Source: Leptolyngbya sp. FACHB-321
Lineage (GTDB): Bacteria; Cyanobacteriota; Cyanobacteriia; Leptolyngbyales; Leptolyngbyaceae
Reading direction: 5' to 3'
Assembly (NCBI RefSeq): GCF_014695975.1
Contig: NZ_JACJPI010000084.1
Coordinates: 1 to 64,000, forward strand
DNA: 64,000 nt
Positions 1 to 64,000 of the stretch are shown piece after piece. The position numbers were made by a program, and so were the translations under genes. Within the stretch, counting starts at the first letter, position 1. Each line of letters starts with the position of its first letter. The notes below the pieces were generated by a model. That model was given only the letters and a program-made list of their open reading frames with translations, searched no databases and was not told where the DNA came from.

Positions 1-112
1 GTACAAAGTCTGGGCTGACAGCAAAGCGGTGGGCTAATTGACGAATTGAGCCTTCACCTTGATTGTAAAGACTGACAATCTTTTGGCGCAAGTCGCAGGA
101 GTAAGGTCGCAT
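1..112 (-). mobile_element. IS630-type transposase, N-terminal part, cut by window edge
   Basis: On the minus strand an ATG at 112 opens a frame that begins MRPYSCDLRQKIV and continues through a helix-turn-helix stretch (GSIRQLAHRFAVSPDFV) to the edge of the window. This is the usual opening of IS630-family transposases, whose N-terminal helix-turn-helix binds the element ends. Only 37 residues are visible, so it cannot be said whether the element is intact. No convincing terminal inverted repeat could be fixed between 113 and 298, which otherwise shows no gene. Confidence 0.75.
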
Positions 113-298
113 CAAAAGAGAGAAAATCGGTTTATTCTGTTCCCTATCAGTGTACTGAGCAAACTTGCACACCGCTATAGCCAAACCATTAGACATCGAC
201 GAGTTAATGGCAACGATGGCGGGTCTTACCGCGCAGGCACAGGCTTAACTGCTTTAAACTGTTGCCGTTGTCAAACCTTGCTCGTTACACAACTCTCT

Positions 299-853
299 CT
301 ACTCAGCGTCCAGTACTTTTAGATACTGTGGTGGAACCTCATCGACCAGCCAAACACCGTTGTCTGAGCAATAGAAAGTAAAGCCTGCCTGTTGCATTGC
401 CGTGGTGTCGATCGCCAAAATTACAGGACAACCATGTCGCATACCGACCTTGCGAGCCGTTTCCATCTCTCTAGACAAATGCACGTGGTGTCGTGACATT
501 TTGAGTAAGCCCGATCGCAGAATAGCGGGCACAGAGGCTTCGCCCGTACCGTGATACAACACATCTGGAGGTGTTTGTGGTTCTAGCTGCAAATCCACAT
601 CAACGCTATGTCCCTGATTCGCTCGGATGCGAGTTTTTGTGTCATCAAAGGAGAACCGCTGCTTATCGCTAGCGGCAACAACTTCCTCTAACTCCGCACG
701 AGCGAAGAAGAACTGATGCGCTGCACAAGCAGACAGCAACTCATCAACGTTGACCCAGCCACCAGGAGCAAGCGTAAGTCCAAGACGTTCTGGCGTATGC
801 CGCAGATGCTTGCTCAAATATTTACTAATTTTGACCAGGCGTGTTTGTTCCAT
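299..853 (-). CDS. kptA: RNA 2'-phosphotransferase, Tpt1/KptA family
   Basis: This 184-residue protein has the family's length and landmarks: KHLRH (15-19), RIRANQGHS (75-83), YHGT (100-103) and HVHLS (123-127). The N-terminal half is the winged-helix lobe and the C-terminal half the ADP-ribosyltransferase-like lobe. Family members transfer an internal RNA 2'-phosphate to NAD+, giving ADP-ribose cyclic phosphate. In fungi this finishes tRNA splicing; bacteria lack that splicing route, so the natural substrate here is unknown. The gene stands alone, with the transposase fragment on one side and a histidine kinase on the other. Confidence 0.9.
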   Translation of the reverse strand: MEQTRLVKISKYLSKHLRHTPERLGLTLAPGGWVNVDELLSACAAHQFFFARAELEEVVAASDKQRFSFDDTKTRIRANQGHSVDVDLQLEPQTPPDVLYHGTGEASVPAILRSGLLKMSRHHVHLSREMETARKVGMRHGCPVILAIDTTAMQQAGFTFYCSDNGVWLVDEVPPQYLKVLDAE

Positions 854-1013
854 TTGCTATAACCCCGTCAGGCTATCGTCTCCATCACCTTTCTCCTATT
901 GACCCACTTGTAGGGTATGGCGAGTTCTCAATTTTATAGCCACTGCTTTACCAACGTCTGAGAGACATAACCCTTATTACCAAAGCCCCTGCCAATCAGC
1001 TGTTTGCGGTCTT

Positions 1014-3266
1014 TCATTCACAGAGCACTGCTTCGAGGGGGCGCAGCTGACTCCGTACTGGAGTGGCTTGCTGGATGGGAATCTCAATAATGAACTTCGC
1101 CCCTTGTCCCGGTGTGGAGTGGCAAGACAAACGCCCCCCATGCTTCTCTGTAATAATTTGATAGCTAATCGAGAGCCCCAAGCCCGTGCCCTTACCCACT
1201 GCCTTCGTCGTGAAAAACGGATTGAACAAACGGGTCCGCACCGTCTCGGCAATGCCAGGACCATTATCCGCGATGATGATTTGGACGGTGCCCTGATCGG
1301 TCATGGCGGTCTGCAGCCACAACGTGTTGGGCTTCGCCGCAATCACCTCAAAGGACTGCCCCTGATTCGCTTCCTCAAACGCATCGATCGCATTACTGAG
1401 AATGTTCATAAAGACTTGATTGAGCTGTCCGGCATAACACTCCACTAGCGGTAAGGGACCGTAGTCTCTCACCACCTGAATCTCGGGTCGTTCGGCTCGT
1501 GCTTTGAAGCGGTGCCGCAGAATCACCAGCGTATTCTCAATGCCCTCGTGAATATCCACTGCCTTAAACTCCGCTTCATCCAGCCGTGAGAAGTTGCGTA
1601 ACGACAGCACAATTTCGCGAATCCGCTCTGTCCCCACCTTCATCGATTGCAACATTTTGACCAGATCCGTGAGCAAAAACGCTAAATCAGCGTCCTCCAC
1701 GGCCGCCTGCAAGTCCTGCGGTGGCTGCGGGTAAACGCTCTGATAGCGTTGCAGCAGACCAACTAGCTCCTGTGTGTACTCCTCAACATGGTTCAAATTG
1801 CCATGAATGAAGTTAACTGGGTTGTTAATTTCATGGGCGACGCCAGCCACCATTTGACCGAGTGCCGACATCTTCTCGCTTTGCACCATTTGGGTCTGCG
1901 TCTGGTGCAACTCTTTGAGTGTGGTTTGGAGTTGCCGATTGTTTTGGCTGAGTTCGTGAGTGCGTTGGTCCACCCGGTGCTCTAACGCGGTGTTGCTTTC
2001 CTCGAGAGCGTTGAACGAGTCGCGCAGTTGTCCAGCCATTTCGTTGAACGACAGAGACAGACTGCTGAGTTCTTGAATACCTTGAGCTTCGACCCGTTGG
2101 TCGAGGTCGCCAGCAGCGATCGCCCGTGTCGCGGCACTAAGGCGGAGGATCGGTCGCGTAATCCAGCGTGAGGTGTAGAAGCCGAGCAGGGTGGCACCTG
2201 CCAGGGCTGCCAAACAAAGAAGTAGGGTGGTGCGCGTGTTGGCATTGATTTGAGACATGAAAGCGCTTTCGGGGACGCTGACGACTACCAACCAATCTAA
2301 GCCGTACTGGTCGCGCCAGGGAGCCACCCGCACGTGATGGCGTTCGCCCTGCAAGTCAATTTGCAGTTTTTCGTTTGCCAGGGTGCCGAACCCGTGGAAG
2401 CGTTGCTGCAGTTGTTGGGCTACGGCTTGTATGGTGGGGTCAGGGCTGTCGGTTGCGTTTAACCGCTGAACCTCATTTTTAACCACTTTGAAAGGTTGGG
2501 CTTTGCCAGAGTTGGCAATCAACAGACCACTGCGCTCCAGGATGAAGACCTGTCCAGCTTTGGTAGCATCTAAATTTTGTAAGAACTCACTGATCTTCAA
2601 CAGATGAATATCAGCACTGACCATTCCCAGTAGTTGGCGCTTGACATCGTAGATTGGTTGTCCCGCAGATGCCGTAATAAAGGAACCGAAGGGGGAATTC
2701 CAGGTATAGATACGTGACCAAGTGGGTTTACCCGCTTTCACAGGTTCTGTGTACCAACTCTCTTTGAAGTTGTTGTAATCAAACTTGTTGTTGAGGCGAG
2801 TGCGATTGCCCTGCGTATCAGTGGCATAGTTGGAGACATTATTCGGCAGCTTGGCTCCCCAGTCCTCAATGGTGACCGTTTTACCGTCATAACGGGCGGC
2901 TCCAACCCCTTCACCTGTTGTGAGCCCAATCCCGAGATAAGTGAGGTCATACGTTTGCATTTGACGCCAGAAGTATTTGCCGACAGTTTGACGATCGCGC
3001 ACATTGAGTAAACCCACCTGCACGGCATCGGCGTTCATCTGGCTCAACCTGTGGGGAATCGACAAATAAGACGTTAAATGTTGATCCACCGAACGGCTCG
3101 TGCGTGCCATTAATTGGTCTGATAATTCGTTGACCGCTTGCTGCCCATTGCGGAGCGAGAGGTAGCCCACTAACCCAACCGCACCAAAGATTTGCAGCAC
3201 GAACGGTACGATGAGCACAAATTGCAGGGAGAGCCCTTGCAACTTGTCAAAGGGGAGCGCTTTCAT
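1014..3266 (-). CDS. Membrane sensor histidine kinase (Cache-HAMP-HisKA-HATPase)
   Basis: A 750-residue hybrid-free sensor kinase. A first membrane segment lies near residues 15-36, then a large extracytoplasmic region of dCache type, a second segment near 347-366, a HAMP linker and a coiled coil. The phosphoacceptor His is H478 in GVAHEINNPVNF. The ATPase domain shows an N box (NQVFMNILSNAIDAF), DNGPGIAE and GKGTGLGLSISYQI. No response regulator is adjacent, so the partner is unknown. Its kinase core closely resembles that of the gene at 6344-8251, so the two are paralogues with different sensor regions. Confidence 0.92.
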   Translation of the reverse strand: MKALPFDKLQGLSLQFVLIVPFVLQIFGAVGLVGYLSLRNGQQAVNELSDQLMARTSRSVDQHLTSYLSIPHRLSQMNADAVQVGLLNVRDRQTVGKYFWRQMQTYDLTYLGIGLTTGEGVGAARYDGKTVTIEDWGAKLPNNVSNYATDTQGNRTRLNNKFDYNNFKESWYTEPVKAGKPTWSRIYTWNSPFGSFITASAGQPIYDVKRQLLGMVSADIHLLKISEFLQNLDATKAGQVFILERSGLLIANSGKAQPFKVVKNEVQRLNATDSPDPTIQAVAQQLQQRFHGFGTLANEKLQIDLQGERHHVRVAPWRDQYGLDWLVVVSVPESAFMSQINANTRTTLLLCLAALAGATLLGFYTSRWITRPILRLSAATRAIAAGDLDQRVEAQGIQELSSLSLSFNEMAGQLRDSFNALEESNTALEHRVDQRTHELSQNNRQLQTTLKELHQTQTQMVQSEKMSALGQMVAGVAHEINNPVNFIHGNLNHVEEYTQELVGLLQRYQSVYPQPPQDLQAAVEDADLAFLLTDLVKMLQSMKVGTERIREIVLSLRNFSRLDEAEFKAVDIHEGIENTLVILRHRFKARAERPEIQVVRDYGPLPLVECYAGQLNQVFMNILSNAIDAFEEANQGQSFEVIAAKPNTLWLQTAMTDQGTVQIIIADNGPGIAETVRTRLFNPFFTTKAVGKGTGLGLSISYQIITEKHGGRLSCHSTPGQGAKFIIEIPIQQATPVRSQLRPLEAVLCE

Positions 3267-3386
3267 AAAGTTTTTTATATGTAAAGATTGGCTAACCTTA
3301 AGGTTCCCCCTTCGCTTCTGGTTGCCTCAGTTGTCTTGCTGACCCTTAACAGCCGTTTTGCTGAATCACCCCCTCTTAAACTGCTG

Positions 3387-4153
3387 CTAGAAACTGAACT
3401 GAGCCCGCAGATTGCCAACCTAAAGCTTGGGCTTGCTGTCAAAATTGTTGGCGTTGAAGATGGCATAGAAAGCAGGCACGAGCGCCAGACGATCATTTAA
3501 CGGGTAGTAATACGAGACTTCCAGTGCGTCAAGCGTGCCACCGTTACCGCCACCAGAAACAAAGTACTGACGACCGTTGACTATAGCCATCGGTGCCACA
3601 AACGTAATTGCTCCCAGTGCCCCTTTCTTGCCCAAATCAGGGAAGGCGACACCAACTTGAAACGACTGGACATTCACAGACTGGTCGATCGGCTTCAAGT
3701 TAGTATTGCCATAGCTGTAACGCCCAAAAACGTCAAAGCCAGGGGTCATTAACTAATCCAGATTCAAGGCAAAGGTATGGGCAATAGCGTAAGCAAACTC
3801 ATAGCGAGTGAGCGCACGATTACCCGAAAAGGTTTTGTCAGGATACCCCACAATGCAACCGTACCGCTCTACCAAGGATTGCAATGCTTGAAAGGCCCAA
3901 TCAGAAAGCTCTATATCGGTAAGTTGAGAATATAGAGGTGACTTGACTCAATCCCATCGATCGCTGCTTCAGATGAATCAAGCGAGAGATCAACAGCGAT
4001 CGCCTGAGGCTGCGTCAACAAAGCTGGAACCCCATTACGATGCAGTATTTCCATCTCTGCCTGCACAGGCATTCCCACTGTAGTTACGGTGAACTGTCCA
4101 CCTAAGAATATGGCAGTACCGATAACAGCGATCGTTCGGGAAAAAGCGTTCAT
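3387..4153 (-). pseudogene. Remnant of an SLH/OprB-type outer-membrane porin
   Basis: From the ATG at 4153 the frame gives a signal-peptide-like start (MNAFSRTIAVIGTAIFLGG) and runs to a stop near 3912. The conserved SLH segment follows in other frames: QVTSI, then SQLTDIELSDWAFQALQSL and YGCIVGYPDKTFSGNRAL. After a stop the reading jumps directly to the last beta strands (FGRYSYGN to LVPAFYAIFNANNF). A TAG then interrupts just before the terminal VGNLRAQFSF. Intact cyanobacterial porins of this family are over 500 residues, so most of the barrel is deleted. At least two frameshifts and two stops make it non-functional. Confidence 0.85.
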
Positions 4154-4479
4154 ACACTAGCTCATAAATGCAGCTAAAATCTTAACCCGGACGTGAATGT
4201 GTACAGTATCAAATTAAATGACAACGAGACCAATGCGTGTGACTGAATAAAACCATCTCTGACGCAGGCTTGCAGAAAGTTTGCTCCGTAACCGCCTCAA
4301 GCCATCAGGATTGCTGAGGTGGAAAAGCCAGCTTGGTTTGGCTGCTTTGACAACACTAAGGTGTCTCCACAACGATAAAAAGTCACCGTACACAAATCCA
4401 GTCGGTCAACCCAGAAACAACGGAACAAGATTGATCATCATTGAAGTTACAAATACCTTCGTTGACGCATTGAGTACGC

Positions 4480-6102
4480 ATGCCTGCCTTTAAACCGCTC
4501 CATATCCTTGTCCTTTCAGCAATCGCCTCGATTGGGACACTAACTCCTTCCAGTGCCCTTGCTTTTTCCGATACCCAATCGCACTGGGCAACCACCTGCA
4601 TTGACCAACTGGCGACGCAAAAACGCGTAAGCGGTTATCCTGATGGCACTTTTCGACCCCAAGCGACCGTCACCCGCACCGAATTTGCCGTTCTCATGCT
4701 TAACTCGTTTGGGAATGTGGAACCCACCCGCCGTGCTCCAGTATTTCGAGATGTGCCCTCTAATTTCTGGGGCTATCAAGCTATCCGGAACGCTTATGCG
4801 CGCGAATTTTTCTCAGGCTATCCCGATGGCACGTTTCGACCCGCAGAAGCCATTCCCCGAGTGCAAGCGATCGCCATTCTTGCCAATGCAACCCGCATGA
4901 GCAGTGGGGAAACGCCGGAAACCGTGCTTCAGCAGTACTTTGACGACGCTCAACAGGTGCCAGCCTATGCCAGAAAGGCAATTGCGGCGGGAACTGTGGG
5001 ACGGTTGGTGGTGAACCATCCAAATGTGCGGCAACTGCGACCCAATCAAGCCATGACTCGTGGCGAGGTGGCAGCTCTGATGTGTCAGTCGATCGGGCTG
5101 CCTCGAACCGTGCCGCTAGGGTACATTGCAGGCGATCGCACAGTGTTTACCCTTCCCCCCGAACTGGGAGGATATGACCGCTTTTCAGAAGGGTTGGTAG
5201 CCTTTGCCTCCAATAGCAAAGCTGGATACATGAACTCACAAGGAGCGATTGTAATTGCTCCTCAGTTTGACGAAGCATGGCGGTTCTCCGAAGGTTTAGC
5301 GGCTGTGCGAAAAGGAACCCAATGGGGCTTTATTGATCGCACCGGAGCCTTTGTCATTCCACTGCAATTCACTACCCGCCCTGACGACTTTTCCGATGGT
5401 TTAGCAGCCATTCGTACTGAAAATGGACTCACTGGATTCATTGACAAAACCGGAGCAGTTGTCATTCAGCCTCAACCTAATTACGTGACCTCTTTTTCAG
5501 AAGGGCTAGCTGCAATTTCAGTGAATGGTCAATCTGGCTTCATCGACAAAACGGGGAAAATTGTCATTCAGCCCCAGTTTGAGCAAGTCAGAGCGTTTTC
5601 AGACGGGTTAGCCGCTGTGAAAGTGCGTCCTTCCCCCACGGCTAGTGCTTTATGGGGCTATATCGATCGCACCGGAGCTTTTGTCCTGGCACCAAAGTTT
5701 TACGATGCTGAACCGTTTTCTGAGGGACTGGCAGCTGTTCGGGGTCTTGATAATGAAGGGCGATGGGGCTACATCAACCGCACAGGTGGAGTTGCCATTC
5801 AACCGCAGTTCTTTGCCCAGCCAGAGTATCAAGGTCAAGTAGCGACGCCCTTCTCCGGAGGCATTGCGATGGTCCGCCGAGGTGAGCAGGCTGGCTTTAT
5901 CGATCGCACAGGGAAGTCTGCGATCGCCACTCAGTTTGTAGAGGCAGACCGCGTCTCAAATGGTATGGTCCGAGTGAATGTGGGTGGCACCTGGACACGC
6001 GTGCAAACGGGCTGCACTAACAGCGACGGCTGCTCTTATTCCAGCCAACTTCAGGGCGGCAAGTGGGGTTACATTCAAGTGGCATTGCCAGAGTCACGTT
6101 AG
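4480..6102 (+). CDS. SLH-domain protein with WG repeats
   Basis: A 540-residue envelope protein. A signal peptide covers about residues 1-28 (cleavage near SSALA). Three SLH modules follow to about residue 207, recognisable by SGYPDGTFRP, which occurs in the first and, as FSGYPDGTFRP, in the second. From about 225 onward there are seven full and one degenerate WG-type repeats of the form FSEGLAAV...WGFIDRTGAFVI.PQF. SLH modules usually bind peptidoglycan-linked polymer and anchor the protein at the cell surface; WG repeats have no assigned reaction. It diverges from the decayed porin and converges on a histidine kinase gene. Confidence 0.9.
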   Translation: MPAFKPLHILVLSAIASIGTLTPSSALAFSDTQSHWATTCIDQLATQKRVSGYPDGTFRPQATVTRTEFAVLMLNSFGNVEPTRRAPVFRDVPSNFWGYQAIRNAYAREFFSGYPDGTFRPAEAIPRVQAIAILANATRMSSGETPETVLQQYFDDAQQVPAYARKAIAAGTVGRLVVNHPNVRQLRPNQAMTRGEVAALMCQSIGLPRTVPLGYIAGDRTVFTLPPELGGYDRFSEGLVAFASNSKAGYMNSQGAIVIAPQFDEAWRFSEGLAAVRKGTQWGFIDRTGAFVIPLQFTTRPDDFSDGLAAIRTENGLTGFIDKTGAVVIQPQPNYVTSFSEGLAAISVNGQSGFIDKTGKIVIQPQFEQVRAFSDGLAAVKVRPSPTASALWGYIDRTGAFVLAPKFYDAEPFSEGLAAVRGLDNEGRWGYINRTGGVAIQPQFFAQPEYQGQVATPFSGGIAMVRRGEQAGFIDRTGKSAIATQFVEADRVSNGMVRVNVGGTWTRVQTGCTNSDGCSYSSQLQGGKWGYIQVALPESR

Positions 6103-6343
6103 GCATCTGTACTAACTGTTGAGGCGCAATATGCAATTGCCGAATTTTTTGTAACGCCGTTTTACCGACCCAACGTTGTGAGACCCAAGCACATAGACTC
6201 TGTGCTTTGATAGCGGTTTTGACTCGACCGCTGTTAGCTCAGACTGATCAGACTCATCATCACCTCTCGCCTTTGTATAGCAGCAGACAAGTCGGGCGAG
6301 CGATCGTCCGGCTTCGTTTGACCATACCCCAGAAACGGTTAAA

Positions 6344-8251
6344 CTATGCCGCCTCAGCATCAGCGTGATTGAGTTGGACGTTTTGCTGGATGGGAATTTC
6401 AAGCCAAAAGGTCGTTCCCTTATCAGGTGTCGATTCGCACCAGATGAGCCCACGATGCTTTTCACAAATGATCTGGTAGCTGATTGACATTCCCATACCT
6501 GTGCCTTTGCCAACAGGCTTTGTAGTAAAAAAGGGATCAAAGATACGTTGCTGCACCGCTTGGGGCATACCTAAGCCATTATCGGCAATGCGAACTCGAA
6601 CGTGGTCTGTGCCATAGCGCTGCGTGGTGATGTGAATTTGGCTGCGAGACTGTTCCAAAGCCGCCTCATCGTAGTGCTTTTCCCGATCTTTCAAGGCATC
6701 TAGGGCATTGCTAAAAATATTCATAAACACCTGATTAAGTTGCCCAGCGTAGCATTCGATTAAGGGTAAATCGCCATAGTCTTTGATCACTTGCACACCT
6801 GCGCGATGGCGGCTTTCTTTAAGACGATGTTGCAAGATTAATAAAGTACTGTCGATACCTTCATGAATGTCAACGGGTTTAATTTCTGCCTGGTCAAGGC
6901 GCGAAAAATTACGCAGTGACAGCACAATCTGACGAATGCGATCGGCACCCATCCGCATAGAGGTAAGAATTTTAGGCAAATCTTCAGTCAGAAATTCAAC
7001 GTCGATCGCGTCGGCACACAAGCTCACTTCCATATGAGGCTGAGGATGATGTTTTTGGTAAAGCCGTAGGAGTTTGAACAGGTCTTGCACATATTCATTA
7101 GCATGGGTAACGTTACCGTAGATGAAGTTGACCGGATTGTTAATCTCGTGGGCGACTCCAGCCACTAACCCACCCAGAGCCGACATCTTTTCACTTTGAA
7201 TTAGTTGAAGTTGTGATCGTTGGAGTTGCTCTAGCGTGGCTGACAAGGTAGCAGTGCGTTCTGTTACATAATGTTCCAGACGCTCATTGGCTTTTTTAAG
7301 CTGCTTTTGTTCGAGCGTTTGCACTCGCCAGAGTACAGCTAGCATGGTGGTTGCCAAGCCAGCGACTACAAAGGCAATAATGTCGAGCGATCGCAGTTGC
7401 GCTTCAATATTTTCGCGGGGAATGACCAATGCAATGGACCAATCGGCTTCTTTAAGGGGCAAATACGCGATGTATTTTTGGGTGCCGTCGAGTGGCAATA
7501 ACTCAATACCCTGTTGGCGCTTTGCCAGTCGTTGCGCGATCGATGCTAGGTGCTGATCGGCAGTCTGAACCAGTTTAAAAGATGGGTTTGCAGGTGTTGG
7601 AATGAAGGCTGGATTTGGATGAGCAATCACATTTCCCTGCGAATCGAGCGCAAAGGCGTAGCTGTGATCGCCATATTTGACGGTATCGACCACTTGTGAG
7701 ATCCGATCGAGCCGCACCAGGCTATGCATTTCGCCAAGAGGCTTACTGGTGGTATCAAAGGTCTGTCGAACCGGGGTTGCAACAGCAATGGTTGGAATAT
7801 TAGCTGCCCGACTAATCAGCGGGTCGCTCACGTTTGTTTGCCCTGCTATTGCCTTTTGAAAAAAAGCGCGATCGCTGATCTGGGCAGGGGTGCCGCCAGT
7901 CACCTCACGCTGACCATCAGGTTTGGCAAGCGCCAGTGCGTAAATGTCACTAAAGCGCAGAACCTCTGCTTTCAGGTATGGCTCAACAGTGGACCAACGC
8001 ATCGATTTTACTGGCGTTGTCTGAGCCAGCGTTTCGATATGCACTTTTAAATTTGCCAGCCAGCGATCGATATCATCCCCACCTTGCTGCACTTCCAAAA
8101 AAGCATTTTTCTTCAGGCTTTCCAGCATGACGTTACGAACAGCCTGGTAACTGAAGTAGGCTCCCAGGCTTACAGCTAAGGTTGTACCGCCAATCAGGAG
8201 CCGTGCCAAAAGAGTGTGTTGTAATTTAGAGACGTTTTTAACCAGTTGCAT
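6344..8251 (-). CDS. Membrane sensor histidine kinase (Cache-HisKA-HATPase)
   Basis: A 635-residue sensor kinase with a membrane segment near 13-38, a periplasmic Cache-like sensor region, and a second membrane segment near 288-311. A coiled coil leads to the phosphoacceptor H368 (GVAHEINNPVNF). ATPase motifs are NQVFMNIFSNALDAL, DNGLGMPQ and GKGTGMGMSISYQI. The start of a solute-binding-protein gene lies upstream on the same strand with only about 95 bases between the genes, so the binding protein may feed this sensor. No response regulator is adjacent. The kinase core is paralogous to the gene at 1014-3266. Confidence 0.92.
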   Translation of the reverse strand: MQLVKNVSKLQHTLLARLLIGGTTLAVSLGAYFSYQAVRNVMLESLKKNAFLEVQQGGDDIDRWLANLKVHIETLAQTTPVKSMRWSTVEPYLKAEVLRFSDIYALALAKPDGQREVTGGTPAQISDRAFFQKAIAGQTNVSDPLISRAANIPTIAVATPVRQTFDTTSKPLGEMHSLVRLDRISQVVDTVKYGDHSYAFALDSQGNVIAHPNPAFIPTPANPSFKLVQTADQHLASIAQRLAKRQQGIELLPLDGTQKYIAYLPLKEADWSIALVIPRENIEAQLRSLDIIAFVVAGLATTMLAVLWRVQTLEQKQLKKANERLEHYVTERTATLSATLEQLQRSQLQLIQSEKMSALGGLVAGVAHEINNPVNFIYGNVTHANEYVQDLFKLLRLYQKHHPQPHMEVSLCADAIDVEFLTEDLPKILTSMRMGADRIRQIVLSLRNFSRLDQAEIKPVDIHEGIDSTLLILQHRLKESRHRAGVQVIKDYGDLPLIECYAGQLNQVFMNIFSNALDALKDREKHYDEAALEQSRSQIHITTQRYGTDHVRVRIADNGLGMPQAVQQRIFDPFFTTKPVGKGTGMGMSISYQIICEKHRGLIWCESTPDKGTTFWLEIPIQQNVQLNHADAEAA

Positions 8252-8346
8252 AGCGTTACTATGAAAAGCGAGCTTGTGACGCCAGCTTTCTCCAATGAAG
8301 GGGATGAGGTTGGTTTAAGGGGATGAGACCAGTGAAGAAGGGTCTG

Positions 8347-9228
8347 CTACTGTATGGAACGATCGCCTGGTAAAAGCGGTTGCGTCGGTAAATTTTCAAA
8401 GGTAATTTTGAGCCACTTTGCTTGCAGCGGTTCAAGTTCACCGGTTTCCCGCAAGCTATGAAGAAAGTGATTCAGCAGGTCGAGCAACCCTTGATTGCCC
8501 TTTTTCACTGCCCAGGCAGCATAGGCTTTACGGCTCACACGCTCACCCAGATCAAAGATGGCAGGTTTTTCGTTCACCAACACCGAGAGCGAGACGATGT
8601 TGTGCAACACTGCGTCCACCCGCTGATTGAGTAAGTCTTGATAGGCTTCTGCAAAACCTCGGTACTGTCGCACCTGTCCTAATGTGCCCTTGTGTTGCTT
8701 TAGTGTGGCAGCAAGATCAGGGATAGCCGCCAACGAAACGCCGCCCTGTTGCACCCCTAATGTTTTGCCCGTAAGGTCGCGTAGCGACTGAATTGAGGCG
8801 TCATCTTTGCGTTTGATGTAAGCGATCGAAGATTCAGCGATCGGCATAGTAAAGTCTAGCCATTTTGACCGCTCATCCGTAATGCCAGCGGCTGTAAGCG
8901 CAACATCATATTTACCCTCTGCTACGCCTGGAAGAATGCCCTGCCAGGGTAGGATTTCTTGCCGAATTTCAAACGGTACGACCTTTTTGAGGCGATCGAG
9001 TAAGGCGTGGTCAAAACCAATTGGCTTACCGTTTACCAAAAACTCAAACGGCGGATAGTCGTCTTCGGTCGCAACAAGCAAATAGCCGCGTTTTTTGATT
9101 TGGTTCAGCAGCGTTGCATCGACGTTGAAAACCGACCGGTTCTGGGGTGCTTTGACGCAGCCATGCATCATGGAGGCAAGCAATGTACCTGCACTCGCCT
9201 GAAGAAAAAAACGTCTACGAATGGTCAT
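8347..9228 (-). CDS. Periplasmic solute-binding lipoprotein, SBP_bac_3 family
   Basis: A 293-residue family-3 (amino-acid type) binding protein. The N-terminus MTIRRRFFLQASAG reads as a twin-arginine signal and ends in a lipobox (MMHGC, Cys24), suggesting an exported, folded lipoprotein. The body has the usual features: GYLLVATEDDYPPFEF, GFDHALLDRL, YDVALTAAGIT and GKTLGVQQGG. No transporter permease or ATPase lies nearby. The next gene downstream on the same strand is a histidine kinase, so a signalling role is at least as plausible as transport. The ligand cannot be read from the sequence. Confidence 0.88.
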   Translation of the reverse strand: MTIRRRFFLQASAGTLLASMMHGCVKAPQNRSVFNVDATLLNQIKKRGYLLVATEDDYPPFEFLVNGKPIGFDHALLDRLKKVVPFEIRQEILPWQGILPGVAEGKYDVALTAAGITDERSKWLDFTMPIAESSIAYIKRKDDASIQSLRDLTGKTLGVQQGGVSLAAIPDLAATLKQHKGTLGQVRQYRGFAEAYQDLLNQRVDAVLHNIVSLSVLVNEKPAIFDLGERVSRKAYAAWAVKKGNQGLLDLLNHFLHSLRETGELEPLQAKWLKITFENLPTQPLLPGDRSIQ

Positions 9229-9723
9229 AGCATTAAGGCACTGGGAACACTTTCTTTCTAGAGAGTGCCCTAACCAAGTGTGTTGTCACCAATAGTGCAG
9301 TAGACCGCCTGCACCAAGAGGAAGAAGGTGTGACACTTGCAAGCTCAATGAGCAAAAGGCAGTAGCTTTTCGGATCGAAGTGAAAGCGAGACACAATGAG
9401 ACGATTTATCAAGTTAGAGCACCGATCGGATCGTGAATTCAGACGCTTGTGTAGCGCGAGCCGTAGTACTTTGAGATGAGTTGAGGATGGCACAACCACT
9501 GTTGCACGAATGATCAGAACAGTCGAAGACCTGTGATCAAGTGATCAAGTTGCGCTGACTGCGATCGCTCAGTACACGGGAGCAGTGAGTAGCTAAAGAG
9601 AAACCGTTTTTGAGGATGTACTAGTGACTCTGGACTAATGTCTACCTGGCAATTAACCAACAAAATTATCTCTAGATCGTTTAGATATAAAGTTAGCGAT
9701 CGATCCTTTAATGTTGCTGAATG
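9229..9723. other. Intergenic, no gene seen
   Basis: About 495 bases without a convincing coding frame. It contains a short tandem GTGATCAA GTGATCAA near 9533-9550 followed by a HIP1-like GCGATCGC, and otherwise nothing recognisable. Confidence 0.6.
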
Positions 9724-10374
9724 CTAATAGTTAAAGTTAGGCAGTGTCTCTGCTTCCACTTCAGCAGCTTTAAGCCAGTCCTGCATAGCTGGCAGTGCAA
9801 GAATTGCTTGAACATACTGGCTGCAAACAGCATCTAAACAAACGTCATAGGTGACGAACCGTAAGGCAACGGGGGCAAACATTGCGTCGGCGATCGTGAA
9901 TTGACCGAAAAGCATTGATCCATGCTCGCCGCATAATTGCCTACACTCGCGCCAAATAGCTGTAATGCGATCGATGTCGGTCTGCACAGCAGCGGTCATG
10001 CCTTTGCCGGGAAGTCTGGCACGGCAGTTCATCGGCATATGGTGCCGTAAAGCCTGAAAACTGGAGTGCATTTCAGCGCTAATGGAGTAAGCGATCACGC
10101 GCATTGCTTTGGCTTCTGGCAACCAGGGCAAGTTTGGAAATTGCTCAACCAAATAGGCAAAGATTGCCAGAGAATCCCAAACTGCGATCGTGCCATCCAA
10201 AAGCACAGGCACCTTTCCGGCAGGTGAATAGCGTTGGATTTGTTGACGGGATTCTGGAGTGTAAAGCGCAATTTGAACCTCGTTGAATGCAACCTCAAAT
10301 TGTCGCATTGCTAACCAGGGACGAAGTGACCAAGACGAGTAGTTTTTGTTGCCAATGATAAGTGTAAGGGTCAT
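9724..10374 (-). CDS. Glutathione S-transferase family protein
   Basis: A 216-residue protein with the GST layout: an N-terminal thioredoxin-like domain starting LIGNKNYSSWSLRPWL, including the likely catalytic Ser, a PVLLDGTIAVWDSLAI segment that matches the glutathione-binding P/ES region, and an all-helical C-terminal half. Family members conjugate or transfer glutathione in the cytoplasm; the substrate is not predictable. Its ATG overlaps the stop of the upstream 95-residue gene (ATGA), so both are probably translated from one message. A LysR-type regulator diverges from this pair. Confidence 0.88.
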   Translation of the reverse strand: MTLTLIIGNKNYSSWSLRPWLAMRQFEVAFNEVQIALYTPESRQQIQRYSPAGKVPVLLDGTIAVWDSLAIFAYLVEQFPNLPWLPEAKAMRVIAYSISAEMHSSFQALRHHMPMNCRARLPGKGMTAAVQTDIDRITAIWRECRQLCGEHGSMLFGQFTIADAMFAPVALRFVTYDVCLDAVCSQYVQAILALPAMQDWLKAAEVEAETLPNFNY

Positions 10375-10658
10375 TTTTGGTAACGAAGCTCCTCAATCCA
10401 GGCTTTCATCTCAGCTTCAGAGCCAGAGGTGTTTGATCGTCCTGTTGCAGGGTCATAAGCGGACCAGTAGCGATTACCAAAGCGATCGAGGCGTTGCCAA
10501 ACGCGCAGTTCAGCCGTGCGAGACAGCATCTGAGCGATAGACGACCAGAGCCGCTGACAGAAAGATAAATTTGACCAGAAACGGTGATAGGGCGCAACGA
10601 TCGTGCCCTTGACTGCACCTAATATCTCTGCTTGCAAACATGGCTCAATGTTGTTCAT
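10371..10658 (-). CDS. Small conserved-type hypothetical protein
   Basis: A 95-residue soluble protein that I do not recognise by function. Its C-terminal half (VWQRLDRFGNRYWSAYDPATG, read in two parts, followed by a charged helix) looks like a compact fold seen in small cyanobacterial proteins. The 4-base overlap with the GST start codon suggests translational coupling, and the upstream spacer holds an inverted repeat next to a divergent LysR gene. It may share a stress-related job with the GST, but this is inferred from position only. Confidence 0.7.
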   Translation of the reverse strand: MNNIEPCLQAEILGAVKGTIVAPYHRFWSNLSFCQRLWSSIAQMLSRTAELRVWQRLDRFGNRYWSAYDPATGRSNTSGSEAEMKAWIEELRYQK

Positions 10659-10737
10659 AGAAGGATTTCTTAAAATGAATCTATGTCCTGTAGGCTAGCA
10701 GTGCTCAGATTGACAATCAAATGATGGTGTGTATAGC

Positions 10738-10760
10738 TTCTATAGATAGGATTTATAGAA
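10738..10760 (+). promoter_or_regulatory. Inverted repeat, candidate LysR operator
   Basis: TTCTATA and TATAGAA are perfect 7-base inverted arms separated by 9 bases, and the motif contains the T-N11-A pattern of LysR-type binding sites. It ends directly against the ATG of the LysR gene at 10761, so binding there would block translation initiation sequences or transcription of the regulator (autorepression). The AGGA at 10747-10750 inside it is the likely ribosome binding site. Confidence 0.5.
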
Positions 10761-11654
10761 ATGATGAAGCTTTCTCAACTCCGAGCCATTGTGGCTGTTG
10801 CAGATTATGGCAACTTCAGTGAAGCAGCTTTGGAGTTGAATCTATCCCAGCCAGCGATTAGCCATGCGATCGCCACCCTCGAAGCTGAATTGGGAGTAAC
10901 CCTCTTTGCCAGAGGTCGTCGGGGTGCTGTCTTGACTGCTGCTGGAGAACGCATTGTTGCCCATGCTCGTCAGTCGTTGCAGCATCTAGAGCTGATGCAG
11001 AAAGAAGCCAACCTACAAAAGGGTCTGGATGGCGGACAAGTGCGGATTGCTTCGTTTCGTAGTGTGGCAACCCATCTACTGCCAGTAGTGATTGCCCGGT
11101 TTCGCGATCGCTTTCCTAACATTGGTATCACCATCATCGAACGTCCTGACTACCTGGATATTGAGCAGACGCTGCGGGACGGTCGTGCCGATATTGGCAT
11201 TACCTATTTGCCAACGAGTCCAGAGTTTGAGGTTTGGGAACTCGTGCGTGATGACTATGTTGTGCTACTGCCTCCTAGTGCTTGTGTTGGAGGCACGCAC
11301 CTGACTTGGGATGAGTTAGCTGCTTACGCGCTGATTCTTTTGCCATGCCTACCCTGTGGGCGCTTGCTGCACCAACATTTGACCACGATCGCTCCACCCA
11401 TGAACACCGCCAGCGACATTCAAGAAGACTCGACTATTGTCAGTATGGTAATGCAAGGTTTGGGGGCAGCAATCTTACCTCGGCTGGCAGCAGAGCCGAT
11501 TCCCTCTTCGCTGCATGTCTATCCACTACCAGCGCCTTTGAAACGGGTAATTGGTGTCGCTACGGTTGCTGAAGCGCTCCACACTCCAGCCGTTTTCGCC
11601 TTTCTGGACACCTTAAAAACCTTTGACTTTCAACGTCTAGCGACCATTACTTAA
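10761..11654 (+). CDS. LysR-family transcriptional regulator
   Basis: A 297-residue regulator. Residues 1-62 form the winged helix-turn-helix (LSQLRAIVAVADYGNFSEAA, NLSQPAISHAIATLE), and the rest is the periplasmic-binding-protein-like effector domain (GGQVRIASF onward). Length and order are normal for the family. The gene is divergent from the small protein/GST pair, the usual arrangement for a LysR protein and its target. An SDR and an old-yellow-enzyme gene lie downstream on the other strand and might also be targets. The inducer is unknown. Confidence 0.92.
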   Translation: MMKLSQLRAIVAVADYGNFSEAALELNLSQPAISHAIATLEAELGVTLFARGRRGAVLTAAGERIVAHARQSLQHLELMQKEANLQKGLDGGQVRIASFRSVATHLLPVVIARFRDRFPNIGITIIERPDYLDIEQTLRDGRADIGITYLPTSPEFEVWELVRDDYVVLLPPSACVGGTHLTWDELAAYALILLPCLPCGRLLHQHLTTIAPPMNTASDIQEDSTIVSMVMQGLGAAILPRLAAEPIPSSLHVYPLPAPLKRVIGVATVAEALHTPAVFAFLDTLKTFDFQRLATIT

Positions 11655-11680
11655 CAAGGGTAAAGCGACTGTTAGAACGA

Positions 11681-12475
11681 TTAGAGAATCGATCGCACGA
11701 CACCGCCATCAACCCGCAGAGCAGCACCGTTTGTTGCAGATGACACTGGACTGGAGACATACGTTACTAGAGCAGCAACTTCTTCGACAGTGGCAAAACG
11801 CTGTATGAGTGAGGAGGGGCGAACGGACTCAAAAAATTCCTTTTCAATTTGATCCACTGTGACACCGCGATCGTTTGCCATTTTGGTAACAAAATCGCCC
11901 ACGCCTTCAGAGCGAGTCGGTCCTGGTAGGACAGAGTTGACTGTGACACCAGTGCCGACAGTCATTTCAGCTAAACCACGAGCAATCGCTAATTGCGCCG
12001 TTTTGGTCATCCCGTAATGAATCATTTCGACTGGAATTTGCACTGCCGATTCGCTAGAGATGAAGATAATGCGTCCCCAGTCGCGTTCCAACATTTGAGG
12101 CAAGTACTGGCGGCTTAAGCGCACCCCACTCAAAACATTTGCTTCAAAAAAGCGTAGCCAATCTTCATCCGTAATGTCTCCAAACGCTTTTGGCTCAAAG
12201 ATTCCCAGGTTATTCACGAGGATATCGATCGTGGGCACCTGCTGGAAAAGTTGCTCCGCGCCCTCACGAGTGGACAGGTCAGCCGCAGCACTAGATAGGC
12301 TGGCATCTGGCATGGACGCTTTAATGGTGTCGATCGCCTGCTTAACGCGCTCCTCTGAACGCCCATTGATGATCACTGACGCGCCTTCCTGAGCAAGCGC
12401 CTGAGCGATCGCCAGCCCAATGCCACCAGTAGAACCGCTGACTAATGCCGTCTTGCCTGCTAATTTCAAGTCCAT
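11681..12475 (-). CDS. SDR-family NAD(P)-dependent oxidoreductase
   Basis: A 264-residue short-chain dehydrogenase with the cofactor motif GSTGGIG, NNLG, a catalytic Ser in FISSES and the Y-x-x-x-K of YGMTKTAQ. The frame opens 27 codons earlier, but the ATG at 12475 is preferred: it begins MDLKLAGKTALVSG as family members do and has GGAG eight bases upstream. The substrate is unknown. It lies about 200 bases downstream of the old-yellow-enzyme gene on the same strand, so a shared transcript is possible. Confidence 0.9.
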   Translation of the reverse strand: MDLKLAGKTALVSGSTGGIGLAIAQALAQEGASVIINGRSEERVKQAIDTIKASMPDASLSSAAADLSTREGAEQLFQQVPTIDILVNNLGIFEPKAFGDITDEDWLRFFEANVLSGVRLSRQYLPQMLERDWGRIIFISSESAVQIPVEMIHYGMTKTAQLAIARGLAEMTVGTGVTVNSVLPGPTRSEGVGDFVTKMANDRGVTVDQIEKEFFESVRPSSLIQRFATVEEVAALVTYVSSPVSSATNGAALRVDGGVVRSIL

Positions 12476-12681
12476 AATCGCATCTCCAAAAAGGCAGGAT
12501 AGGGGTAATCGTGGTGGAAATTTTGCAAAGCTAAGTAGATGGATTAAAGCGCTCACTCGTTTTGCGTTTTTGGCTGCGCTTTATTCATGCAGATGGACAC
12601 CTGAGTCTGGCTAAGTGGATGAACCATCGACCCATCCACCCATATAAGCTTCAACTCAACAGTGATTGCTGCTCCCTTGCC

Positions 12682-13782
12682 CTAGCGTGTTTGGAGTTCA
12701 AGTGCTGGGTAATCAATATAGCCCTGTTCACCACCACCATAAAACGTTGATGGATTAGGTTCATTCAGTGATGCATTAATTCGGAAGCGCTCTGGCAAAT
12801 CGGGATTCGCGATAAAGAGCTTACCAAAGGACACCAGATCGGCATCGCCGCTAGCGATCGCAGCGTTAGCTTTGTCGCGATCGTAGTCCCAGTTAGTCAT
12901 CAGCGTGCCTTTAAAGATGGGACGGAAATACGACGTTGGAATCAGGGTGCCACCATAACGGGCATCCGCTTCGCTGGGTTCTAGCAGGTGCAGATACGCC
13001 AGCCCAAACTGATTAAGCGCCTCGATCGCATAGCTAAATGTTGCCTTTGGATCAGAGTCCGACATACTGTTGAAGGTGCTGCTAGGTGAAAGACGGACGC
13101 CGACACGATCGGCGCCCCAAACATCAACAACGGCTGCGGTAACTTCTAGCAATAAGCGGGCACGGTTTTCAATACTGCCCCCGTAGGCATCGGTGCGCTT
13201 GTTGGTGCCATCGCGCAAAAATTGATCGAGCAGATAGCCATTGGCTCCGTGAATTTCAACACCATCAAAACCAGCAGCTAGGGCATTTGCAGCACCCTGA
13301 CGATATTGCTCAACAATGCCGGGTAGCTCATCTATTTCCAGGGCACGCGGAGTGACATAAGGTTTAGGACCCTCGTAAGTAGAGGCTGTACCTTCAGCAG
13401 GGGCGATCGCGCTAGGCGCAACAGGCAGTGCCCCGTCGGGTTGCAACGAAGGATGCGAAATCCGTCCCACGTGCCAAAGCTGCAAGAAGATTCGTCCGCC
13501 GTGGTTATGGACTGCCTCTGTCACCAGCTTCCAGCCTTCAACCTGTTCTGGTGAATGGATGCCCGGAGTTGCTGGATAACCTTGCCCTGAAGGAGTTACC
13601 TGCGTTGCTTCTGCAATGATCAATCCTGCTGAGGCTCGCTGAACATAGTAGGTAGCGTTGAGCGCAGTTGGCACATTGCCGTCGCCAGCACGATTGCGGG
13701 TCAGCGGTGCCATGACAATGCGGTTTGGCAGCGTATAGGGACCCAGTTGGAACGGTGAAAACAGATTCGCGTTAGCGCTCAT
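12682..13782 (-). CDS. Old yellow enzyme family ene-reductase (NADH:flavin oxidoreductase)
   Basis: A 366-residue FMN-dependent TIM-barrel enzyme. Characteristic segments are NRIVMAPLTRNRA near the N-terminus, QLWHVGRISHP, the AAGFDGVEIHGANGYLLDQF segment (read in two parts) and the GGSIENRARLLLEV segment. Family members reduce activated C=C bonds, such as those in unsaturated aldehydes, or nitro groups, using NAD(P)H. The length matches the NemA/OYE-like group. The GST, SDR and LysR genes nearby fit a role in handling reactive electrophiles; that is inference. Confidence 0.93.
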   Translation of the reverse strand: MSANANLFSPFQLGPYTLPNRIVMAPLTRNRAGDGNVPTALNATYYVQRASAGLIIAEATQVTPSGQGYPATPGIHSPEQVEGWKLVTEAVHNHGGRIFLQLWHVGRISHPSLQPDGALPVAPSAIAPAEGTASTYEGPKPYVTPRALEIDELPGIVEQYRQGAANALAAGFDGVEIHGANGYLLDQFLRDGTNKRTDAYGGSIENRARLLLEVTAAVVDVWGADRVGVRLSPSSTFNSMSDSDPKATFSYAIEALNQFGLAYLHLLEPSEADARYGGTLIPTSYFRPIFKGTLMTNWDYDRDKANAAIASGDADLVSFGKLFIANPDLPERFRINASLNEPNPSTFYGGGEQGYIDYPALELQTR

Positions 13783-14069
13783 AGTGCATTTCCAGAGTGG
13801 ATGAATCAGTTATAAACAACAGCGGTTTTGCGGCTGTGGGAGTCGTTAGAGGCGTATTGCGTTTGACGTAGCGTGACCAAATAACACCAAGACCTTTCTA
13901 AGGTATACAGAATCACTTTATTTAATTGTTCAGGATTCTCGAACTATTAAACTATAACTGCGAATGAGCTGATCGTGCAAGTACACAAGTTGTCTAGCAG
14001 TGATGATCGTTCGCCCAACGGTGAAAGTCTCAACGTCAAAAAAGGGTTGCTCATAGCTAGTGCCATCTG

Positions 14070-15038
14070 CTAGCTTGGTTCACCGCCATTCTGACGCTGC
14101 GCCATCGTTTGGCAGACACGCTGCCATAAGACCGCATCCTGCTGATAGAGACTGAGAGCCGCGATCGCATCGGTTGCATCTTGAGGCCGTCCTTGAGCAA
14201 CGATCGCTAAGAGAAAGTCGAGTGGTTCGTCATGCCGCAGCATCGCCATTGCCAGCAAAGCGGTTTGGCGTCGTTCGGCATCACGCGATCGTTCCCACCA
14301 GCGCCGCAGCGGGTCAAAAGCTTCTGGTAAACGTGATTCGCCCAGTGCCAGAGCCGTCATTGCTACGATTTCAGTAGCGCGCTGCGGAACAAGTGGATCG
14401 ACTGGCGGATCAAGAAACCGTATAGCCAGCGGTAACGCTGCGACTGGAGTTAATTTGAGCAGCGCCAGCAGACACTCTGAAAAGACCTGTGGCTCATCAC
14501 CGACCAGAATCCGTAACCGCAGCAGTGGCGCAGCTTCGGGATTGTTAGTATAGGCGATCGCTCGTGCTGCCCCAATGCGCGCTTCGGCTTTAGCATCCGC
14601 TAACAAATCGGCAAGTTCGCTCAACACCTGCGGGTAATTCATCCGCACCAAACCTAAGGCGCAGACGCTTCGTAATGCTGGAGCCGTATCCTCCTTGCCG
14701 CCCCATACCGGCTCCATCTGTAGATGACGAATACCTTGCAGAAACAGTGCTTCCTCGCGGTAGTCCAGATGATACAGCGCTTCGGCGATCGCTGTTTTAG
14801 CAAGGCATCCGGGATCGGTCGTTTCAGGCTTGACCATGCAACGACCGAAGGTGCTAGCGAGATCGGGCACCAAACTATAGATCTCAGCCTTGCGAATGAG
14901 ACGACTCGCCTGAGCAATAGCAACGCCATATTTGCCTGCTAACGTCTGTCGCAGCGTAGCGATCGCTGCCTCAGTGGTTAGGTCGGCGAGTTGGCTTAGT
15001 GCCGCTAGTGCCTCTTCTAGCTTGCGTGCTCTTGCCAT
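14070..15038 (-). CDS. HEAT-repeat protein
   Basis: A 322-residue, all-helical protein made of Ala/Leu-rich HEAT-like repeats, for example ARIGAARAIAYTNNPEAAPLL and LRSVCALGLVRMNYPQVLSELA. In cyanobacteria such proteins include phycobilin lyases and protein-interaction scaffolds, but the lyase-specific context (phycobilisome genes) is absent here. No catalytic residue can be named. It is transcribed alone, between the ene-reductase and the CysA-type ATPase. Confidence 0.8.
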   Translation of the reverse strand: MARARKLEEALAALSQLADLTTEAAIATLRQTLAGKYGVAIAQASRLIRKAEIYSLVPDLASTFGRCMVKPETTDPGCLAKTAIAEALYHLDYREEALFLQGIRHLQMEPVWGGKEDTAPALRSVCALGLVRMNYPQVLSELADLLADAKAEARIGAARAIAYTNNPEAAPLLRLRILVGDEPQVFSECLLALLKLTPVAALPLAIRFLDPPVDPLVPQRATEIVAMTALALGESRLPEAFDPLRRWWERSRDAERRQTALLAMAMLRHDEPLDFLLAIVAQGRPQDATDAIAALSLYQQDAVLWQRVCQTMAQRQNGGEPS

Positions 15039-15102
15039 TCGTGATGATAACGCTGGAGTAGCCTGTAAGTAGCTCCTCCAGCCATCTTACAGAAGGACTG
15101 CT

Positions 15103-15133
15103 ATCACTTAATCACGAGTCAGCATTAAGTGAT
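15103..15133. terminator. Hairpin downstream of cysA
   Basis: ATCACTTAAT (15103-15112) and ATTAAGTGAT (15124-15133) form a perfect 10-base-pair stem with an 11-base loop, placed just after the stop of the ATPase gene at 15141. It lacks a T-run, so it may be a processing or weak termination signal. Confidence 0.4.
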
Positions 15134-15140
15134 GCGTTTC

Positions 15141-16154
15141 TTAAGCATCCTGAAGGACAAACGACTTAGCCTTTTTCGGCTTCAGGTAAACCCGTTGTTT
15201 GGGTTTCAAGTTTAATTCATCAAACTTTTCGCGTGTAAGAAACACGTTAACCGCCTGTCCATCTTCCAGCGTTAATTCTGCCTGAATTTCCCAGCCCAAA
15301 TGCACCAGACGCTCAAGGGTTGCTGGGGCGCTTGCTGCTTCAGGCACGGTTTCGATCAGAATATCGTGAGGGCGCAAAAAGGTTTCAGAGCGCGTTGGGT
15401 CAATACCATTGCTCTGAAAGATTTGGGAGTGGCTGGGCAATACATTAACAGGACCAATAAAGCCCATCACGAAAGGCGTTGCCGGATGATCGTAGATTTC
15501 AGCCGGACTGCCAACCTGCTCAACCTTGCCGTGATTCATCACCACCAATTCGTCAGAAACCTCCATTGCCTCTTCCTGATCATGTGTCACAAACACAGTG
15601 GTGACATTCACTTTGTCGTGAAGATGCCGCAGCCAAACACGAAGATCTTTGCGTACCTTGGCATCCAGTGCGCCGAAGGGTTCATCGAGCAGCAGGACAT
15701 TTGGTTCGATCGCCAATGACCGAGCAAGCGCCACACGCTGCCGTTGCCCACCCGAAAGTTGAGAGGGATAACGATCGCCCAAGCCTCGCAACTGCACCAG
15801 ATCCAGCAGTTCATTCACGCGATCGTCAATCCGACTCTTTTTCCACTTAGCAATTTCGAGACCAAAACCAATATTTTTGCGAATGGTTAAGTGCTTAAAC
15901 AAGGCATAATGCTGAAAGACGAACCCAACATGGCGGTCTTGCACACTGGCGCTTGTTGCATCTTTGCCAGTCAGCAAGATTTTGCCGCTGTCAGGCTTTT
16001 CTAGCCCAGCGATTAACCGCAGTAGCGTTGATTTGCCTGAGCCTGATGGTCCCAGCAAAGCAACTAGCGAGCCCGTCTTGATTTCAACGCTGACTTCGTC
16101 AACAGCCTTGAATGTGCCGAACTGCTTTGATACATTTTCAACGGTAATCCCCAC
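15141..16154 (-). CDS. cysA: Sulfate/thiosulfate-type ABC transporter ATPase
   Basis: A 337-residue ABC ATPase with Walker A GPSGSGKS (35-42), signature [15 protein letters not shown] and Walker [12 protein letters not shown], followed by a C-terminal TOBE-like regulatory domain (from about 240). The [13 protein letters not shown] segment and overall length match CysA-type importers that drive sulfate uptake at the inner membrane. No permease or binding-protein genes are adjacent, so the substrate assignment relies on family resemblance alone and molybdate or related oxyanions remain possible. Confidence 0.85.
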
Positions 16155-16671
16155 GGTCTAAGCTCCTAGCTGCTAGAAAATGAAACTGACCAAAACCCTG
16201 TTTTTTGATTGAGATACCGTAGTTTTAGCACATCCTAGGTATAAGTTAAGCAGAATAAATTATTTTTTGATAAAAGTTTGTCGCTGATACCCGCAGCACC
16301 AGAGCGAGCAAAAAGTGGTTCGGCGATCAAAAACCGTCAGCCATGTAAATAATTTGTTACATTTGTTTATAAGGCGTTACTGTCTAACCTTGCTAGGGCA
16401 GCACAAAAGGCTACTTGTTTAGGTCGATCGTTCTGACCAAAAATACTGCTATACAACTTTTGGAGCTGTCGTTTGTAGCAATTTCTTATAACCAGGTATT
16501 GGTTTATGGTAAACCGCAAGCAGCGAGAGGTAGCGCTTTTTCCAGCTTGCGGCTCTAGTTACCTCGCAACGAGCACACTCCTTCCACAGTTAGAAGACGC
16601 TGGAGTGCAGGTACTTTAGGCTTTTACACACAGACAGTACCGCATCACTTTTTAGGACTTTCAGATAAACC
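16155..16671. other. Intergenic between cysA and ftsH
   Basis: About 517 bases between divergent genes, AT-rich near 16240-16380, presumably holding both promoters. A small inverted repeat GGTTTA-TGG-TAAACC lies near 16509-16523. No coding frame or RNA gene is recognised. Confidence 0.5.
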
Positions 16672-18531
16672 ATGCCGATTAAAGAACAACCGACTCCGCC
16701 ACGCTCCAGACTGATCAGCAACATCTTCCTGGTGCTCATTGGGTTATCGTTGATTGCAAACTTTGTACTGCCTGTCATCTTAGGACCGCAGATTCCTGGA
16801 GTACCGTATAGCCTCTTCATCCATCAAGTTCAGGAAGGTGAAGTTCAACGAGCGCAAGTTGGTCAAAACCAGATTCAATTTCAATTAAAAGCGAGTGATG
16901 AGCAGCCTGGGCAAGTGTTTACAACGACACCTATCTTTGATCTAGGCTTACCCACATTGCTAGAGGAAAAAGGCGTTGAGTTTGCGGCTGCGCCACCACC
17001 TAAAAATGGTTGGATTGGTAGCCTTTTAAGCTGGGTGATTCCACCCCTGATTTTTGTAGGCATCTGGCAGTTTTTCATCCGACGTAGCGGTGGCGGTGGA
17101 CCCCAAGGCGTGCTGTCGATCGGCAAAAGCAAAGCCAAAGTGTATGTGGAAGGTGAATCGGAAAAAGTCACCTTCGCTGATGTGGCAGGGGTTGAAGAAG
17201 CAAAGACTGAGTTGGTTGAAATTGTCGATTTCTTGAAGTCTCCAGGGCGCTATACCCAAATTGGGGCACGGATTCCGAAAGGGGTACTGTTGGTTGGTCC
17301 ACCAGGGACAGGCAAAACGCTGCTAGCAAAAGCGGTGGCAGGCGAGGCAGGCGTACCGTTCTTTAGCATTTCTGGCTCTGAGTTTGTGGAACTGTTTGTA
17401 GGCGTAGGGTCTTCGCGTGTGCGGGATCTGTTTGAGCAGGCGAAGAAACAGGCTCCCTGCATTGTGTTCATTGATGAATTGGATGCGATCGGTAAGTCTC
17501 GTAATAGCGGTGGCTTTTACGGCGGTAACGATGAACGGGAGCAAACGTTGAACCAGTTGCTTGCCGAAATGGATGGCTTTGCCGTTGGTGAGGCGACAGT
17601 GATTGTACTGGCAGCGACGAACCGCCCTGAAGTTCTAGACCCTGCATTGCTGCGTCCGGGTCGCTTTGACCGTCAAGTGTTGGTCGATCGTCCAGATCTA
17701 CCAGGACGTGAGTTGATTCTCAAGATCCATGCTCAAAAGGTCAAGCTGGGTACAGATGTCGATTTGAAAGCGATCGCCACACGCACCCCTGGCTTTGCAG
17801 GAGCCGATCTAGCAAATCTGGTCAACGAAGCAGCACTGTTGGCAGCGCGAAACCAGCGCCAAACGGTGGCACAAGAAGATTTCGCAGAAGCGATCGAACG
17901 CGTTGTGGCAGGGTTAGAAAAGAAAAGCCGTGTACTCAACGACAAAGAGAAGAAGATCGTCGCTTATCACGAAGTGGGTCACGCGCTCGTTGGCTCTTTG
18001 ATGACTGGCGGCGGGAAGGTAGAGAAAATCTCGATCGTTCCCCGTGGCATGGCGGCGTTAGGCTACACGCTACAACTCCCAACAGAAGATCGATTTCTTA
18101 TGGACGAAGCGGAACTACGGGGTCAAATTGCGACCTTGCTAGGTGGACGATCGGCTGAGGAAGTTGTCTTTGGCAGCATTACCACTGGTGCCACGAACGA
18201 TTTGCAGCGGGCAACCGACCTTGCAGAGCGCATGGTGACCACCTATGGCATGAGCACGGTGCTGGGTCCTCTAGCCTACCAACGACCGCAGCAAGCTGCA
18301 TTCCTAAACGATGGTGCGCCGAACCCGCGACAAGCCATGAGTGAAGAAACAGCGCAAGCGATCGATCGTGAGGTGAGAGAAATTGTGGAAACGGCTCACC
18401 AACAAGCGCTAGATATCCTCAAGTCCAATCGCGATTTGCTGGAGACGATCGCGAATCAGCTTCTGGAAACAGAGGTTATCGAAGGCAAGACGTTGCATAG
18501 CCTGCTAGATCAGGTCGCAGCAGCGGCGTAG
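16672..18531 (+). CDS. ftsH: ATP-dependent zinc metalloprotease FtsH
   Basis: A 619-residue membrane AAA+ protease. Two membrane segments lie near 14-36 and 117-139, followed by the AAA domain with Walker A GPPGTGKT (209-216), Walker [10 protein letters not shown] and the second region of homology ending RPGRFDRQ. The M41 protease site is HEVGH with H433. Family members form hexamers that degrade membrane proteins; cyanobacteria carry several, some of which renew damaged photosystem II D1 protein. Which paralogue this is cannot be settled from sequence alone. A strong terminator follows. Confidence 0.96.
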
Positions 18532-18597
18532 AGCAGCAAGAGAAGCCTGCGGTGTCGATGACAGCAGGCAACACTGGTAACAAATGCATGGTGATGC

Positions 18598-18637
18598 AAA
18601 AACGTAGGGATGAACAGCTGTTTGTCCCTACGTTTTT
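18598..18637 (+). terminator. Rho-independent terminator after ftsH
   Basis: AACGTAGGGA (18601-18610) pairs perfectly with TCCCTACGTT (18625-18634), and flanking A and T runs extend the stem to about 13 pairs, followed by TTTGTTT. A classic intrinsic terminator about 70 bases after the ftsH stop, which could also work on the other strand. Confidence 0.85.
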
Positions 18638-18765
18638 GTTTAGGTTGCTGGAACGATCGAATTGCTAAAACCTTAGAAATCTGGGTAAGAAGAAAGCGTA
18701 GGATTAAGGCAAACTTGCTTAACTATTTGTAATCTTTCGTACTAAAGCATTACAGTGTTAGACGA

Positions 18766-19575
18766 ATGTACGCTTTAGTGCTGGAGCAACGTTTGACTTT
18801 ACTCGAAGACGATCTGTACCAGGTTGGGCGATCAACGCAAGCCACCCCGCATAACAACGGTTATGGAGGGCTAGCGATCGCTGGCACCATTATCATGGTC
18901 TGGCTCACCAGTTTGATAGTGTTACTCCAGTTAGACGAGCAGCCTTTGCCTTTGCTGCTGCTCGCTGTACTTTGGCAAACGTTTCTTTACGCTGGCTTAT
19001 TTATCACGGCTCATGATGCGATGCATAACTGTGTTGTGCCACAGCATCCTAAGCTCAACCACAGTATCGGCTTCCTGGCATTGCTTCTCTATGGCTGGTT
19101 GCCCTATCGGAGGCTACGCAAGGCGCACTGGCAGCACCATCAGTATCCTGCTAGTAAGAATGACCCTGATTTCCACAATGGCAAAGACACGCATGGACTG
19201 CTTTGGTATGCACGGTTTATGCGTCGTTACTGGAGTGGGTGGCAGTTTCTCGCTATTACAGGCACGTATCACTTTCTAAGTCGCGTGCTGCACGTTTCTG
19301 AAGTGAATTTAATTTTGTTTTGGGCAGTGCCATCGCTCTTAAGTTCGGCACAGCTTTTCTATTTCGGCACGTTTTTGGTGCACCGCGAACCACTGAGCGG
19401 CTACCAAAATCCCTTTCGGGCAAACAGCATCTACCGTCCGTATGTTTGGTCACTGCTTACCTGCTACCACTTTGGCTATCACCGAGAACATCATGAATAT
19501 CCTCATGTGCCCTGGTGGCAACTGCCAAACATAAGCCAGACGGGCACAAAACGTAACGCTGCTGAATCAAGGTAG
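18766..19575 (+). CDS. crtW: Beta-carotene ketolase, CrtW type
   Basis: A 269-residue membrane di-iron enzyme of the fatty-acid-desaturase superfamily. The His clusters are HDAMHN, HWQHHQYP and HREHHEYPHVPWWQLP, the last being typical of CrtW. Several hydrophobic segments span the membrane between them. CrtW-type ketolases add 4-keto groups to beta-carotene, giving echinenone and canthaxanthin. These are the pigments bound by orange carotenoid protein and its C-terminal-domain homologues, one of which is encoded at 43002-43451. The gene is transcribed alone. Confidence 0.93.
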   Translation: MYALVLEQRLTLLEDDLYQVGRSTQATPHNNGYGGLAIAGTIIMVWLTSLIVLLQLDEQPLPLLLLAVLWQTFLYAGLFITAHDAMHNCVVPQHPKLNHSIGFLALLLYGWLPYRRLRKAHWQHHQYPASKNDPDFHNGKDTHGLLWYARFMRRYWSGWQFLAITGTYHFLSRVLHVSEVNLILFWAVPSLLSSAQLFYFGTFLVHREPLSGYQNPFRANSIYRPYVWSLLTCYHFGYHREHHEYPHVPWWQLPNISQTGTKRNAAESR

Positions 19576-19784
19576 GGGTAGCAGCCGCCCTTATCGCTCA
19601 ATTAACGCTTAAAACCGAGCCTGCGTCCTGTTGAGAAAGGCGCGTTCTGCTAGAGCCTTTACCGCTGCCGCTCACCTTGTTGTTAAACTGCCCCTACGGG
19701 TATTTTGCTTGCTAGCAACCATTTAATTGTCCTTGCCAACAATAGCCAGATTCTTCCCTTTTTTTCACAGCATTACAGTAGCCT

Positions 19785-20591
19785 ATGCAAGGACAAACAA
19801 AACGATCGTTAACCCGCGACTGGTTGGGCACGACCGCGATCGCGCAGCGGATTTTGTTGGAGTTGTGGCGGCGTAAAGTCAGCCTTATCTGTTGGGCGAT
19901 TTTTCCAGCTTCGATTCTGATTGTCAATAGCCTGATTTTGAGTGAGCGCTCGGAGCTTTCTACTGCTGCTGCCTTTGCCCAGGCAGTTCCTCCCTGTCTG
20001 GTTGGCACGGCGCTGTTCTTTAGCTGTTTGGGTGGCAGTATTGCGACGATCGTGGCGGAGCGCGAACAGCGGACACTGAAACAGCTACTGATTTCGCCGC
20101 TGCGAGGTGCGTCTTACTTTATGGGGATTTTCCTAGCGTATGGGGCGATCGGGCTGGGGCAAACGCTGCTGGTATATGCGATTGCTATCCTCACGGGTGC
20201 TGAATTTGGTGTTGAATTTACGGGTTCGCTGCCTTTAGGTTTACTAATTATCAGTTTGAGCATGGTGGCATATGTTGGTACTGGCTTTTGCATTGGGGCA
20301 AAGCTGGCTCGCCGTACTGAAGATGTGAACGCGCTAATAGCGGCGCTGGGCGTGCCCTTACTCTTACTAAGTGGTGCCTTTATTCCGATCGAGTTTTTTC
20401 CCGTAGCCTTACGAGACCTGGCTCAATTCAACCCGATCTACCACATGATTGAGGCGTTGGCGATCGCACAAGACAGCGATCGAGGTGATCTTGCACCGCA
20501 CCTATGGTTTTTGGTTGGCTTTGCAAGCGTAATGGTGTGCGTGGGCTGGCTAACCTATCGTCAGATGCTTAATAGCGAGAGGAGGCGATAG
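19785..20591 (+). CDS. ABC-2 type transporter permease
   Basis: A 268-residue membrane protein with about six hydrophobic segments and the ABC-2 signature region (EREQRTLKQLLISPLRG and, later, LLLLSGAFIPIEFFPVALRD). It pairs with the ATPase gene that follows after five bases, forming a two-gene exporter. Proteins of this type move lipids, polysaccharides, drugs or small peptides out of the cytoplasm; nothing here fixes the substrate. Confidence 0.88.
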   Translation: MQGQTKRSLTRDWLGTTAIAQRILLELWRRKVSLICWAIFPASILIVNSLILSERSELSTAAAFAQAVPPCLVGTALFFSCLGGSIATIVAEREQRTLKQLLISPLRGASYFMGIFLAYGAIGLGQTLLVYAIAILTGAEFGVEFTGSLPLGLLIISLSMVAYVGTGFCIGAKLARRTEDVNALIAALGVPLLLLSGAFIPIEFFPVALRDLAQFNPIYHMIEALAIAQDSDRGDLAPHLWFLVGFASVMVCVGWLTYRQMLNSERRR

Positions 20592-20596
20592 CGTTT

Positions 20597-21496
20597 ATGC
20601 TGCAAATTGCCAATTTGTGCAAAGCTTACGGTCAAAAAGCCGTTTTACATAATTTGAATTTGAATCTTGCCCCTGGTGAGGTGTATGGCTTGCTGGGGCC
20701 TAACGGAGCTGGAAAAACCACAACAATCCGCATTCTTTGTCATTTACTACAAGCTGATAGTGGTAGCGTCACGATCTACGATCGTCCCCTTTCGGACGCA
20801 ACGAAACCCTTTATTGGCTTAGTACCGCAAGAGAACCTGCAATACGCTTGCTTGACCTGTGAAGAGAATTTACATTTTTTTGCACGGCTCTACGGAATCT
20901 CACGGCAGCAACGCCGCACACAGATACCTGCTTGCCTAGAATCCGTCGGTTTACTAGAGCGTGCTAAGAGTCTTGCTGAGACCTTAAGTGGTGGGATGAA
21001 ACGTCGCCTGAGTGTGGCGATCGCGCTGGTGCATAACCCTAAACTCTTGATTTTGGATGAACCAACCACCGGGCTAGATATTGAAGCACGGATCGAACTC
21101 TGGCGGCTCATTCGACAGTTGCAGAACCAGGGCATGACCATTTTGCTCACCACACATTTGTTGGATGAAGCGGAGCGCTTGTGCGATCGTCTTGGTATCC
21201 TCAAGCAGGGCTATCTTGTAGCAGAGGGTAGCCTTGCATCTCTGCGGCAATGTATTGCTGCCCAAGAAATTGTGGTGGTGCGAACAACTGCTGAAGACAA
21301 AGCGATCGCCCGCGCCCAAACCCTCGGCTTTCCCTGTCGGCGCTATGGTGATGACCTTGCCTTTTGGCTCCCAGAAGCACTAGAAATGAAGGATCTTATT
21401 GATCGTTTTGATGGCATTCCCTTAGAGTCGATCGCCCGTCAACCTGTACGCCTTGAACACATCTACGACGAAGTGCTAAAGAATGGCATGAATTAA
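20597..21496 (+). CDS. ABC transporter ATP-binding protein (exporter type)
   Basis: A 299-residue ATPase with Walker A GPNGAGKTT, signature LSGGMKRRLSVAI and Walker B LLILDEPTTGLD, the typical set for the ABC-2/CcmA-like group. It starts five bases after the permease stop, preceded by GAGGCG-type purine-rich sequence at the permease end. A C-terminal extension of about 80 residues probably contacts the permease. The stop codon overlaps that of convergent dnaX by a few bases, so the two genes share their 3' ends. Confidence 0.92.
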   Translation: MLQIANLCKAYGQKAVLHNLNLNLAPGEVYGLLGPNGAGKTTTIRILCHLLQADSGSVTIYDRPLSDATKPFIGLVPQENLQYACLTCEENLHFFARLYGISRQQRRTQIPACLESVGLLERAKSLAETLSGGMKRRLSVAIALVHNPKLLILDEPTTGLDIEARIELWRLIRQLQNQGMTILLTTHLLDEAERLCDRLGILKQGYLVAEGSLASLRQCIAAQEIVVVRTTAEDKAIARAQTLGFPCRRYGDDLAFWLPEALEMKDLIDRFDGIPLESIARQPVRLEHIYDEVLKNGMN

Positions 21497-23550
21497 AACG
21501 GTACATCGTCGTCTGAATCTAAATCTTCTTCTGGTTCTTCTGTTGCTTTAGCTTTAAGGCTAGCTGCGTCAATTTCGGCTAGCTTGGGGGCTTCTGCTAC
21601 GGTGTCACTGTCACTCATATCGACCACTCTGCCGCCAAAGAAATCAGCCAGTTGTTTGGCAGCGAGGGTTACTTCGTCTTCTTGCTGCCAGCGCTCAGAG
21701 GTAGACAACGGAGGGGAATCACTAACAGATCCTTCGGCAACGCGGTTAGTGGGTTTCGGTGGAGAGTCTATGCCTGCTTGATTGGGCTGAGAAAAACCAG
21801 TTGCCTGCCCACTGGTTGCTTGCCCATACATGGATGCGTTAGCAGGTGCAGGACGATCGGTGTCAGAGGACGGTAGGCGATCAACGGTTTCTGGCGGAGG
21901 CGTTGTTTGAGCCGCCTGAGGTGGTGCTTCTACAACCTGGAGTGCAACTTTAACTTTTGTCTTAAAGGCTTTGGCAGACGCTTTCTCAAGCTGCGGAATC
22001 ATGCCCGTGATCATCTTGATCATACTTTGAGCCTTCACGCCGACCAAAATTTCATCATCATTCTGGCTCAGTAAGTGGCAATTTACGCTCAACATAGCGC
22101 GGGTGCCCTTCAGGTCAATGTGACTCAGAATTTGCTGCCAGGTTTCGCTAAGGTTGCTGCCCTGATCACTGGCTGGTTGGCTCGTTGCAACTGGTAATGC
22201 TGCTGACACCTCGGCAGGACGGCTGACTGGCAGAGGCTTCTCAATTGCGGGTACTTCGGTTTCTGCTACGTTTGGCACGATCGCCTCAGTATGGGAGGAC
22301 ATTGCTGCCGGTATAGGTGGACGTACCGCTGCTCCCCCATTAGCCGCCTGCGATGGACTAGCTGTTTGCCCACTTGCTGCTGACTGCTGACTGCTGACTG
22401 CTGACCGCTGACTGCTGACCGCTGACTGCTGACCGCTAACGGCTGACCGCTGACTACTGACCGCTGATGGCAGCAAACCCATCAACGTGACTTCTAGCCA
22501 GAGCCTTGGTTGAGTCGTACTTTTAATCTGATCCTCGCTGCTGCGAAGCTGTTGCTGACCCGCCAGGATCGTCTGCACATCCAGGGCTTGGGCAAAGCTA
22601 CAAAGAGCTGCCCAGGTCGGTGGTGTCAGTGCTACCAGATCGTTGCGAGTTGGAGCCGTTTTGGCAATCAGCAGATCCCGATAAAAGCTGGCGAGGTTTT
22701 GCAGCACAATCAACGGTTCGCGCCCCCGATCCATCAACCGCCGAACGCTATCAAGCAGAGTTTCGGGGTTATCTTGCGCGATCGCCTCCAGCAAGTCCAT
22801 CAAATCGCGCTCTGGCACTGACCCAACCAGATCCCAAACTTTATCAACAGATACCTCACCTTCTAGCAAACTAAGTTGATCCAGTAGGCTTTCGGCATCG
22901 CGCAGCCCACCCTGAGAGATCTGGGCAACCAGGGTAATCGCCTCTTGGGTAATTGAAATCGCTTCTTTAGCTGCGATCGTTGTGAGATGCTGCACGATCG
23001 CCATCAGTGGAATGCGCCGAAAGTCAAACCGCTGACAGCGCGAAATAATGGTTGGCAATACCCGTTGCGGATCAGTCGTTGCCAACACAAACACGACTCG
23101 GTTGGGCGGTTCTTCAAGAGTCTTCAGCAACGCATTAAACGCCGCAGTGCTGAGCATATGGCATTCATCAACGACGTACACTTTGTAGCGGCATTGCACA
23201 GGCGCAAACTGCGATCGCTCAATCAGCTCTCGCATATTGTCTACGCCTGTATTGCTAGCTGCGTCGATTTCAATCACGTCTAGCGCCGAACCTTTGGCGA
23301 TCGACTGGCATACCTCGCACACACCGCAGGGCTGCTCCGTTGGCACCTCGTACGCCAGACAATTGAGTGATTTTGCCAGAATGCGCGCACTGGACGTTTT
23401 GCCCGTGCCTCTTGCGCCAGTAAAAAGGTAAGCCGGTGCAATCCGTTGCTGGTGTAGAGCATTTGTGAGCGTAGTGGCGATCGCCTCCTGCCCTACCAGA
23501 TCACTAAAGGTTTGCGGACGATATTTGTGATGTAGCGGTTGATAGGTCAT
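21493..23550 (-). CDS. dnaX: DNA polymerase III subunit gamma/tau
   Basis: A 685-residue clamp-loader subunit. The AAA+ domain has Walker A GARGTGKT (45-52), a zinc-binding Cys set (C64, C75, C78, C81), DECHML and the conserved PTIISRCQRFDF. The C-terminal part is a long linker and a tau-like tail. No intein is present, unlike some cyanobacterial DnaX proteins. Residues about 360-391 are a Ser/Gln/Ala-Val repeat (units like SAVSSQQ) encoded by tandem CTGACCG/CTGACTG repeats at 22378-22468, which also occur in spacers of this genome. The start at 23550 gives MTYQPLHHKYRPQTF, the normal opening. Confidence 0.95.
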   Translation of the reverse strand: MTYQPLHHKYRPQTFSDLVGQEAIATTLTNALHQQRIAPAYLFTGARGTGKTSSARILAKSLNCLAYEVPTEQPCGVCEVCQSIAKGSALDVIEIDAASNTGVDNMRELIERSQFAPVQCRYKVYVVDECHMLSTAAFNALLKTLEEPPNRVVFVLATTDPQRVLPTIISRCQRFDFRRIPLMAIVQHLTTIAAKEAISITQEAITLVAQISQGGLRDAESLLDQLSLLEGEVSVDKVWDLVGSVPERDLMDLLEAIAQDNPETLLDSVRRLMDRGREPLIVLQNLASFYRDLLIAKTAPTRNDLVALTPPTWAALCSFAQALDVQTILAGQQQLRSSEDQIKSTTQPRLWLEVTLMGLLPSAVSSQRSAVSGQQSAVSSQRSAVSSQQSAASGQTASPSQAANGGAAVRPPIPAAMSSHTEAIVPNVAETEVPAIEKPLPVSRPAEVSAALPVATSQPASDQGSNLSETWQQILSHIDLKGTRAMLSVNCHLLSQNDDEILVGVKAQSMIKMITGMIPQLEKASAKAFKTKVKVALQVVEAPPQAAQTTPPPETVDRLPSSDTDRPAPANASMYGQATSGQATGFSQPNQAGIDSPPKPTNRVAEGSVSDSPPLSTSERWQQEDEVTLAAKQLADFFGGRVVDMSDSDTVAEAPKLAEIDAASLKAKATEEPEEDLDSDDDVPF
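22378..22468. repeat. CTGACTG/CTGACCG repeat inside dnaX
   Basis: A run of 7- to 14-base units (GCTGACTGCTGACCGCTGAC pattern) lies in frame in the linker of dnaX. The same words occur in spacers near 26060, 32260-32480, 33855-33895 and 54165-54195, so this is a dispersed short repeat family captured in a gene. Confidence 0.85.
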
Positions 23551-23775
23551 CGGTCTACAGCAACGTTCTATTCTCTAGCGTAAGCGATAGCTACTGCGAA
23601 CATATGAACTACTTTTGCTGCTTAGAGTTAGACTACCCGACCAAAGTTAAGCTTGTACGGTAGCGATCGGGCTGATCTAGGCAGGAAGGTGACAAACGTA
23701 AGCTGAAAGCTGAAAAGCCCTTTGCCATGAGCGTCTGTATGTTAACCTGAAGAGTCATTTGATAATCGCATACTC

Positions 23776-24270
23776 ATGGCTGACTGCCCAAAAATCCAAT
23801 CAATTTATACTGACGGCGCATGTTCTGGCAATCCTGGTCCGGGTGGTTGGGGCACAGTCGTTTATTTTGCCGATGGCTCGGTACATGAAATGGGTGGAGC
23901 TGAGGCACACACAACCAATAATCGGATGGAGATGCAGGCGGCGATCGCAGCCCTCCAGTTTCTCAAGACCGTTGGCTATACAGAGCCGATCGAGCTATAT
24001 ACCGATAGCGAATACGTTAAAAACGGCATTACACAGTGGATTCATGGCTGGAAGAAAAAAGGCTGGAAAACCTCGACTGGCAAACTGGTACTAAACCCTG
24101 AACTGTGGCAGCAGTTAGATGTGCTTAATACGAAGCAGATTCAGTGGCGCTATGTACGCGGACATACTGGCAATGTCGGTAACGAACGCTGTGACACGAT
24201 CGCCCGAGCCTTTTCGCTTGGTAAAGTGCCTGACCTCAAGCAGCTACCGGAGTGGCAACGGACGCTCTAG
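23776..24270 (+). CDS. rnhA: Ribonuclease HI
   Basis: A 164-residue enzyme with the full acidic catalytic set: D in YTDGACSGNPGPGGWG, E in NNRMEMQAAI, D in YTDSEYVKNGI and D in GNERCDTIA after the conserved GHTGNVG. The basic handle region (HGWKKKGWKTS) is present. It cleaves the RNA strand of RNA-DNA hybrids, removing R-loops and primers. It diverges from dnaX across about 225 bases, so two replication-linked genes flank one spacer. MADCPKIQSIYTDG is the natural start. Confidence 0.95.
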   Translation: MADCPKIQSIYTDGACSGNPGPGGWGTVVYFADGSVHEMGGAEAHTTNNRMEMQAAIAALQFLKTVGYTEPIELYTDSEYVKNGITQWIHGWKKKGWKTSTGKLVLNPELWQQLDVLNTKQIQWRYVRGHTGNVGNERCDTIARAFSLGKVPDLKQLPEWQRTL

Positions 24271-24500
24271 CCACCAACAGCAAAAGAGCGACCCTTTGTT
24301 GGACAACTTTACGAAAAGCCAATTTTTGTAAAGGCTCATGTTTTAACCCAACAGTTTCGTACCAAACCTTTTGATTCATCGCAGTATCTTAAGATTGGAG
24401 TCTGGTTTTTAAACCCCTTGCTCATTGCAGGGTTAAGCTCTAGTCACCATAAAAATTTCTTTAATCATCAAGCCAGTAGCTATAGGTAGTAAATCCCACG

Positions 24501-24779
24501 ATGGATGCTCATTCGCACGCTCAGACTGATGCGATCGATAACCTGCCGCGCGAAATTAGAGTTGCCCAACTGCGTGACCTGGTAGACACGCTACACTTCG
24601 CCGACGAATTTTCGAGCAAGGGCTACTTAATCACTAGCTCGGAACTAGCCGACCTGATGGATGTCAACGCCAGCGCCGTTACTAGTCGGGGTGACAACTG
24701 GGTTTGGCGAAACTGGGTAGTATCGCGCGTCAGGCGCGAAGGCAACCAGATTCTTTGGCAGCTCGAACGGGTTGATTAG
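24501..24779 (+). CDS. Small hypothetical protein, possible winged-helix fold
   Basis: A 92-residue soluble protein. The segment SSKGYLITSSELADLMDV followed by NASAVTSRGDNWVWRNWVV resembles a helix-turn-helix with a wing, but I cannot assign a family function. Cyanobacterial genomes carry similar small proteins. The start ATG at 24501 gives MDAHSHAQTDA. It is an isolated gene, with a hairpin made of inverted TAGGGG/CCCCTA arms downstream. Confidence 0.65.
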   Translation: MDAHSHAQTDAIDNLPREIRVAQLRDLVDTLHFADEFSSKGYLITSSELADLMDVNASAVTSRGDNWVWRNWVVSRVRREGNQILWQLERVD

Positions 24780-24798
24780 ACAGTCATGAGTACCGTTT

Positions 24799-24865
24799 GT
24801 AGGGGACAGGTTTTGCCAGAGTCGTGGCTCATAGCTGCTCACATTGGCATCAAACTTGCCCCTAC
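24799..24865. repeat. Inverted repeat with TAGGGG/CCCCTA arms
   Basis: GTAGGGGACAGGTTT near 24799 and AAACTTGCCCCTAC ending near 24865 are inverted arms with a roughly 35-base middle, placed between two convergent genes. The right arm with its tail CCCCTACGGGTA.TTTG.TTGC recurs at about 19689-19712, so it belongs to a dispersed family. It may end transcripts from both sides. Confidence 0.6.
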
Positions 24866-24897
24866 GGGTACTTTGTTTGCGAGAAATCTCCTTAGGA

Positions 24898-25890
24898 CTA
24901 CAAACTGTTCTTAAAGTTACGTGGTCCCTTGTAGCCAGAGGCATCGGCTAGCTGTTGCAAAGTTTGCTGTCCAGGATAGAACTTACCGTTAATCTCCCAG
25001 GTGGGAAACCCAAACCCTTGACCCGTTTGTTTCTCAACTTGAGCAGCAATCGTCTGACAAGCAGCCGTTTGACTCTCTACGCCATCAGGAGCACACTCAA
25101 CATACGGCAAATCATTCAGTGCTGCTACCCCAAACAGCTTTTTCTGTTGGGTGCAGTGAGGACACCAGTAGGCACTGTACATCTTTGCGCCAGTCTGCTT
25201 GAGGTGACGGGCAAGCTGGATTTCTGCTTCGCCAGAGGTGTCTTTAATAGTGGCAAACACTTGTCCACTAGCAGACGCGATATTATAAGCATCCGCAACA
25301 GGCTTGCCTACAGGTGCATAAATTGCCAACGTAGCCACTAACGTTACAACCCCAACAATCAGCCCTGAGAACAGAAGCTGACCGATATCGTCCCAGACGC
25401 GCCCTAAAAGCGTCAGCACAAAAAGGCTGGCTGAAAAGATCGCTGACGCAATACAGTAGTAGCAAATGCCTTTAACACCAAAGGGCGCCACAAACTTCGT
25501 GAACATAATGGTCATGAGGTAGCCGCTGAAGATCAACATGGCAGTTGATCCGAGAAACAGCAGAAACCAGGTCCAGTTTTCCAGGTTCGATCGCAGCTCT
25601 TTTTGCTGATCGCCCTGGATAGCTAGTGGGGCAAGTGCGAAGATTGCCATGCTGATATATGCCACCAAGCCAAACAGCGCGAGCGGCAACCCAAACACTG
25701 TGGCATAAGGACTGGAAAGCACTTGTTCGCAGCCCCCACTTGGGCAAGCAGTATCAGTATTGGTGAATTTAGAAATGGTGATATAGGCAGTGTTGAGAGC
25801 GCCCAGAATGGCAACGCCTCCAAGCAGCGGACGCGACCAGCGCTGAATCCAGGGAGCGGTGCGACGACGATTGGCAAGACCCTTAGACAT
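24898..25890 (-). CDS. VKOR-thioredoxin fusion (disulfide-forming enzyme)
   Basis: A 330-residue membrane protein. The N-terminal VKOR domain has the loop cysteines C49 and C54 and the active CYYC (C143, C146) among about four to five membrane helices. A C-terminal thioredoxin-like domain carries WCPHC (C243, C246). In this family the thioredoxin domain oxidises substrate proteins in the thylakoid lumen or periplasm and passes electrons through VKOR to quinone. Cyanobacterial homologues have this fused layout. It is transcribed alone. Confidence 0.95.
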   Translation of the reverse strand: MSKGLANRRRTAPWIQRWSRPLLGGVAILGALNTAYITISKFTNTDTACPSGGCEQVLSSPYATVFGLPLALFGLVAYISMAIFALAPLAIQGDQQKELRSNLENWTWFLLFLGSTAMLIFSGYLMTIMFTKFVAPFGVKGICYYCIASAIFSASLFVLTLLGRVWDDIGQLLFSGLIVGVVTLVATLAIYAPVGKPVADAYNIASASGQVFATIKDTSGEAEIQLARHLKQTGAKMYSAYWCPHCTQQKKLFGVAALNDLPYVECAPDGVESQTAACQTIAAQVEKQTGQGFGFPTWEINGKFYPGQQTLQQLADASGYKGPRNFKNSL

Positions 25891-26106
25891 AAGACATCCT
25901 CAAAACCCGGCAGTTCTCCTGAACGTAACAGCGTTACCCTACCATTCTGCCCTATGCAACTTCTGATCGTATAGCAATTCTCATGGGATTGAGTGTCGGC
26001 AGAGGGAGCAGGAGAAGCAGGGGGAGCAAGAGACTAAAGAGTTGTTGGTTTTTAGTTTTTAGACGCAAGCTGACTGCTGATTGCTCAATCAACTCAAAAC
26101 TCTCCC

Positions 26107-27486
26107 TTAGCCCTCATAGTGCCGTGGTGTATAAACCCAAACGTTGCCATCAGCTCGTGCGATCGTGCGCGTTTTGCTAGAGCCGATTAACAGTACTGTT
26201 CGCATATCTGCGTGTGCGGCTGTGAGCTGATCGAGAGCAATAACCTGCACAGATTGACCCGATCGACCCAAATTACGTGCCAGCACTACGGGCGTTGCGG
26301 GCGATCGCCATTTCATTAAAATCTCTTTTGCCTTATCTAGTTGCCACGTTCGTTGTTTAGAAACGGGATTGTAAAACGCCATTGCAAAATCAGCTTGCGC
26401 TGCTAAGGCAATGCGTTCTTCAATCACTGACCACGGCTTGAGAATATCCGATAGGGAGATGGCGCAGAAGTCATGCCCCAGTGGAGCACCGATCGCCGCC
26501 GCTGCTGCCTGCATCGCTGAAATTCCAGGCGCTACATGAATCTCAAGCTGTTGCCAGGCCGGATTTGCCTCGCGATCGATCACCTCAAATACGGCGGCTG
26601 CCATCGCGTAAATGCCAGGATCGCCAGAGGAAACAACGACGACTGAGCGACCCTCAGCCGCAAGTTCCAGCGCTTGACGGGCGCGATCGAGTTCCACACG
26701 ATTATCCGATTCATGCCGCTTGCCTTGAGCAAACGCGCCGACCAGATCTAAATAGGTCTTGTAGCCGACCAGATCCGTGGCGGCTTGCAGCATTGCCTTG
26801 ACCTCCGGCGACATCCACTCAGCGGCTCCGGGACCTGTACCGACGATCGCCAGCTTACCCGGAACCACAACGGGTTGATAGACCAGATGGGTCGCGCTGC
26901 CTGCTACAGGACGATCGCTCACTTCGATCGTGTGAGTACCGTCAGTTGTAAAAGGAAGATTGCTTTGACTAAGCCAGGACGCATCACCAAGGAGTCTCAC
27001 TGTCGCTCCAGAAATGAGATCGGACGTGAACGCTTTGGCGTGTTCTGGATTGACTAACCGATAACCACGTGGCGGTGCTTCTAACACAATGTTGAAGCGT
27101 AGTTGTCCAGTGGCAGTAATGGCAGCGTTGGTATCCAGGGCACGAGCGATCGTCGTTGCCAACTCATTCGCGCCCGTTAAGCCACCCAGAAGCGGTACGA
27201 CAGCACTACCATCATCTGCCACAACAATAACAGGTGGTTCTGCTCGTTTATCTGTCAGCAGGGTTGCCAGCGATCGAATCAAAATCCCAGCGGCACAGAT
27301 GCCAATGATGGGGGTTCCCTTGCTGAACAGTTCTCGCACCGTGTCACCAAAGTTGGCGTATGGCACATCAACAGACTGCGTGCGTCCAGCTAAACCATAG
27401 ATTGTTGCGGCTGGCAGTGCTGCCTGGATTTGCCGTGCGATCGCTACACTGGTTTCGCCAAGAATAATAACAACGGGTGGTCTCAT
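26107..27486 (-). CDS. cobJ: CbiG-CobJ fusion, precorrin-3B C17-methyltransferase
   Basis: A 459-residue fusion. Residues 1 to about 205 match the N-terminal and middle domains of CbiG (GICAAGILIRSLATLL, VIVVADDGSAVVPLLGG). From about 211 (KLAIVGTGPGAAEWMSPEV) it is a class III SAM methyltransferase of the CobJ/CbiH type with SSGDPGIYAMAA. CobJ methylates C17 and closes the contracted ring; CbiG normally opens the delta-lactone in the oxygen-independent route. The His of CbiG's GH-GGAN motif is replaced (GGLTGAN). Its ATG overlaps the stop of the upstream Uma2-like gene (ATGA). Confidence 0.92.
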   Translation of the reverse strand: MRPPVVIILGETSVAIARQIQAALPAATIYGLAGRTQSVDVPYANFGDTVRELFSKGTPIIGICAAGILIRSLATLLTDKRAEPPVIVVADDGSAVVPLLGGLTGANELATTIARALDTNAAITATGQLRFNIVLEAPPRGYRLVNPEHAKAFTSDLISGATVRLLGDASWLSQSNLPFTTDGTHTIEVSDRPVAGSATHLVYQPVVVPGKLAIVGTGPGAAEWMSPEVKAMLQAATDLVGYKTYLDLVGAFAQGKRHESDNRVELDRARQALELAAEGRSVVVVSSGDPGIYAMAAAVFEVIDREANPAWQQLEIHVAPGISAMQAAAAAIGAPLGHDFCAISLSDILKPWSVIEERIALAAQADFAMAFYNPVSKQRTWQLDKAKEILMKWRSPATPVVLARNLGRSGQSVQVIALDQLTAAHADMRTVLLIGSSKTRTIARADGNVWVYTPRHYEG

Positions 27487-28217
27487 TGTGGTCGATCGTT
27501 TGCCTGGCTCGGCTTGTCTTGCAACTCAAGTTGCTGGACAAAGGCTTGATGCGCTGCGGACTCAATGCCCGTTTGTAAGACTGCTAACACCGATCGCATC
27601 TCGCCCTGCAACATAGCTTCGACGTTTAGCCACAAGCCTGGAAATACCTGGCTGTGAAGCACACCTTCATCAGGTGCTAACGAAACGTAATCCCCATCCT
27701 GTAACTGAAACCAATCAATTTTTTGGTCAAACACTTGCCAGACGATGTATTCCTGCACGCCACTCCGTCGATAGGCTCTTTTCTTGTCGCCCAAATCGAT
27801 CGCGGCACTACTAGCAGCAACCTCTACGACCAGTTCTGGTGCCCCTTCCACGTACTCATCCTCACTCAACATAGAGCGCCCACCGCTTTCTGCACTAATG
27901 AGTAAAACACCATCTGGTTGTGGCTCGTTGTCTATATCCAGACGAACGGTTGGCTCAATGCCCATTTCTACACACGACGTAGCGGCTTCATACACTCCTA
28001 GCCAGGTGATTAAGCGCCCATGTGGTTTGGCATGAGGTCTAAAGCGTAACGGTGATGCCATGTACACGACTCCTTCAATCAGTTCGGCTTTTTTCAATTT
28101 GGGCATGGCATGGTAACGGCGCTCAAATTCGGGACGGGTCAAGCGATCGCCGTTTTCCAGTGGTGGCAGTGCCGACCCTTTTAACTGAGAAGTCGTGGTT
28201 TGAGGCAAGGAAGTCAT
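27483..28217 (-). CDS. Uma2-family (DUF820) putative endonuclease
   Basis: A 244-residue protein with the Uma2 core: an N-terminal RFEEM-like region (YHAMPKLKKAELIEGVVYM), PQPDGVLLIS, ELVVEVAASSAA and GDKKRAYRRSGVQEYIVW. Together these give a PD-(D/E)XK-type arrangement. The family is highly expanded in cyanobacteria; biochemical roles are unclear. It sits inside the B12 operon, 49 bases after cobI and overlapping cobJ by four bases, so it is co-translated with cobalamin genes. Whether this is meaningful or a chance insertion is open. Confidence 0.88.
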   Translation of the reverse strand: MTSLPQTTTSQLKGSALPPLENGDRLTRPEFERRYHAMPKLKKAELIEGVVYMASPLRFRPHAKPHGRLITWLGVYEAATSCVEMGIEPTVRLDIDNEPQPDGVLLISAESGGRSMLSEDEYVEGAPELVVEVAASSAAIDLGDKKRAYRRSGVQEYIVWQVFDQKIDWFQLQDGDYVSLAPDEGVLHSQVFPGLWLNVEAMLQGEMRSVLAVLQTGIESAAHQAFVQQLELQDKPSQANDRPQ

Positions 28218-28266
28218 GGCAACAGTTCCCCGATCTGGGGTGAAGGTGATTCTATTATCAATAATT

Positions 28267-29151
28267 TCATTGAGGGCGTGTTTGGCTAGGGATGAGAATC
28301 AGCGCCCAGTAGGGAACGTCAGCCGGATTCATGTCGGTGATCGGGCGAATCTGCTGGTTTGGCATAGTCGCACGTTCGATGTATAGCGCCCGTGAGAGTA
28401 AACCTAGCTCGTCCAGAATAGTGCGGACTTTGGCGAAGTGCCTGCCCAGTTTGATGATGATGGCAGCATCGGCAACAGCGAGGCGATCGCGCAAGGTCGC
28501 TTCATCCAGCGTCGCAGGCATAATGCTGAGAACATCGTTGCGATAGGTCAGAGGCGCACCCAGCATTGCAGCGCTAGCAAAGGTCGAAGAAATCCCCGGC
28601 ACCACTTCAGTATCAAAGCGTCCCGCAAGGCGATTGAAGATGTACATAAACGAGCCATACAGCATTGGTTCGCCTTCACATAACACCGCCACATTGCGTC
28701 CCGCCGCAAGATGCTGGGCGATCGTCTCAGCGGCAGCATCATAATGTGGCTGAGACGATCGCTCTACGCTAAACGGTAGCGGCATGGGCACTTCAAGCTG
28801 CTCCGGACGGATGAAATCTGCAACGATCGCTCGTGCCAACACTTTGCCGCTTTCCATTGTGGGATACGCAATCACCGGCACCGAAGTTAAAATGCGGTGA
28901 GCTTTAAGCGTCAGTAGTTCTGGATCACCGGGACCAATGCCCAAGCCGTAAAGTTTTCCGAGAGGTGGAGGAGTCGGGCGTCGGGCGTCGAGAGTGGGGG
29001 AAGAGAGTGTTGAGTGTTGAGGGTTAAGGGTTGAGTGCTGCACTGCTTCCCCTACCTCCTCTACCTTCTGCCCTCTGCCTTCTGCCTTCTGCTCCATGCC
29101 TTCTGCCTTCTGCCCCATGCCTTCTGCCTTCTGCCTATCTATTGCCGTCAT
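28267..29151 (-). CDS. cobI: Precorrin-2 C20-methyltransferase with repeat-derived N-terminus
   Basis: The enzyme proper begins near residue 66 (GKLYGLGIGPGDPELLTLKA) and shows the class III SAM methyltransferase features EGEPMLYGSFMYI and VPGISS. It methylates precorrin-2 at C20. The ATG at 29151 overlaps the cobH stop (ATGA), but the first 60 or so residues are translated short repeats (QKAEGMGQKAEGMEQ and HSTLNPQHSTL). A GTG at 29043 with a perfect AGGAGG 11 bases upstream is a plausible alternative start that removes the first repeat block. CobH and the Uma2-like gene flank it in the operon. Confidence 0.9.
   Translation of the reverse strand: MTAIDRQKAEGMGQKAEGMEQKAEGRGQKVEEVGEAVQHSTLNPQHSTLSSPTLDARRPTPPPLGKLYGLGIGPGDPELLTLKAHRILTSVPVIAYPTMESGKVLARAIVADFIRPEQLEVPMPLPFSVERSSQPHYDAAAETIAQHLAAGRNVAVLCEGEPMLYGSFMYIFNRLAGRFDTEVVPGISSTFASAAMLGAPLTYRNDVLSIMPATLDEATLRDRLAVADAAIIIKLGRHFAKVRTILDELGLLSRALYIERATMPNQQIRPITDMNPADVPYWALILIPSQTRPQ
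28975..29140. repeat. CCTTCTG and GTTGAG short repeats inside cobI
   Basis: Tandem CTTCTGCCTTCTGCC-type units (about 29060-29140) and TGTTGAGGGTTAAGGG-type units (about 29000-29040) fill the 5' end of cobI and are translated in frame. They are of the dispersed short repeat style seen elsewhere in the window. Confidence 0.75.
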
Positions 29152-29777
29152 AATTCATGCTCCTTTGCTAACGCATTCACGGCTGCGGCTGCCATTGCAC
29201 TACCACCCCGACGACCCTGAATGGTCAGAAAGGGAACCCCTCTGCTGTTAGTTGCCAGAGCGGCTTTTGACTCAGCAGCACCGACAAAGCCAACCGGAAA
29301 GCCCAGGATTAGTGCAGGTTTGGGTGCGCCTTCATCTAGCAGTTCTAGTAGGCGAAAGAGCGCGGTTGGGGCATTGCCGATCGCCACCACTGCACCTTCT
29401 AAATGTGGTTTCCACAGTTCTAACGCGGCAGCTGATCGAGTGTTCTGAATGGTTTGGGCGATCGTAGGCACTTGTGGATCGTTCAACGTACAAATGACAG
29501 CATTGTTTGCAGGCAGGCGTTGACGAGTAACACCATTTGCCACCATTTGAGCGTCACACAAAATGGGCGCACCGTTAATGAGCGCTGATCGTCCTGCGCT
29601 CGCTGCATCAGCTGAATACGCCAAATCAGTCACAATATCGGTCATACCGCAAGCGTGAATCAACCGCACGGCTACCGCTTCTAGTGTGGCTGGTAATGTT
29701 GCTAAATTTGCCTCGGCTCGAATGATGGCAAACGAGTGTTGATAGATTTCGTTACCATCGCGAATGTAGTCAATCAT
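29148..29777 (-). CDS. cobH: Precorrin-8X methylmutase
   Basis: A 209-residue enzyme (CobH/CbiC family) that moves the C11 methyl group to C12, giving hydrogenobyrinate or cobyrinate. Markers are IIRAEANL, the active-site His region RLIHACGMTDI, DAQMVANGV and LILGFPVGFVGAAESK. It overlaps the upstream methyltransferase gene by eight bases and the downstream cobI by four, so the three are probably translationally coupled. Confidence 0.95.
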   Translation of the reverse strand: MIDYIRDGNEIYQHSFAIIRAEANLATLPATLEAVAVRLIHACGMTDIVTDLAYSADAASAGRSALINGAPILCDAQMVANGVTRQRLPANNAVICTLNDPQVPTIAQTIQNTRSAAALELWKPHLEGAVVAIGNAPTALFRLLELLDEGAPKPALILGFPVGFVGAAESKAALATNSRGVPFLTIQGRRGGSAMAAAAVNALAKEHEL

Positions 29778-30465
29778 GCTTACGTTCAGTTGTAATCATC
29801 AACATTTCATTACCGCCCTTTTGCAATTCGTAAGGCACTTTTTTGATCGCTAAACGATGCCCTTGATCAGCTAGAGCTTGCATAACTGGATCGAGATGAG
29901 GTGATCGCTGGCGCATCAACGTGAGGATGGGGAAAATACGCACTTCTCGACTAACTCTTAGCATTTCTTGAATCGATTCTAGATGAAATTGATAGTCGAA
30001 CTGTTCTGAATACAAAAATAAAAAGTGTGAACAGACGGCTAAATCATACGTTTGATCAAGCTGTGCTAGATGAGGCAAGGCATCGATTACATAACGTCCG
30101 TCTGCTTTCCCAGTTTCATAATCATTAATGAACGTATGAATCGCCTTCACTCGATTTTTGCGTAGGTCATTTGGTGAATGGTGATACGACCAAACCCAAT
30201 CGTCTGGCGATGCCTTGATCTGACTCATAATATTGTCCACAACGGCATGAAAACGAGACAAGATTTCGACACCGCTGAATTGATAAATCGGATCAATTGA
30301 AGTAACGCTATAACCCAATTGCGTTGCTTCAGCGTTAAAACTAGCAGGACCATCGCCCACCCCTAAAAGACGTTGCTTTAGATCAACATCCGTCAGGTTA
30401 AACATTTTTATATATTCATCTAGCGATCGCCCAAATGGTACGACCTTCTCCAGTTTCATTGCCAT
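29770..30465 (-). CDS. Class I SAM-dependent methyltransferase-like protein in the B12 operon
   Basis: A 231-residue protein whose LLGVGDGPASFNAEATQLG and following SIDPIY read as motif I and the acidic end of strand 2 of a Rossmann methyltransferase. VIDALPHLAQ and YDLAVCSHFLFLY match motifs IV to V. It is not one of the class III corrin methyltransferases. It starts five bases after cobG and overlaps cobH by eight, so it is embedded in the pathway operon. The substrate is unknown; a corrin-modifying or regulatory role is inference from position. Confidence 0.8.
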   Translation of the reverse strand: MAMKLEKVVPFGRSLDEYIKMFNLTDVDLKQRLLGVGDGPASFNAEATQLGYSVTSIDPIYQFSGVEILSRFHAVVDNIMSQIKASPDDWVWSYHHSPNDLRKNRVKAIHTFINDYETGKADGRYVIDALPHLAQLDQTYDLAVCSHFLFLYSEQFDYQFHLESIQEMLRVSREVRIFPILTLMRQRSPHLDPVMQALADQGHRLAIKKVPYELQKGGNEMLMITTERKHD

Positions 30466-30470
30466 CAGTT

Positions 30471-31967
30471 TTAGCCTTTAACCCCCATCAAGCCGCAATC
30501 TGACGACGAACTAAGAATCTGCTGCAATTCAGCGATCGTATGCCGCTTGACAAAGTGCTTGAAGGTTTCCTGTGAGTGCAATCGTTGGTTTTGGTAAACC
30601 CGTAACATCTGCTCAACCAAGCCAGGTAATTGTGTGAAGGCATAGTTTTGATAGAGCGATCGACCGAACTTTGCACTATCCTCATCTGAAGCATCTTCAC
30701 CAACATAAACGTGATATGCTTCATAGCCATTTTGAGCTACGCCAACCAGTGCAATATCGCTAGTATGATGCTGAGCGCAGGATTTTTCACAGCCGCTGAA
30801 ATGGATATTAATGGGGCAATCAAGCGCAATATGTTGTTCTAAATAAGTTACTAGTGCTAGTGCATCGGCTTGCGTATTAGTAGCAGATGACTTGCAGCCC
30901 GTTGTACCAGAACAAGCCACGATCGCGCTTTGAGGATGCGTTGCAGATGTATGCAAGCCCAACTGTTCAACTTTTTGCTGTACTACTGCTATTTGTGACG
31001 TTTGCAGATCAGGAAGCAAGACGTTTTGCCAGGGTGTAAAGCGCAGTATGCCGCTGCCATAGTGTGCTGCAAGTGTTGCTAAGCCACGTAGTTGCTGCGT
31101 CTCTAAACGACCGAGGGGAAGTATTGTACCAATGTAAGAAAGTCCGGTTTGCCGTTGCGAATGGATTGCTAAATGTTGATAGCCATTTGTTAGTGAAACG
31201 TTGTCAGTTCTTTCACTTCGCTGCAAGGGAAAGGGGAGATGACGTGCAACTGCTTGTAAAAAATTTTCCACACCCCAGTCGTGCAAAAGCTCTTTTAAGC
31301 GTGGTTTACGACGTTTTGTAGTGTCGATCGCGCTTGTGTAATCGCGGTAGATCTCTGCTATGGCTGATAGCACCTGTAAACTCTCTTCCGGCTTGATCAG
31401 CACCTTGACATCGCAGGGCGCTGCTCCACGCTCACCCAGATTGAGATGGAGACGGAACCACACCGCTTCACCAATTTTCACGGCAACCAGGCTGATATCG
31501 TTGGGTCGATCGCGTACCGAAACCGCTTCGCCACCATCAAAGCACACGCTAAATTTGGGCGACAGCACTGCAAAATCGGGACGAGTCGTGAGATAACGGT
31601 TCCAGGCAGCAACAAACGGGCGTGTGTCCAGCAATTGCTGGCGATCGATGCCTGCGGTAGGGCTACACATGATGTTGCGAAGTGAGTCTACAGCGGCGAT
31701 CGGGGCTGCTAAATCAAGATTTTGCAGGCGATCCAGCATTTCTGTTGTAATGCCTGCCTGAAGCTCACGAATTTGCACATTGGCGCGGTTTGTCACTTCT
31801 ACATAGCCGCCACCAAACTGGTCAGCGAGGTCAGAGATCGCCTCACACTGCGGCACTGTCAGCAGTCCACCCGGTATTCTCAAGCGCAAAAGCAGCCCAT
31901 CCTGTGCGGCTGACGGCTGAAACAAACCGGGACACGTGGCAAATGGTGATACGGCTAAGGCTGACAA
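30471..31967 (-). CDS. cobG: Precorrin-3B synthase, CobG type
   Basis: A sulfite/nitrite-reductase-family protein with two ferredoxin-like halves and the Fe-S/siroheme cysteines CSGTTGC (near 351-357) and SGCEKSC (near 391-395). CobG contracts the corrin ring oxidatively in the oxygen-dependent pathway. An upstream ATG at 32042 lies inside the riboswitch and is rejected. The TTG at 31967 has GGAG spaced by eight bases and begins LSALAVSPFATCPGLFQP, giving 498 residues. The operon continues with the methyltransferase, cobH, cobI, the Uma2-like gene and cobJ. Confidence 0.9.
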   Translation of the reverse strand: MSALAVSPFATCPGLFQPSAAQDGLLLRLRIPGGLLTVPQCEAISDLADQFGGGYVEVTNRANVQIRELQAGITTEMLDRLQNLDLAAPIAAVDSLRNIMCSPTAGIDRQQLLDTRPFVAAWNRYLTTRPDFAVLSPKFSVCFDGGEAVSVRDRPNDISLVAVKIGEAVWFRLHLNLGERGAAPCDVKVLIKPEESLQVLSAIAEIYRDYTSAIDTTKRRKPRLKELLHDWGVENFLQAVARHLPFPLQRSERTDNVSLTNGYQHLAIHSQRQTGLSYIGTILPLGRLETQQLRGLATLAAHYGSGILRFTPWQNVLLPDLQTSQIAVVQQKVEQLGLHTSATHPQSAIVACSGTTGCKSSATNTQADALALVTYLEQHIALDCPINIHFSGCEKSCAQHHTSDIALVGVAQNGYEAYHVYVGEDASDEDSAKFGRSLYQNYAFTQLPGLVEQMLRVYQNQRLHSQETFKHFVKRHTIAELQQILSSSSDCGLMGVKG

Positions 31968-31974
31968 AACTTTT

Positions 31975-32001
31975 ACTCCTTCCCCGTGCGACGCAGGGAG
32001 T
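31975..32001 (-). promoter_or_regulatory. cobG: Hairpin covering the cobG ribosome binding site
   Basis: In the RNA, ACTCC (32001-31997) can pair with GGAGT (31979-31975), which is the ribosome binding site of cobG, with additional pairs (TGC/GCA) inside. It lies just after the cobalamin aptamer, so it is a good candidate for the expression platform: B12 binding would favour the hairpin and block translation. The pairing is seen; the switching is inferred. Confidence 0.6.
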
Positions 32002-32011
32002 AGACGACAAA

Positions 32012-32233
32012 GGCATCCCACAGATACCAGCCCAGTCGGCATTCTGACTTGGAAAGGCTAAGGGCTAAAGGCTAAAAACTAAAGATAAAAATTTATCCTT
32101 TAGCGTTTATCCTTCATCCTTTGCTTCGTCCTTTCTCTTCACAGTTGCGGCACAGTACCGGAATCACACCGGACTTTCCCGACTTGAGGCTTCAGTAACT
32201 TAGCATGAGAAGGCAGACAAGACGCGAGATGCC
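32012..32233 (-). ncRNA. Cobalamin riboswitch
   Basis: Read on the minus strand, the core GCCTCAAGTCGGGAAAGTC, then CGGTGTGATTCCGGTACTG and CCGCAACTGTGA, and later AAGTCAGAATGCCGACTGG, matches the B12 aptamer consensus. The ends close by an 8-pair P1 stem: GGCATCTC (32233-32226) with GGGATGCC (32019-32012), one G-U included. The variable part between the two core halves (about 32060-32130) is built from GGATAAA/GGCTAAA-type repeats that fold into a hairpin. The aptamer precedes cobG and would repress the operon when B12 is plentiful. Confidence 0.93.
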
Positions 32234-32505
32234 AACTTTTGTAATGAGTAGGTCAGTTTTCAGCGATCGGCTATTGGCTATCAGCAATCAGCGGTCAGCG
32301 ATCAGCCTGAGAGTTTGAATACCTGCTTCACTAGCGGCATACTTTATCGGCTTTTAGCTCTTAACTCGAGGCTGACTGCTGAAAACTAACCGCTGACGGC
32401 TTCGTTTTCACTAGCGGATACCTTATTAGCTTTTAGCTCCTAGCCTGAGGCTGACCGCTGAAAGCTGACCGCTGACGGCTCCATTAAACTCTTTAGTGCT
32501 GCTAC
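32234..32505. other. Divergent spacer with CTGA-type repeats
   Basis: Between the riboswitch and cobL. It holds mixed CAGCGGTCAGCG/GCTGACCGCTGA units, including a 76-base segment (32327-32402) repeated at 32407-32482 with few changes. No coding frame is seen; the promoters for both directions must lie here. Confidence 0.7.
32327..32482. repeat. Two tandem copies of a 76-base segment
   Basis: Each copy starts TTCACTAGCGG, contains GGCTTTTAGCTC or AGCTTTTAGCTCC, and ends CCGCTGACGGCTTC or CCGCTGACGGCTCC. The offset is 80 bases. The second copy ends about 24 bases before the cobL start, so it may carry or disturb the cobL promoter. Confidence 0.8.
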
Positions 32506-33708
32506 ATGACTCAGAAATGGCTTTCGGTAGTGGGGATTGGCGAGGACGGGTTAGCAGGACTCAGCACGATCGCTCGTTCTCTAGTTGATCGCGCTGAAGT
32601 GCTAGTGGGGGGCGATCGACATCTGGCTATGCTGCCGACAGACGCTCGCGAACGCCTGGTTTGGACATCGCCTCTGCGGGACTCGATCGAAGCAATTTTG
32701 CATCATCAGGGGCAAGCCGTCTGTGTGCTGGCCAGTGGCGATCCCATGTGCTACGGCATTGGGGTCACGCTGCTTCGTCACATCCCTTTAGCAGAAATGA
32801 CGATTCTCCCGGCACCATCGACCTTTAGCCTTGCTTGTGCCCGACTCGGTTGGTCGCTTACGGAAGTCGAAACGGTCAGCTTGTGCAATCGTCCGCCTGC
32901 CTTGCTGCACGCCTATCTATATCCGGGTGCTAGGCTCTTGATCTTGAGTGAAGGTCAGCAAACACCCGCGATCGTTGCTGCACTGCTGACTCAACGCGGC
33001 TTTGGCAATAGTTCAATGACAGTTTTAGAACGGTTGGGTGGCGCTTACGAACGTCATGTAGTGGGCACTGCCTCAACATGGAGCGAGACGAATTTAGCCA
33101 ACCTCAACGCGATCGCGGTTGAGTGCGTTGCCCATTCAGGCGTAACAGCCCTGCCGCGTACACCGGGCCTCCCAGACGATGCTTATCACCATGATGGACA
33201 ACTGACCAAGCATGAGGTACGGGCGCTTACCCTGTCGGCGCTTGCGCCCATGCCGGGAGAACTTTTGTGGGATGTAGGCGCAGGCTGTGGGTCGATCGCC
33301 ATTGAATGGATACGGAGCCATCCCCGTTGTCGGGCGATCGCCATTGAGAAAACCAGAACCCAGTATATTGCCGATAATGCAGCGGCACTCGGCACACCGG
33401 GGCTACACATCATCAACGGCAAAGCACCTGATGCGCTCCAAGATTTGCCTCAACCCAACGCTATTTTTATTGGTGGTGGTACCACTACCGACGGCATGAT
33501 TGAAACCTGCTGGGCAGCGTTGCCGCAGGGTGGTCGTCTGGTTGCTAATGTGGTTACGATCGAGGGTGAACGGCTCCTCTTTCAATGGCATGAAAAACTA
33601 GGCGGCACCTTTACGCGCATTGCTATTCAACGTGCCGAACCGATTGGGCGTTTCTTGGGTTGGCGATCGCTCGCACCAATTACACAGTGGGCAGTAGTCA
33701 AACCCTAG
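32506..33708 (+). CDS. cobL: Precorrin-6Y C5,15-methyltransferase (CbiE-CbiT fusion)
   Basis: A 400-residue fused enzyme. Residues 1 to about 205 form the CbiE-type class III methyltransferase (VVGIGEDGLAGLSTIAR, LASGDPMCYGIG). From about 210 it is the CbiT-type class I methyltransferase and decarboxylase (LWDVGAGCGSIAIEWIR near 252). It methylates C5 and C15 and decarboxylates ring C acetate. It is transcribed away from the riboswitch-controlled operon and has no aptamer of its own that I can see. It converges on cobK. Confidence 0.95.
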   Translation: MTQKWLSVVGIGEDGLAGLSTIARSLVDRAEVLVGGDRHLAMLPTDARERLVWTSPLRDSIEAILHHQGQAVCVLASGDPMCYGIGVTLLRHIPLAEMTILPAPSTFSLACARLGWSLTEVETVSLCNRPPALLHAYLYPGARLLILSEGQQTPAIVAALLTQRGFGNSSMTVLERLGGAYERHVVGTASTWSETNLANLNAIAVECVAHSGVTALPRTPGLPDDAYHHDGQLTKHEVRALTLSALAPMPGELLWDVGAGCGSIAIEWIRSHPRCRAIAIEKTRTQYIADNAAALGTPGLHIINGKAPDALQDLPQPNAIFIGGGTTTDGMIETCWAALPQGGRLVANVVTIEGERLLFQWHEKLGGTFTRIAIQRAEPIGRFLGWRSLAPITQWAVVKP

Positions 33709-33755
33709 CTAAGACCGCCGCTAACCGCAGCTATAAAGGATGAAAAGCCTTTCGC

Positions 33756-33769
33756 TCCCAACGTTGGGA
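33756..33769. other. 14-base palindrome between cobL and cobK
   Basis: TCCCAACGTTGGGA is a perfect palindrome in the spacer between the convergent cobL and cobK genes. It could form a very tight cruciform or bind a dimeric protein; no T-run follows. A CTGAAAGC-type repeat lies at about 33858-33893, next to the cobK stop. Confidence 0.5.
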
Positions 33770-33889
33770 ACATTGATTGCCACTAAAATTCTCAGATAGA
33801 TAGCCGATTAGTTTTGTAAACGTATGCTGTGCTAGTGATCGGTTCTCTTGCCGATCGCTGAAAGCCGACTGCTGAAAGCTGACCGCTTT

Positions 33890-34639
33890 TCAAAGCATTC
33901 GCTTTACCCACTCCACTGCACTAGCAACATCTGAGACTCGATCGCCAGATGGCATTGCAGGACGCTGCACCATCACGATCGGTAGCTCTAGCTCTCTTGC
34001 TGCCATAACTTTGGCGTAAGTGGCAGCACCACCGCTGTTTTTGCTGACGATCGCCTCAATCCTGTGCTGTTTCAGAAGCGCAATCTCGTTTTCTAGCGTA
34101 TAGGGACCGCGATCGAGCAGCAATTCGCCATTTGGTAACGCCATGTCGGTGGCTGGTGGATCAATCGACCGCATGAGGAACCAATGTGGTAACAGCGCGA
34201 AGGGTGCAAGCTGCTGTCTGCCAATGGTAAGAAAGATGCGCCTGGCATTTGTTGGAATAGCTTGGGCGGCGGCTTCGACAGTCTCGACCTCAATCCAGCG
34301 ATCGCCCGCAACTTTCTCCCACTCTGGTCGCACCAGCATGAGATGAGGAAGACGCGCCTCAACTGCCGCCATTGCTGCATTCCAAGATATCTGTGCAGCG
34401 AATGGATGCGTGGCATCAATCAAGATATCAATGCGCTGCTGTTTGAGATAAGCAAGCAAGCCATCAGAGCCACCAAAGCCACCAACGCGCACTTCTCCAG
34501 GTAGCGCAGACGGCTGCTGTGTCCGTCCAGCTAAAGCGGTGGTGATCTCTACTCCTGGCAAAATCGAGAGTTGGGCAGCGAGTGCGGCTGCATCGCCTGT
34601 GCCGCCTAAAATGAGCACTTGTGTGGTTTCAGAATTCAC
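33890..34639 (-). CDS. cobK: Precorrin-6A reductase
   Basis: A 249-residue NADPH-dependent reductase (CobK/CbiJ) with VLILGGTGDAAALAAQL at the N-terminus, DATHPFAAQISWNA in the middle and a late KNSGGAATYAKVMAA segment typical of the family. It reduces precorrin-6A (or its cobalt form) during ring synthesis. It is separated from the main operon and oriented toward cobL. The start at 34639 gives MNSETTQVLILGGTGD. Confidence 0.95.
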   Translation of the reverse strand: MNSETTQVLILGGTGDAAALAAQLSILPGVEITTALAGRTQQPSALPGEVRVGGFGGSDGLLAYLKQQRIDILIDATHPFAAQISWNAAMAAVEARLPHLMLVRPEWEKVAGDRWIEVETVEAAAQAIPTNARRIFLTIGRQQLAPFALLPHWFLMRSIDPPATDMALPNGELLLDRGPYTLENEIALLKQHRIEAIVSKNSGGAATYAKVMAARELELPIVMVQRPAMPSGDRVSDVASAVEWVKRML

Positions 34640-34783
34640 TGCGTCGCTTTAGAAGAACTGAATGCGAAACCTTTTATCCGGCTGGATAGTCTTGGTAGGC
34701 GTTACTTGCTGTTGGGCAACGTATCAAGGATGACAGCGGTGCAAAGCGTGTCATCCCTGATACAAGACGATCAAGATGATGCG

Positions 34784-35599
34784 CTATTTTGTTGCCAGCT
34801 TCGCCGTATCGAGATTAATGAACGGCAGCGCCCCATTGCCACCCATAACCTGTGGAAACTTGCCGTCCCATTTCTCGATCGCCTGTTTCTGTAGCAGTTC
34901 TGGTGTCAGCGTCTCACGCAGCAAGCGTTGGGCTTCTGCTTGTCCTTTCGAACGGTTGATCGTTGCTTCGGCTTCTTGCTCGGCTTCCTGGGCAACATAC
35001 ACAGCTCGTTGGGCGCGCTGTTCTGCAATCTGCTTTTCTTCTACCGCATTAGAAAATTCGGGCGAAAATTTCAGATCAACGACGCTGGTATCAAGAATGA
35101 TGATGCCGTATTTATTCAGGCGATCACCCAGTGCCATATCAAAGTCCTGCTTCAGCTCATCACGCTTAGTAATCGCTTCTTCAATGGTGCGCCGTGCCGC
35201 CGCAATCTTAAACGACTCCTGCGTTTGAGGCGCAATAATCTTCGACACAATGTTTTGCAAACTGCCCTGTGTGCGTCGGATATTCACAACCTGAGCTGGA
35301 TCTAAGCGAAAGTTGATGGCAAAGCTGGCAGTCAAGTCTTGCAAATCGCGGGTAGAACTTTGGGCAGGCACTTCAAACTTCTGCACGGTCAAATCGTAAA
35401 TGTCGACTCTGGAGACAAACGGTGGCTTGATATGAATGCCTTCCAGCAGTTCACCATCACGCGCTTTACCGAGAATGCTAATAACCCCAGCCTCACCGGG
35501 GTTGATGATGACAAAGGCATTCAGCCCTAACAGCGCCACGATGCCGACGAGCACCAGTAGTGCAGTCGTCTGCCAGGTTTGCGCTTGCTGACTACTCAC
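34784..35599 (-). CDS. SPFH/prohibitin-family membrane protein
   Basis: A 271-residue prohibitin-like protein: one N-terminal membrane helix (about 13-34), an SPFH domain (GEAGVISILGKARDG to about residue 190) and an Ala/Glu/Gln-rich coiled coil (AEQEAEATINRSKGQAEAQ). Prohibitin-type proteins form large ring or scaffold assemblies at membranes and often work with FtsH. An ftsH gene is in the window, but 16 kb away. It is transcribed alone. Confidence 0.93.
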   Translation of the reverse strand: MSSQQAQTWQTTALLVLVGIVALLGLNAFVIINPGEAGVISILGKARDGELLEGIHIKPPFVSRVDIYDLTVQKFEVPAQSSTRDLQDLTASFAINFRLDPAQVVNIRRTQGSLQNIVSKIIAPQTQESFKIAAARRTIEEAITKRDELKQDFDMALGDRLNKYGIIILDTSVVDLKFSPEFSNAVEEKQIAEQRAQRAVYVAQEAEQEAEATINRSKGQAEAQRLLRETLTPELLQKQAIEKWDGKFPQVMGGNGALPFINLDTAKLATK

Positions 35600-35793
35600 G
35601 ATTGAAACTCCTTTGTATTGATCACTGCTACGACCATAGGCGATCGACGTTGCATAATGCTTGCCTACAGCAAAGACGATCGCTTGAAGGTGGCAGCGAT
35701 CGCGCCAGCACTATCAAAAGTGGCGATCGCTAACGTGGTGGAAGGGATCAAGAGGATCAGTGAAAGCTGTTTTTTCTGGCAAACAACGATCGC

Positions 35794-37335
35794 TTATCGA
35801 TAGGCAAGCTCCTGAAATTCCTCATGTTCAGGAAAAGGGTAAACCCTCAGATTATGGTTCTGGTTGATATTGAGCCGTCGGTAAAACATTGGGTGCACCA
35901 CACAGCAATCTGTAACAAGTAGCGGTAGTCGTGTTTTTGAACTATATTCAAAATCTGCTTCTACAAAGCCCGATTTTTGATCAATATTTCGTACTCGTCC
36001 AATAATGCCTAGTTCAGCAATGAGTTGCCGAAACGCGAAGGGAGAATATTCTCCAGTCGGCCATTCCGATGAAGTAAGCGGTGCTCTTTTATCTAATTCA
36101 TTCCCTTTAAAGATCATCGGTAAACCTGACAGCGCTTCCACAATTCTGCCAACTTTTGGGTAAACGGCACTGTAAGAGTTAAGCACTTCTTCCGCCAAAG
36201 CATATTCACCTTCTGCAACAGCCTTGATAATCGTTTCTGGACGAAAAGCTGGGAATGTTTTTTCTCTAGTCGCTCGAGCTGCGATCGTATTACAGAGTAC
36301 AATCAGTTGCCGAGGACGCATTTGCGTATGACGCAGCACATAAGGAAACGATAGCTCAGACAAGCCTCTATGATTCCGTAGGCTGTTGCCAAAATAAGGG
36401 TTCCACATCTTCTCGCGGACTTCGTTATAGTCATCCCATTTGATGTTTGTAGACTCTTTGGAGAGCTGACCCACTGCGCGTAAATAATGATGAAAGCGCC
36501 AGCTAATAAGCCGCAGTAGATCTTTTGGTCGCCAATGCAAATAGACTTCATGTCGCACAAATTTCAGCGTGTTTAGAATGACTTCTTCCTTCAGGTGAGG
36601 GAAAACTTCAGCCATCAAAAAGATCTTTAAATGCACTCCATTTCTAGCATGATCGCGATTGAACTCAGAACCGCACTGAATCAGCGCTGCCGTTGTTCGC
36701 ATCATAATGTCGTCATTAACAGCGTAATTTTCCAATGTGTCGATCGCTACAATGATCGGTTTTTTGCGTGCTATTTCCAGTACGGCAGCTTTACCAGCGG
36801 TAATTCTTTCGTCTGAAAGAATCGCTTCTAACTCACTCAGTAAATCACCTTTGGTATCCAAAAAATGATTAACCAGAGCGCTGAGTGTATGGCGAATGAA
36901 GTTGGAGACTTTGCTATTGTGATCGCCAAAGATACAGGCAGCCCGAATCCGTATATCCTGATCCTTCAGTTCTTTAAAGATGATGAGCCAAATGAGAAAG
37001 TCCCATATTTTTGCAATTCTAGGAATGGCAACTTCGCGAGACTGCATCGTGAGTTTAGAAACTTTTTCTAAAATCTGTTCAAACGCTACAGGCTCATCAA
37101 CATCAATTGCGATCGTGTTGCGAAGTTGCTTTTGAAAGGAGAAGAATTGAGAGAGGGCAGTTTTTCCCGATCCTCATCTGCCCACGATAAGGAAGGCATT
37201 TAGATCAAGCGCTAAACTATTGAATCGAGTTTCGTAAAAGAAATATTCGCTGTACTCTTGCTTGAGGAGTTTCACTTCAGATTCGCAATCTGCTTCTCCA
37301 AAAGGACTCACTTGCTTGACAGTTTCCTGGTGCAA
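35794..37335 (-). pseudogene. P-loop ATPase with a stop codon in the Walker A motif
   Basis: From a TTG at 37335 with GGAG upstream, the frame reads HQETVKQVSPFGEAD and on to FLIVGR, then TGA at 37176-37174, then GSGKTALSQFF, and continues in the same frame to 35794. The stop lies exactly in the nucleotide-binding loop (expected GR-R-GSGKT), consistent with CGA changing to TGA. The rest (from MQSREVAIPRIAK at 37047, 417 residues) keeps a Walker B-like PIIVAIDTLENY. It resembles STAND/KAP-like or Sll1717-type P-loop ATPases. Without readthrough no ATPase is made; a truncated restart product lacks the P loop. Confidence 0.82.
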
Positions 37336-37699
37336 TCGGGTTCTCCTCTATCTTCAAGCTAAAGCTGTACGCCCACATTATGAGTGAGGGTGCTTAACTA
37401 TCTAATTACCCGCGCGGGTAGTTTGTTTGATTAACCGTTTCTGCAACCCGACAGTTTGTTTGTATGTTTAGGCTTCAGGGATGAAGTCGATATGCGAATG
37501 GCTTGCGCTGTCCTCAACTTCGACGACACCACATAGCGGTTAGTTTTTATAAAGATGGTGCAAATTGACAACACGATCGCGCCTCGCAATGTGTCATCCT
37601 GCTAATCGTTGACTTCAGAAGAGCGATCGCCCCTCACAGCTATAGAAGCGTACCGCATAGCAGCGGCATGGTAGGCATATCAAGACCAATGTCGGTTAG
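37336..37699. other. Intergenic upstream of the pirin promoter
   Basis: About 360 bases between the divergent broken ATPase gene and the pirin promoter. It contains a CCCGCGCGGGTAGTTTGTTTG palindromic segment near 37409-37428 and HIP1-like sites. No coding frame is recognised. Confidence 0.5.
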
Positions 37700-37740
37700 T
37701 TTGCATACAAACATTTTATGTGTTATTCTGTTTGCATACG
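37700..37740 (+). promoter_or_regulatory. Pirin promoter with two GTTTGCATAC operator copies
   Basis: GTTTGCATAC occurs at 37700-37709 and again at 37731-37740, 31 bases apart. The first overlaps a -35-like TTGCAT (37702-37707); 17 bases later comes a -10-like TATTCT (37725-37730); the second copy covers the expected start of transcription. The first copy is itself near-palindromic (GTTTGCATACAAAC). This is the layout of a repressor-controlled promoter. A ribosome binding site AGGAGG lies at 37768-37773. Confidence 0.65.
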
Positions 37741-37780
37741 AAGTGTATGACTTAGTATATTTCTACAGGAGGCACTGATC

Positions 37781-38479
37781 ATGCTCACAGTTCGTAAAGC
37801 TGAAGACCGGGGACACGCTAACCACGGGTGGCTAGACTCCTACCATTCATTCTCATTTGCCAACTATTACGATCCACAGCACATGGGCTTTCGTAGCCTA
37901 CGGGTCATCAACGAAGATATGGTTGCCCCTGCTAAAGGTTTCCCAACACATCCCCATCGGGATATGGAAATCATCACCTATGTTGTTTCCGGTGCCGTGG
38001 CTCACAAAGATAGTATCGGCAATACAGAGAAGGTTGGTGCTGGTGGTGTGCAGCGCTTTTCGGCAGGCACCGGGATTACTCACAGCGAGTTCAATCCCTC
38101 CACGACAGAAGGATTGCATTTGCTGCAAATCTGGCTTTTGCCAGAACGGCAAGGCATCACGCCCAGCTACGAGCAAAAGGAGTTCCCAGCAGAAACAAAA
38201 CGCAACCAATGGCGGGCTATTGCAAATCGTGAGGCAACGGATGGTGCAGTCAAACTGCATCAAGATGCCGCAATCTACGCCACGATTCTAGAGCCAGGTG
38301 AGCAGCTTACCTATACGCTGCAAGCCGATCGCCATGCCTGGGTGCAAATTGTGCAGGGCGAGGTGACGCTGAACGGCACCACACTCGACAAGGGTGATGC
38401 GGCTGCAATCAGTAACGAAACTGAATTAGCTTTTGCAGCCAGCACCGATGCAGAAATCCTGCTGTTTGATCTGGCATAA
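37781..38479 (+). CDS. Pirin-family protein
   Basis: A 232-residue double cupin. The metal-binding set is visible in FPTHPHRDMEIITYVVSG and the later HSEFNP; AGTGITHSEFNP is a family hallmark. Some bacterial pirins oxidise flavonols such as quercetin, others act as redox-sensitive regulators. AGGAGG precedes the ATG by seven bases, predicting strong translation. The next gene encodes a glutathionyl-hydroquinone reductase, so the pair may serve quinone or phenolic stress. Confidence 0.93.
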   Translation: MLTVRKAEDRGHANHGWLDSYHSFSFANYYDPQHMGFRSLRVINEDMVAPAKGFPTHPHRDMEIITYVVSGAVAHKDSIGNTEKVGAGGVQRFSAGTGITHSEFNPSTTEGLHLLQIWLLPERQGITPSYEQKEFPAETKRNQWRAIANREATDGAVKLHQDAAIYATILEPGEQLTYTLQADRHAWVQIVQGEVTLNGTTLDKGDAAAISNETELAFAASTDAEILLFDLA

Positions 38480-38503
38480 CAGTAAGTAGGAAGGGGTTGG
38501 GGA

Positions 38504-38532
38504 GAGAAGGCTAAAGGCTAAAGGCTAGAGCA
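38504..38532. repeat. GGCTAAA tandem repeat between pirin and reductase genes
   Basis: AAGGCTAAAGGCTAAAGG-type units. The same words occur at 32056-32085 inside the riboswitch and near 49528-49545 upstream of the DUF212 gene. Confidence 0.7.
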
Positions 38533-38625
38533 ACTCCCTGCCCCTTCCTTCCCTGCTTCCCCCTCTCCTCATTCCGCTGCTACAACTCAAAACTCAAAAC
38601 CTAAAACTTCCAACGGAGGCACCTC

Positions 38626-39588
38626 ATGGCACTCGGTATGATGGTCGATGGCAAATGGACAACAGAATGGACAGAGCATGACAAGACGGGCAAATTTAAC
38701 CGAATGCCAACAAAGTTCCGTCACTGGATTACGGCAGATGGGTCGAGCGGGTTTAAGGCAGAAGCAGGACGGTATCATCTCTACATTTCGCTGGCGTGTC
38801 CGTGGGCGCACCGGACGCTAATGATGCGTCAGCTTAAAGGGTTAGATGAAGCGATCGGGCTGTCGATCGTCGATCCTATTTTGACGGATAAGGGCTGGGG
38901 CTTTTCGGATGCACCAGGCTGCCTTCCCGATACAGTAAACCACGCTCAATACTTGCAGGACCTTTACGTTAAAGCAGATGATCGCTACACCGGACGGATC
39001 ACGGTGCCTGTGCTGTGGGATAAGCAGACCCAGACGATCGTCAACAATGAGTCGCGTGAAATTATTCGGATGTTTGATACTGCCTTTACGGCAATCGCCA
39101 AACCAGACACAGATTTCTATCCTCCAGCCTTGCAAGACACAATTGATCGGACGATCGACGCGATTTATATGCCTATTAATAACGGCGTGTATCGGTCTGG
39201 GTTTGCTACATCTCAAGACGCTTACGAAGAAGCAGTAACAGAACTGTTTGAAAACCTTGATCGTTGGGAAGCCGTTCTAGGTCAGCAGCGTTATTTGTGT
39301 GGCAATCAACTCACTGAAGCAGATATCTGTCTCTTTACAACCTTGATACGCTTTGATGCTGTGTATCACGGGCACTTCAAATGCAATCTCAAGTGCCTTG
39401 TTGATTACCCAAATTTGTGGAATTACCTGAAAGATATCTATCAATATCCCAGCATTAAAGCAACGTGCAATTTAGACCACATCAAGCGCCATTACTATAT
39501 GAGCCAGACGCAGGTAAACCCGAATCGCATTGTTCCAAAAGGTCCATTGATCAATTTTGATGAGCCCCACGATCGCGCCCGTTTTTAA
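38626..39588 (+). CDS. Glutathionyl-hydroquinone reductase (Xi-class GST)
   Basis: A 320-residue GST of the YqjG/Xi class. The catalytic Cys is in SLACPWAHRTLMM, and the class-specific features FRHWITADG, VPVLWDKQTQTIVNNES and the C-terminal YYMSQTQVNPNRIVPKGP are present. Such enzymes release glutathione from glutathionyl-hydroquinones. GGAGG precedes the ATG by about nine bases. It follows the pirin gene by 146 bases with a short repeat between, so a shared transcript is likely but not certain. Confidence 0.95.
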   Translation: MALGMMVDGKWTTEWTEHDKTGKFNRMPTKFRHWITADGSSGFKAEAGRYHLYISLACPWAHRTLMMRQLKGLDEAIGLSIVDPILTDKGWGFSDAPGCLPDTVNHAQYLQDLYVKADDRYTGRITVPVLWDKQTQTIVNNESREIIRMFDTAFTAIAKPDTDFYPPALQDTIDRTIDAIYMPINNGVYRSGFATSQDAYEEAVTELFENLDRWEAVLGQQRYLCGNQLTEADICLFTTLIRFDAVYHGHFKCNLKCLVDYPNLWNYLKDIYQYPSIKATCNLDHIKRHYYMSQTQVNPNRIVPKGPLINFDEPHDRARF

Positions 39589-39849
39589 GGCGATAAAGCT
39601 AGAGGCGATCGCAAAACCCAACTTATTTTGGTAGCAATTTTTTAGCAACAAACTGTTATAGCGGTTGGCTAATGTTTCCTACAAATCTCTGCCGATAGCA
39701 GGATTGCGAGCGCCGAGCCTTGTGGCAGTGTAGAAGTAGTTGACTTATTCCCTTTCGCTCAATTCCGATTTTTGTCGTGTGTCTTGTGTAGTAGCCAACT
39801 GACGCTTCACTTTGCGCGAAGCAAGCAATGGACATTCCAAGAGGCAAAT

Positions 39850-40281
39850 ATGAACCTTAAACTTTCTCCCGCGCTTTTAATCGCCGCTGCTCTGGCGATC
39901 ACCGCTCCAGCGCAGGCTGCAAATCCGGCTCACGTACAGCGCCTACTCGAAACGCGATCGTGTGCTGGGTGCGATTTATCCGGCGCAGACTTAACAGAGG
40001 CGCACCTGCTTGGCGCTGACCTTAGAAATGCCAATCTGCAAGGTGCTAATTTGACCAATGCTAACCTCGAAGGTGCTGACTTAACGGGTGCTAATCTTGA
40101 AGGTGCTAATCTTTCGGAAGCCTTTGCTAGTAACGTTAGCCTCAATCAAGCGAACCTTACAGATGCCAATTTGAAAGATGCTAATGTGAGTAATGCTGAA
40201 ACCGCTGGTGCTAAAACCAGTGGTGTGGATATCACAGGGGCACTCCTGGAAGGTAGCGGTATCAGCGTTGGTAGTGACTAG
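39850..40281 (+). CDS. Exported pentapeptide-repeat protein
   Basis: A 143-residue protein. The ATG at 39850 is chosen because it follows AGAGG and opens a clean signal peptide ([19 protein letters not shown], cleavage after APAQA). After an [10 protein letters not shown] segment there are about 18 A(N/D)LxG-type pentapeptides forming a beta-helix. Proteins of this kind are common in the cyanobacterial periplasm or thylakoid lumen; the function is not known. The two cysteines near the repeat start may form a disulfide. Confidence 0.9.
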
Positions 40282-40327
40282 ACCAAAGCAGTCGATGTAG
40301 CGACCTTTAAATGGGCGAACAGAGCGG

Positions 40328-41011
40328 ATGACTAAATTGATCCTTATTACTGGTGTGAGCCAGGGACTTGGGCTTGCAATGACAGAGGGGTTCGCCCAAG
40401 CAGGACATACAGTTATAGGCTGTGCTCGATCGCCCAAGGCGATAGAAAAACTCCAGCAGCGCTTTGGCTCACCGCATGACTTCGCCGCGATCGATGTCGC
40501 TCATGACTTTCAGGTAGAGGCATGGGCAAAGCGACTGCTGGCAACCTATGGTACGCCAGATTTGCTGATCAATAATGCTGCGATTATCAACACGCTAGCG
40601 CCCCTCTGGGAAGTGCCGTCAGCAGACTTCTCTACATTGATCGACATTAATATTAAAGGTGTTGCTAATGTCATTCGCCATTTTTTACCCGCAATGGTGG
40701 CAAAGCAGCATGGCATCATTGTGAATCTTAGCTCCGGCTGGGGGCGATCAACCTCGCCCAATGTTGCATCTTATTGCGCGTCTAAATGGGCCGTCGAAGG
40801 CTTAACTCGCGCCCTAGCTCAAGAGCTTCCTTCAGGCATGGCAGCCATTCCTCTCAGTCCTGGTATTGTGCATACTGAGATGCTGGAAACTTGCTATGGC
40901 GGCGACGCAGCCAGTTTCATCGCGCCACACGATTGGGCTGTCAGCGCCATTCCCTTTTTGCTTAACTTAAAACCTGAACAGAACGGTCAACCGCTGACAG
41001 TTCCCAGTTAA
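40328..41011 (+). CDS. SDR-family oxidoreductase
   Basis: A 227-residue short-chain dehydrogenase with TGVSQGLGLAM for NADP(H), INNAA, a Ser in VNLSSGWG and the catalytic Y-x-x-x-K in YCASKWAVEGL. It is shorter than average at the C-terminus. The substrate is unknown. It follows the pentapeptide gene by 46 bases and is followed by a perfect hairpin. Confidence 0.9.
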   Translation: MTKLILITGVSQGLGLAMTEGFAQAGHTVIGCARSPKAIEKLQQRFGSPHDFAAIDVAHDFQVEAWAKRLLATYGTPDLLINNAAIINTLAPLWEVPSADFSTLIDINIKGVANVIRHFLPAMVAKQHGIIVNLSSGWGRSTSPNVASYCASKWAVEGLTRALAQELPSGMAAIPLSPGIVHTEMLETCYGGDAASFIAPHDWAVSAIPFLLNLKPEQNGQPLTVPS

Positions 41012-41034
41012 ACAAACCATTAGCCTGATGCATC

Positions 41035-41070
41035 CCTTCCAATTCTCCTTATGAAAGGAGAATTGGAAGG
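41035..41070. terminator. Perfect 16-base-pair hairpin after the SDR gene
   Basis: CCTTCCAATTCTCCTT (41035-41050), loop ATGA, and AAGGAGAATTGGAAGG (41055-41070) form an uninterrupted stem 24 bases after the SDR stop. There is no T-run, so RNA 3'-end stabilisation or attenuation is as likely as termination. Confidence 0.55.
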
Positions 41071-41265
41071 CAAGGGATTCTACCTTGTAGCGTTCAAAAA
41101 GGGAGTTGCTATCAAGGCTTTAGAAGAAGTTGATCTGGGAACGGCACTATTAAGGTGCCAATGCGTCAACGAGGAGTAAAACCGGCAAGGTTCGATCGAT
41201 TGCTATGCTGTTAAGCGATCGAACAATACGTTGGTTCGACTCGTTTACGCAGGTAGGTTACATCT

Positions 41266-42858
41266 ATGGCAACTTCAATCCGATCGCGCCTTGCTTCTAT
41301 CGCTACGGTTTTAGGCATCACATCTCTAGGTCTGTTGCCTTCGGCAAAAACCGCGATCGCGGTAGTCTTTGGGCAAACAGAGGTTGATCCCAACAAATTT
41401 GCAGTTGTTGCGTCTCCGCTCGGTGCCAATGCATACCAACTTTTGATCCTGGAGCAGGTTTCTAACGCACGTCCCTGCTGGAGTGAGAGCGGCACGAACC
41501 CTACACTAATCGATCCACTCCTCTTGCAATTTGACTTCACAGACATTTGTGCGCGCAGCACTGACAGTAACGGCTACTCGGTTCGCATGGCTAACCGGGA
41601 ATTTGGTCTTCTCTTTCAACTTGGTATCGCCCGACGTGAAAACGATCTGGTGCTATTGGCGACCAATTTGACTAATCGTGATGCACCACCGATCGAAATT
41701 GGCAGAACAAATGGATTACCCCCGGCTGGCGCTTTTGTCAAAATCAGCCTTAACCCTGGTTGGCGACTCACAAAGCGCACTGAAAATGGCAAGGTGCTGG
41801 GGCTAGTTTATCTCACCAGCGATACGGCACCATCCAACATTAAGCTAACGGCTTTTGTTGATACGCAGTCAAATTGGGCGAAGACTTACATTGATGCACT
41901 GGCTGCACAAAACATCATCAGTGGTTTTGAAGATGGCACCTTTCGTCCGAATGATCCGGTAACACGCGTACAGTTTGCCGCGATCGTTAGCAAAGCGTTT
42001 AGCACGCCTGCTCAACGCCCCCGCACCACCTTTAGTGATATTCAACCCAGCTTTTGGGGTGCCGAAGCCATTCAAATGGCGTACGAGAAGGGCTTTATGT
42101 CAGGTTATCCAGACACCACATTTAAGCCCAATCAACAAATTCCCCGTGTCGAAGCACTAGTGACACTAGCCAGCGGGTTGCAGTTCAGCAGCACAGGCGC
42201 AGATGTGTTGTCCTATTACCAGGATGCTGCTCAAATTCCAGATTGGGCAATGGGGGCGATCGCAGCGGCAACCGAGAACCAAATTGTTGTCAATTATCCT
42301 CGAGTAAAAGGTTTAAATCCAGCTCGTCCTACCACTCGTGCTGAAGTTGCTGCCTTTGTCTATCAGGCATTAGTAAATGCTGGACGACTGCCTACTATTC
42401 CATCTAACTATGTTGTGGTCGTTGGTGCTCCAATACCGGCTCAACCACCATCCTCTACGGAACTTGGCGTACCGACACCAAACCCATCCCCAACGCCTTC
42501 AATACTAGTGCCTACGCCCTCGGTGAATCCGACTCCATCACCCACTCTGGCACCCACACCAACCCCAACTCCATCACCTACACCAACTCCATCCCTCACG
42601 CCCTCGGTGAATCCGACTCCATCACCCTCTCCATCATTGTTCCCTACACCCAATCCATCACCTTTCCCCACGCCAACTCCATCACCTTCTCCCAATCCAT
42701 CACCTACACCAACTCCATTGCTCACACCATCAGCCACACCCTCTCCCACTCCATCATCCCCACCTACGCCATCACTATTCCCTACCCCATCACCCTCTCC
42801 CACTCCATCACCTACTCCAGGGTCTGTAGTCGTGCCGACAACACCCGTCTATCCCTAG
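41266..42858 (+). CDS. DUF3747/SLH protein with Pro/Thr/Ser-rich tail
   Basis: A 530-residue surface protein. A signal peptide ([17 protein letters not shown]...) covers about 1-32. Residues about 33-195 resemble DUF3747 ([20 protein letters not shown]). Three SLH modules follow ([39 protein letters not shown]) to about 378. The last 130 residues are PTPSP-type repeats, probably a wall-spanning, possibly glycosylated stalk. A second SLH protein, at 4480-6102, has a WG-repeat tail instead. Confidence 0.92.
42460..42835. repeat. Minisatellite-like coding repeat for the PTPSP tail
   Basis: Degenerate 6- to 12-base units (CCATCACCT, ACACCAACT) with a larger duplicated block: CCCTCGGTGAATCCGACTCC occurs at about 42518 and about 42602. 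The repeat also opens a long antisense frame, which is a shadow. Confidence 0.8.
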
Positions 42859-43001
42859 TGCTACTGATATAGCAAAGTTTTGGCTGCTTGCGGCACAGAA
42901 TCTCTCTAAGGAGGCAAGCGTTTATTGGTTTCCCTACCTATGCTTGCCTTACGCAGCTTGACTTACTCCAGGCTGCGATCGCCCTAGCTTTAACCAAAAC
43001 T

Positions 43002-43451
43002 ATGCAACCGTCATCCTCCACCCTGCACCAAGCAACTACATCACCAGCGCTTACCATTGCTGGCATCAGCGAACCAGTAATCTTGCGCTACTTTGAAACG
43101 CTTAACGAAGAGGCGTTTGAGGCAACGAGTCAACTGTTTGCTGTTGATGGTGTAATGCAACCACCGTTTGAGCAAGCGGTAGAGGGTCAGGATGCGATCG
43201 CCACATACTTACAAGCAGAAGCAAAAGGTCTAAAGTTGCAACCACGTCAGGGTGTGGCGCAAGCGGTGGAGGATGGCTGTACCACAGTGGAGGTTAGCGG
43301 AAAGGTGCAAACCCCCATTTTTGGAGTCAATGTCTCCTGGCTCTTTACGCTTAACGAAAACAAAGAGTTAACGTTCGCAAAAATTAAGCTTCTTGCCTCT
43401 CCCCAAGAGTTGCTAAATGCACAAATTCTCTCCAAGCGATCGGAAAGTTAA
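43002..43451 (+). CDS. Orange carotenoid protein C-terminal-domain homologue (CTDH)
   Basis: A 149-residue NTF2-like protein. VILRYFETLNEEAFEATSQLF, read in parts, and the late VSGKVQTPIFGVNVSWLF and KIKLLASPQELL closely follow the C-terminal domain of orange carotenoid protein. The helical N-terminal domain is absent. CTDH proteins bind keto-carotenoids, carry them between membranes and helical carotenoid proteins, and can quench singlet oxygen. The frame could start at a TTG 114 bases upstream, but the ATG at 43002 gives the family-like length. No OCP gene lies in the window; crtW at 18766 could supply its pigment. Confidence 0.9.
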   Translation: MQPSSSTLHQATTSPALTIAGISEPVILRYFETLNEEAFEATSQLFAVDGVMQPPFEQAVEGQDAIATYLQAEAKGLKLQPRQGVAQAVEDGCTTVEVSGKVQTPIFGVNVSWLFTLNENKELTFAKIKLLASPQELLNAQILSKRSES

Positions 43452-43579
43452 GGCTACAGTCGATCGCCTAAAGCAACCAACGAGACAGAGAGTGTTACAG
43501 CGGGCACTGCTGAATCGAGAGTTAGTCCTTTCTGTTAGGGTGTAGCTCTCAAGTTAATAAGGAATTAGAGAATTCTTGC

Positions 43580-43825
43580 ATGACTTCCGAAGATTCTAAG
43601 CTTCAAAAGCAGTCGACTAACGTTGCCTACCGCTTTCTTGGAGGAGCCGCATTGGGTACCTTTATGGTACTCATCCCTTATTTGTTGACCTTTAGAGAAT
43701 TAAATTTATCCCACGCAGGGGCTGCACTAGTGCTGATCGCATCGTGCGGATTGTTGTCGAGCTTATGGGGCAAAAAATTCATTGAAGCTTTAATGCGATT
43801 GTTGGAGTCTTCTGGTCTTTATTGA
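43580..43825 (+). CDS. Small membrane protein
   Basis: An 81-residue protein with two hydrophobic helices (about 20-42 and 47-66: GAALGTFMVLIPYLLTF and GAALVLIASCGLLSSLWG) and charged ends. I do not recognise a function. AAGGAATTAGAG lies about 15 bases before the ATG, a weak ribosome binding site. It follows the OCP-CTD homologue by 128 bases on the same strand. Confidence 0.7.
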   Translation: MTSEDSKLQKQSTNVAYRFLGGAALGTFMVLIPYLLTFRELNLSHAGAALVLIASCGLLSSLWGKKFIEALMRLLESSGLY

Positions 43826-44220
43826 GTTCAGGGATTGGAAAGGCGCGCAAGGGAGCGCTTGTTCCGTTCAAAGCCTCATAGCAAATCAACGAAACAACAT
43901 TTAGTCTGGGAAGGCTGCGGATAGGCTAAGCGCAGGCGAACGCATTCTGATCGATCGCTTACTGTATGGTGTCCATAGAGGTCTACTACCAGTAGAGGAC
44001 TAGGGTTATATACGGACAAGTTTGTCTTAGTATGCCGCTTGCTATAGTAAAGCACAAGTCTAGTAACGCTATGGCTGTATATCTTTTGGAGTCATGCAGC
44101 TAAAACCTGTAAAATTCAGACATGAAGTTTACGTAAATTTACGCAATCTTTCCGTCTAAGGATTGTTTGTACTTTATTTTTTATGCAACTATAAACCGTT
44201 ATTATTTCGCGACCAGACAA
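43826..44220. other. Intergenic, with small palindrome
   Basis: About 395 bases. A TTTACGTAAA palindrome at 44128-44137 is followed by another TTTACG and may be part of the promoter of the repeat protein. No coding frame is recognised. Confidence 0.5.
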
Positions 44221-45390
44221 ATGGCTATTAACCTTTTTGATGTAGATGCTTACCGTGCTGCCAATACAGATTTAGGCGCAGCAGGTTTAACTACCGATGA
44301 GCAATTGACCCAACACTTTCAAAACTTTGGGGTCAATGAAGGACGGTTCTTTTCCTTCTTTGCCAACCTGAGCGTCTATCGCTCTAGCAACCCTGACTTG
44401 GTGGCCGCAGGCTTAACAAGTAATCAACAGCTGCTTGGTCATCTACAGAATTTTGGTGTCGCTGAGGGTCGGCGCTTCTCTCAATATGTTGACATTGACT
44501 TTTATAGGAACCTCAACGGGGATGTTAACCAGGCTTATGGAGGAAATCGAGAGCTAATACTGGAGCACTTAAGCATCTTTGGTATCGAGGAAGGACGTTG
44601 GTTCTCCCCTTTTATGGGTACTAATGACAATATTGCTGACAATGTTAGTACTGTCGCAGGTTTAGATTATTACTTGTTTGCTAATAGTGATGTCTACAAC
44701 GCAGTGAATGGCAGTCGGCTTGGCGCACTAGTACATTTAGAGCTTTACGGGATTAATGAGTCCCGTAGCTTCTCACCGTTTGTCGATGTTGGCTACTACT
44801 TGGCAAACAATGCGGACGTCAATCAAGCCTTTAACGGTAATCAAGCGGCAGCTTTTGCCCACCTGGTAAGTTTTGGCGTGGATGAAGGACGATCCTTCTC
44901 TCCCGCCTTTAACGCTAGCGCTTACCCCATTGCGAACCCCGACTTAGCTAGCGCTGGCATTAGCACGAACCGTCAGCGTTTTGAGCACTGGGTAACTTAC
45001 GGTTTAAGTGACCGCCGTTCCGCTACAGCGGATCCTGGCAACACATTGGGCACTGCTCTGAGTCTGGGTTCTCCTAGCTCAGGATTCACTTACTTTCACA
45101 ACTTCATTAGTGGTAGTGATACAAACGACTACTACCGCTTTACACTGACGACGACTCGTTACGTTTCTGTTGATCTGTTTGGTTTAAGTAATGATCTAGA
45201 TATTGCCTTGCGTAGTTCTAATGGGAGCTTGATTCAAGAGTCTACATTTAGTGGTAATGCGGCTGATTCAATCACTTTCAATAATTTAAGTGCTGGCACC
45301 TATTACGTTCAAGTTTTTCCAGGCGTTAATGGTGCCTCTAGCGGCTACGATCTATTCTTAACTTTCTTGGATTTTCTTGGATCTATTTGA
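44221..45390 (+). CDS. Secreted-type protein with six FG-x-EGR repeats and a PPC domain
   Basis: A 389-residue protein. The ATG at 44221 gives MAINLFDVDAYRAANTD, starting directly with the first repeat. Six units of about 42 residues follow the pattern Y-x-x-x-N-x-D-L/V-x-x-A ... HL-x-x-FG-V-x-EGR-x-FS, the last one degenerate. From about residue 290 comes a bacterial pre-peptidase C-terminal (PPC) beta domain (DTNDYYRFTLT, GTYYVQVFPG). PPC domains occur in exported proteins, yet no signal peptide is present. Export by a type I system or an unusual route is possible. Function unknown. Confidence 0.82.
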   Translation: MAINLFDVDAYRAANTDLGAAGLTTDEQLTQHFQNFGVNEGRFFSFFANLSVYRSSNPDLVAAGLTSNQQLLGHLQNFGVAEGRRFSQYVDIDFYRNLNGDVNQAYGGNRELILEHLSIFGIEEGRWFSPFMGTNDNIADNVSTVAGLDYYLFANSDVYNAVNGSRLGALVHLELYGINESRSFSPFVDVGYYLANNADVNQAFNGNQAAAFAHLVSFGVDEGRSFSPAFNASAYPIANPDLASAGISTNRQRFEHWVTYGLSDRRSATADPGNTLGTALSLGSPSSGFTYFHNFISGSDTNDYYRFTLTTTRYVSVDLFGLSNDLDIALRSSNGSLIQESTFSGNAADSITFNNLSAGTYYVQVFPGVNGASSGYDLFLTFLDFLGSI

Positions 45391-45726
45391 TTCACTGCCA
45401 CACTTGAGACGTTTGGTATCACTACCTCTAGCAACGATCAAGCGATCGCTCCATTAATGAATGATCGCTTGATCACACTGACCAAAAGTTGCAAACTCTT
45501 GCGCCTAATTCTATAGCTGCCGCCTTAAACATAAGGACATTGGGAGCAAGGGGGGGTGGGCTTTGCCCTTAGCCAGCTTTCGACGTGAGCGCTTAAGCCG
45601 AAGAGGGTTTCACCCCCTGCACCCCGTCCTCACCAAATTGACTACGGCTATAATAATTAATCGTTGGTGTGTAGTACCAATGGACTAGAGACGGGCAGAG
45701 GCTGCTGAGTCAGCTCGATCGCTATA
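45391..45726. other. Spacer with a perfect 12-bp hairpin
   Basis: GATCAAGCGATC (45436-45447) and GATCGCTTGATC (45463-45474) form a perfect stem between two convergent genes, each arm overlapping a HIP1-like site. A G-rich stretch (GGGGGGGTGGG) near 45549-45560 follows. Nothing coding. Confidence 0.55.
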
Positions 45727-47118
45727 CTAGGCACGGGCTACCCCATCTTGCCGTGCTGCCTGTTGTACAGCCGCAGAAACCGCCGTTGCTACACGCTCAT
45801 CAAAGACCGAGGGAATAATGAATTCGTGACTGAGGTCAGAGGGCTTAATTAAGGATGCGATCGCCTGTGCGGCTTCTAAATACATAGTGATTGTAAAGGT
45901 GGAGGCACGGCAATCTAACGCACCCCGAAACACACCTGGAAACGCCAGCACGTTGTTGATTTGATTAGGATAGTCGCTGCGACCCGTTGCCATGATGGCG
46001 ACATCCTGCTTAACCAGTTCAGGCTGAATTTCGGGGATAGGGTTTGCCATTGCAAAGACGATCGGGTCTTTTGCCATCGAGCGCACCATTGCTGGTGTAA
46101 CAACACCGGGAGCGCTTACGCCTAAGAAAACATCGCTATCTTTCATCGCGTCTGCCAAGTTGCCGCTTTTTTCAACCGCAAAGTCTTGCTTTTGCGCTGT
46201 CAGATCAGCGCGATCGAGAGACAAAATACCTCTAGAGTCGCACATGACGATATGCTCCGCGCCAGCTTTACGGAGAAGACGAGCGATTGCCACCCCAGCG
46301 GCTCCAGCACCATTAATCACAATGCGGACATCCGTCATAGACTTATGTACTAGCTTCAGCGCATTGATGAGCGCTGCCAGGGTAACAATTGCCGTCCCGT
46401 GCTGATCGTCATGGAACACAGGAATATCCAGTTCGCGTTGCAAACGGGCTTCGATTTCAAAGCAGCGAGGAGCAGCAATATCCTCCAGGTTGATGCCACC
46501 GAAAACAGGCGCAATATTTTTTACCGTTTCGACGATCGCATCGGTGTCTTGCGTCGCCAAACAGATGGGGAAGGCATCTAATCCACCAAATTCTTTGAAC
46601 AGCATGGCTTTACCCTCCATAACAGGCATTGCCGCTTCGGGACCAAGATTGCCTAAGCCCAGAACAGCGCTGCCATCCGTGACGATCGCTACAGTATTTT
46701 GCTTGATCGTCAGAGTATGTACCTGTTCTGGATCTTCAGCGATCGCCGTACAAATTCGTCCGACTCCTGGTGTGTAAGCCATTGCTAGATCTTGCTGCCC
46801 CCGCAGTGGAATGCGGCTCTCCACGGTGATTTTGCCGCCCCGGTGCAAATCAAAGGTACGATCGTACACATTCAGCACCTTAATGTCGGGTAGTGCTTTA
46901 ACTGCGGCGACGATCGTCTCTGCATGTTCGGTGCTAGCAGCGTCAATAGTAATATCTCGCAGTGAAAGCTGGCGCGTCTGCTCAATCAGATCAATCTGAC
47001 CCATGTTGCCGCCCAGGCTAGATACTGCCATGGTCACCGATGCCAACATACCTGGTCGGTTTGGCACCTGAAAGCGGATAGTAAGGCTAAAACTGGGATT
47101 AGGAGTAAGGTTGGTCAT
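45727..47118 (-). CDS. NAD(P)-dependent malic enzyme with N-terminal ACT domain
   Basis: A 463-residue enzyme. Residues about 8-88 form an ACT-like regulatory domain (IRFQVPNRPGMLASVTMAV). The malic core follows with YTPGVGRICTAIAE, VTDGSAVLGLGNLGP, the metal-binding DDQHGTAIV and the Rossmann motif VINGAGAAGVAIARLL. It decarboxylates malate to pyruvate. The ACT domain suggests control by a small ligand, perhaps an amino acid. It diverges from the SRPBCC gene. Confidence 0.95.
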   Translation of the reverse strand: MTNLTPNPSFSLTIRFQVPNRPGMLASVTMAVSSLGGNMGQIDLIEQTRQLSLRDITIDAASTEHAETIVAAVKALPDIKVLNVYDRTFDLHRGGKITVESRIPLRGQQDLAMAYTPGVGRICTAIAEDPEQVHTLTIKQNTVAIVTDGSAVLGLGNLGPEAAMPVMEGKAMLFKEFGGLDAFPICLATQDTDAIVETVKNIAPVFGGINLEDIAAPRCFEIEARLQRELDIPVFHDDQHGTAIVTLAALINALKLVHKSMTDVRIVINGAGAAGVAIARLLRKAGAEHIVMCDSRGILSLDRADLTAQKQDFAVEKSGNLADAMKDSDVFLGVSAPGVVTPAMVRSMAKDPIVFAMANPIPEIQPELVKQDVAIMATGRSDYPNQINNVLAFPGVFRGALDCRASTFTITMYLEAAQAIASLIKPSDLSHEFIIPSVFDERVATAVSAAVQQAARQDGVARA

Positions 47119-47283
47119 GGGCGTGTGGGTATTGTAGATTGTCGCCTTGAGATTAGCTTAATTAACGTCGAGTCGAAAGGTAAAGCCCGCAAAAGCGTTC
47201 CTAGCTTAAAGGAATGTTTGACCCGCAATTGTACCAAGTCACACCAACTGCCTGGATGTGATTCCTGTGAAGTGTTATTCACT

Positions 47284-47751
47284 ATGCCCAGTCTCTACGC
47301 TGAAATTGAAATCAATGCCTCCCGGCGCAGGGTTTGGCAAGCATTATGGCGCAAAGAACAATGGCTGTACTGGAATACGTTTCTCTATGACTGCGACTCA
47401 AACCAAACATTTGAGCAAGGGCAGGAGGTTTCCCTCTCGCTGCGACGGAGACCGGGCGATGAAGAAACTGAGTTTCAACCACGCATCACGCTGGTACAAC
47501 CAGAGGTTTGCCTGAAGTGGGTTTCATCCATTCCTGGGTTTGCCAATGAGCATATCTTTCAGCTTCAGGAAACAGGACGCGATCGCACTAAATACATTCA
47601 TCAGGAAAATTTCTCAGGGCTGCTCACACGAGTTTTCTATCCCTTTATTCGTCAGGACGAGCAACAAGGCATCCGCCGTATGGCACGGGAGCTAAAACGC
47701 TATGCAGAATCTCCATCCAGTGCTTCGTTTAATGCGTTTAGGAAAGGATAA
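47284..47751 (+). CDS. SRPBCC/START-like protein
   Basis: A 155-residue single-domain protein of the Bet v1-like fold: the N-terminal AEIEINASRRRVWQALWR and W..W.T region, a central KYIHQENF strand and the C-terminal helix EQQGIRRMARELKRYAES. The ATG at 47284 gives the family-like start; the frame is open for 53 codons upstream without family character. Such proteins bind hydrophobic ligands in a deep cavity; the ligand is unknown. Confidence 0.85.
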   Translation: MPSLYAEIEINASRRRVWQALWRKEQWLYWNTFLYDCDSNQTFEQGQEVSLSLRRRPGDEETEFQPRITLVQPEVCLKWVSSIPGFANEHIFQLQETGRDRTKYIHQENFSGLLTRVFYPFIRQDEQQGIRRMARELKRYAESPSSASFNAFRKG

Positions 47752-48113
47752 AAACGATGTTTTGCTTTCGACCCAAGCTGAAGCCGAAGGGATTTTAAGT
47801 TGAGTCGTTCCGATCCCGGTGCTCCAATTCGCAATCGCCCATCGCAATGCTGTCTTTCTGCCCTTAAGCACAGTACGATCGAGACATGCAATAGAGCTAG
47901 AAGATAACTTTTGCTAATCGAATGCTGGGAAAACCTTAATCATTCGCGTGTCAGGCAGTAGGATCACTTGCCATAAGCTTGATACAGAGGTGTTTGATGA
48001 ACCTCAACCGATGACATTTGCTGCCAGAAGTAACAAAAAAGGCAGAAAACAATTGTCGGTTTCTTCACAATTTGTTACAACTTAGTGAGACAACCTTCGG
48101 GACTAAAGATCGC
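47752..48113. other. Intergenic, no gene seen
   Basis: About 362 bases between the SRPBCC and DUF2993 genes. The downstream frame is open from about 48018, but that part lacks family character. No hairpin or repeat stands out. Confidence 0.5.
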
Positions 48114-48899
48114 ATGATTGGTGGCTTTACTGCACCCCCTACTGGTACTGACTTTGGTGAGCGTATGCTCAACAAGGTCGTCAGCCAATCGATTCGCCAT
48201 CTGTTCTCCCAAAGCGAGTCAGTGGACGTTTCGATTCGATGTTCGCCTTCTAGCAAGCTGCTGCAAGGGAGCATTGATAACTTTAAGATGAACGGGCGTT
48301 CCCTCGTTATCCGAAAAGATTTTTGGGTTAAGGAAATGTCGTTTGAAACGGATGCCGTTTCGATCGACTTTAGCTCTGTTTTGGGTGGCAAGATTCGGTT
48401 GAGGCAGCCGACTCAGGCGATCGCTCAAGTCGTACTGACTGAAGAGGGCATTAACCATGCCTTTTCGTCTGAGTTAGTTAAAAAACGGCTTTTGAACGTT
48501 GACACGCCTGAGCTGACAAACCTCTCCGGTGGTGAACCTGTTTCGTTTACAGATGTCAACCTGCAACTGTTGCCAGACAGCAAGATTCAGATTTTTGCTA
48601 AAACTGAACTACCTAATGGCACTGTGCCAATTAGCCTTACGGCAACGTTAGCAGTTGAACGCCGCCGCCGCATCTCGTTCCAGCAGCCACAGTTTAACGA
48701 AGCTGTTGTGCCCGAAGAACTGAGAGGTATTTCACGCGTCATGACGATGGCATTCGCCGAAATTCTCGACAATATGGTGGATCTTGATCGTTTTGATTTG
48801 GATGGCGTAACGATGCGGATTAATCGTCTAGAGACTCAAGGCAAGACGCTGGTTTTTAGCGGCTATGCCCAAATTGAGCATTTTCCTGGTAATGGGTAG
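48114..48899 (+). CDS. DUF2993 (LmeA-like) protein
   Basis: A 261-residue protein of the DUF2993 type, with the typical ERMLNKVVSQSIRHLF opening, VDVSIRCSPSSKLLQGSID, FETDAVSIDFSSVL and a final LDGVTMRINRLE...GYAQIEHFP. The family has a BPI/SMP-like lipid-binding fold; actinobacterial LmeA binds phosphoinositides. No signal peptide is evident. The ATG at 48114 is chosen over a TTG at 48018 because the family region starts shortly after. Confidence 0.85.
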   Translation: MIGGFTAPPTGTDFGERMLNKVVSQSIRHLFSQSESVDVSIRCSPSSKLLQGSIDNFKMNGRSLVIRKDFWVKEMSFETDAVSIDFSSVLGGKIRLRQPTQAIAQVVLTEEGINHAFSSELVKKRLLNVDTPELTNLSGGEPVSFTDVNLQLLPDSKIQIFAKTELPNGTVPISLTATLAVERRRRISFQQPQFNEAVVPEELRGISRVMTMAFAEILDNMVDLDRFDLDGVTMRINRLETQGKTLVFSGYAQIEHFPGNG

Positions 48900-48910
48900 T
48901 TGCAGCAATT

Positions 48911-48939
48911 AAATCGGTAAGTATAGTGCTTGCCGATTT
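48911..48939 (+). terminator. Hairpin after the DUF2993 gene
   Basis: AAATCGGTAAG and CTTGCCGATTT form an 11-pair stem with one G-U and a 7-base loop, 12 bases after the stop. Only three T bases close it, so termination would be moderate. Confidence 0.55.
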
Positions 48940-49033
48940 GTGCAGCTATGTAATGGTAATAAATATGGTTACGGCATGTAGAAACGGCTGTAAAGTATCT
49001 CCTTCGTCGGCACTTACCTTGACTTAGGCTACT

Positions 49034-49489
49034 TTAGTAGGCTATTTCGGCGATCCAAGAGATTGCCACCCCCAGAATTAAGCCAGCAATGACCTGAACA
49101 GGCGTATGACCCAGCAACTCTTTCAGGCGGGCTTCGTTAAACTGCTGGTCTTCCTGAAAGAATTCATCAATGATCTGGTTAAGAATGCGTGCTTGCTTGC
49201 CAGCCGCTTGTCGTACACCAGCCGCGTCATACATAACAATGACGGCGAAAATAACCGCGATCGCAAACTCTGAGCTTGCCCAGCCAGAGGTTTGACCGAC
49301 CCCCGTAGCCAGTGCCGCTACGAGCGCAGAGTGAGCACTTGGCATACCGCCCGTTTCAACCAGCACTCGCAAATTAACTTTGTGCTGTTTGGCTAACTCG
49401 ATCACAAGCTTCATTGCCTGAGCAACCAAACAGGCAATTAGTGAAACTAGCAGTACCTGGTTGTGGATAATATCGCCAAAGTGCTGCAT
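49034..49489 (-). CDS. Divergent PAP2 family (DUF212) membrane protein
   Basis: A 151-residue membrane protein with ETGGMPSAHSALVAAL, MYDAAGVRQAAGKQA and LLGHTPVQVIAG, the three conserved blocks of the DUF212/YuiD family, related to phosphatidic-acid phosphatases. About four membrane helices are present. It lies 89 bases downstream of crtE, and a phosphatase acting on prenyl or lipid phosphates would fit that neighbour, but this is inference. Confidence 0.92.
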   Translation of the reverse strand: MQHFGDIIHNQVLLVSLIACLVAQAMKLVIELAKQHKVNLRVLVETGGMPSAHSALVAALATGVGQTSGWASSEFAIAVIFAVIVMYDAAGVRQAAGKQARILNQIIDEFFQEDQQFNEARLKELLGHTPVQVIAGLILGVAISWIAEIAY

Positions 49490-49578
49490 ATGTTTTGCGT
49501 TAGAGGAAAAATAAAGAATAAGGAGAGAAGGCTAAAGGTGAAAGAAGCGCGTTCATCTTGTAGCCATTAACGTTCCAA

Positions 49579-50505
49579 TTAGTGGGTGCGCGCCGTGATA
49601 AAGTCCGCGATCGCAATCAGTGGCTTGGCACGATCGCCAAAGCCAGCCAATTCTGCCTTGGCTTTCTGTACCAGCACCTGTGCTTGCTGTTTGGACTCCT
49701 CTAAACCCCAGACGCTAGGATAGGTTGCCTTTTGCGCCCGCAGGTCTTTACCAGCCGTTTTACCAAGTTCTTCCTGGGTTGCCGTGATGTCCAAAACATC
49801 ATCCACGATTTGAAACGCCAAACCAATATGTTGGGCATAGTGGGTCAGGCGCTGCAAGTCAGCATCACTCACGCCTGCCAAAATACTTCCTGATGTCACT
49901 GAGGCTTCCAGCAGAGCGGCTGTCTTATGGTTATGGATAAAGTTGAGCGTTTCCAGGCATACTTCAGTCTTGCCTTCTGATTCCAGATCGACGACTTGCC
50001 CACCAACGAGACCCGCTGCCCCTACGGCTCGACCCAAAATGGCGACAATCCGTAGGAGGCGATCGTAAGGCACATCTTTTGTCTCGATCGCAACGTGTTC
50101 AAAGGCATAAGCAAGCAAGCCATCGCCTGCCAGGATCGCAATATCCTCGCCGTAGACCTTATGGTTAGTCAGCTTGCCGCGACGATAGTCGTCATTGTCC
50201 ATTGCGGGTAGGTCGTCATGGATCAAGGACATGGTGTGAATCATTTCCAACGCGCAGGCAGTCGGCATTGCCATCTCGATCGTGCCACCAATCAGTTCAC
50301 AGGTTGCCAGACAGAGAATCGGTCGTAGCCGTTTGCCGCCCGCTAAAAGCGAGTAGCGCATCGCTTCATAAATTTTCTCTGGATAAATAACTGGGAGGGA
50401 ACGATCGAGCGCTGCTTCTACAAGCGTTTGCCGTTCTTGTAGATAGGCTGCCAGATCAAAATGGCGTTCCTTTTGGGACATCTGCCGTTTGTCCGATAAA
50501 ACCAT
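49579..50505 (-). CDS. crtE: Geranylgeranyl diphosphate synthase
   Basis: A 308-residue trans-prenyltransferase with the first Asp-rich motif DDLPAMDND, the second [21 protein letters not shown] and [16 protein letters not shown]. It condenses isopentenyl units to C20 diphosphate for carotenoids, chlorophyll phytyl and quinone side chains. The chain-length region before DDLPAMD ([12 protein letters not shown]) suits the bacterial FPP/GGPP group. It follows folD on the same strand after about 207 bases. Confidence 0.94.
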
Positions 50506-50712
50506 TTTTCTATCTCTCCCCCCATTCTCACTTCAGTTACAACACAAGCACACGGATTGATCGCTTTTCAATCATTTTTGTCCCTCAATCATTCTACGGA
50601 GGTTTCTGCACGCATGAGCCATTGACTAACAGACTGTTGCAACAGTACACCAGCAACGGCAGCTGATGACCGCTACCTAAAGTGGCAGCTGGCACTAACA
50701 TACAGCCCTTTT

Positions 50713-51579
50713 TTACCGCTCACGATAGCTTAGTACTGTATTTTGCAGCAGCATAGCAACCGTCATGGGACCGATCCCGCCCGGTACTGGTGTAATCATT
50801 TTCGCGATCGGCTGCACAGAAGCAAAATCTACATCCCCGACCAGTCGGGCTTTACCTGTAGCATCCGTGACTCGGTTCATGCCAACATCGACCACGATCG
50901 CTCCCGGTTTAACCATTTCAGCCGTAATTAAGGCTGGGCGACCCACGGCAACCACGAGGACATCAGCCGTCCGGGCGATCGCGCCTAAATCAGGCGTACG
51001 TGAATGGGCGATCGTGACAGTAGCATCCGCTTCTAACAGCATTAATGCCTGCGGTTTACCCACTAGAATGCTCCGCCCAATGACGACTGCCTGTTGCCCC
51101 TTCAAATTCACCTTGTAAGCCTCTAACAGACGCATCACCCCAGCGGGCGTACAGCTACGCAAGCCAGGTTCACCCCGTACTAAGCGCCCTAAATTCACTG
51201 GATGTAGCCCATCGGCATCTTTAGAAGGTTCAATTTGGTTCAGCAACGCGACCGCATCCAGATGGTCGGGCAAAGGAAGCTGTACAAGGATGCCATCCAC
51301 CCGATCGTCACGGTTAAGCGTTGCGATCGCCTGCTCCAACTCAACTTGGGTCGCTGTGGCTGGAAAATGCTGACCAAAGGAGGCAATACCAACATTGGCG
51401 CAAGCTCGCTCTTTATTGCGGACATACGCCGCACTAGCAGGATTATCACCCACCATTAGCACTGCCAAACCGGGGGGTCTTCCCATGTGCACTTGTAAAA
51501 CCTGAACCTGCTGCATCAGCTCGGTTTGCAGGCTGTTAGCCAAGGCTTTACCATCAAGCAATTGGGCAGTAGAAGACAT
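50713..51579 (-). CDS. folD: Methylene-THF dehydrogenase/cyclohydrolase
   Basis: A 288-residue bifunctional enzyme with [20 protein letters not shown] (read in parts; Y and K are catalytic), [31 protein letters not shown] and [15 protein letters not shown]. It interconverts methylene- and formyl-tetrahydrofolate for one-carbon supply. Length and motif order are normal. crtE and the DUF212 gene follow on the same strand. Confidence 0.97.
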
Positions 51580-51727
51580 ACGTCAAACTTAAGACAGCGA
51601 TCGCTGTTGTACGAGTGGTCAAAGGCTGGTCAAATACCATAAGACTGTGTTAACACAGCGTTAGGCTGTCCACCAGTTTCGCAGATCCAGCGTCCTTTTT
51701 CGTCAAACCCTGGAGGTTAGAAGTGCG

Positions 51728-52201
51728 ATGGCTTTTTTAAAGGCTCAATTATTAAATGTTCAAAGCAAGGGGACGATCGCTTTTCTGTGCGTGAGCCTCG
51801 TCGGGTGCACATCTCTCAGTTGGTCAAAAACGGAGAGCAGTGGCGTTCAACCTGTGAACATGTCACTTAGCACAGTGACCATTGCCGACATCAAGCAAAC
51901 TTCAGCCAACACGATCGCCCAGACTAAAAGTGTCCAACTGAAGGGTCGAGTCAGCAACCATGCTCCCCTGCTGGGCAAAAGTGCGTACGAGCTTCAGGAC
52001 ACGACAGGCAGTATCTGGGTGATTGCCACTGAACCGATCCCCGGCACAGGCGATGAGGTTGTTATTCAAGGCAAGCTACTCTACCAAAGCATTCCACTTA
52101 ATGGCAAAGAACAAGGCGATTCCTATATCGAGCAACAGCAACTACTTCAGCGATCGCCAGCAGTGAAAAGCGATCGTGGGGGGATGAGGAATAAGGGATG
52201 A
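51728..52201 (+). CDS. Lipoprotein, possible OB fold
   Basis: A 157-residue protein with an N-terminal hydrophobic stretch ending in a lipobox (VSLVGC, Cys near residue 27). The later part ([57 protein letters not shown]) has the strand pattern of an OB fold of the YgiW/tRNA-anticodon type. GGAGG precedes the ATG by nine bases. The stop overlaps the next start (ATGA), coupling it to a Nudix hydrolase. Confidence 0.8.
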
Positions 52202-52677
52202 GCCAGGATCAACGGCATAGGGTTGCGATCGCAATCCTGCATCAGAATGACAATTTTTTGCTACAGCTTCGTGATGACATTCCTGGTATTTTTTACCCCG
52301 GTCATTGGGCACTGTTTGGCGGACACATTGAACCAGGTGAAAGCCCTGATGCTGCGATCCGGCGAGAGTTGCTAGAAGAAATTGGCTATGCACCCACTAC
52401 CCTGACTCAGTTTGACCTGTATGAAGATACGCAGGTTGTTCGCTATGTTTACCAGGGAGAACTGGGTGTCGCTCAAAGCCAGCTTGTGCTCAATGAAGGA
52501 TGGGATATGGCGTTAGCGACTCCTGAAGAGATTGGGCGAGGCGATCGCTATTCAGAGCAAGCAAAGCAGGTGCGTCCCCTAGGCAAACCCCATCAGCGCA
52601 TCTTGCTAGACTTTATCAAACACACCAGCACTCAACACACCTGCATGGGACGCAATGGCAGCGAGGGCACTGGCTAA
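52198..52677 (+). CDS. Nudix hydrolase
   Basis: A 159-residue protein with a complete Nudix box: [24 protein letters not shown] (G-x5-E-x7-REUxEExGU, read in parts) near residues 42-65. It hydrolyses a nucleoside diphosphate linked to another moiety; the substrate is open. It overlaps the lipoprotein gene by four bases, an odd pairing of a periplasmic and a cytoplasmic protein. Confidence 0.92.
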
Positions 52678-53161
52678 GGTATTCCTATTAAAGCTGTCAG
52701 ACGCTGGTCGCCAAAGGACATATGGTATTGCAGTCTGACACGCCATCGTGAAGCCTTCTTCACGGCTGAGTTTTGCCTACTGCGAGATTGCCCCTGAGCG
52801 CAGCAAGACAAGCATGACGGTTCGCTGCCAGTAAAGATGGGCATTCTTAAGAAATAGTAGCGATCGCAAACTGCCGTAACATTTCTTTGTTAAAGGCGTC
52901 TGGTTTTAAAAAGCAAGACTCTCCAGAGAGTTGATTGCCAAGCTATAAAACTACGCTAGCAAAATAATTGCTTCTGCTAGCCTTGCGAAACTGATCGCCA
53001 TCTACGTGTATCACTTTTTGAGAGTGTAGATTTATACTTAACGATTCGGGGTACTGCTCCCTTCTGCTAGATGGTCTATGATCTATGCCTTTAGCAATGG
53101 AAATCCCAGTACCCTAGTGGAGTAATGAACCCGATTTCCCAACTAGGCTGCTAAAACGCCA
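52678..53161. other. Intergenic with a short hairpin
   Basis: About 484 bases. CGTGAAG (52747-52753), loop CCTT, and CTTCACG (52758-52764) form a small perfect hairpin without a T-run. Nothing coding is recognised. Confidence 0.5.
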
Positions 53162-54172
53162 ATGGACGCTTCGATTCTATTAGTCGGAGGTGATGACTTT
53201 CTAGCAACACTTCTAGTTCGTATCCGTAACTTGGTGAGTTGTACAGTAGAGGTCGCACCCAGCCCTAACGAGGCTATGCCACTGATCCAGGCGCAGCAGC
53301 CAGATCTGGTTATTCTTCAAGGGAATCAGACGGTGAGCCTGGAGCTTTGCCGCCAAATTAAGGAGCAAACCCGCCTTGCCTGGATCTATTGCCTACTATT
53401 GGATCTCCCTACATCAAAGCTGGCAGAGGCATGGCAAGATGACTTTTGGATCATGAAGTGTCGCGCTGAAGCGCTGGAAAATGGTGCAGATGCTTATCTC
53501 TGGCTTCCCCAAAGCGATGCCAATGGTGCAGCCCTGCCAAAGGATACGGTCATGCAGCAAGACCGTCTTTTAAGCGCTCAGATTGCTTCTGGGCTGCGTA
53601 TGGTGAAGAACCACCGCGAGTTGATGCGTACCAACGATATTTTGTCGGCGATCGCCCTTTCAGACCCGCTTACCGAACTCAATAACCGTCGTGCCCTTGA
53701 TTGGGAACTACCCCGTCAAGTACAGAACTCGCGTTCGCGTTCGGAGCAAATGAGCGTACTTATGCTGGACGTAGACTATTTCAAAAACATCAACGATACC
53801 TACGGGCATCCGATCGGCGATCGCGCCCTACAGTTGATCTCAGGTCGCCTACGACATAACTTGCGGTTTCGCGATACGCTCTTTCGCTACGGTGGCGAAG
53901 AGTTTGTCATTCTCTTGAGCGGTACAGATGCACAAGAAGCCTTACTGGTTGGTCGTCGCCTCTGTCGGCTCATCGGCGATCAACCGTTTGCAGTCAATGA
54001 TGACCTTAACCTTGAGATGACCATCAGCGCTGGTGTTGCTTCTCTGAATGATAGTGATGACTCGAAGGGTGCTAGCCTCTTGCAGCGCGCTGACCAAAAC
54101 TTGCTAAGGGCAAAAGCAGCGGGACGCAATCGAGTAATTGGGGGGCAGGAGGGGCTAAAGGATAAGGGCTGA
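53162..54172 (+). CDS. Diguanylate cyclase with degenerate receiver domain
   Basis: A 336-residue protein. Residues 1-125 have the receiver fold, but the phosphoacceptor Asp is replaced (VILQGN, Gln53), although the acidic pair D11-D12 remains. An insertion of about 17 residues follows IYCLLLD. The GGDEF domain is canonical: DVDYFKNINDTYGH, the active RYGGEEF (244-248) and an intact inhibitory RxxD site (R235-D238). It should make cyclic di-GMP, with product inhibition. The receiver probably responds to something other than phosphate. It is transcribed alone. Confidence 0.93.
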   Translation: MDASILLVGGDDFLATLLVRIRNLVSCTVEVAPSPNEAMPLIQAQQPDLVILQGNQTVSLELCRQIKEQTRLAWIYCLLLDLPTSKLAEAWQDDFWIMKCRAEALENGADAYLWLPQSDANGAALPKDTVMQQDRLLSAQIASGLRMVKNHRELMRTNDILSAIALSDPLTELNNRRALDWELPRQVQNSRSRSEQMSVLMLDVDYFKNINDTYGHPIGDRALQLISGRLRHNLRFRDTLFRYGGEEFVILLSGTDAQEALLVGRRLCRLIGDQPFAVNDDLNLEMTISAGVASLNDSDDSKGASLLQRADQNLLRAKAAGRNRVIGGQEGLKDKG

Positions 54173-54195
54173 AAGCTGAAAGCTGAAGGCTAAGT
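54165..54195. repeat. GCTGAAA tandem repeat after the GGDEF gene
   Basis: GGGCTGAAAGCTGAAAGCTGAAGG, overlapping the last codons of the cyclase gene. A member of the same word family as the repeats in dnaX and the cobL spacer. Confidence 0.7.
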
Positions 54196-54286
54196 TGGGT
54201 TTGCTTCTTGACACCACTGGTTGCTAACCACTGATCCCTAGTTCCAAGACCGAGTTATCCTGGAAGTCTGCTTACTGTGGTTGTTT

Positions 54287-55891
54287 ATGCTCCAGACCCG
54301 TCGATCGCGTCCATCATTGTTTTCTGCTGCCTGGTTGTCTCCTACAAGCATAGCCAGAACCATCGTGCTGCTACTGTTGCTGCTAGTCGGCTGGAGTACG
54401 GTGCCAGCAGCGGCATGGGCACGCACGGAAACGGCACCAACGGCTCAGCAAACGCCAGCGCAGTCGATTCAGCCGTATCTCGATCGGGTGATTCAACAGA
54501 TTACAGAATTTCGTTTGTCGAATGGCATGAAATTTATTGTGCTGGAGCGGCATCAGGCTCCAGTGATTTCGTTTCTTACCTATGCCAATGTGGGGGGTGC
54601 CGATGAACCAGACGGCAAAACGGGGGTCGCGCACTTTCTAGAACACCTTGCCTTTAAAGGGACGACCCGCATTGGCACTGTCGATTACAAAGCAGAAGCA
54701 CCGCTACTAGACAAGCTCGATCAACTAGCAGCACAAATCCAGACAGCAACGGCGCAAGGACAGAAAGCAAAACTAGACACACTTAAGGCAGAATTTGCCA
54801 AGGTGGAAGCAGCGGCTGCAAAGCTAGTGAAGCAAAACGAGTTGGGGCGCATTGTTGAGCAAGCAGGCGGCGTAGGGCTGAATGCCAATACGTCTACCGA
54901 TGCCACACGCTACTTTTACAGCTTTCCCTCCAACAAGCTGGAACTGTGGATGTCATTGGAGTCTGAGCGGTTTCTAGAACCCGTTTTTCGGGAATTCCAC
55001 AAAGAGCAAGATGTGATTTTAGAGGAGCGGCGACTGCGGACGGATAATTCGCCGATCGGTCAAATGATTGAAGCCTTTTCGGATGTTGCGTTTAAGGTGC
55101 ATCCCTACCGTCGTCCGGTGATTGGCTATAACCAGGATATTCAAGGGCTGACTCGCAAAGATGTACAGGCGTTTTACGACACGCACTATGCGCCAAATAA
55201 TCTGTCGATCGCGATCGTAGGCGATGTGAACCCAGCCGAAGTGAAGCGGCTAGCGCAGCTTTACTTTGGTCGCTTTAAGGCAAAACCGGCACCGCCAGAA
55301 GTAGTAGCTGCCGAGCCTGCCCAAACAGAGCTACGCGAAGTCACGCTACGACTGGAAACGCAGCCGTGGTATCTCGAAGGCTATCACCGTCCGGCTCTCA
55401 AGCATCCAGACGATGTGATTTACGACATGATTGCCAGTATTCTCAGCGAGGGGCGTACGTCACGGCTGTATCGATCGTTAGTCGAAAAACAACAGTTGGC
55501 GCTTAACGCGGCTGGCTTCAGTGGTTTTCCGGGTAATAAGTTTCCCAATTTGATGCTGTTCTATGCGCTGACGGCTCCAGGGCATACCGTCGATGAAGTG
55601 GCAGCCGCGCTACGTGTAGAGATCGATCGTCTGAAAACTGAACTGGTGTCAGTGACCGAACTCGATCGTGTGAAAACGCAAGCGCGAGCAGGCTTGTTGC
55701 GATCGCTCGACTCCGATATGGGCATGGCGCAAGCCTTGTTGGAATACGACGTCAAAACTGGCAGTTGGCGTAACTTGTTCAAACAAATCGACGAAATTGC
55801 AGCCGTTACTCCACAGGCAGTACAGCGCATTGCCCAGGCAACCTTCGTACCCCAAAACCGTACGATCGGCAAACTGCTGCCGAAAGCCTAA
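54287..55891 (+). CDS. M16 zinc peptidase, catalytic subunit
   Basis: A 534-residue exported protease. A signal sequence (SIARTIVLLLLLLVGWSTV) precedes an alanine-rich cleavage site. The inverted zinc motif HFLEH (116-120) is intact, with the downstream Glu probably in SLESERF. A coiled-coil insertion of about 60 residues (QLAAQIQTATAQGQ to AKLVKQNE) separates them. The ATG at 54287 is preferred over a TTG at 54281. The next gene encodes a partner without the zinc motif, as in two-subunit M16B enzymes. Confidence 0.93.
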   Translation: MLQTRRSRPSLFSAAWLSPTSIARTIVLLLLLLVGWSTVPAAAWARTETAPTAQQTPAQSIQPYLDRVIQQITEFRLSNGMKFIVLERHQAPVISFLTYANVGGADEPDGKTGVAHFLEHLAFKGTTRIGTVDYKAEAPLLDKLDQLAAQIQTATAQGQKAKLDTLKAEFAKVEAAAAKLVKQNELGRIVEQAGGVGLNANTSTDATRYFYSFPSNKLELWMSLESERFLEPVFREFHKEQDVILEERRLRTDNSPIGQMIEAFSDVAFKVHPYRRPVIGYNQDIQGLTRKDVQAFYDTHYAPNNLSIAIVGDVNPAEVKRLAQLYFGRFKAKPAPPEVVAAEPAQTELREVTLRLETQPWYLEGYHRPALKHPDDVIYDMIASILSEGRTSRLYRSLVEKQQLALNAAGFSGFPGNKFPNLMLFYALTAPGHTVDEVAAALRVEIDRLKTELVSVTELDRVKTQARAGLLRSLDSDMGMAQALLEYDVKTGSWRNLFKQIDEIAAVTPQAVQRIAQATFVPQNRTIGKLLPKA

Positions 55892-55976
55892 AAGCAGTAG
55901 CTAACTTAATGACAGCAGCAGCCAGATTTAAAGCAGGCGTTGCTCAACGTGAACCTAGCCCTAGTGAGACGAACAA

Positions 55977-57461
55977 ATGACAGCAGACGCTAAAAAGCAG
56001 AAAGTAGCAAAAACGATCACGCTGGTCTTTTCCTTTGTGCTGGTGCCGCTCATTCTGCTGTTCATGGCATTCCGTCCGGCAGTAGCAGAAACACCGAAGC
56101 ATTATACAGACTTGACGTTTGCACCGCCGCCAGAGTTGAAGCTGCCAGATTACACACGCTTCAAGTTGGCAAATGGCATGGTGGTTTATCTAGTAGAAGA
56201 CCACGAACTACCATTAATTAATGGGACAGCGCTGATTCGCACAGGCGATCGTCTGGAGCCGTCAGACAAAGTGGGGCTAGCAGAATTGGTCGGGACAGTG
56301 ATGCGATCGGGCGGCACACAAAAACATACCGCCGATGCCATCAACGAATTTTTAGAGCAACGGGCGGCATCTGTAGAAACAGGGATCGGCGATGATGCTG
56401 GCAGTGCTGGGTTTGACACACTTACGGAAGATTTGCCAGAAGTCTTTGCACTGTTTGCTGAAACGTTGCGACAACCTGCGTTTCCCGATGACAAGCTCAA
56501 CCTGGCAAAAACGCAGCAGCGCGGTGGCATTGCCCGTCGGAATGACGATCCAGACTCGATCGCCAGTCGTGAATTTCGCAAGCTAGTCTATGGCGATCGC
56601 AGCCCCTATGCTCGCTTTGTGGAATATGCCACCCTCGCTAACGTCTCGCGTGATGATCTTGTCAGTTTTTACCAGCAATACTTTCACCCAAACAATATTC
56701 TGCTGGGCATCGTCGGTGACTTTGATACGAAGTCAATGCGTCAGCTTGTCGAAACGACATTTGCGGACTGGAAGCCTGTAACGGCAGCACCCCCAGCATT
56801 GCCAACAGTGGAGCAGGCAAAAAAAGGCGGTGTCTTTTTTGTAAATCAGCCCCAGCTAACGCAAAGCAATGTGCAGATTGGTCATCTGGGTGGACAAGCA
56901 AACAGCCCCGACTATCCCGCGCTATCGGTTATGAATGAAGTGCTAAATGGCTTTGGCGGGCGACTATTTAATGAGGTGCGATCGCGTCAGGGGTTAGCGT
57001 ATTCAGTCTATGCCTATTGGGGGTCGCGGTATGACTACCCTGGGCTTTTTGTAGCAGGTGGACAGACCCGATCGGATGCCACTGTACCGTTCATCAAAAG
57101 TGTGCAGGCAGAAATCCAGAAAGTCCGCACTGCGCCTATTGCCCCCGTAGAGCTTGCCTTTGCAAAAGATTCAGTGCTCAATTCCTTTATTTTCAACTTT
57201 CAACAGCCTGAGCAGACGCTTTCTCGCCTACTGCGTTACGAATACTTTGGCTACCCGGCTGATTTCATTTTCCGCTATCAAAAGGGTGTAGCTGCAACGA
57301 CGATCGCCGATGTGCAGCGCGTTGCCAAAACCTACTTACAGCCAGACAAAATCGTCACGCTAGTAGTTGGCAATCAAGCCACAATCAAACCATCGTTAGA
57401 TACTTTGGGGCAGCCCGTAACGACACTCGACATTACCATCCCAGCCCCAAGTAAGAGCTAG
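55977..57461 (+). CDS. M16 peptidase-like non-catalytic subunit
   Basis: A 494-residue protein with an N-terminal membrane segment (about 15-36), then an M16 fold in which the HxxEH segment is replaced by GLAELVGTVMRSGG. It retains the substrate-positioning Arg/Tyr region typical of the partner subunit (GGRLFNEVRSRQGLAYSVYA). In two-subunit M16B proteases one chain supplies zinc and the other these residues. It starts 85 bases after the catalytic subunit, so the two are probably one operon and one periplasmic complex. Confidence 0.92.
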   Translation: MTADAKKQKVAKTITLVFSFVLVPLILLFMAFRPAVAETPKHYTDLTFAPPPELKLPDYTRFKLANGMVVYLVEDHELPLINGTALIRTGDRLEPSDKVGLAELVGTVMRSGGTQKHTADAINEFLEQRAASVETGIGDDAGSAGFDTLTEDLPEVFALFAETLRQPAFPDDKLNLAKTQQRGGIARRNDDPDSIASREFRKLVYGDRSPYARFVEYATLANVSRDDLVSFYQQYFHPNNILLGIVGDFDTKSMRQLVETTFADWKPVTAAPPALPTVEQAKKGGVFFVNQPQLTQSNVQIGHLGGQANSPDYPALSVMNEVLNGFGGRLFNEVRSRQGLAYSVYAYWGSRYDYPGLFVAGGQTRSDATVPFIKSVQAEIQKVRTAPIAPVELAFAKDSVLNSFIFNFQQPEQTLSRLLRYEYFGYPADFIFRYQKGVAATTIADVQRVAKTYLQPDKIVTLVVGNQATIKPSLDTLGQPVTTLDITIPAPSKS

Positions 57462-57687
57462 GCACTGTCTAACATCACGCTGCTTTTACTGGCAAAGCTG
57501 CAATGCAGTTGTAGAGCAGCCGGTTTCAGCCAGTGATGTATAGCGCGCAGCATAAGTTTTTACTGCCAAAGTCTTAACTTTAGGTAAGGAGATGTGCCAT
57601 GATGGCGGCGAGGAGCGAGAAGGCAATCAGTGCAGGTTTCACGCTCATACGAACGAGTCCGCGCGAGTCTTACCCTCAGAGAACAAT

Positions 57688-58131
57688 ATGTTTAGAAAAA
57701 ATACGCCTCCACCCTCAAAAGTCCTACCAACCTACATTGCGCCGAACAGCGAGTTTCAGGGCACCCTGCACGTTGAAGGCGATCTGCTTGTGGATGGTAT
57801 TGTGCATGGCACGGTCGAAGTGCAGGGCGATATGCAGATATCGGAAAGCGGTCTCATTGAGGGACCTGAGGTACGGGCTAAGAACCTGACGGTGTATGGA
57901 GTGCTCAAGGCGCGAGTGCTGGTAGAAGGGAAGCTCACGTTAAGTCGTACGGCTCGGTTAGAAGGTGATGTCACTGCCAGTGCCCTTAGCGTTGAAGAAG
58001 GCGCATTCTATGTCGGCTACATTGACACAGGCGAGACACGATCGCTATCTGGGGGGAGAACGCGACCGGAACTAGTTGGTACTGGCGATCCTTATGCTGG
58101 CGATCCTTATACGGGTGGTCTTGGTGGCTGA
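57688..58131 (+). CDS. Bactofilin
   Basis: A 147-residue bactofilin: a disordered N-terminus (MFRKNTPPPSKVLPTYIA) and a right-handed beta-helix of short repeats (GTLHVEGDLLVDGIVHGTVEVQ, read in parts). Bactofilins polymerise without nucleotides and act as cytoskeletal scaffolds in cell shape and polarity. The ATG at 57688 is preferred to an upstream open stretch from 57592 because the family motif PPPS...YI occurs right after it. It lies upstream of the dikinase fusion. Confidence 0.9.
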   Translation: MFRKNTPPPSKVLPTYIAPNSEFQGTLHVEGDLLVDGIVHGTVEVQGDMQISESGLIEGPEVRAKNLTVYGVLKARVLVEGKLTLSRTARLEGDVTASALSVEEGAFYVGYIDTGETRSLSGGRTRPELVGTGDPYAGDPYTGGLGG

Positions 58132-58200
58132 TGCTTCTAGCAATTAATTTTTGGCAAATCTCCGACTTCTTTATCTAGCCCTAATTAGATTGCTCGTAGC

Positions 58201-58313
58201 TGATGCAGCAGTCGGGAATCTAGGATCTAACCTGCGTCACAGACACCCAACGTCTTTGTTCGTGTCATGATTGGCTTGCCTGAACCTGATGCAGTCGGGA
58301 AGCTAGAATCTAA
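58201..58313 (+). repeat. Direct repeat before the PlsY-dikinase gene
   Basis: TGATGCAGCAGTCGGGAATC-TAGGATCTAA at 58201-58230 recurs as TGATGCAGTCGGGAAGC-TAGAATCTAA at 58287-58313, the second copy ending about eight bases before the start codon. It may be a duplicated promoter or regulator site. Confidence 0.65.
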
Positions 58314-58321
58314 TTGACATT

Positions 58322-61264
58322 ATGACGCTAACGCAAGTTTGGGGTGCGCTGCTGCTTTTCATTGTCTGTCCGCTGTTGGGCGGGCTGCCCCTCATCGCTT
58401 GGACAACCTATGCTCTGACGCGACGACGGCTAGCCAGGTTGGGCACTGGCAACATTAGCGTTTCAGCCGCTTTTTACCATGGTGGACGAGTAGCAGGCAT
58501 TGCAGCAGTTTTGTCGGAAGCGCTGAAGGGCATTGCTACCGTTTTGCTGGCGCGATCGTTTTTTCCAGCCGATCCTGCCTGGGAACTGGTAGCACTCATG
58601 GCACTGGTAGTCGGGCGCTACTGGTTTGGCAAGGGAGCAGGAACGACGAACGTTGTCTGGGGCTACGTTGTTCACGACCCGACCGCCGCTGGCTTTGTCT
58701 TTCTCATTAGCGGTATTAGCTTTACTGTTCTGCGTGAACGGCAACAGGGGCGACTGAGCGTTTTAGTCATCTTTCCCCTCATGACGGCGTTACGCCATTC
58801 CTCTGATCACGCGCTTATTGGAGCCGCGATCGTCCTTGCAATTCTGTTGGGCTGGATTTATACAAAGCTTCCCGATGACCTGGATTTAGCTCCAACATCG
58901 GCTCAGTCAGGGTCTAAAGCAATGTTCAAATTTTTTCGGAGCGATCGCGCCATTCGCTCGTTGAATGATCTGTTGGATGTTCGTAAGGTCGGGCAAAAAG
59001 CCGCAACACTCGCACAGTTGAAGCGATCGGGCTATCCCGTACCGATGGGCTGGGTGCTGAGTCCTGGTGACGACCCAGAGCCGCTGGTAGAGTTACTCAA
59101 CCCGTCTCCAAAAGCACCGCTCATCGTGCGATCGTCAGCTGTGGGCGAAGATTCAGAAACCGCATCAGCAGCAGGGCAGTACGAATCGATTGCAGGCATT
59201 GTCCGCCGTGAGCAGTTATTACCTGCTATTTCTCGTTGCTTTGCCTCATATAACGAACCTAGTGCTGTGCAATATCGACGCGATCGCCAGCTTCCTGATG
59301 CCGCCATGGCAGTCTTGATCCAGCAGCAGGTGCGGGGAGCGTTTTCGGGTGTCGCCTTTAGCCGTGATCCCATTGCGCGACAAGGCGAGGCCGTGGCGAT
59401 CGAAGCGCTTCCAGGCAGCGCGTCTCAGGTCGTATCGGGACAAGTCACGCCTGAAAGCTATCAGGTGATGGTGCCTACAATTGACGTTCAGCCTGCAACG
59501 GCTCAGACTCCAGCAGATTGGTTGTTACCGGACGATCGCACTCTGGCAATCAACGGTAGTGGCACTGTGCCACCACGACTTATCCAGCAGGTCGCATTTT
59601 TGGCAAGACATTTAGAGGCGCAACGCAGCATTCCCCAAGATATCGAGTGGAGCTATGATGGTCAGCAACTTTGGCTCTTGCAGGCGCGACCGATCACCAC
59701 ACTGCTGCCGATCTGGACGCGCAAGATTGCGGCGGAGGTGATTCCTGGGTCGATTCGTCCCCTTACCTGGTCAATTAATCGTCCTCTTACCTGCGGCGTT
59801 TGGGGCGATCTCTTTACCCTCGTCTTGGGCAAGCGTGGCGAGGGTTTAGACTTCAATGAAACTGCTACGCTGCATTACTCCCATGCCTACTTTAATGCCT
59901 CACTGTTAGGACAACTGTTTCGACGGATGGGGTTGCCACCCGAAAGTCTAGAGTTTCTCACACGCGGCGCGAAGTTTAGCAAACCACCGCTGCAATCTAC
60001 ACTGCGAAACGTACCCGGACTTCTGCGTCTAGTCGGTCGAGAATGGCAGCTAGAGAAAGATTTCCAACGCGACGATCGTCGTCAATTTGCGCCTGCACTA
60101 GCAGAGTTTTCTCAACAACCAGCCTCTGAACTCAAGCCAGCAGCGCTTCTTGCGAGGATTGATCGTATCCTCAATCTCCTCCAAACCGCCACGTACTACA
60201 GTATTTTGGCTCCCCTTAGCGCTGCCCTTCGCAAAGCCATCTTTAAGGCGAATGATGAACAACTGGACAACAGCGATACGCCAGAGATTGCGGCATTACG
60301 ATCGCTTCAGGCATTAGCGAGAGAGGCGCGAGCTTTTCTGGAGAAGCAATCAGCAGTCGGCGGTCAGCATTCAGTAGAAGCATTGTTCACCCTGTTGGCA
60401 CGGTTGCCTGAAGGACAGGTAATCTTAGCTCGGTTTGATACGCTGTTGGAGCAATACGGCTACTTAAGTGAAGTGGGAACTGATATTGCGGTGCCAACCT
60501 GGCGCGAAGATCCGCAGCCTGTACGATCGCTCTTTACTCAGTTTTGTCAGGATTTACCACCAATTGCATCTCCAGTCGATCGCCAAAGCGGCAACGTGAA
60601 GCGAGTACAACGTCGTTTGACGCTGAAAGGACGAGTAACAGAGGTCTATAGCCGTTTGCTTGCAGAACTACGCTGGAGTTTTGTGGCGCTAGAGCAACTT
60701 TGGCTAGAGTCAGGCTTGCTGGCAGAAGCGGGAGATATCTTTTTCCTGGAGTGGGAGGAGATTCAGCGATTGGTAGAGAGAGGAGAGGGGAGAGGGGAAA
60801 ACATTCAGAAGCTAGTAGAGGGACGACGATCGCAGTTTGAAGCCGATCGCGCCCTTGAAGCAGTGCCCTATCTGGTTTATGGGAATGATCCGCCTGCTCC
60901 AGCCGTTAGTTCGCACAACTGGCAAGCATCACAGCAGTTGCAGGGCATTGGAGCAAGCCCGGGACAGGTAGAGGGCGTTGTCAAAGTGGTGCGGAGTTTG
61001 ACAGCGTTGCCAGAGATTGATCGCGAAACCATTCTCGTTGTGCCATACACTGATTCTGGTTGGGCACCGCTACTGGCAAGGGCGGGAGGACTCATTGCAG
61101 AAGTGGGTGGAAGACTATCGCATGGGGCGATCGTCGCTCGTGAGTACCGCATCCCTGCCGTCATGGACATTCAAAACGCAACCCAATTGCTACAAGATGG
61201 TCAGCGCGTTCGCATTGATGGGCAAAAAGGTACTATCGAGATTCTCCCAGCTATAGATGAATAG
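58322..61264 (+). CDS. Fusion of PlsY-like membrane domain to PEP-synthase/RPH-like dikinase
   Basis: A 980-residue fusion. Residues 1 to about 185 form a polytopic domain like the acyl-phosphate:glycerol-3-phosphate acyltransferase PlsY (GTGNISVSAAFYHGG, 41-55; GRYWFGKGAGTTNVVWG, 98-114). The PlsY His before FP is Arg here. From about 207 it is an ATP-grasp domain of the PEP synthase/rifampin phosphotransferase type (KAATLAQLKRSGYPVP; VRSSAVGEDSETASAAGQYES). A helical middle region follows. The swivelling His domain at the C-terminus has GGRLSHGAIVARE with H934. A short repeat peptide (SAVGGQHS) sits near 680. Likely at the inner membrane; reaction unknown. Confidence 0.88.
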   Translation: MTLTQVWGALLLFIVCPLLGGLPLIAWTTYALTRRRLARLGTGNISVSAAFYHGGRVAGIAAVLSEALKGIATVLLARSFFPADPAWELVALMALVVGRYWFGKGAGTTNVVWGYVVHDPTAAGFVFLISGISFTVLRERQQGRLSVLVIFPLMTALRHSSDHALIGAAIVLAILLGWIYTKLPDDLDLAPTSAQSGSKAMFKFFRSDRAIRSLNDLLDVRKVGQKAATLAQLKRSGYPVPMGWVLSPGDDPEPLVELLNPSPKAPLIVRSSAVGEDSETASAAGQYESIAGIVRREQLLPAISRCFASYNEPSAVQYRRDRQLPDAAMAVLIQQQVRGAFSGVAFSRDPIARQGEAVAIEALPGSASQVVSGQVTPESYQVMVPTIDVQPATAQTPADWLLPDDRTLAINGSGTVPPRLIQQVAFLARHLEAQRSIPQDIEWSYDGQQLWLLQARPITTLLPIWTRKIAAEVIPGSIRPLTWSINRPLTCGVWGDLFTLVLGKRGEGLDFNETATLHYSHAYFNASLLGQLFRRMGLPPESLEFLTRGAKFSKPPLQSTLRNVPGLLRLVGREWQLEKDFQRDDRRQFAPALAEFSQQPASELKPAALLARIDRILNLLQTATYYSILAPLSAALRKAIFKANDEQLDNSDTPEIAALRSLQALAREARAFLEKQSAVGGQHSVEALFTLLARLPEGQVILARFDTLLEQYGYLSEVGTDIAVPTWREDPQPVRSLFTQFCQDLPPIASPVDRQSGNVKRVQRRLTLKGRVTEVYSRLLAELRWSFVALEQLWLESGLLAEAGDIFFLEWEEIQRLVERGEGRGENIQKLVEGRRSQFEADRALEAVPYLVYGNDPPAPAVSSHNWQASQQLQGIGASPGQVEGVVKVVRSLTALPEIDRETILVVPYTDSGWAPLLARAGGLIAEVGGRLSHGAIVAREYRIPAVMDIQNATQLLQDGQRVRIDGQKGTIEILPAIDE

Positions 61265-61672
61265 CTGTATGAAAAATAATTAGAACAGTGATAGTGGCTT
61301 TTAAAAAATAAGCTCGGTTGCTCAACATGATGCTAATGCACCTGAGTTTATTCCTGATTGTTAGGAGGAGAACAACAGCTCTCTTAAGCAAGTAATTCGG
61401 TTTAAGATATGCTTCTTATTTTGGTCTACCTGAAGCACCTAGTTTGATTCTTTTCTTCCATGCCTAACGGCTTGATCTAGTGCTTGAGTTTGCCAGTTGT
61501 TTTTAACTAGTTCTACTACCTATCAAGCTGTTAAAGATGTTCCAATCTTCGCTCCAGCTTACTAAAACAGAGATTTAAAGTTCTTAGTTAAAAGCGATCG
61601 CTTTTCTGAAGGGCGAAAGGCGTTCACCCTTCAGCTTGAGACAAATTGATTACAAGTGAGCGTCAAGCAAAA
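61265..61672. other. Intergenic between convergent genes
   Basis: About 408 AT-rich bases. AAAAGCGATCGCTTTT (61590-61605) is a 16-base palindrome around a HIP1 octamer. A hairpin follows at 61608-61632. No coding frame is recognised. Confidence 0.5.
61608..61632 (-). terminator. Hairpin after the FKBP gene
   Basis: GAAGGG-C-GAA pairs with TTC-A-CCCTTC (nine pairs, one mismatch, five-base loop) about 40 bases after the FKBP stop. No clear T-run on the minus strand, so a weak terminator at best. Confidence 0.4.
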
Positions 61673-62113
61673 TTAGACGATATCAACTAATTTGATATCG
61701 AACGTGAGGGCTTCACCTGCCAAGGGATGATTTGCATCCAGTGTCACAGCGGCACCAGAGACATCAGTGATCACGACGGGTAACACTTGCCCATCTTGCT
61801 GCTGAAGCTGAAGCTGTTGACCAACCTGGGGTTCAATTTCGGCTGGCATTTGCTGGCGATCGACGACAACGACCATATCTTCTAAATGCGGACCGTATGC
61901 TTCGTCTGTAGGAATGACCTCTGTTTTTGCTTCACCCAGACTCATCCCGACGACGGCTCGTTCAAAACCAGGGATAATGCTACCGGAGCCAAGCGTAAAC
62001 TCTAGCGGTTCGCGATCGTTCGAGGAGTCAAACACTGTGCCATCATCCAGTTTGCCAGTGTAATGAACTTTGACCGTATCGCCAATTTTTGCTTGTGTTG
62101 TTGCTTGTGTCAT
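61673..62113 (-). CDS. SlyD-like FKBP-type peptidyl-prolyl isomerase
   Basis: A 146-residue isomerase with VKVHYTGKLDDGTVFDSS, FTLGSGSIIPGFERAVVGM and the insert-in-flap region (MVVVVDRQQMPAEIEPQVGQ) of the SlyD group, closing NHPLAGEALTFDIKLVDI. Such proteins are prolyl isomerases and chaperones. The His-rich metal-binding tail of SlyD is missing. The start at 62113 has GGAGAAAC upstream. It is transcribed alone. Confidence 0.95.
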   Translation of the reverse strand: MTQATTQAKIGDTVKVHYTGKLDDGTVFDSSNDREPLEFTLGSGSIIPGFERAVVGMSLGEAKTEVIPTDEAYGPHLEDMVVVVDRQQMPAEIEPQVGQQLQLQQQDGQVLPVVITDVSGAAVTLDANHPLAGEALTFDIKLVDIV

Positions 62114-62280
62114 TCTGTTTCTCCTTTCGTTAGCAACTGTATCAGTAATGATGCGATCGCGTGCAGCTCTCGCCTCCCTTAAACTTTTTTTAGATCAATC
62201 AAGTTTTTCAATGTGGTAGAAAAACATCGCTTTCACGATAGCTCTACTACGGGTGAGCACAAATCATTCAAAAGTCCAAG

Positions 62281-62721
62281 TCAACACTCATCATCTTTAT
62301 CACTATTGAGGCATTGACAGACCTGCTGCCATTCGTGGTGTGAGACTTTAAAGTTAGTGCTGTGCGGTGCCCGAAGCACCTGTAAGTTGCTAAGAATAGG
62401 GTCGTAACGTAGTCTGGCTTTAAGCAGAGGACAATTTAACAGTTTGTGCGTAAAGCGAACTGGGGCATAGAATCTGCCCATTGCTCGCATTGGTAGCAAC
62501 CAGTAGTTAAGATCGGGCGGCTGTTCAACAAAATGGGTAGACTGCGTCACCTCAGCAAGTGCGTAAATGCCCGCCTCCTTGCCTGCAACCCAAATAAGCA
62601 CACGATCGCCTACTGCAATTTGGTCAGCGTACCGAGTCACTAGCCAATGCATGCCCTTCAACTCTCGAATGCCATCGAGAATGCGACTGTACTTGGGATT
62701 TGCCTGAAATAACCAGTACAT
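62281..62721 (-). CDS. EVE-domain protein
   Basis: A 146-residue protein of the EVE type (PUA-like fold): MYWLFQANPKYSRILDGIREL, then GDRVLIWVAGKEAGIYALAEV, and a closing segment. EVE domains bind modified bases or nucleotides and occur alone or fused to nucleases. The ATG at 62721 is the family-like start; ten more codons are open upstream but off-pattern. No DNA-modification gene is adjacent. Confidence 0.88.
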   Translation of the reverse strand: MYWLFQANPKYSRILDGIRELKGMHWLVTRYADQIAVGDRVLIWVAGKEAGIYALAEVTQSTHFVEQPPDLNYWLLPMRAMGRFYAPVRFTHKLLNCPLLKARLRYDPILSNLQVLRAPHSTNFKVSHHEWQQVCQCLNSDKDDEC

Positions 62722-62760
62722 TACACACGACCTGAAGGGCTGAAAGATCAACCTGAAGGC

Positions 62761-62798
62761 AAAAAAAAGCAGCCTACCTACCCGGTGACAGACTGCTT
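62761..62798 (-). terminator. Rho-independent terminator on the minus strand
   Basis: On the minus strand AAGCAG (62798-62793) pairs with CTGCTT (62772-62767), followed by a run of T (62768-62761). It lies downstream of the gene at the right edge and upstream of the EVE gene, so it probably ends the transcript of the former. Confidence 0.7.
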
Positions 62799-63023
62799 AA
62801 TTAGAAAGATGATGAGCTTCTCAACACTTCGCTGATCAACTAGCCACTCTCATTAACGCTTCTACCTTCTGGTAGATTCCGTATCGTGTACGGGTGTGAT
62901 TAAGCGTTTGCTTTTAGAAGAATAATCAATTCATCATCCAGCTCTAGGTTAGCAAGAACCCCAGCTTTTAATTGGGTTTTCAACTATGACTGCTAGCTGC
63001 CAGATATAGTAGCTACGCGTCGA

Positions 63024-64000
63024 TCAGCGCTGGAACCCTTTTTTAGCCTTTTGTCCCTCTTTCTCTTTTGGTTTGGTTTTGCTGACTTCCTTAAGTGCTT
63101 CTTGAAACAGGTCATGTAGATGGAGAGGGACACTAGCAATTTCGGGCAGTTCTGGCTGTAGCGGTTTTTTGTGCTGTTGCAGCAGTGCATCCAGGTCAGC
63201 CTTCAGGTCAAAGGTGGGACGATCGAGCACCGATCGCAACACGTTTTCTAAAGCAACTGGACGTGCCTCGGCTAACCGATGCCAGATAAAAGCATTGATA
63301 GTGGCATCGTCTAAGTATTTACGAACCAGCTTTTCGGCACCGGGTACACTCTGCCAGTCCTCGGCTTGAAGCAACGTTTCAAACTGAGTATAGGTTGGCA
63401 AAAACATTTGTCCCCAGCGGGGATGCGCCAGCACAGTAACGTTTTCTGCCTTTTTCAGTTCGGGCGGCAGATCAATTTTGGGCGTTACCATTTTGGCAGC
63501 AGTTTCTTTGCTCTTTAGCATGGTTGAAACCGCTTTGGCATCGGCTCCCATCGTTGCGGCTGCCTCCTCAATTTCTGCCTCATCCATGCCCGCTTCTGCG
63601 GCTAGATCAGCCAGCGATTTTGATTCATCAATACCGGCTTCTGCCAGCTGCTTCTTGGTCAGTACGTCCTGAAATTCAGCAATTTTCTTACCAAGCTGAT
63701 AGCCTGGCAGCGTTATGGCATCACTACCAAAAAAGTCCAAAAAGTCCTGATGATAGCGTTCGACCGATCGCCATGCTTCCTCTAACAGTTCTGGCGCGTC
63801 GCTGTAGAGCGACTCTTTATAGTTCTGCTTGAAGTTGCCGATCGCCACTGCTAGCTTTGGTTTGCCCAGGTTGCCCATTGCCTTCCACGGCGCTGAAAAC
63901 GTCCAATACGTTTCGGTGATCGGTGCAATTTGAGTTAGCAGAATTTCACCGAGCTTAAACCGCTGCATTTCTTCTAAGACGGCAGGATCATTGGGCTTGA
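63024..64000 (-). CDS. Unknown protein, cut by the right window edge
   Basis: The frame runs from the window edge (residues ...NDPAVLEEMQRFKLGEILL) without a stop, so the true start is beyond 64000; the ATG at 63968 is internal or an alternative. The visible 325 or so residues have an Ala/Glu-rich helical middle (ADLAAEAGMDEAEIEEAAAT), a mixed region (FLPTYTQFETLLQAED) and a Lys-rich basic tail (KEVSKTKPKEKEGQKAKKG). I do not recognise the family. The basic tail suggests nucleic-acid or ribosome contact. Confidence 0.8.
   Translation of the reverse strand, partial: KPNDPAVLEEMQRFKLGEILLTQIAPITETYWTFSAPWKAMGNLGKPKLAVAIGNFKQNYKESLYSDAPELLEEAWRSVERYHQDFLDFFGSDAITLPGYQLGKKIAEFQDVLTKKQLAEAGIDESKSLADLAAEAGMDEAEIEEAAATMGADAKAVSTMLKSKETAAKMVTPKIDLPPELKKAENVTVLAHPRWGQMFLPTYTQFETLLQAEDWQSVPGAEKLVRKYLDDATINAFIWHRLAEARPVALENVLRSVLDRPTFDLKADLDALLQQHKKPLQPELPEIASVPLHLHDLFQEALKEVSKTKPKEKEGQKAKKGFQR

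Follow-up and report, generated by a model that had tools for sequence, protein, structure and literature searches.

PlsY (YgiH, PF02660) is the acyl-phosphate:glycerol-3-phosphate acyltransferase, and its natural donor is an acyl phosphate. The Aquifex enzyme binds glycerol 3-phosphate through S35, R45, K104 and N180, which clamp its phosphate, and through S142 and H177 at its 2-OH; the acyl phosphate is held by T41, H92 and the GKGVA loop (PMC5700162). Single mutants at these positions were described as having 17% (S35T), 1% (R45A), 6% (R45K), 45% (T41S), 17% (H92A), 2% (H92K), 4% (H177K), 1% (H177Q) and 3% (N180D) of the activity (PMC5700162). For rifampin phosphotransferase (RPH), roles have been described for the ATP-site residues and for His825, and the Arg666-Glu667 pair of the acceptor site is needed for the second transfer and is retained even in the distant clade Q (PMC4844700). 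Where the substrate of an RPH-type member is known, it is a soluble small molecule (rifampin, phenols; PMC4844700, PMC12167813).

We analysed a stretch of 64,000 nucleotides of Leptolyngbya sp. FACHB-321 (contig NZ_JACJPI010000084.1, positions 1 to 64,000), hereafter the window. A sequence-only reading had proposed that a PlsY-like membrane domain and a three-part dikinase are joined there in one reading frame, which is borne out by Pfam and by the presence of both halves in one structure model. The features of this gene are the following:

58322..61264, + strand: fused gene of 980 amino acid residues, one ATG-to-stop frame, PlsY-fold membrane domain and RPH-type dikinase
58322..58891, + strand: PlsY-fold membrane domain, residues 1–190 (PF02660 E 6e-15; model pLDDT 92.6; Z 17–18 and TM-score 0.69–0.74 with PlsY 5xj5-5xj8; hhalign probability against PlsY 97%)
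58442..58486, + strand: changed PlsY motif 1, GTGNxSVSAAFYHGG, residues 41–55 (S35 to T42, N37 equal to N44, T41 to S48, R45 to Y52; residue roles from PMC5700162)
58616..58651, + strand: changed PlsY motif 2 loop, residues 99–110 (invariant R99 for H92; loop 7 residues shorter; (K/R/Q)GAGTTN for GGKGVAT)
58856..58888, + strand: changed PlsY motif 3, IYxKIPDDLxL, residues 179–189 (K182 for H177, D185 for N180)
58940..59701, + strand: ATP-grasp domain with shortened N-lobe, residues 207–460 (K226, R270, S289 and E442 equivalent to RPH K22, R117, T136 and E297)
59702..60931, + strand: central acceptor-type domain, residues 461–870 (conserved WTRKIAAEVIPGxIRPLTWSINRPLTCGVWG block; no recognisable RPH Arg-Glu motif)
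60932..61246, + strand: swivelling phosphohistidine domain, residues 871–975 (PF00391 E 2e-22)
61121..61123, + strand: codon of catalytic His934 (His in 59 of 62 aligned homologues)

In the Pfam scan of the 980-residue protein, G3P_acyltransf matched residues 16–178 (E 6e-15, 56 bits against a cut-off of 24), PPDK_N residues 264–461 (E 4e-43) and the PEP-utilizers mobile domain residues 900–970 (E 2e-22), and the PEP/pyruvate-binding barrel (PF02896) was absent. Among curated families, the dikinase part scored best with PEP-synthase-like subfamilies, RPH and prodigiosin ligases, in every case far under the cut-off (233 bits against 999 for RPH and 173 against 740 for the curated PEP synthase, TIGR01418). 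Taken singly, the two halves are members of known fold families, and their combination would be visible in an automatic annotation of domains. In the same genome (6.7 Mb in 91 contigs), a different contig encodes an ordinary PlsY (E 8e-51), and there is a stand-alone PEP-synthase-type protein that has the PEP-binding barrel (PF02896). In this stand-alone protein (L210:67-2547), VLRPS replaces the VRSS of active dikinases, which may mean an altered ATP site.

The membrane domain, modelled over residues 1–198 with 60 homologues, was predicted with a pLDDT of 92.6 and a pTM of 0.88, and its only match in the PDB was PlsY. Foldseek returned 5xj5 with E 2.6e-4 and TM-score 0.71 (0.69–0.74 across the PlsY entries; next match E 0.86), and comparison with the PlsY crystal structures gave Z 17.4–18.1 over 171–185 residues, against Z 5.6 for the next unrelated chain. 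The highest score, Z 18.1, was that of the acyl-phosphate form 5xj7, on a par with the other PlsY forms. The membrane domain alone gave no real match in a sequence search against the solved structures; the family profile reached PlsY among them with E 0.007. In the full-length model (62 homologues, pLDDT 89.9), residues 209–976 matched Listeria RPH (Z 35, 641–658 residues aligned, Foldseek E 1e-28), with an rmsd of about 22 that presumably reflects a different placement of the domains, and residues 6–209 of the same chain matched PlsY (Z 18); therefore, both halves of the earlier observation hold. The comparison of residues 1–185 with PlsY, set beforehand as a check, returned the PlsY fold over residues 6–190 (Z 17–18) and not the mismatch that would have spoken against it, and the likeness of the dikinase half to RPH was likewise recovered, with the RPH domain order running over residues 208–976. 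Positively charged residues are found both past the last helix and in the loop that precedes motif 1, so that the dikinase most likely faces the cytoplasm.

The predicted fold (about 20% identity over the 171–185 aligned residues) and the membrane topology are those of PlsY, and the fusion also has a GTGN-like glycine loop and SEAxKG in place of DxxKG. A profile alignment of the fusion family with 12 cyanobacterial PlsYs and Aquifex PlsY paired S35 with T42, N37 with N44, T41 with S48, R45 with Y52, H92 with R99, H177 with K182 and, by continuing the motif, N180 with D185. PlsY K104 pairs with K104 of the fusion, a position occupied by Lys, Arg or Gln across the family, and position 182 is Lys, Gln or Arg. 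Several of these changes coincide and are family-wide: among 62 aligned homologues, T42 is present in 59, Y52 in 57, R99 in 62 and D185 in 60. By alignment, the glycerol-3-phosphate clamp and 2-OH site of PlsY (S35, R45, K104, N180 and H177) are not kept. The acyl-phosphate hole (T41, H92 and the GGKGVA loop) is not kept as such: T41 is Ser48, H92 is Arg99 in every homologue, and the glycine loop is partly retained and 7 residues shorter. The side that receives the lipid phosphate in PlsY is altered yet still polar in the fusion, and the clamp is gone. The GTGN-type motif described earlier is present at residues 41–44, and the loss of a PlsY His to Arg was also rightly noticed; the site, however, is just before motif 2 (the GGKG loop) and not before the third motif.

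The membrane domain, judged by its residues, is very probably not a working standard PlsY acyltransferase, from which it also differs in being joined to a dikinase and in coexisting with an ordinary PlsY in the same genome. Since the three remodelled membrane loops are better conserved (mean majority fraction 0.77–0.78) than TM1-2 and TM5-7 (0.57–0.64), they probably have a specific role, and selection on the remodelled site appears to serve another purpose than PlsY function. The suggestion of the sequence-only reading that this part binds rather than transfers an acyl group is consistent with these residues and may hold. A glycerol-phosphate substrate, which it had also considered, has become less likely, since the replaced residues are those of the glycerol-3-phosphate clamp of PlsY.

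The dikinase half shares with RPH the order of ATP-grasp, central and C-terminal swivelling His domains, the ATP-site K, R, S/T and E, and the catalytic His motif. K226, R270, S/T289, E442 and H934 correspond to RPH K22, R117, T136, E297 and H825, and the ATP-site residues are kept in 60 (K226), 62 (R270), 60 (S/T289) and 62 (E442) of 62 aligned homologues. H934 had been taken as the catalytic His of the swivelling domain, and it is indeed at that position (GGRLSHGAIVAREY), being kept in 59 of the 62 and in 148 of 152 homologues. A block of the central domain, residues 461–560, is strongly conserved (0.84). The differences from RPH are the N-terminal membrane domain, the shortened N-lobe of the ATP-grasp domain and an acceptor domain in which the Arg666-Glu667 pair has no conserved counterpart; two sequence alignment methods leave a gap there. 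K769-G770, reached by an ungapped count back from the DIFFL motif, was considered as a possible equivalent of this pair and set aside as unproved. The first half-reaction, from ATP to phospho-His, is well supported by conservation, because the ATP-site residues and the phospho-carrier His are almost invariant; the second, from phospho-His to an acceptor, we infer, since the Arg-Glu pair is not recognisable in the fusion.

Phosphoenolpyruvate synthase and pyruvate phosphate dikinase also have ATP-grasp and swivelling His domains, but in the fusion the His domain is C-terminal and not in the middle, and the PEP/pyruvate-binding barrel is missing. The two-component phenol dikinases HpeHI, CreHI and PpsAB have RPH-like parts and the same chemistry would be expected of them; unlike the fusion, they are two separate proteins, act on phenolic substrates and have no membrane domain. 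From its residues, the fusion would be an RPH-type dikinase in its working, yet strictly neither a PlsY enzyme, nor RPH, nor a PEP synthase.

We searched the membrane and central domains separately in 292 genomes drawn from the phylum. Both were found in the same 84 genomes, all in the class of the window and distributed over 23 families; the few other matches of either search were weak, and within this class neither domain was observed without the other. The fusion is one continuous frame in 82 of the 84, which is far beyond chance. In the two exceptions it is broken by contig ends (G074) or shows a frame change at the IYQKL/DDLDL junction (G215, L125), where the apparent split looks like a frameshift at the junction of the halves. 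The earlier reading had raised an assembly join of two ordinary genes as what would overturn it; we rejected this, as relatives have the same single frame. A scan of species genomes gave 218 related loci, the best 80 of which were cyanobacterial (e.g., Nostoc, Anabaena, Moorena, Leptolyngbya and Chlorogloeopsis) with the exception of one contig (L092) filed under a Tatlockia MAG, which is probably a binning error, since its neighbours are shared with the Aliterella lineage of cyanobacteria. A plasmid search matched dikinases only; all lacked the membrane part, and all covered less than 80% of the fusion. The identities of the two halves co-vary (Pearson r 0.85 over 1891 pairs), and the fusion looks old and vertically kept rather than recently joined.

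His934 is replaced by Gln in 4 of the 152 homologues, three of family f14 and one (G091) of family f7, and all four have broken membrane motifs. The His was therefore lost in 4 of the 6 sequences with broken motifs and in none of the about 145 with intact ones (Fisher value 7e-7, which ignores relatedness and has about two independent losses behind it). The two sequences that have broken motifs and keep His934 are G174 and a shortened paralogue of 591 residues (L119:4332-6104); the latter has the PlsY-like part, the ATP-grasp and the His swivel, lacks the central acceptor domain, and is encoded in a genome (G170) that carries the full-length fusion besides. These coupled losses would fit a membrane site that serves phosphotransfer, with room for a second, non-catalytic role, and offer a concrete handle for testing.

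The leading reading of this protein, with a probability of roughly 0.45, is an RPH-type dikinase that is bound to the membrane and there phosphorylates a membrane-borne acceptor of lipid type. As the conserved residues and homology suggest, ATP would be bound by the cytoplasmic ATP-grasp domain and its beta-phosphate transferred to His934 on the swivelling domain, the gamma-phosphate leaving as Pi and AMP being released. The phospho-His domain may then swing to the acceptor site of the central domain, beside or jointly with the PlsY-fold domain. The latter would no longer acylate glycerol 3-phosphate, and its remodelled head-group pocket (Arg99, N44, S48 and the GAGTTN loop) may instead hold the lipid-type acceptor or the phosphorylated product. 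The net reaction would be lipid-OH (or lipid acid) + ATP + H2O -> lipid-phosphate + AMP + Pi, with a polyprenol, a diacylglycerol-like lipid, a fatty acid or another compound as candidate acceptor. Both folds in one model, the kept ATP site and His, domains that are never apart in this class and divergences that track each other speak for such a dikinase; the unrecognisable Arg-Glu motif, the soluble small molecules used by known relatives and the 4 of 152 homologues without His934 speak against it. The acceptor, its binding place and the transfer to it are what we infer, and the membrane-bound acceptor that the sequence-only reading had put forward is compatible with this evidence.

If true, a family whose known substrates are mainly small molecules, rifampin and phenols among them, would gain a membrane branch, and lipid phosphates a further route of synthesis in which ATP is converted to AMP. 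A bolder claim, which we put forward with some doubt, is that of a new class of lipid kinases, in which a repurposed PlsY fold would set a dikinase into the membrane and a lipid (e.g., a carrier of the polyprenol or diacylglycerol-like kind) would receive its phosphate from a swivelling phosphohistidine, at the cost of both high-energy bonds of ATP. A literature search with most subscription papers and preprints outside its coverage returned no report of a PlsY-fold/dikinase fusion. Thus, for a fusion widely kept in cyanobacteria we found no assigned function, and its Pfam domains would name it after activities that are very probably absent.

The main rival to a lipid-acceptor dikinase is a dikinase whose acceptor is small and soluble, the PlsY fold serving to anchor it in the membrane or to sense lipids. 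We regard it as rather unlikely, even if it would agree with the action of RPH on rifampin and of HpeHI on phenols (PMC4844700, PMC12167813), with the central domain having its own strongly conserved block and with the cupin gene that overlaps the stop of the fusion in many Nostoc-type genomes. A mere anchor would need neither three conserved polar loops, nor an invariant Arg99, nor a fusion that stays in one frame in 82 of 84 genomes.

Next comes a two-step enzyme, in which the dikinase would make an acyl phosphate from a fatty acid and the PlsY fold would transfer the acyl group from it to some acceptor that is not glycerol 3-phosphate. An acyl phosphate is the natural donor of PlsY, on the acyl-phosphate side N37 is retained as N44 and T41 corresponds to S48 (T41S has 45% activity in PlsY) whereas the acceptor side is changed, and the best structure match is the acyl-phosphate form, though tied with others. 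However, the change of H92 to Arg (H92K has 2% activity in PlsY) and the shorter phosphate loop alter the acyl-phosphate hole, and we know of no RPH-type dikinase acting on carboxylates, which makes this explanation improbable.

More improbable still is a protein that can do without phosphotransfer and whose role is chiefly structural or regulatory. It would suit family f14 (L113-L115), whose sole copy lacks K226, His934 and the membrane glycine motif, and in which a dN/dS of about 0.07 between two close genomes indicates purifying selection. This protein, probably a pseudo-dikinase, would thus keep some role, and part of the function of the fusion may not need phosphotransfer, since one lineage without His934 is still under selection. 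Such losses concern about two lineages only, against 148 of 152 homologues with the catalytic His. Finally, the Pfam names of both parts would point to a PEP synthase joined to a further functional glycerol-3-phosphate acyltransferase, but this is hardly tenable, given that R45, H92, H177 and N180 are all replaced (single changes leave about 1–17% of PlsY activity), that PF02896 is absent and that an ordinary PlsY and a separate barrel-bearing PEP-synthase-type protein are encoded in the same genome.

No universal gene partner of the fusion was found across the sampled neighbourhoods. Two genes recur downstream. One encodes a YegS/DAGK-type lipid kinase and was seen in families f3 and f7 and in the Aliterella lineage, with ExoD next to it in three loci; the other encodes a PMT-type glycosyltransferase (f14, f20 and f22) and overlaps the fusion in f20. 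PMT-type enzymes use lipid-linked sugars. These lipid-linked partners give weak backing to a lipid role, and most neighbourhoods share no lipid gene. In Nostoc-type genomes, a divergent GDSL hydrolase was observed besides the cupin gene, and a few of these genomes have an upstream acyltransferase. In the window, a bactofilin gene (57592-58131, PF04519) ends 190 bases upstream of the fusion, as had been reported. It is not a general feature: a functional link was rejected, as an upstream bactofilin is limited to five loci of the close relatives of the window. Between these two genes, just upstream of the fusion start, there is an imperfect tandem duplication of 83-86 bases (58184-58313; GCAGTCGGGAATCTAGGATCTAA and GCAGTCGGGAAGCTAGAATCTAA), whose core was found nowhere else in the genome nor upstream of the fusion in five relatives. 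The bactofilin gene is itself preceded by two adjacent genes (54281-57461) that, by eye, resemble M16-type peptidases.
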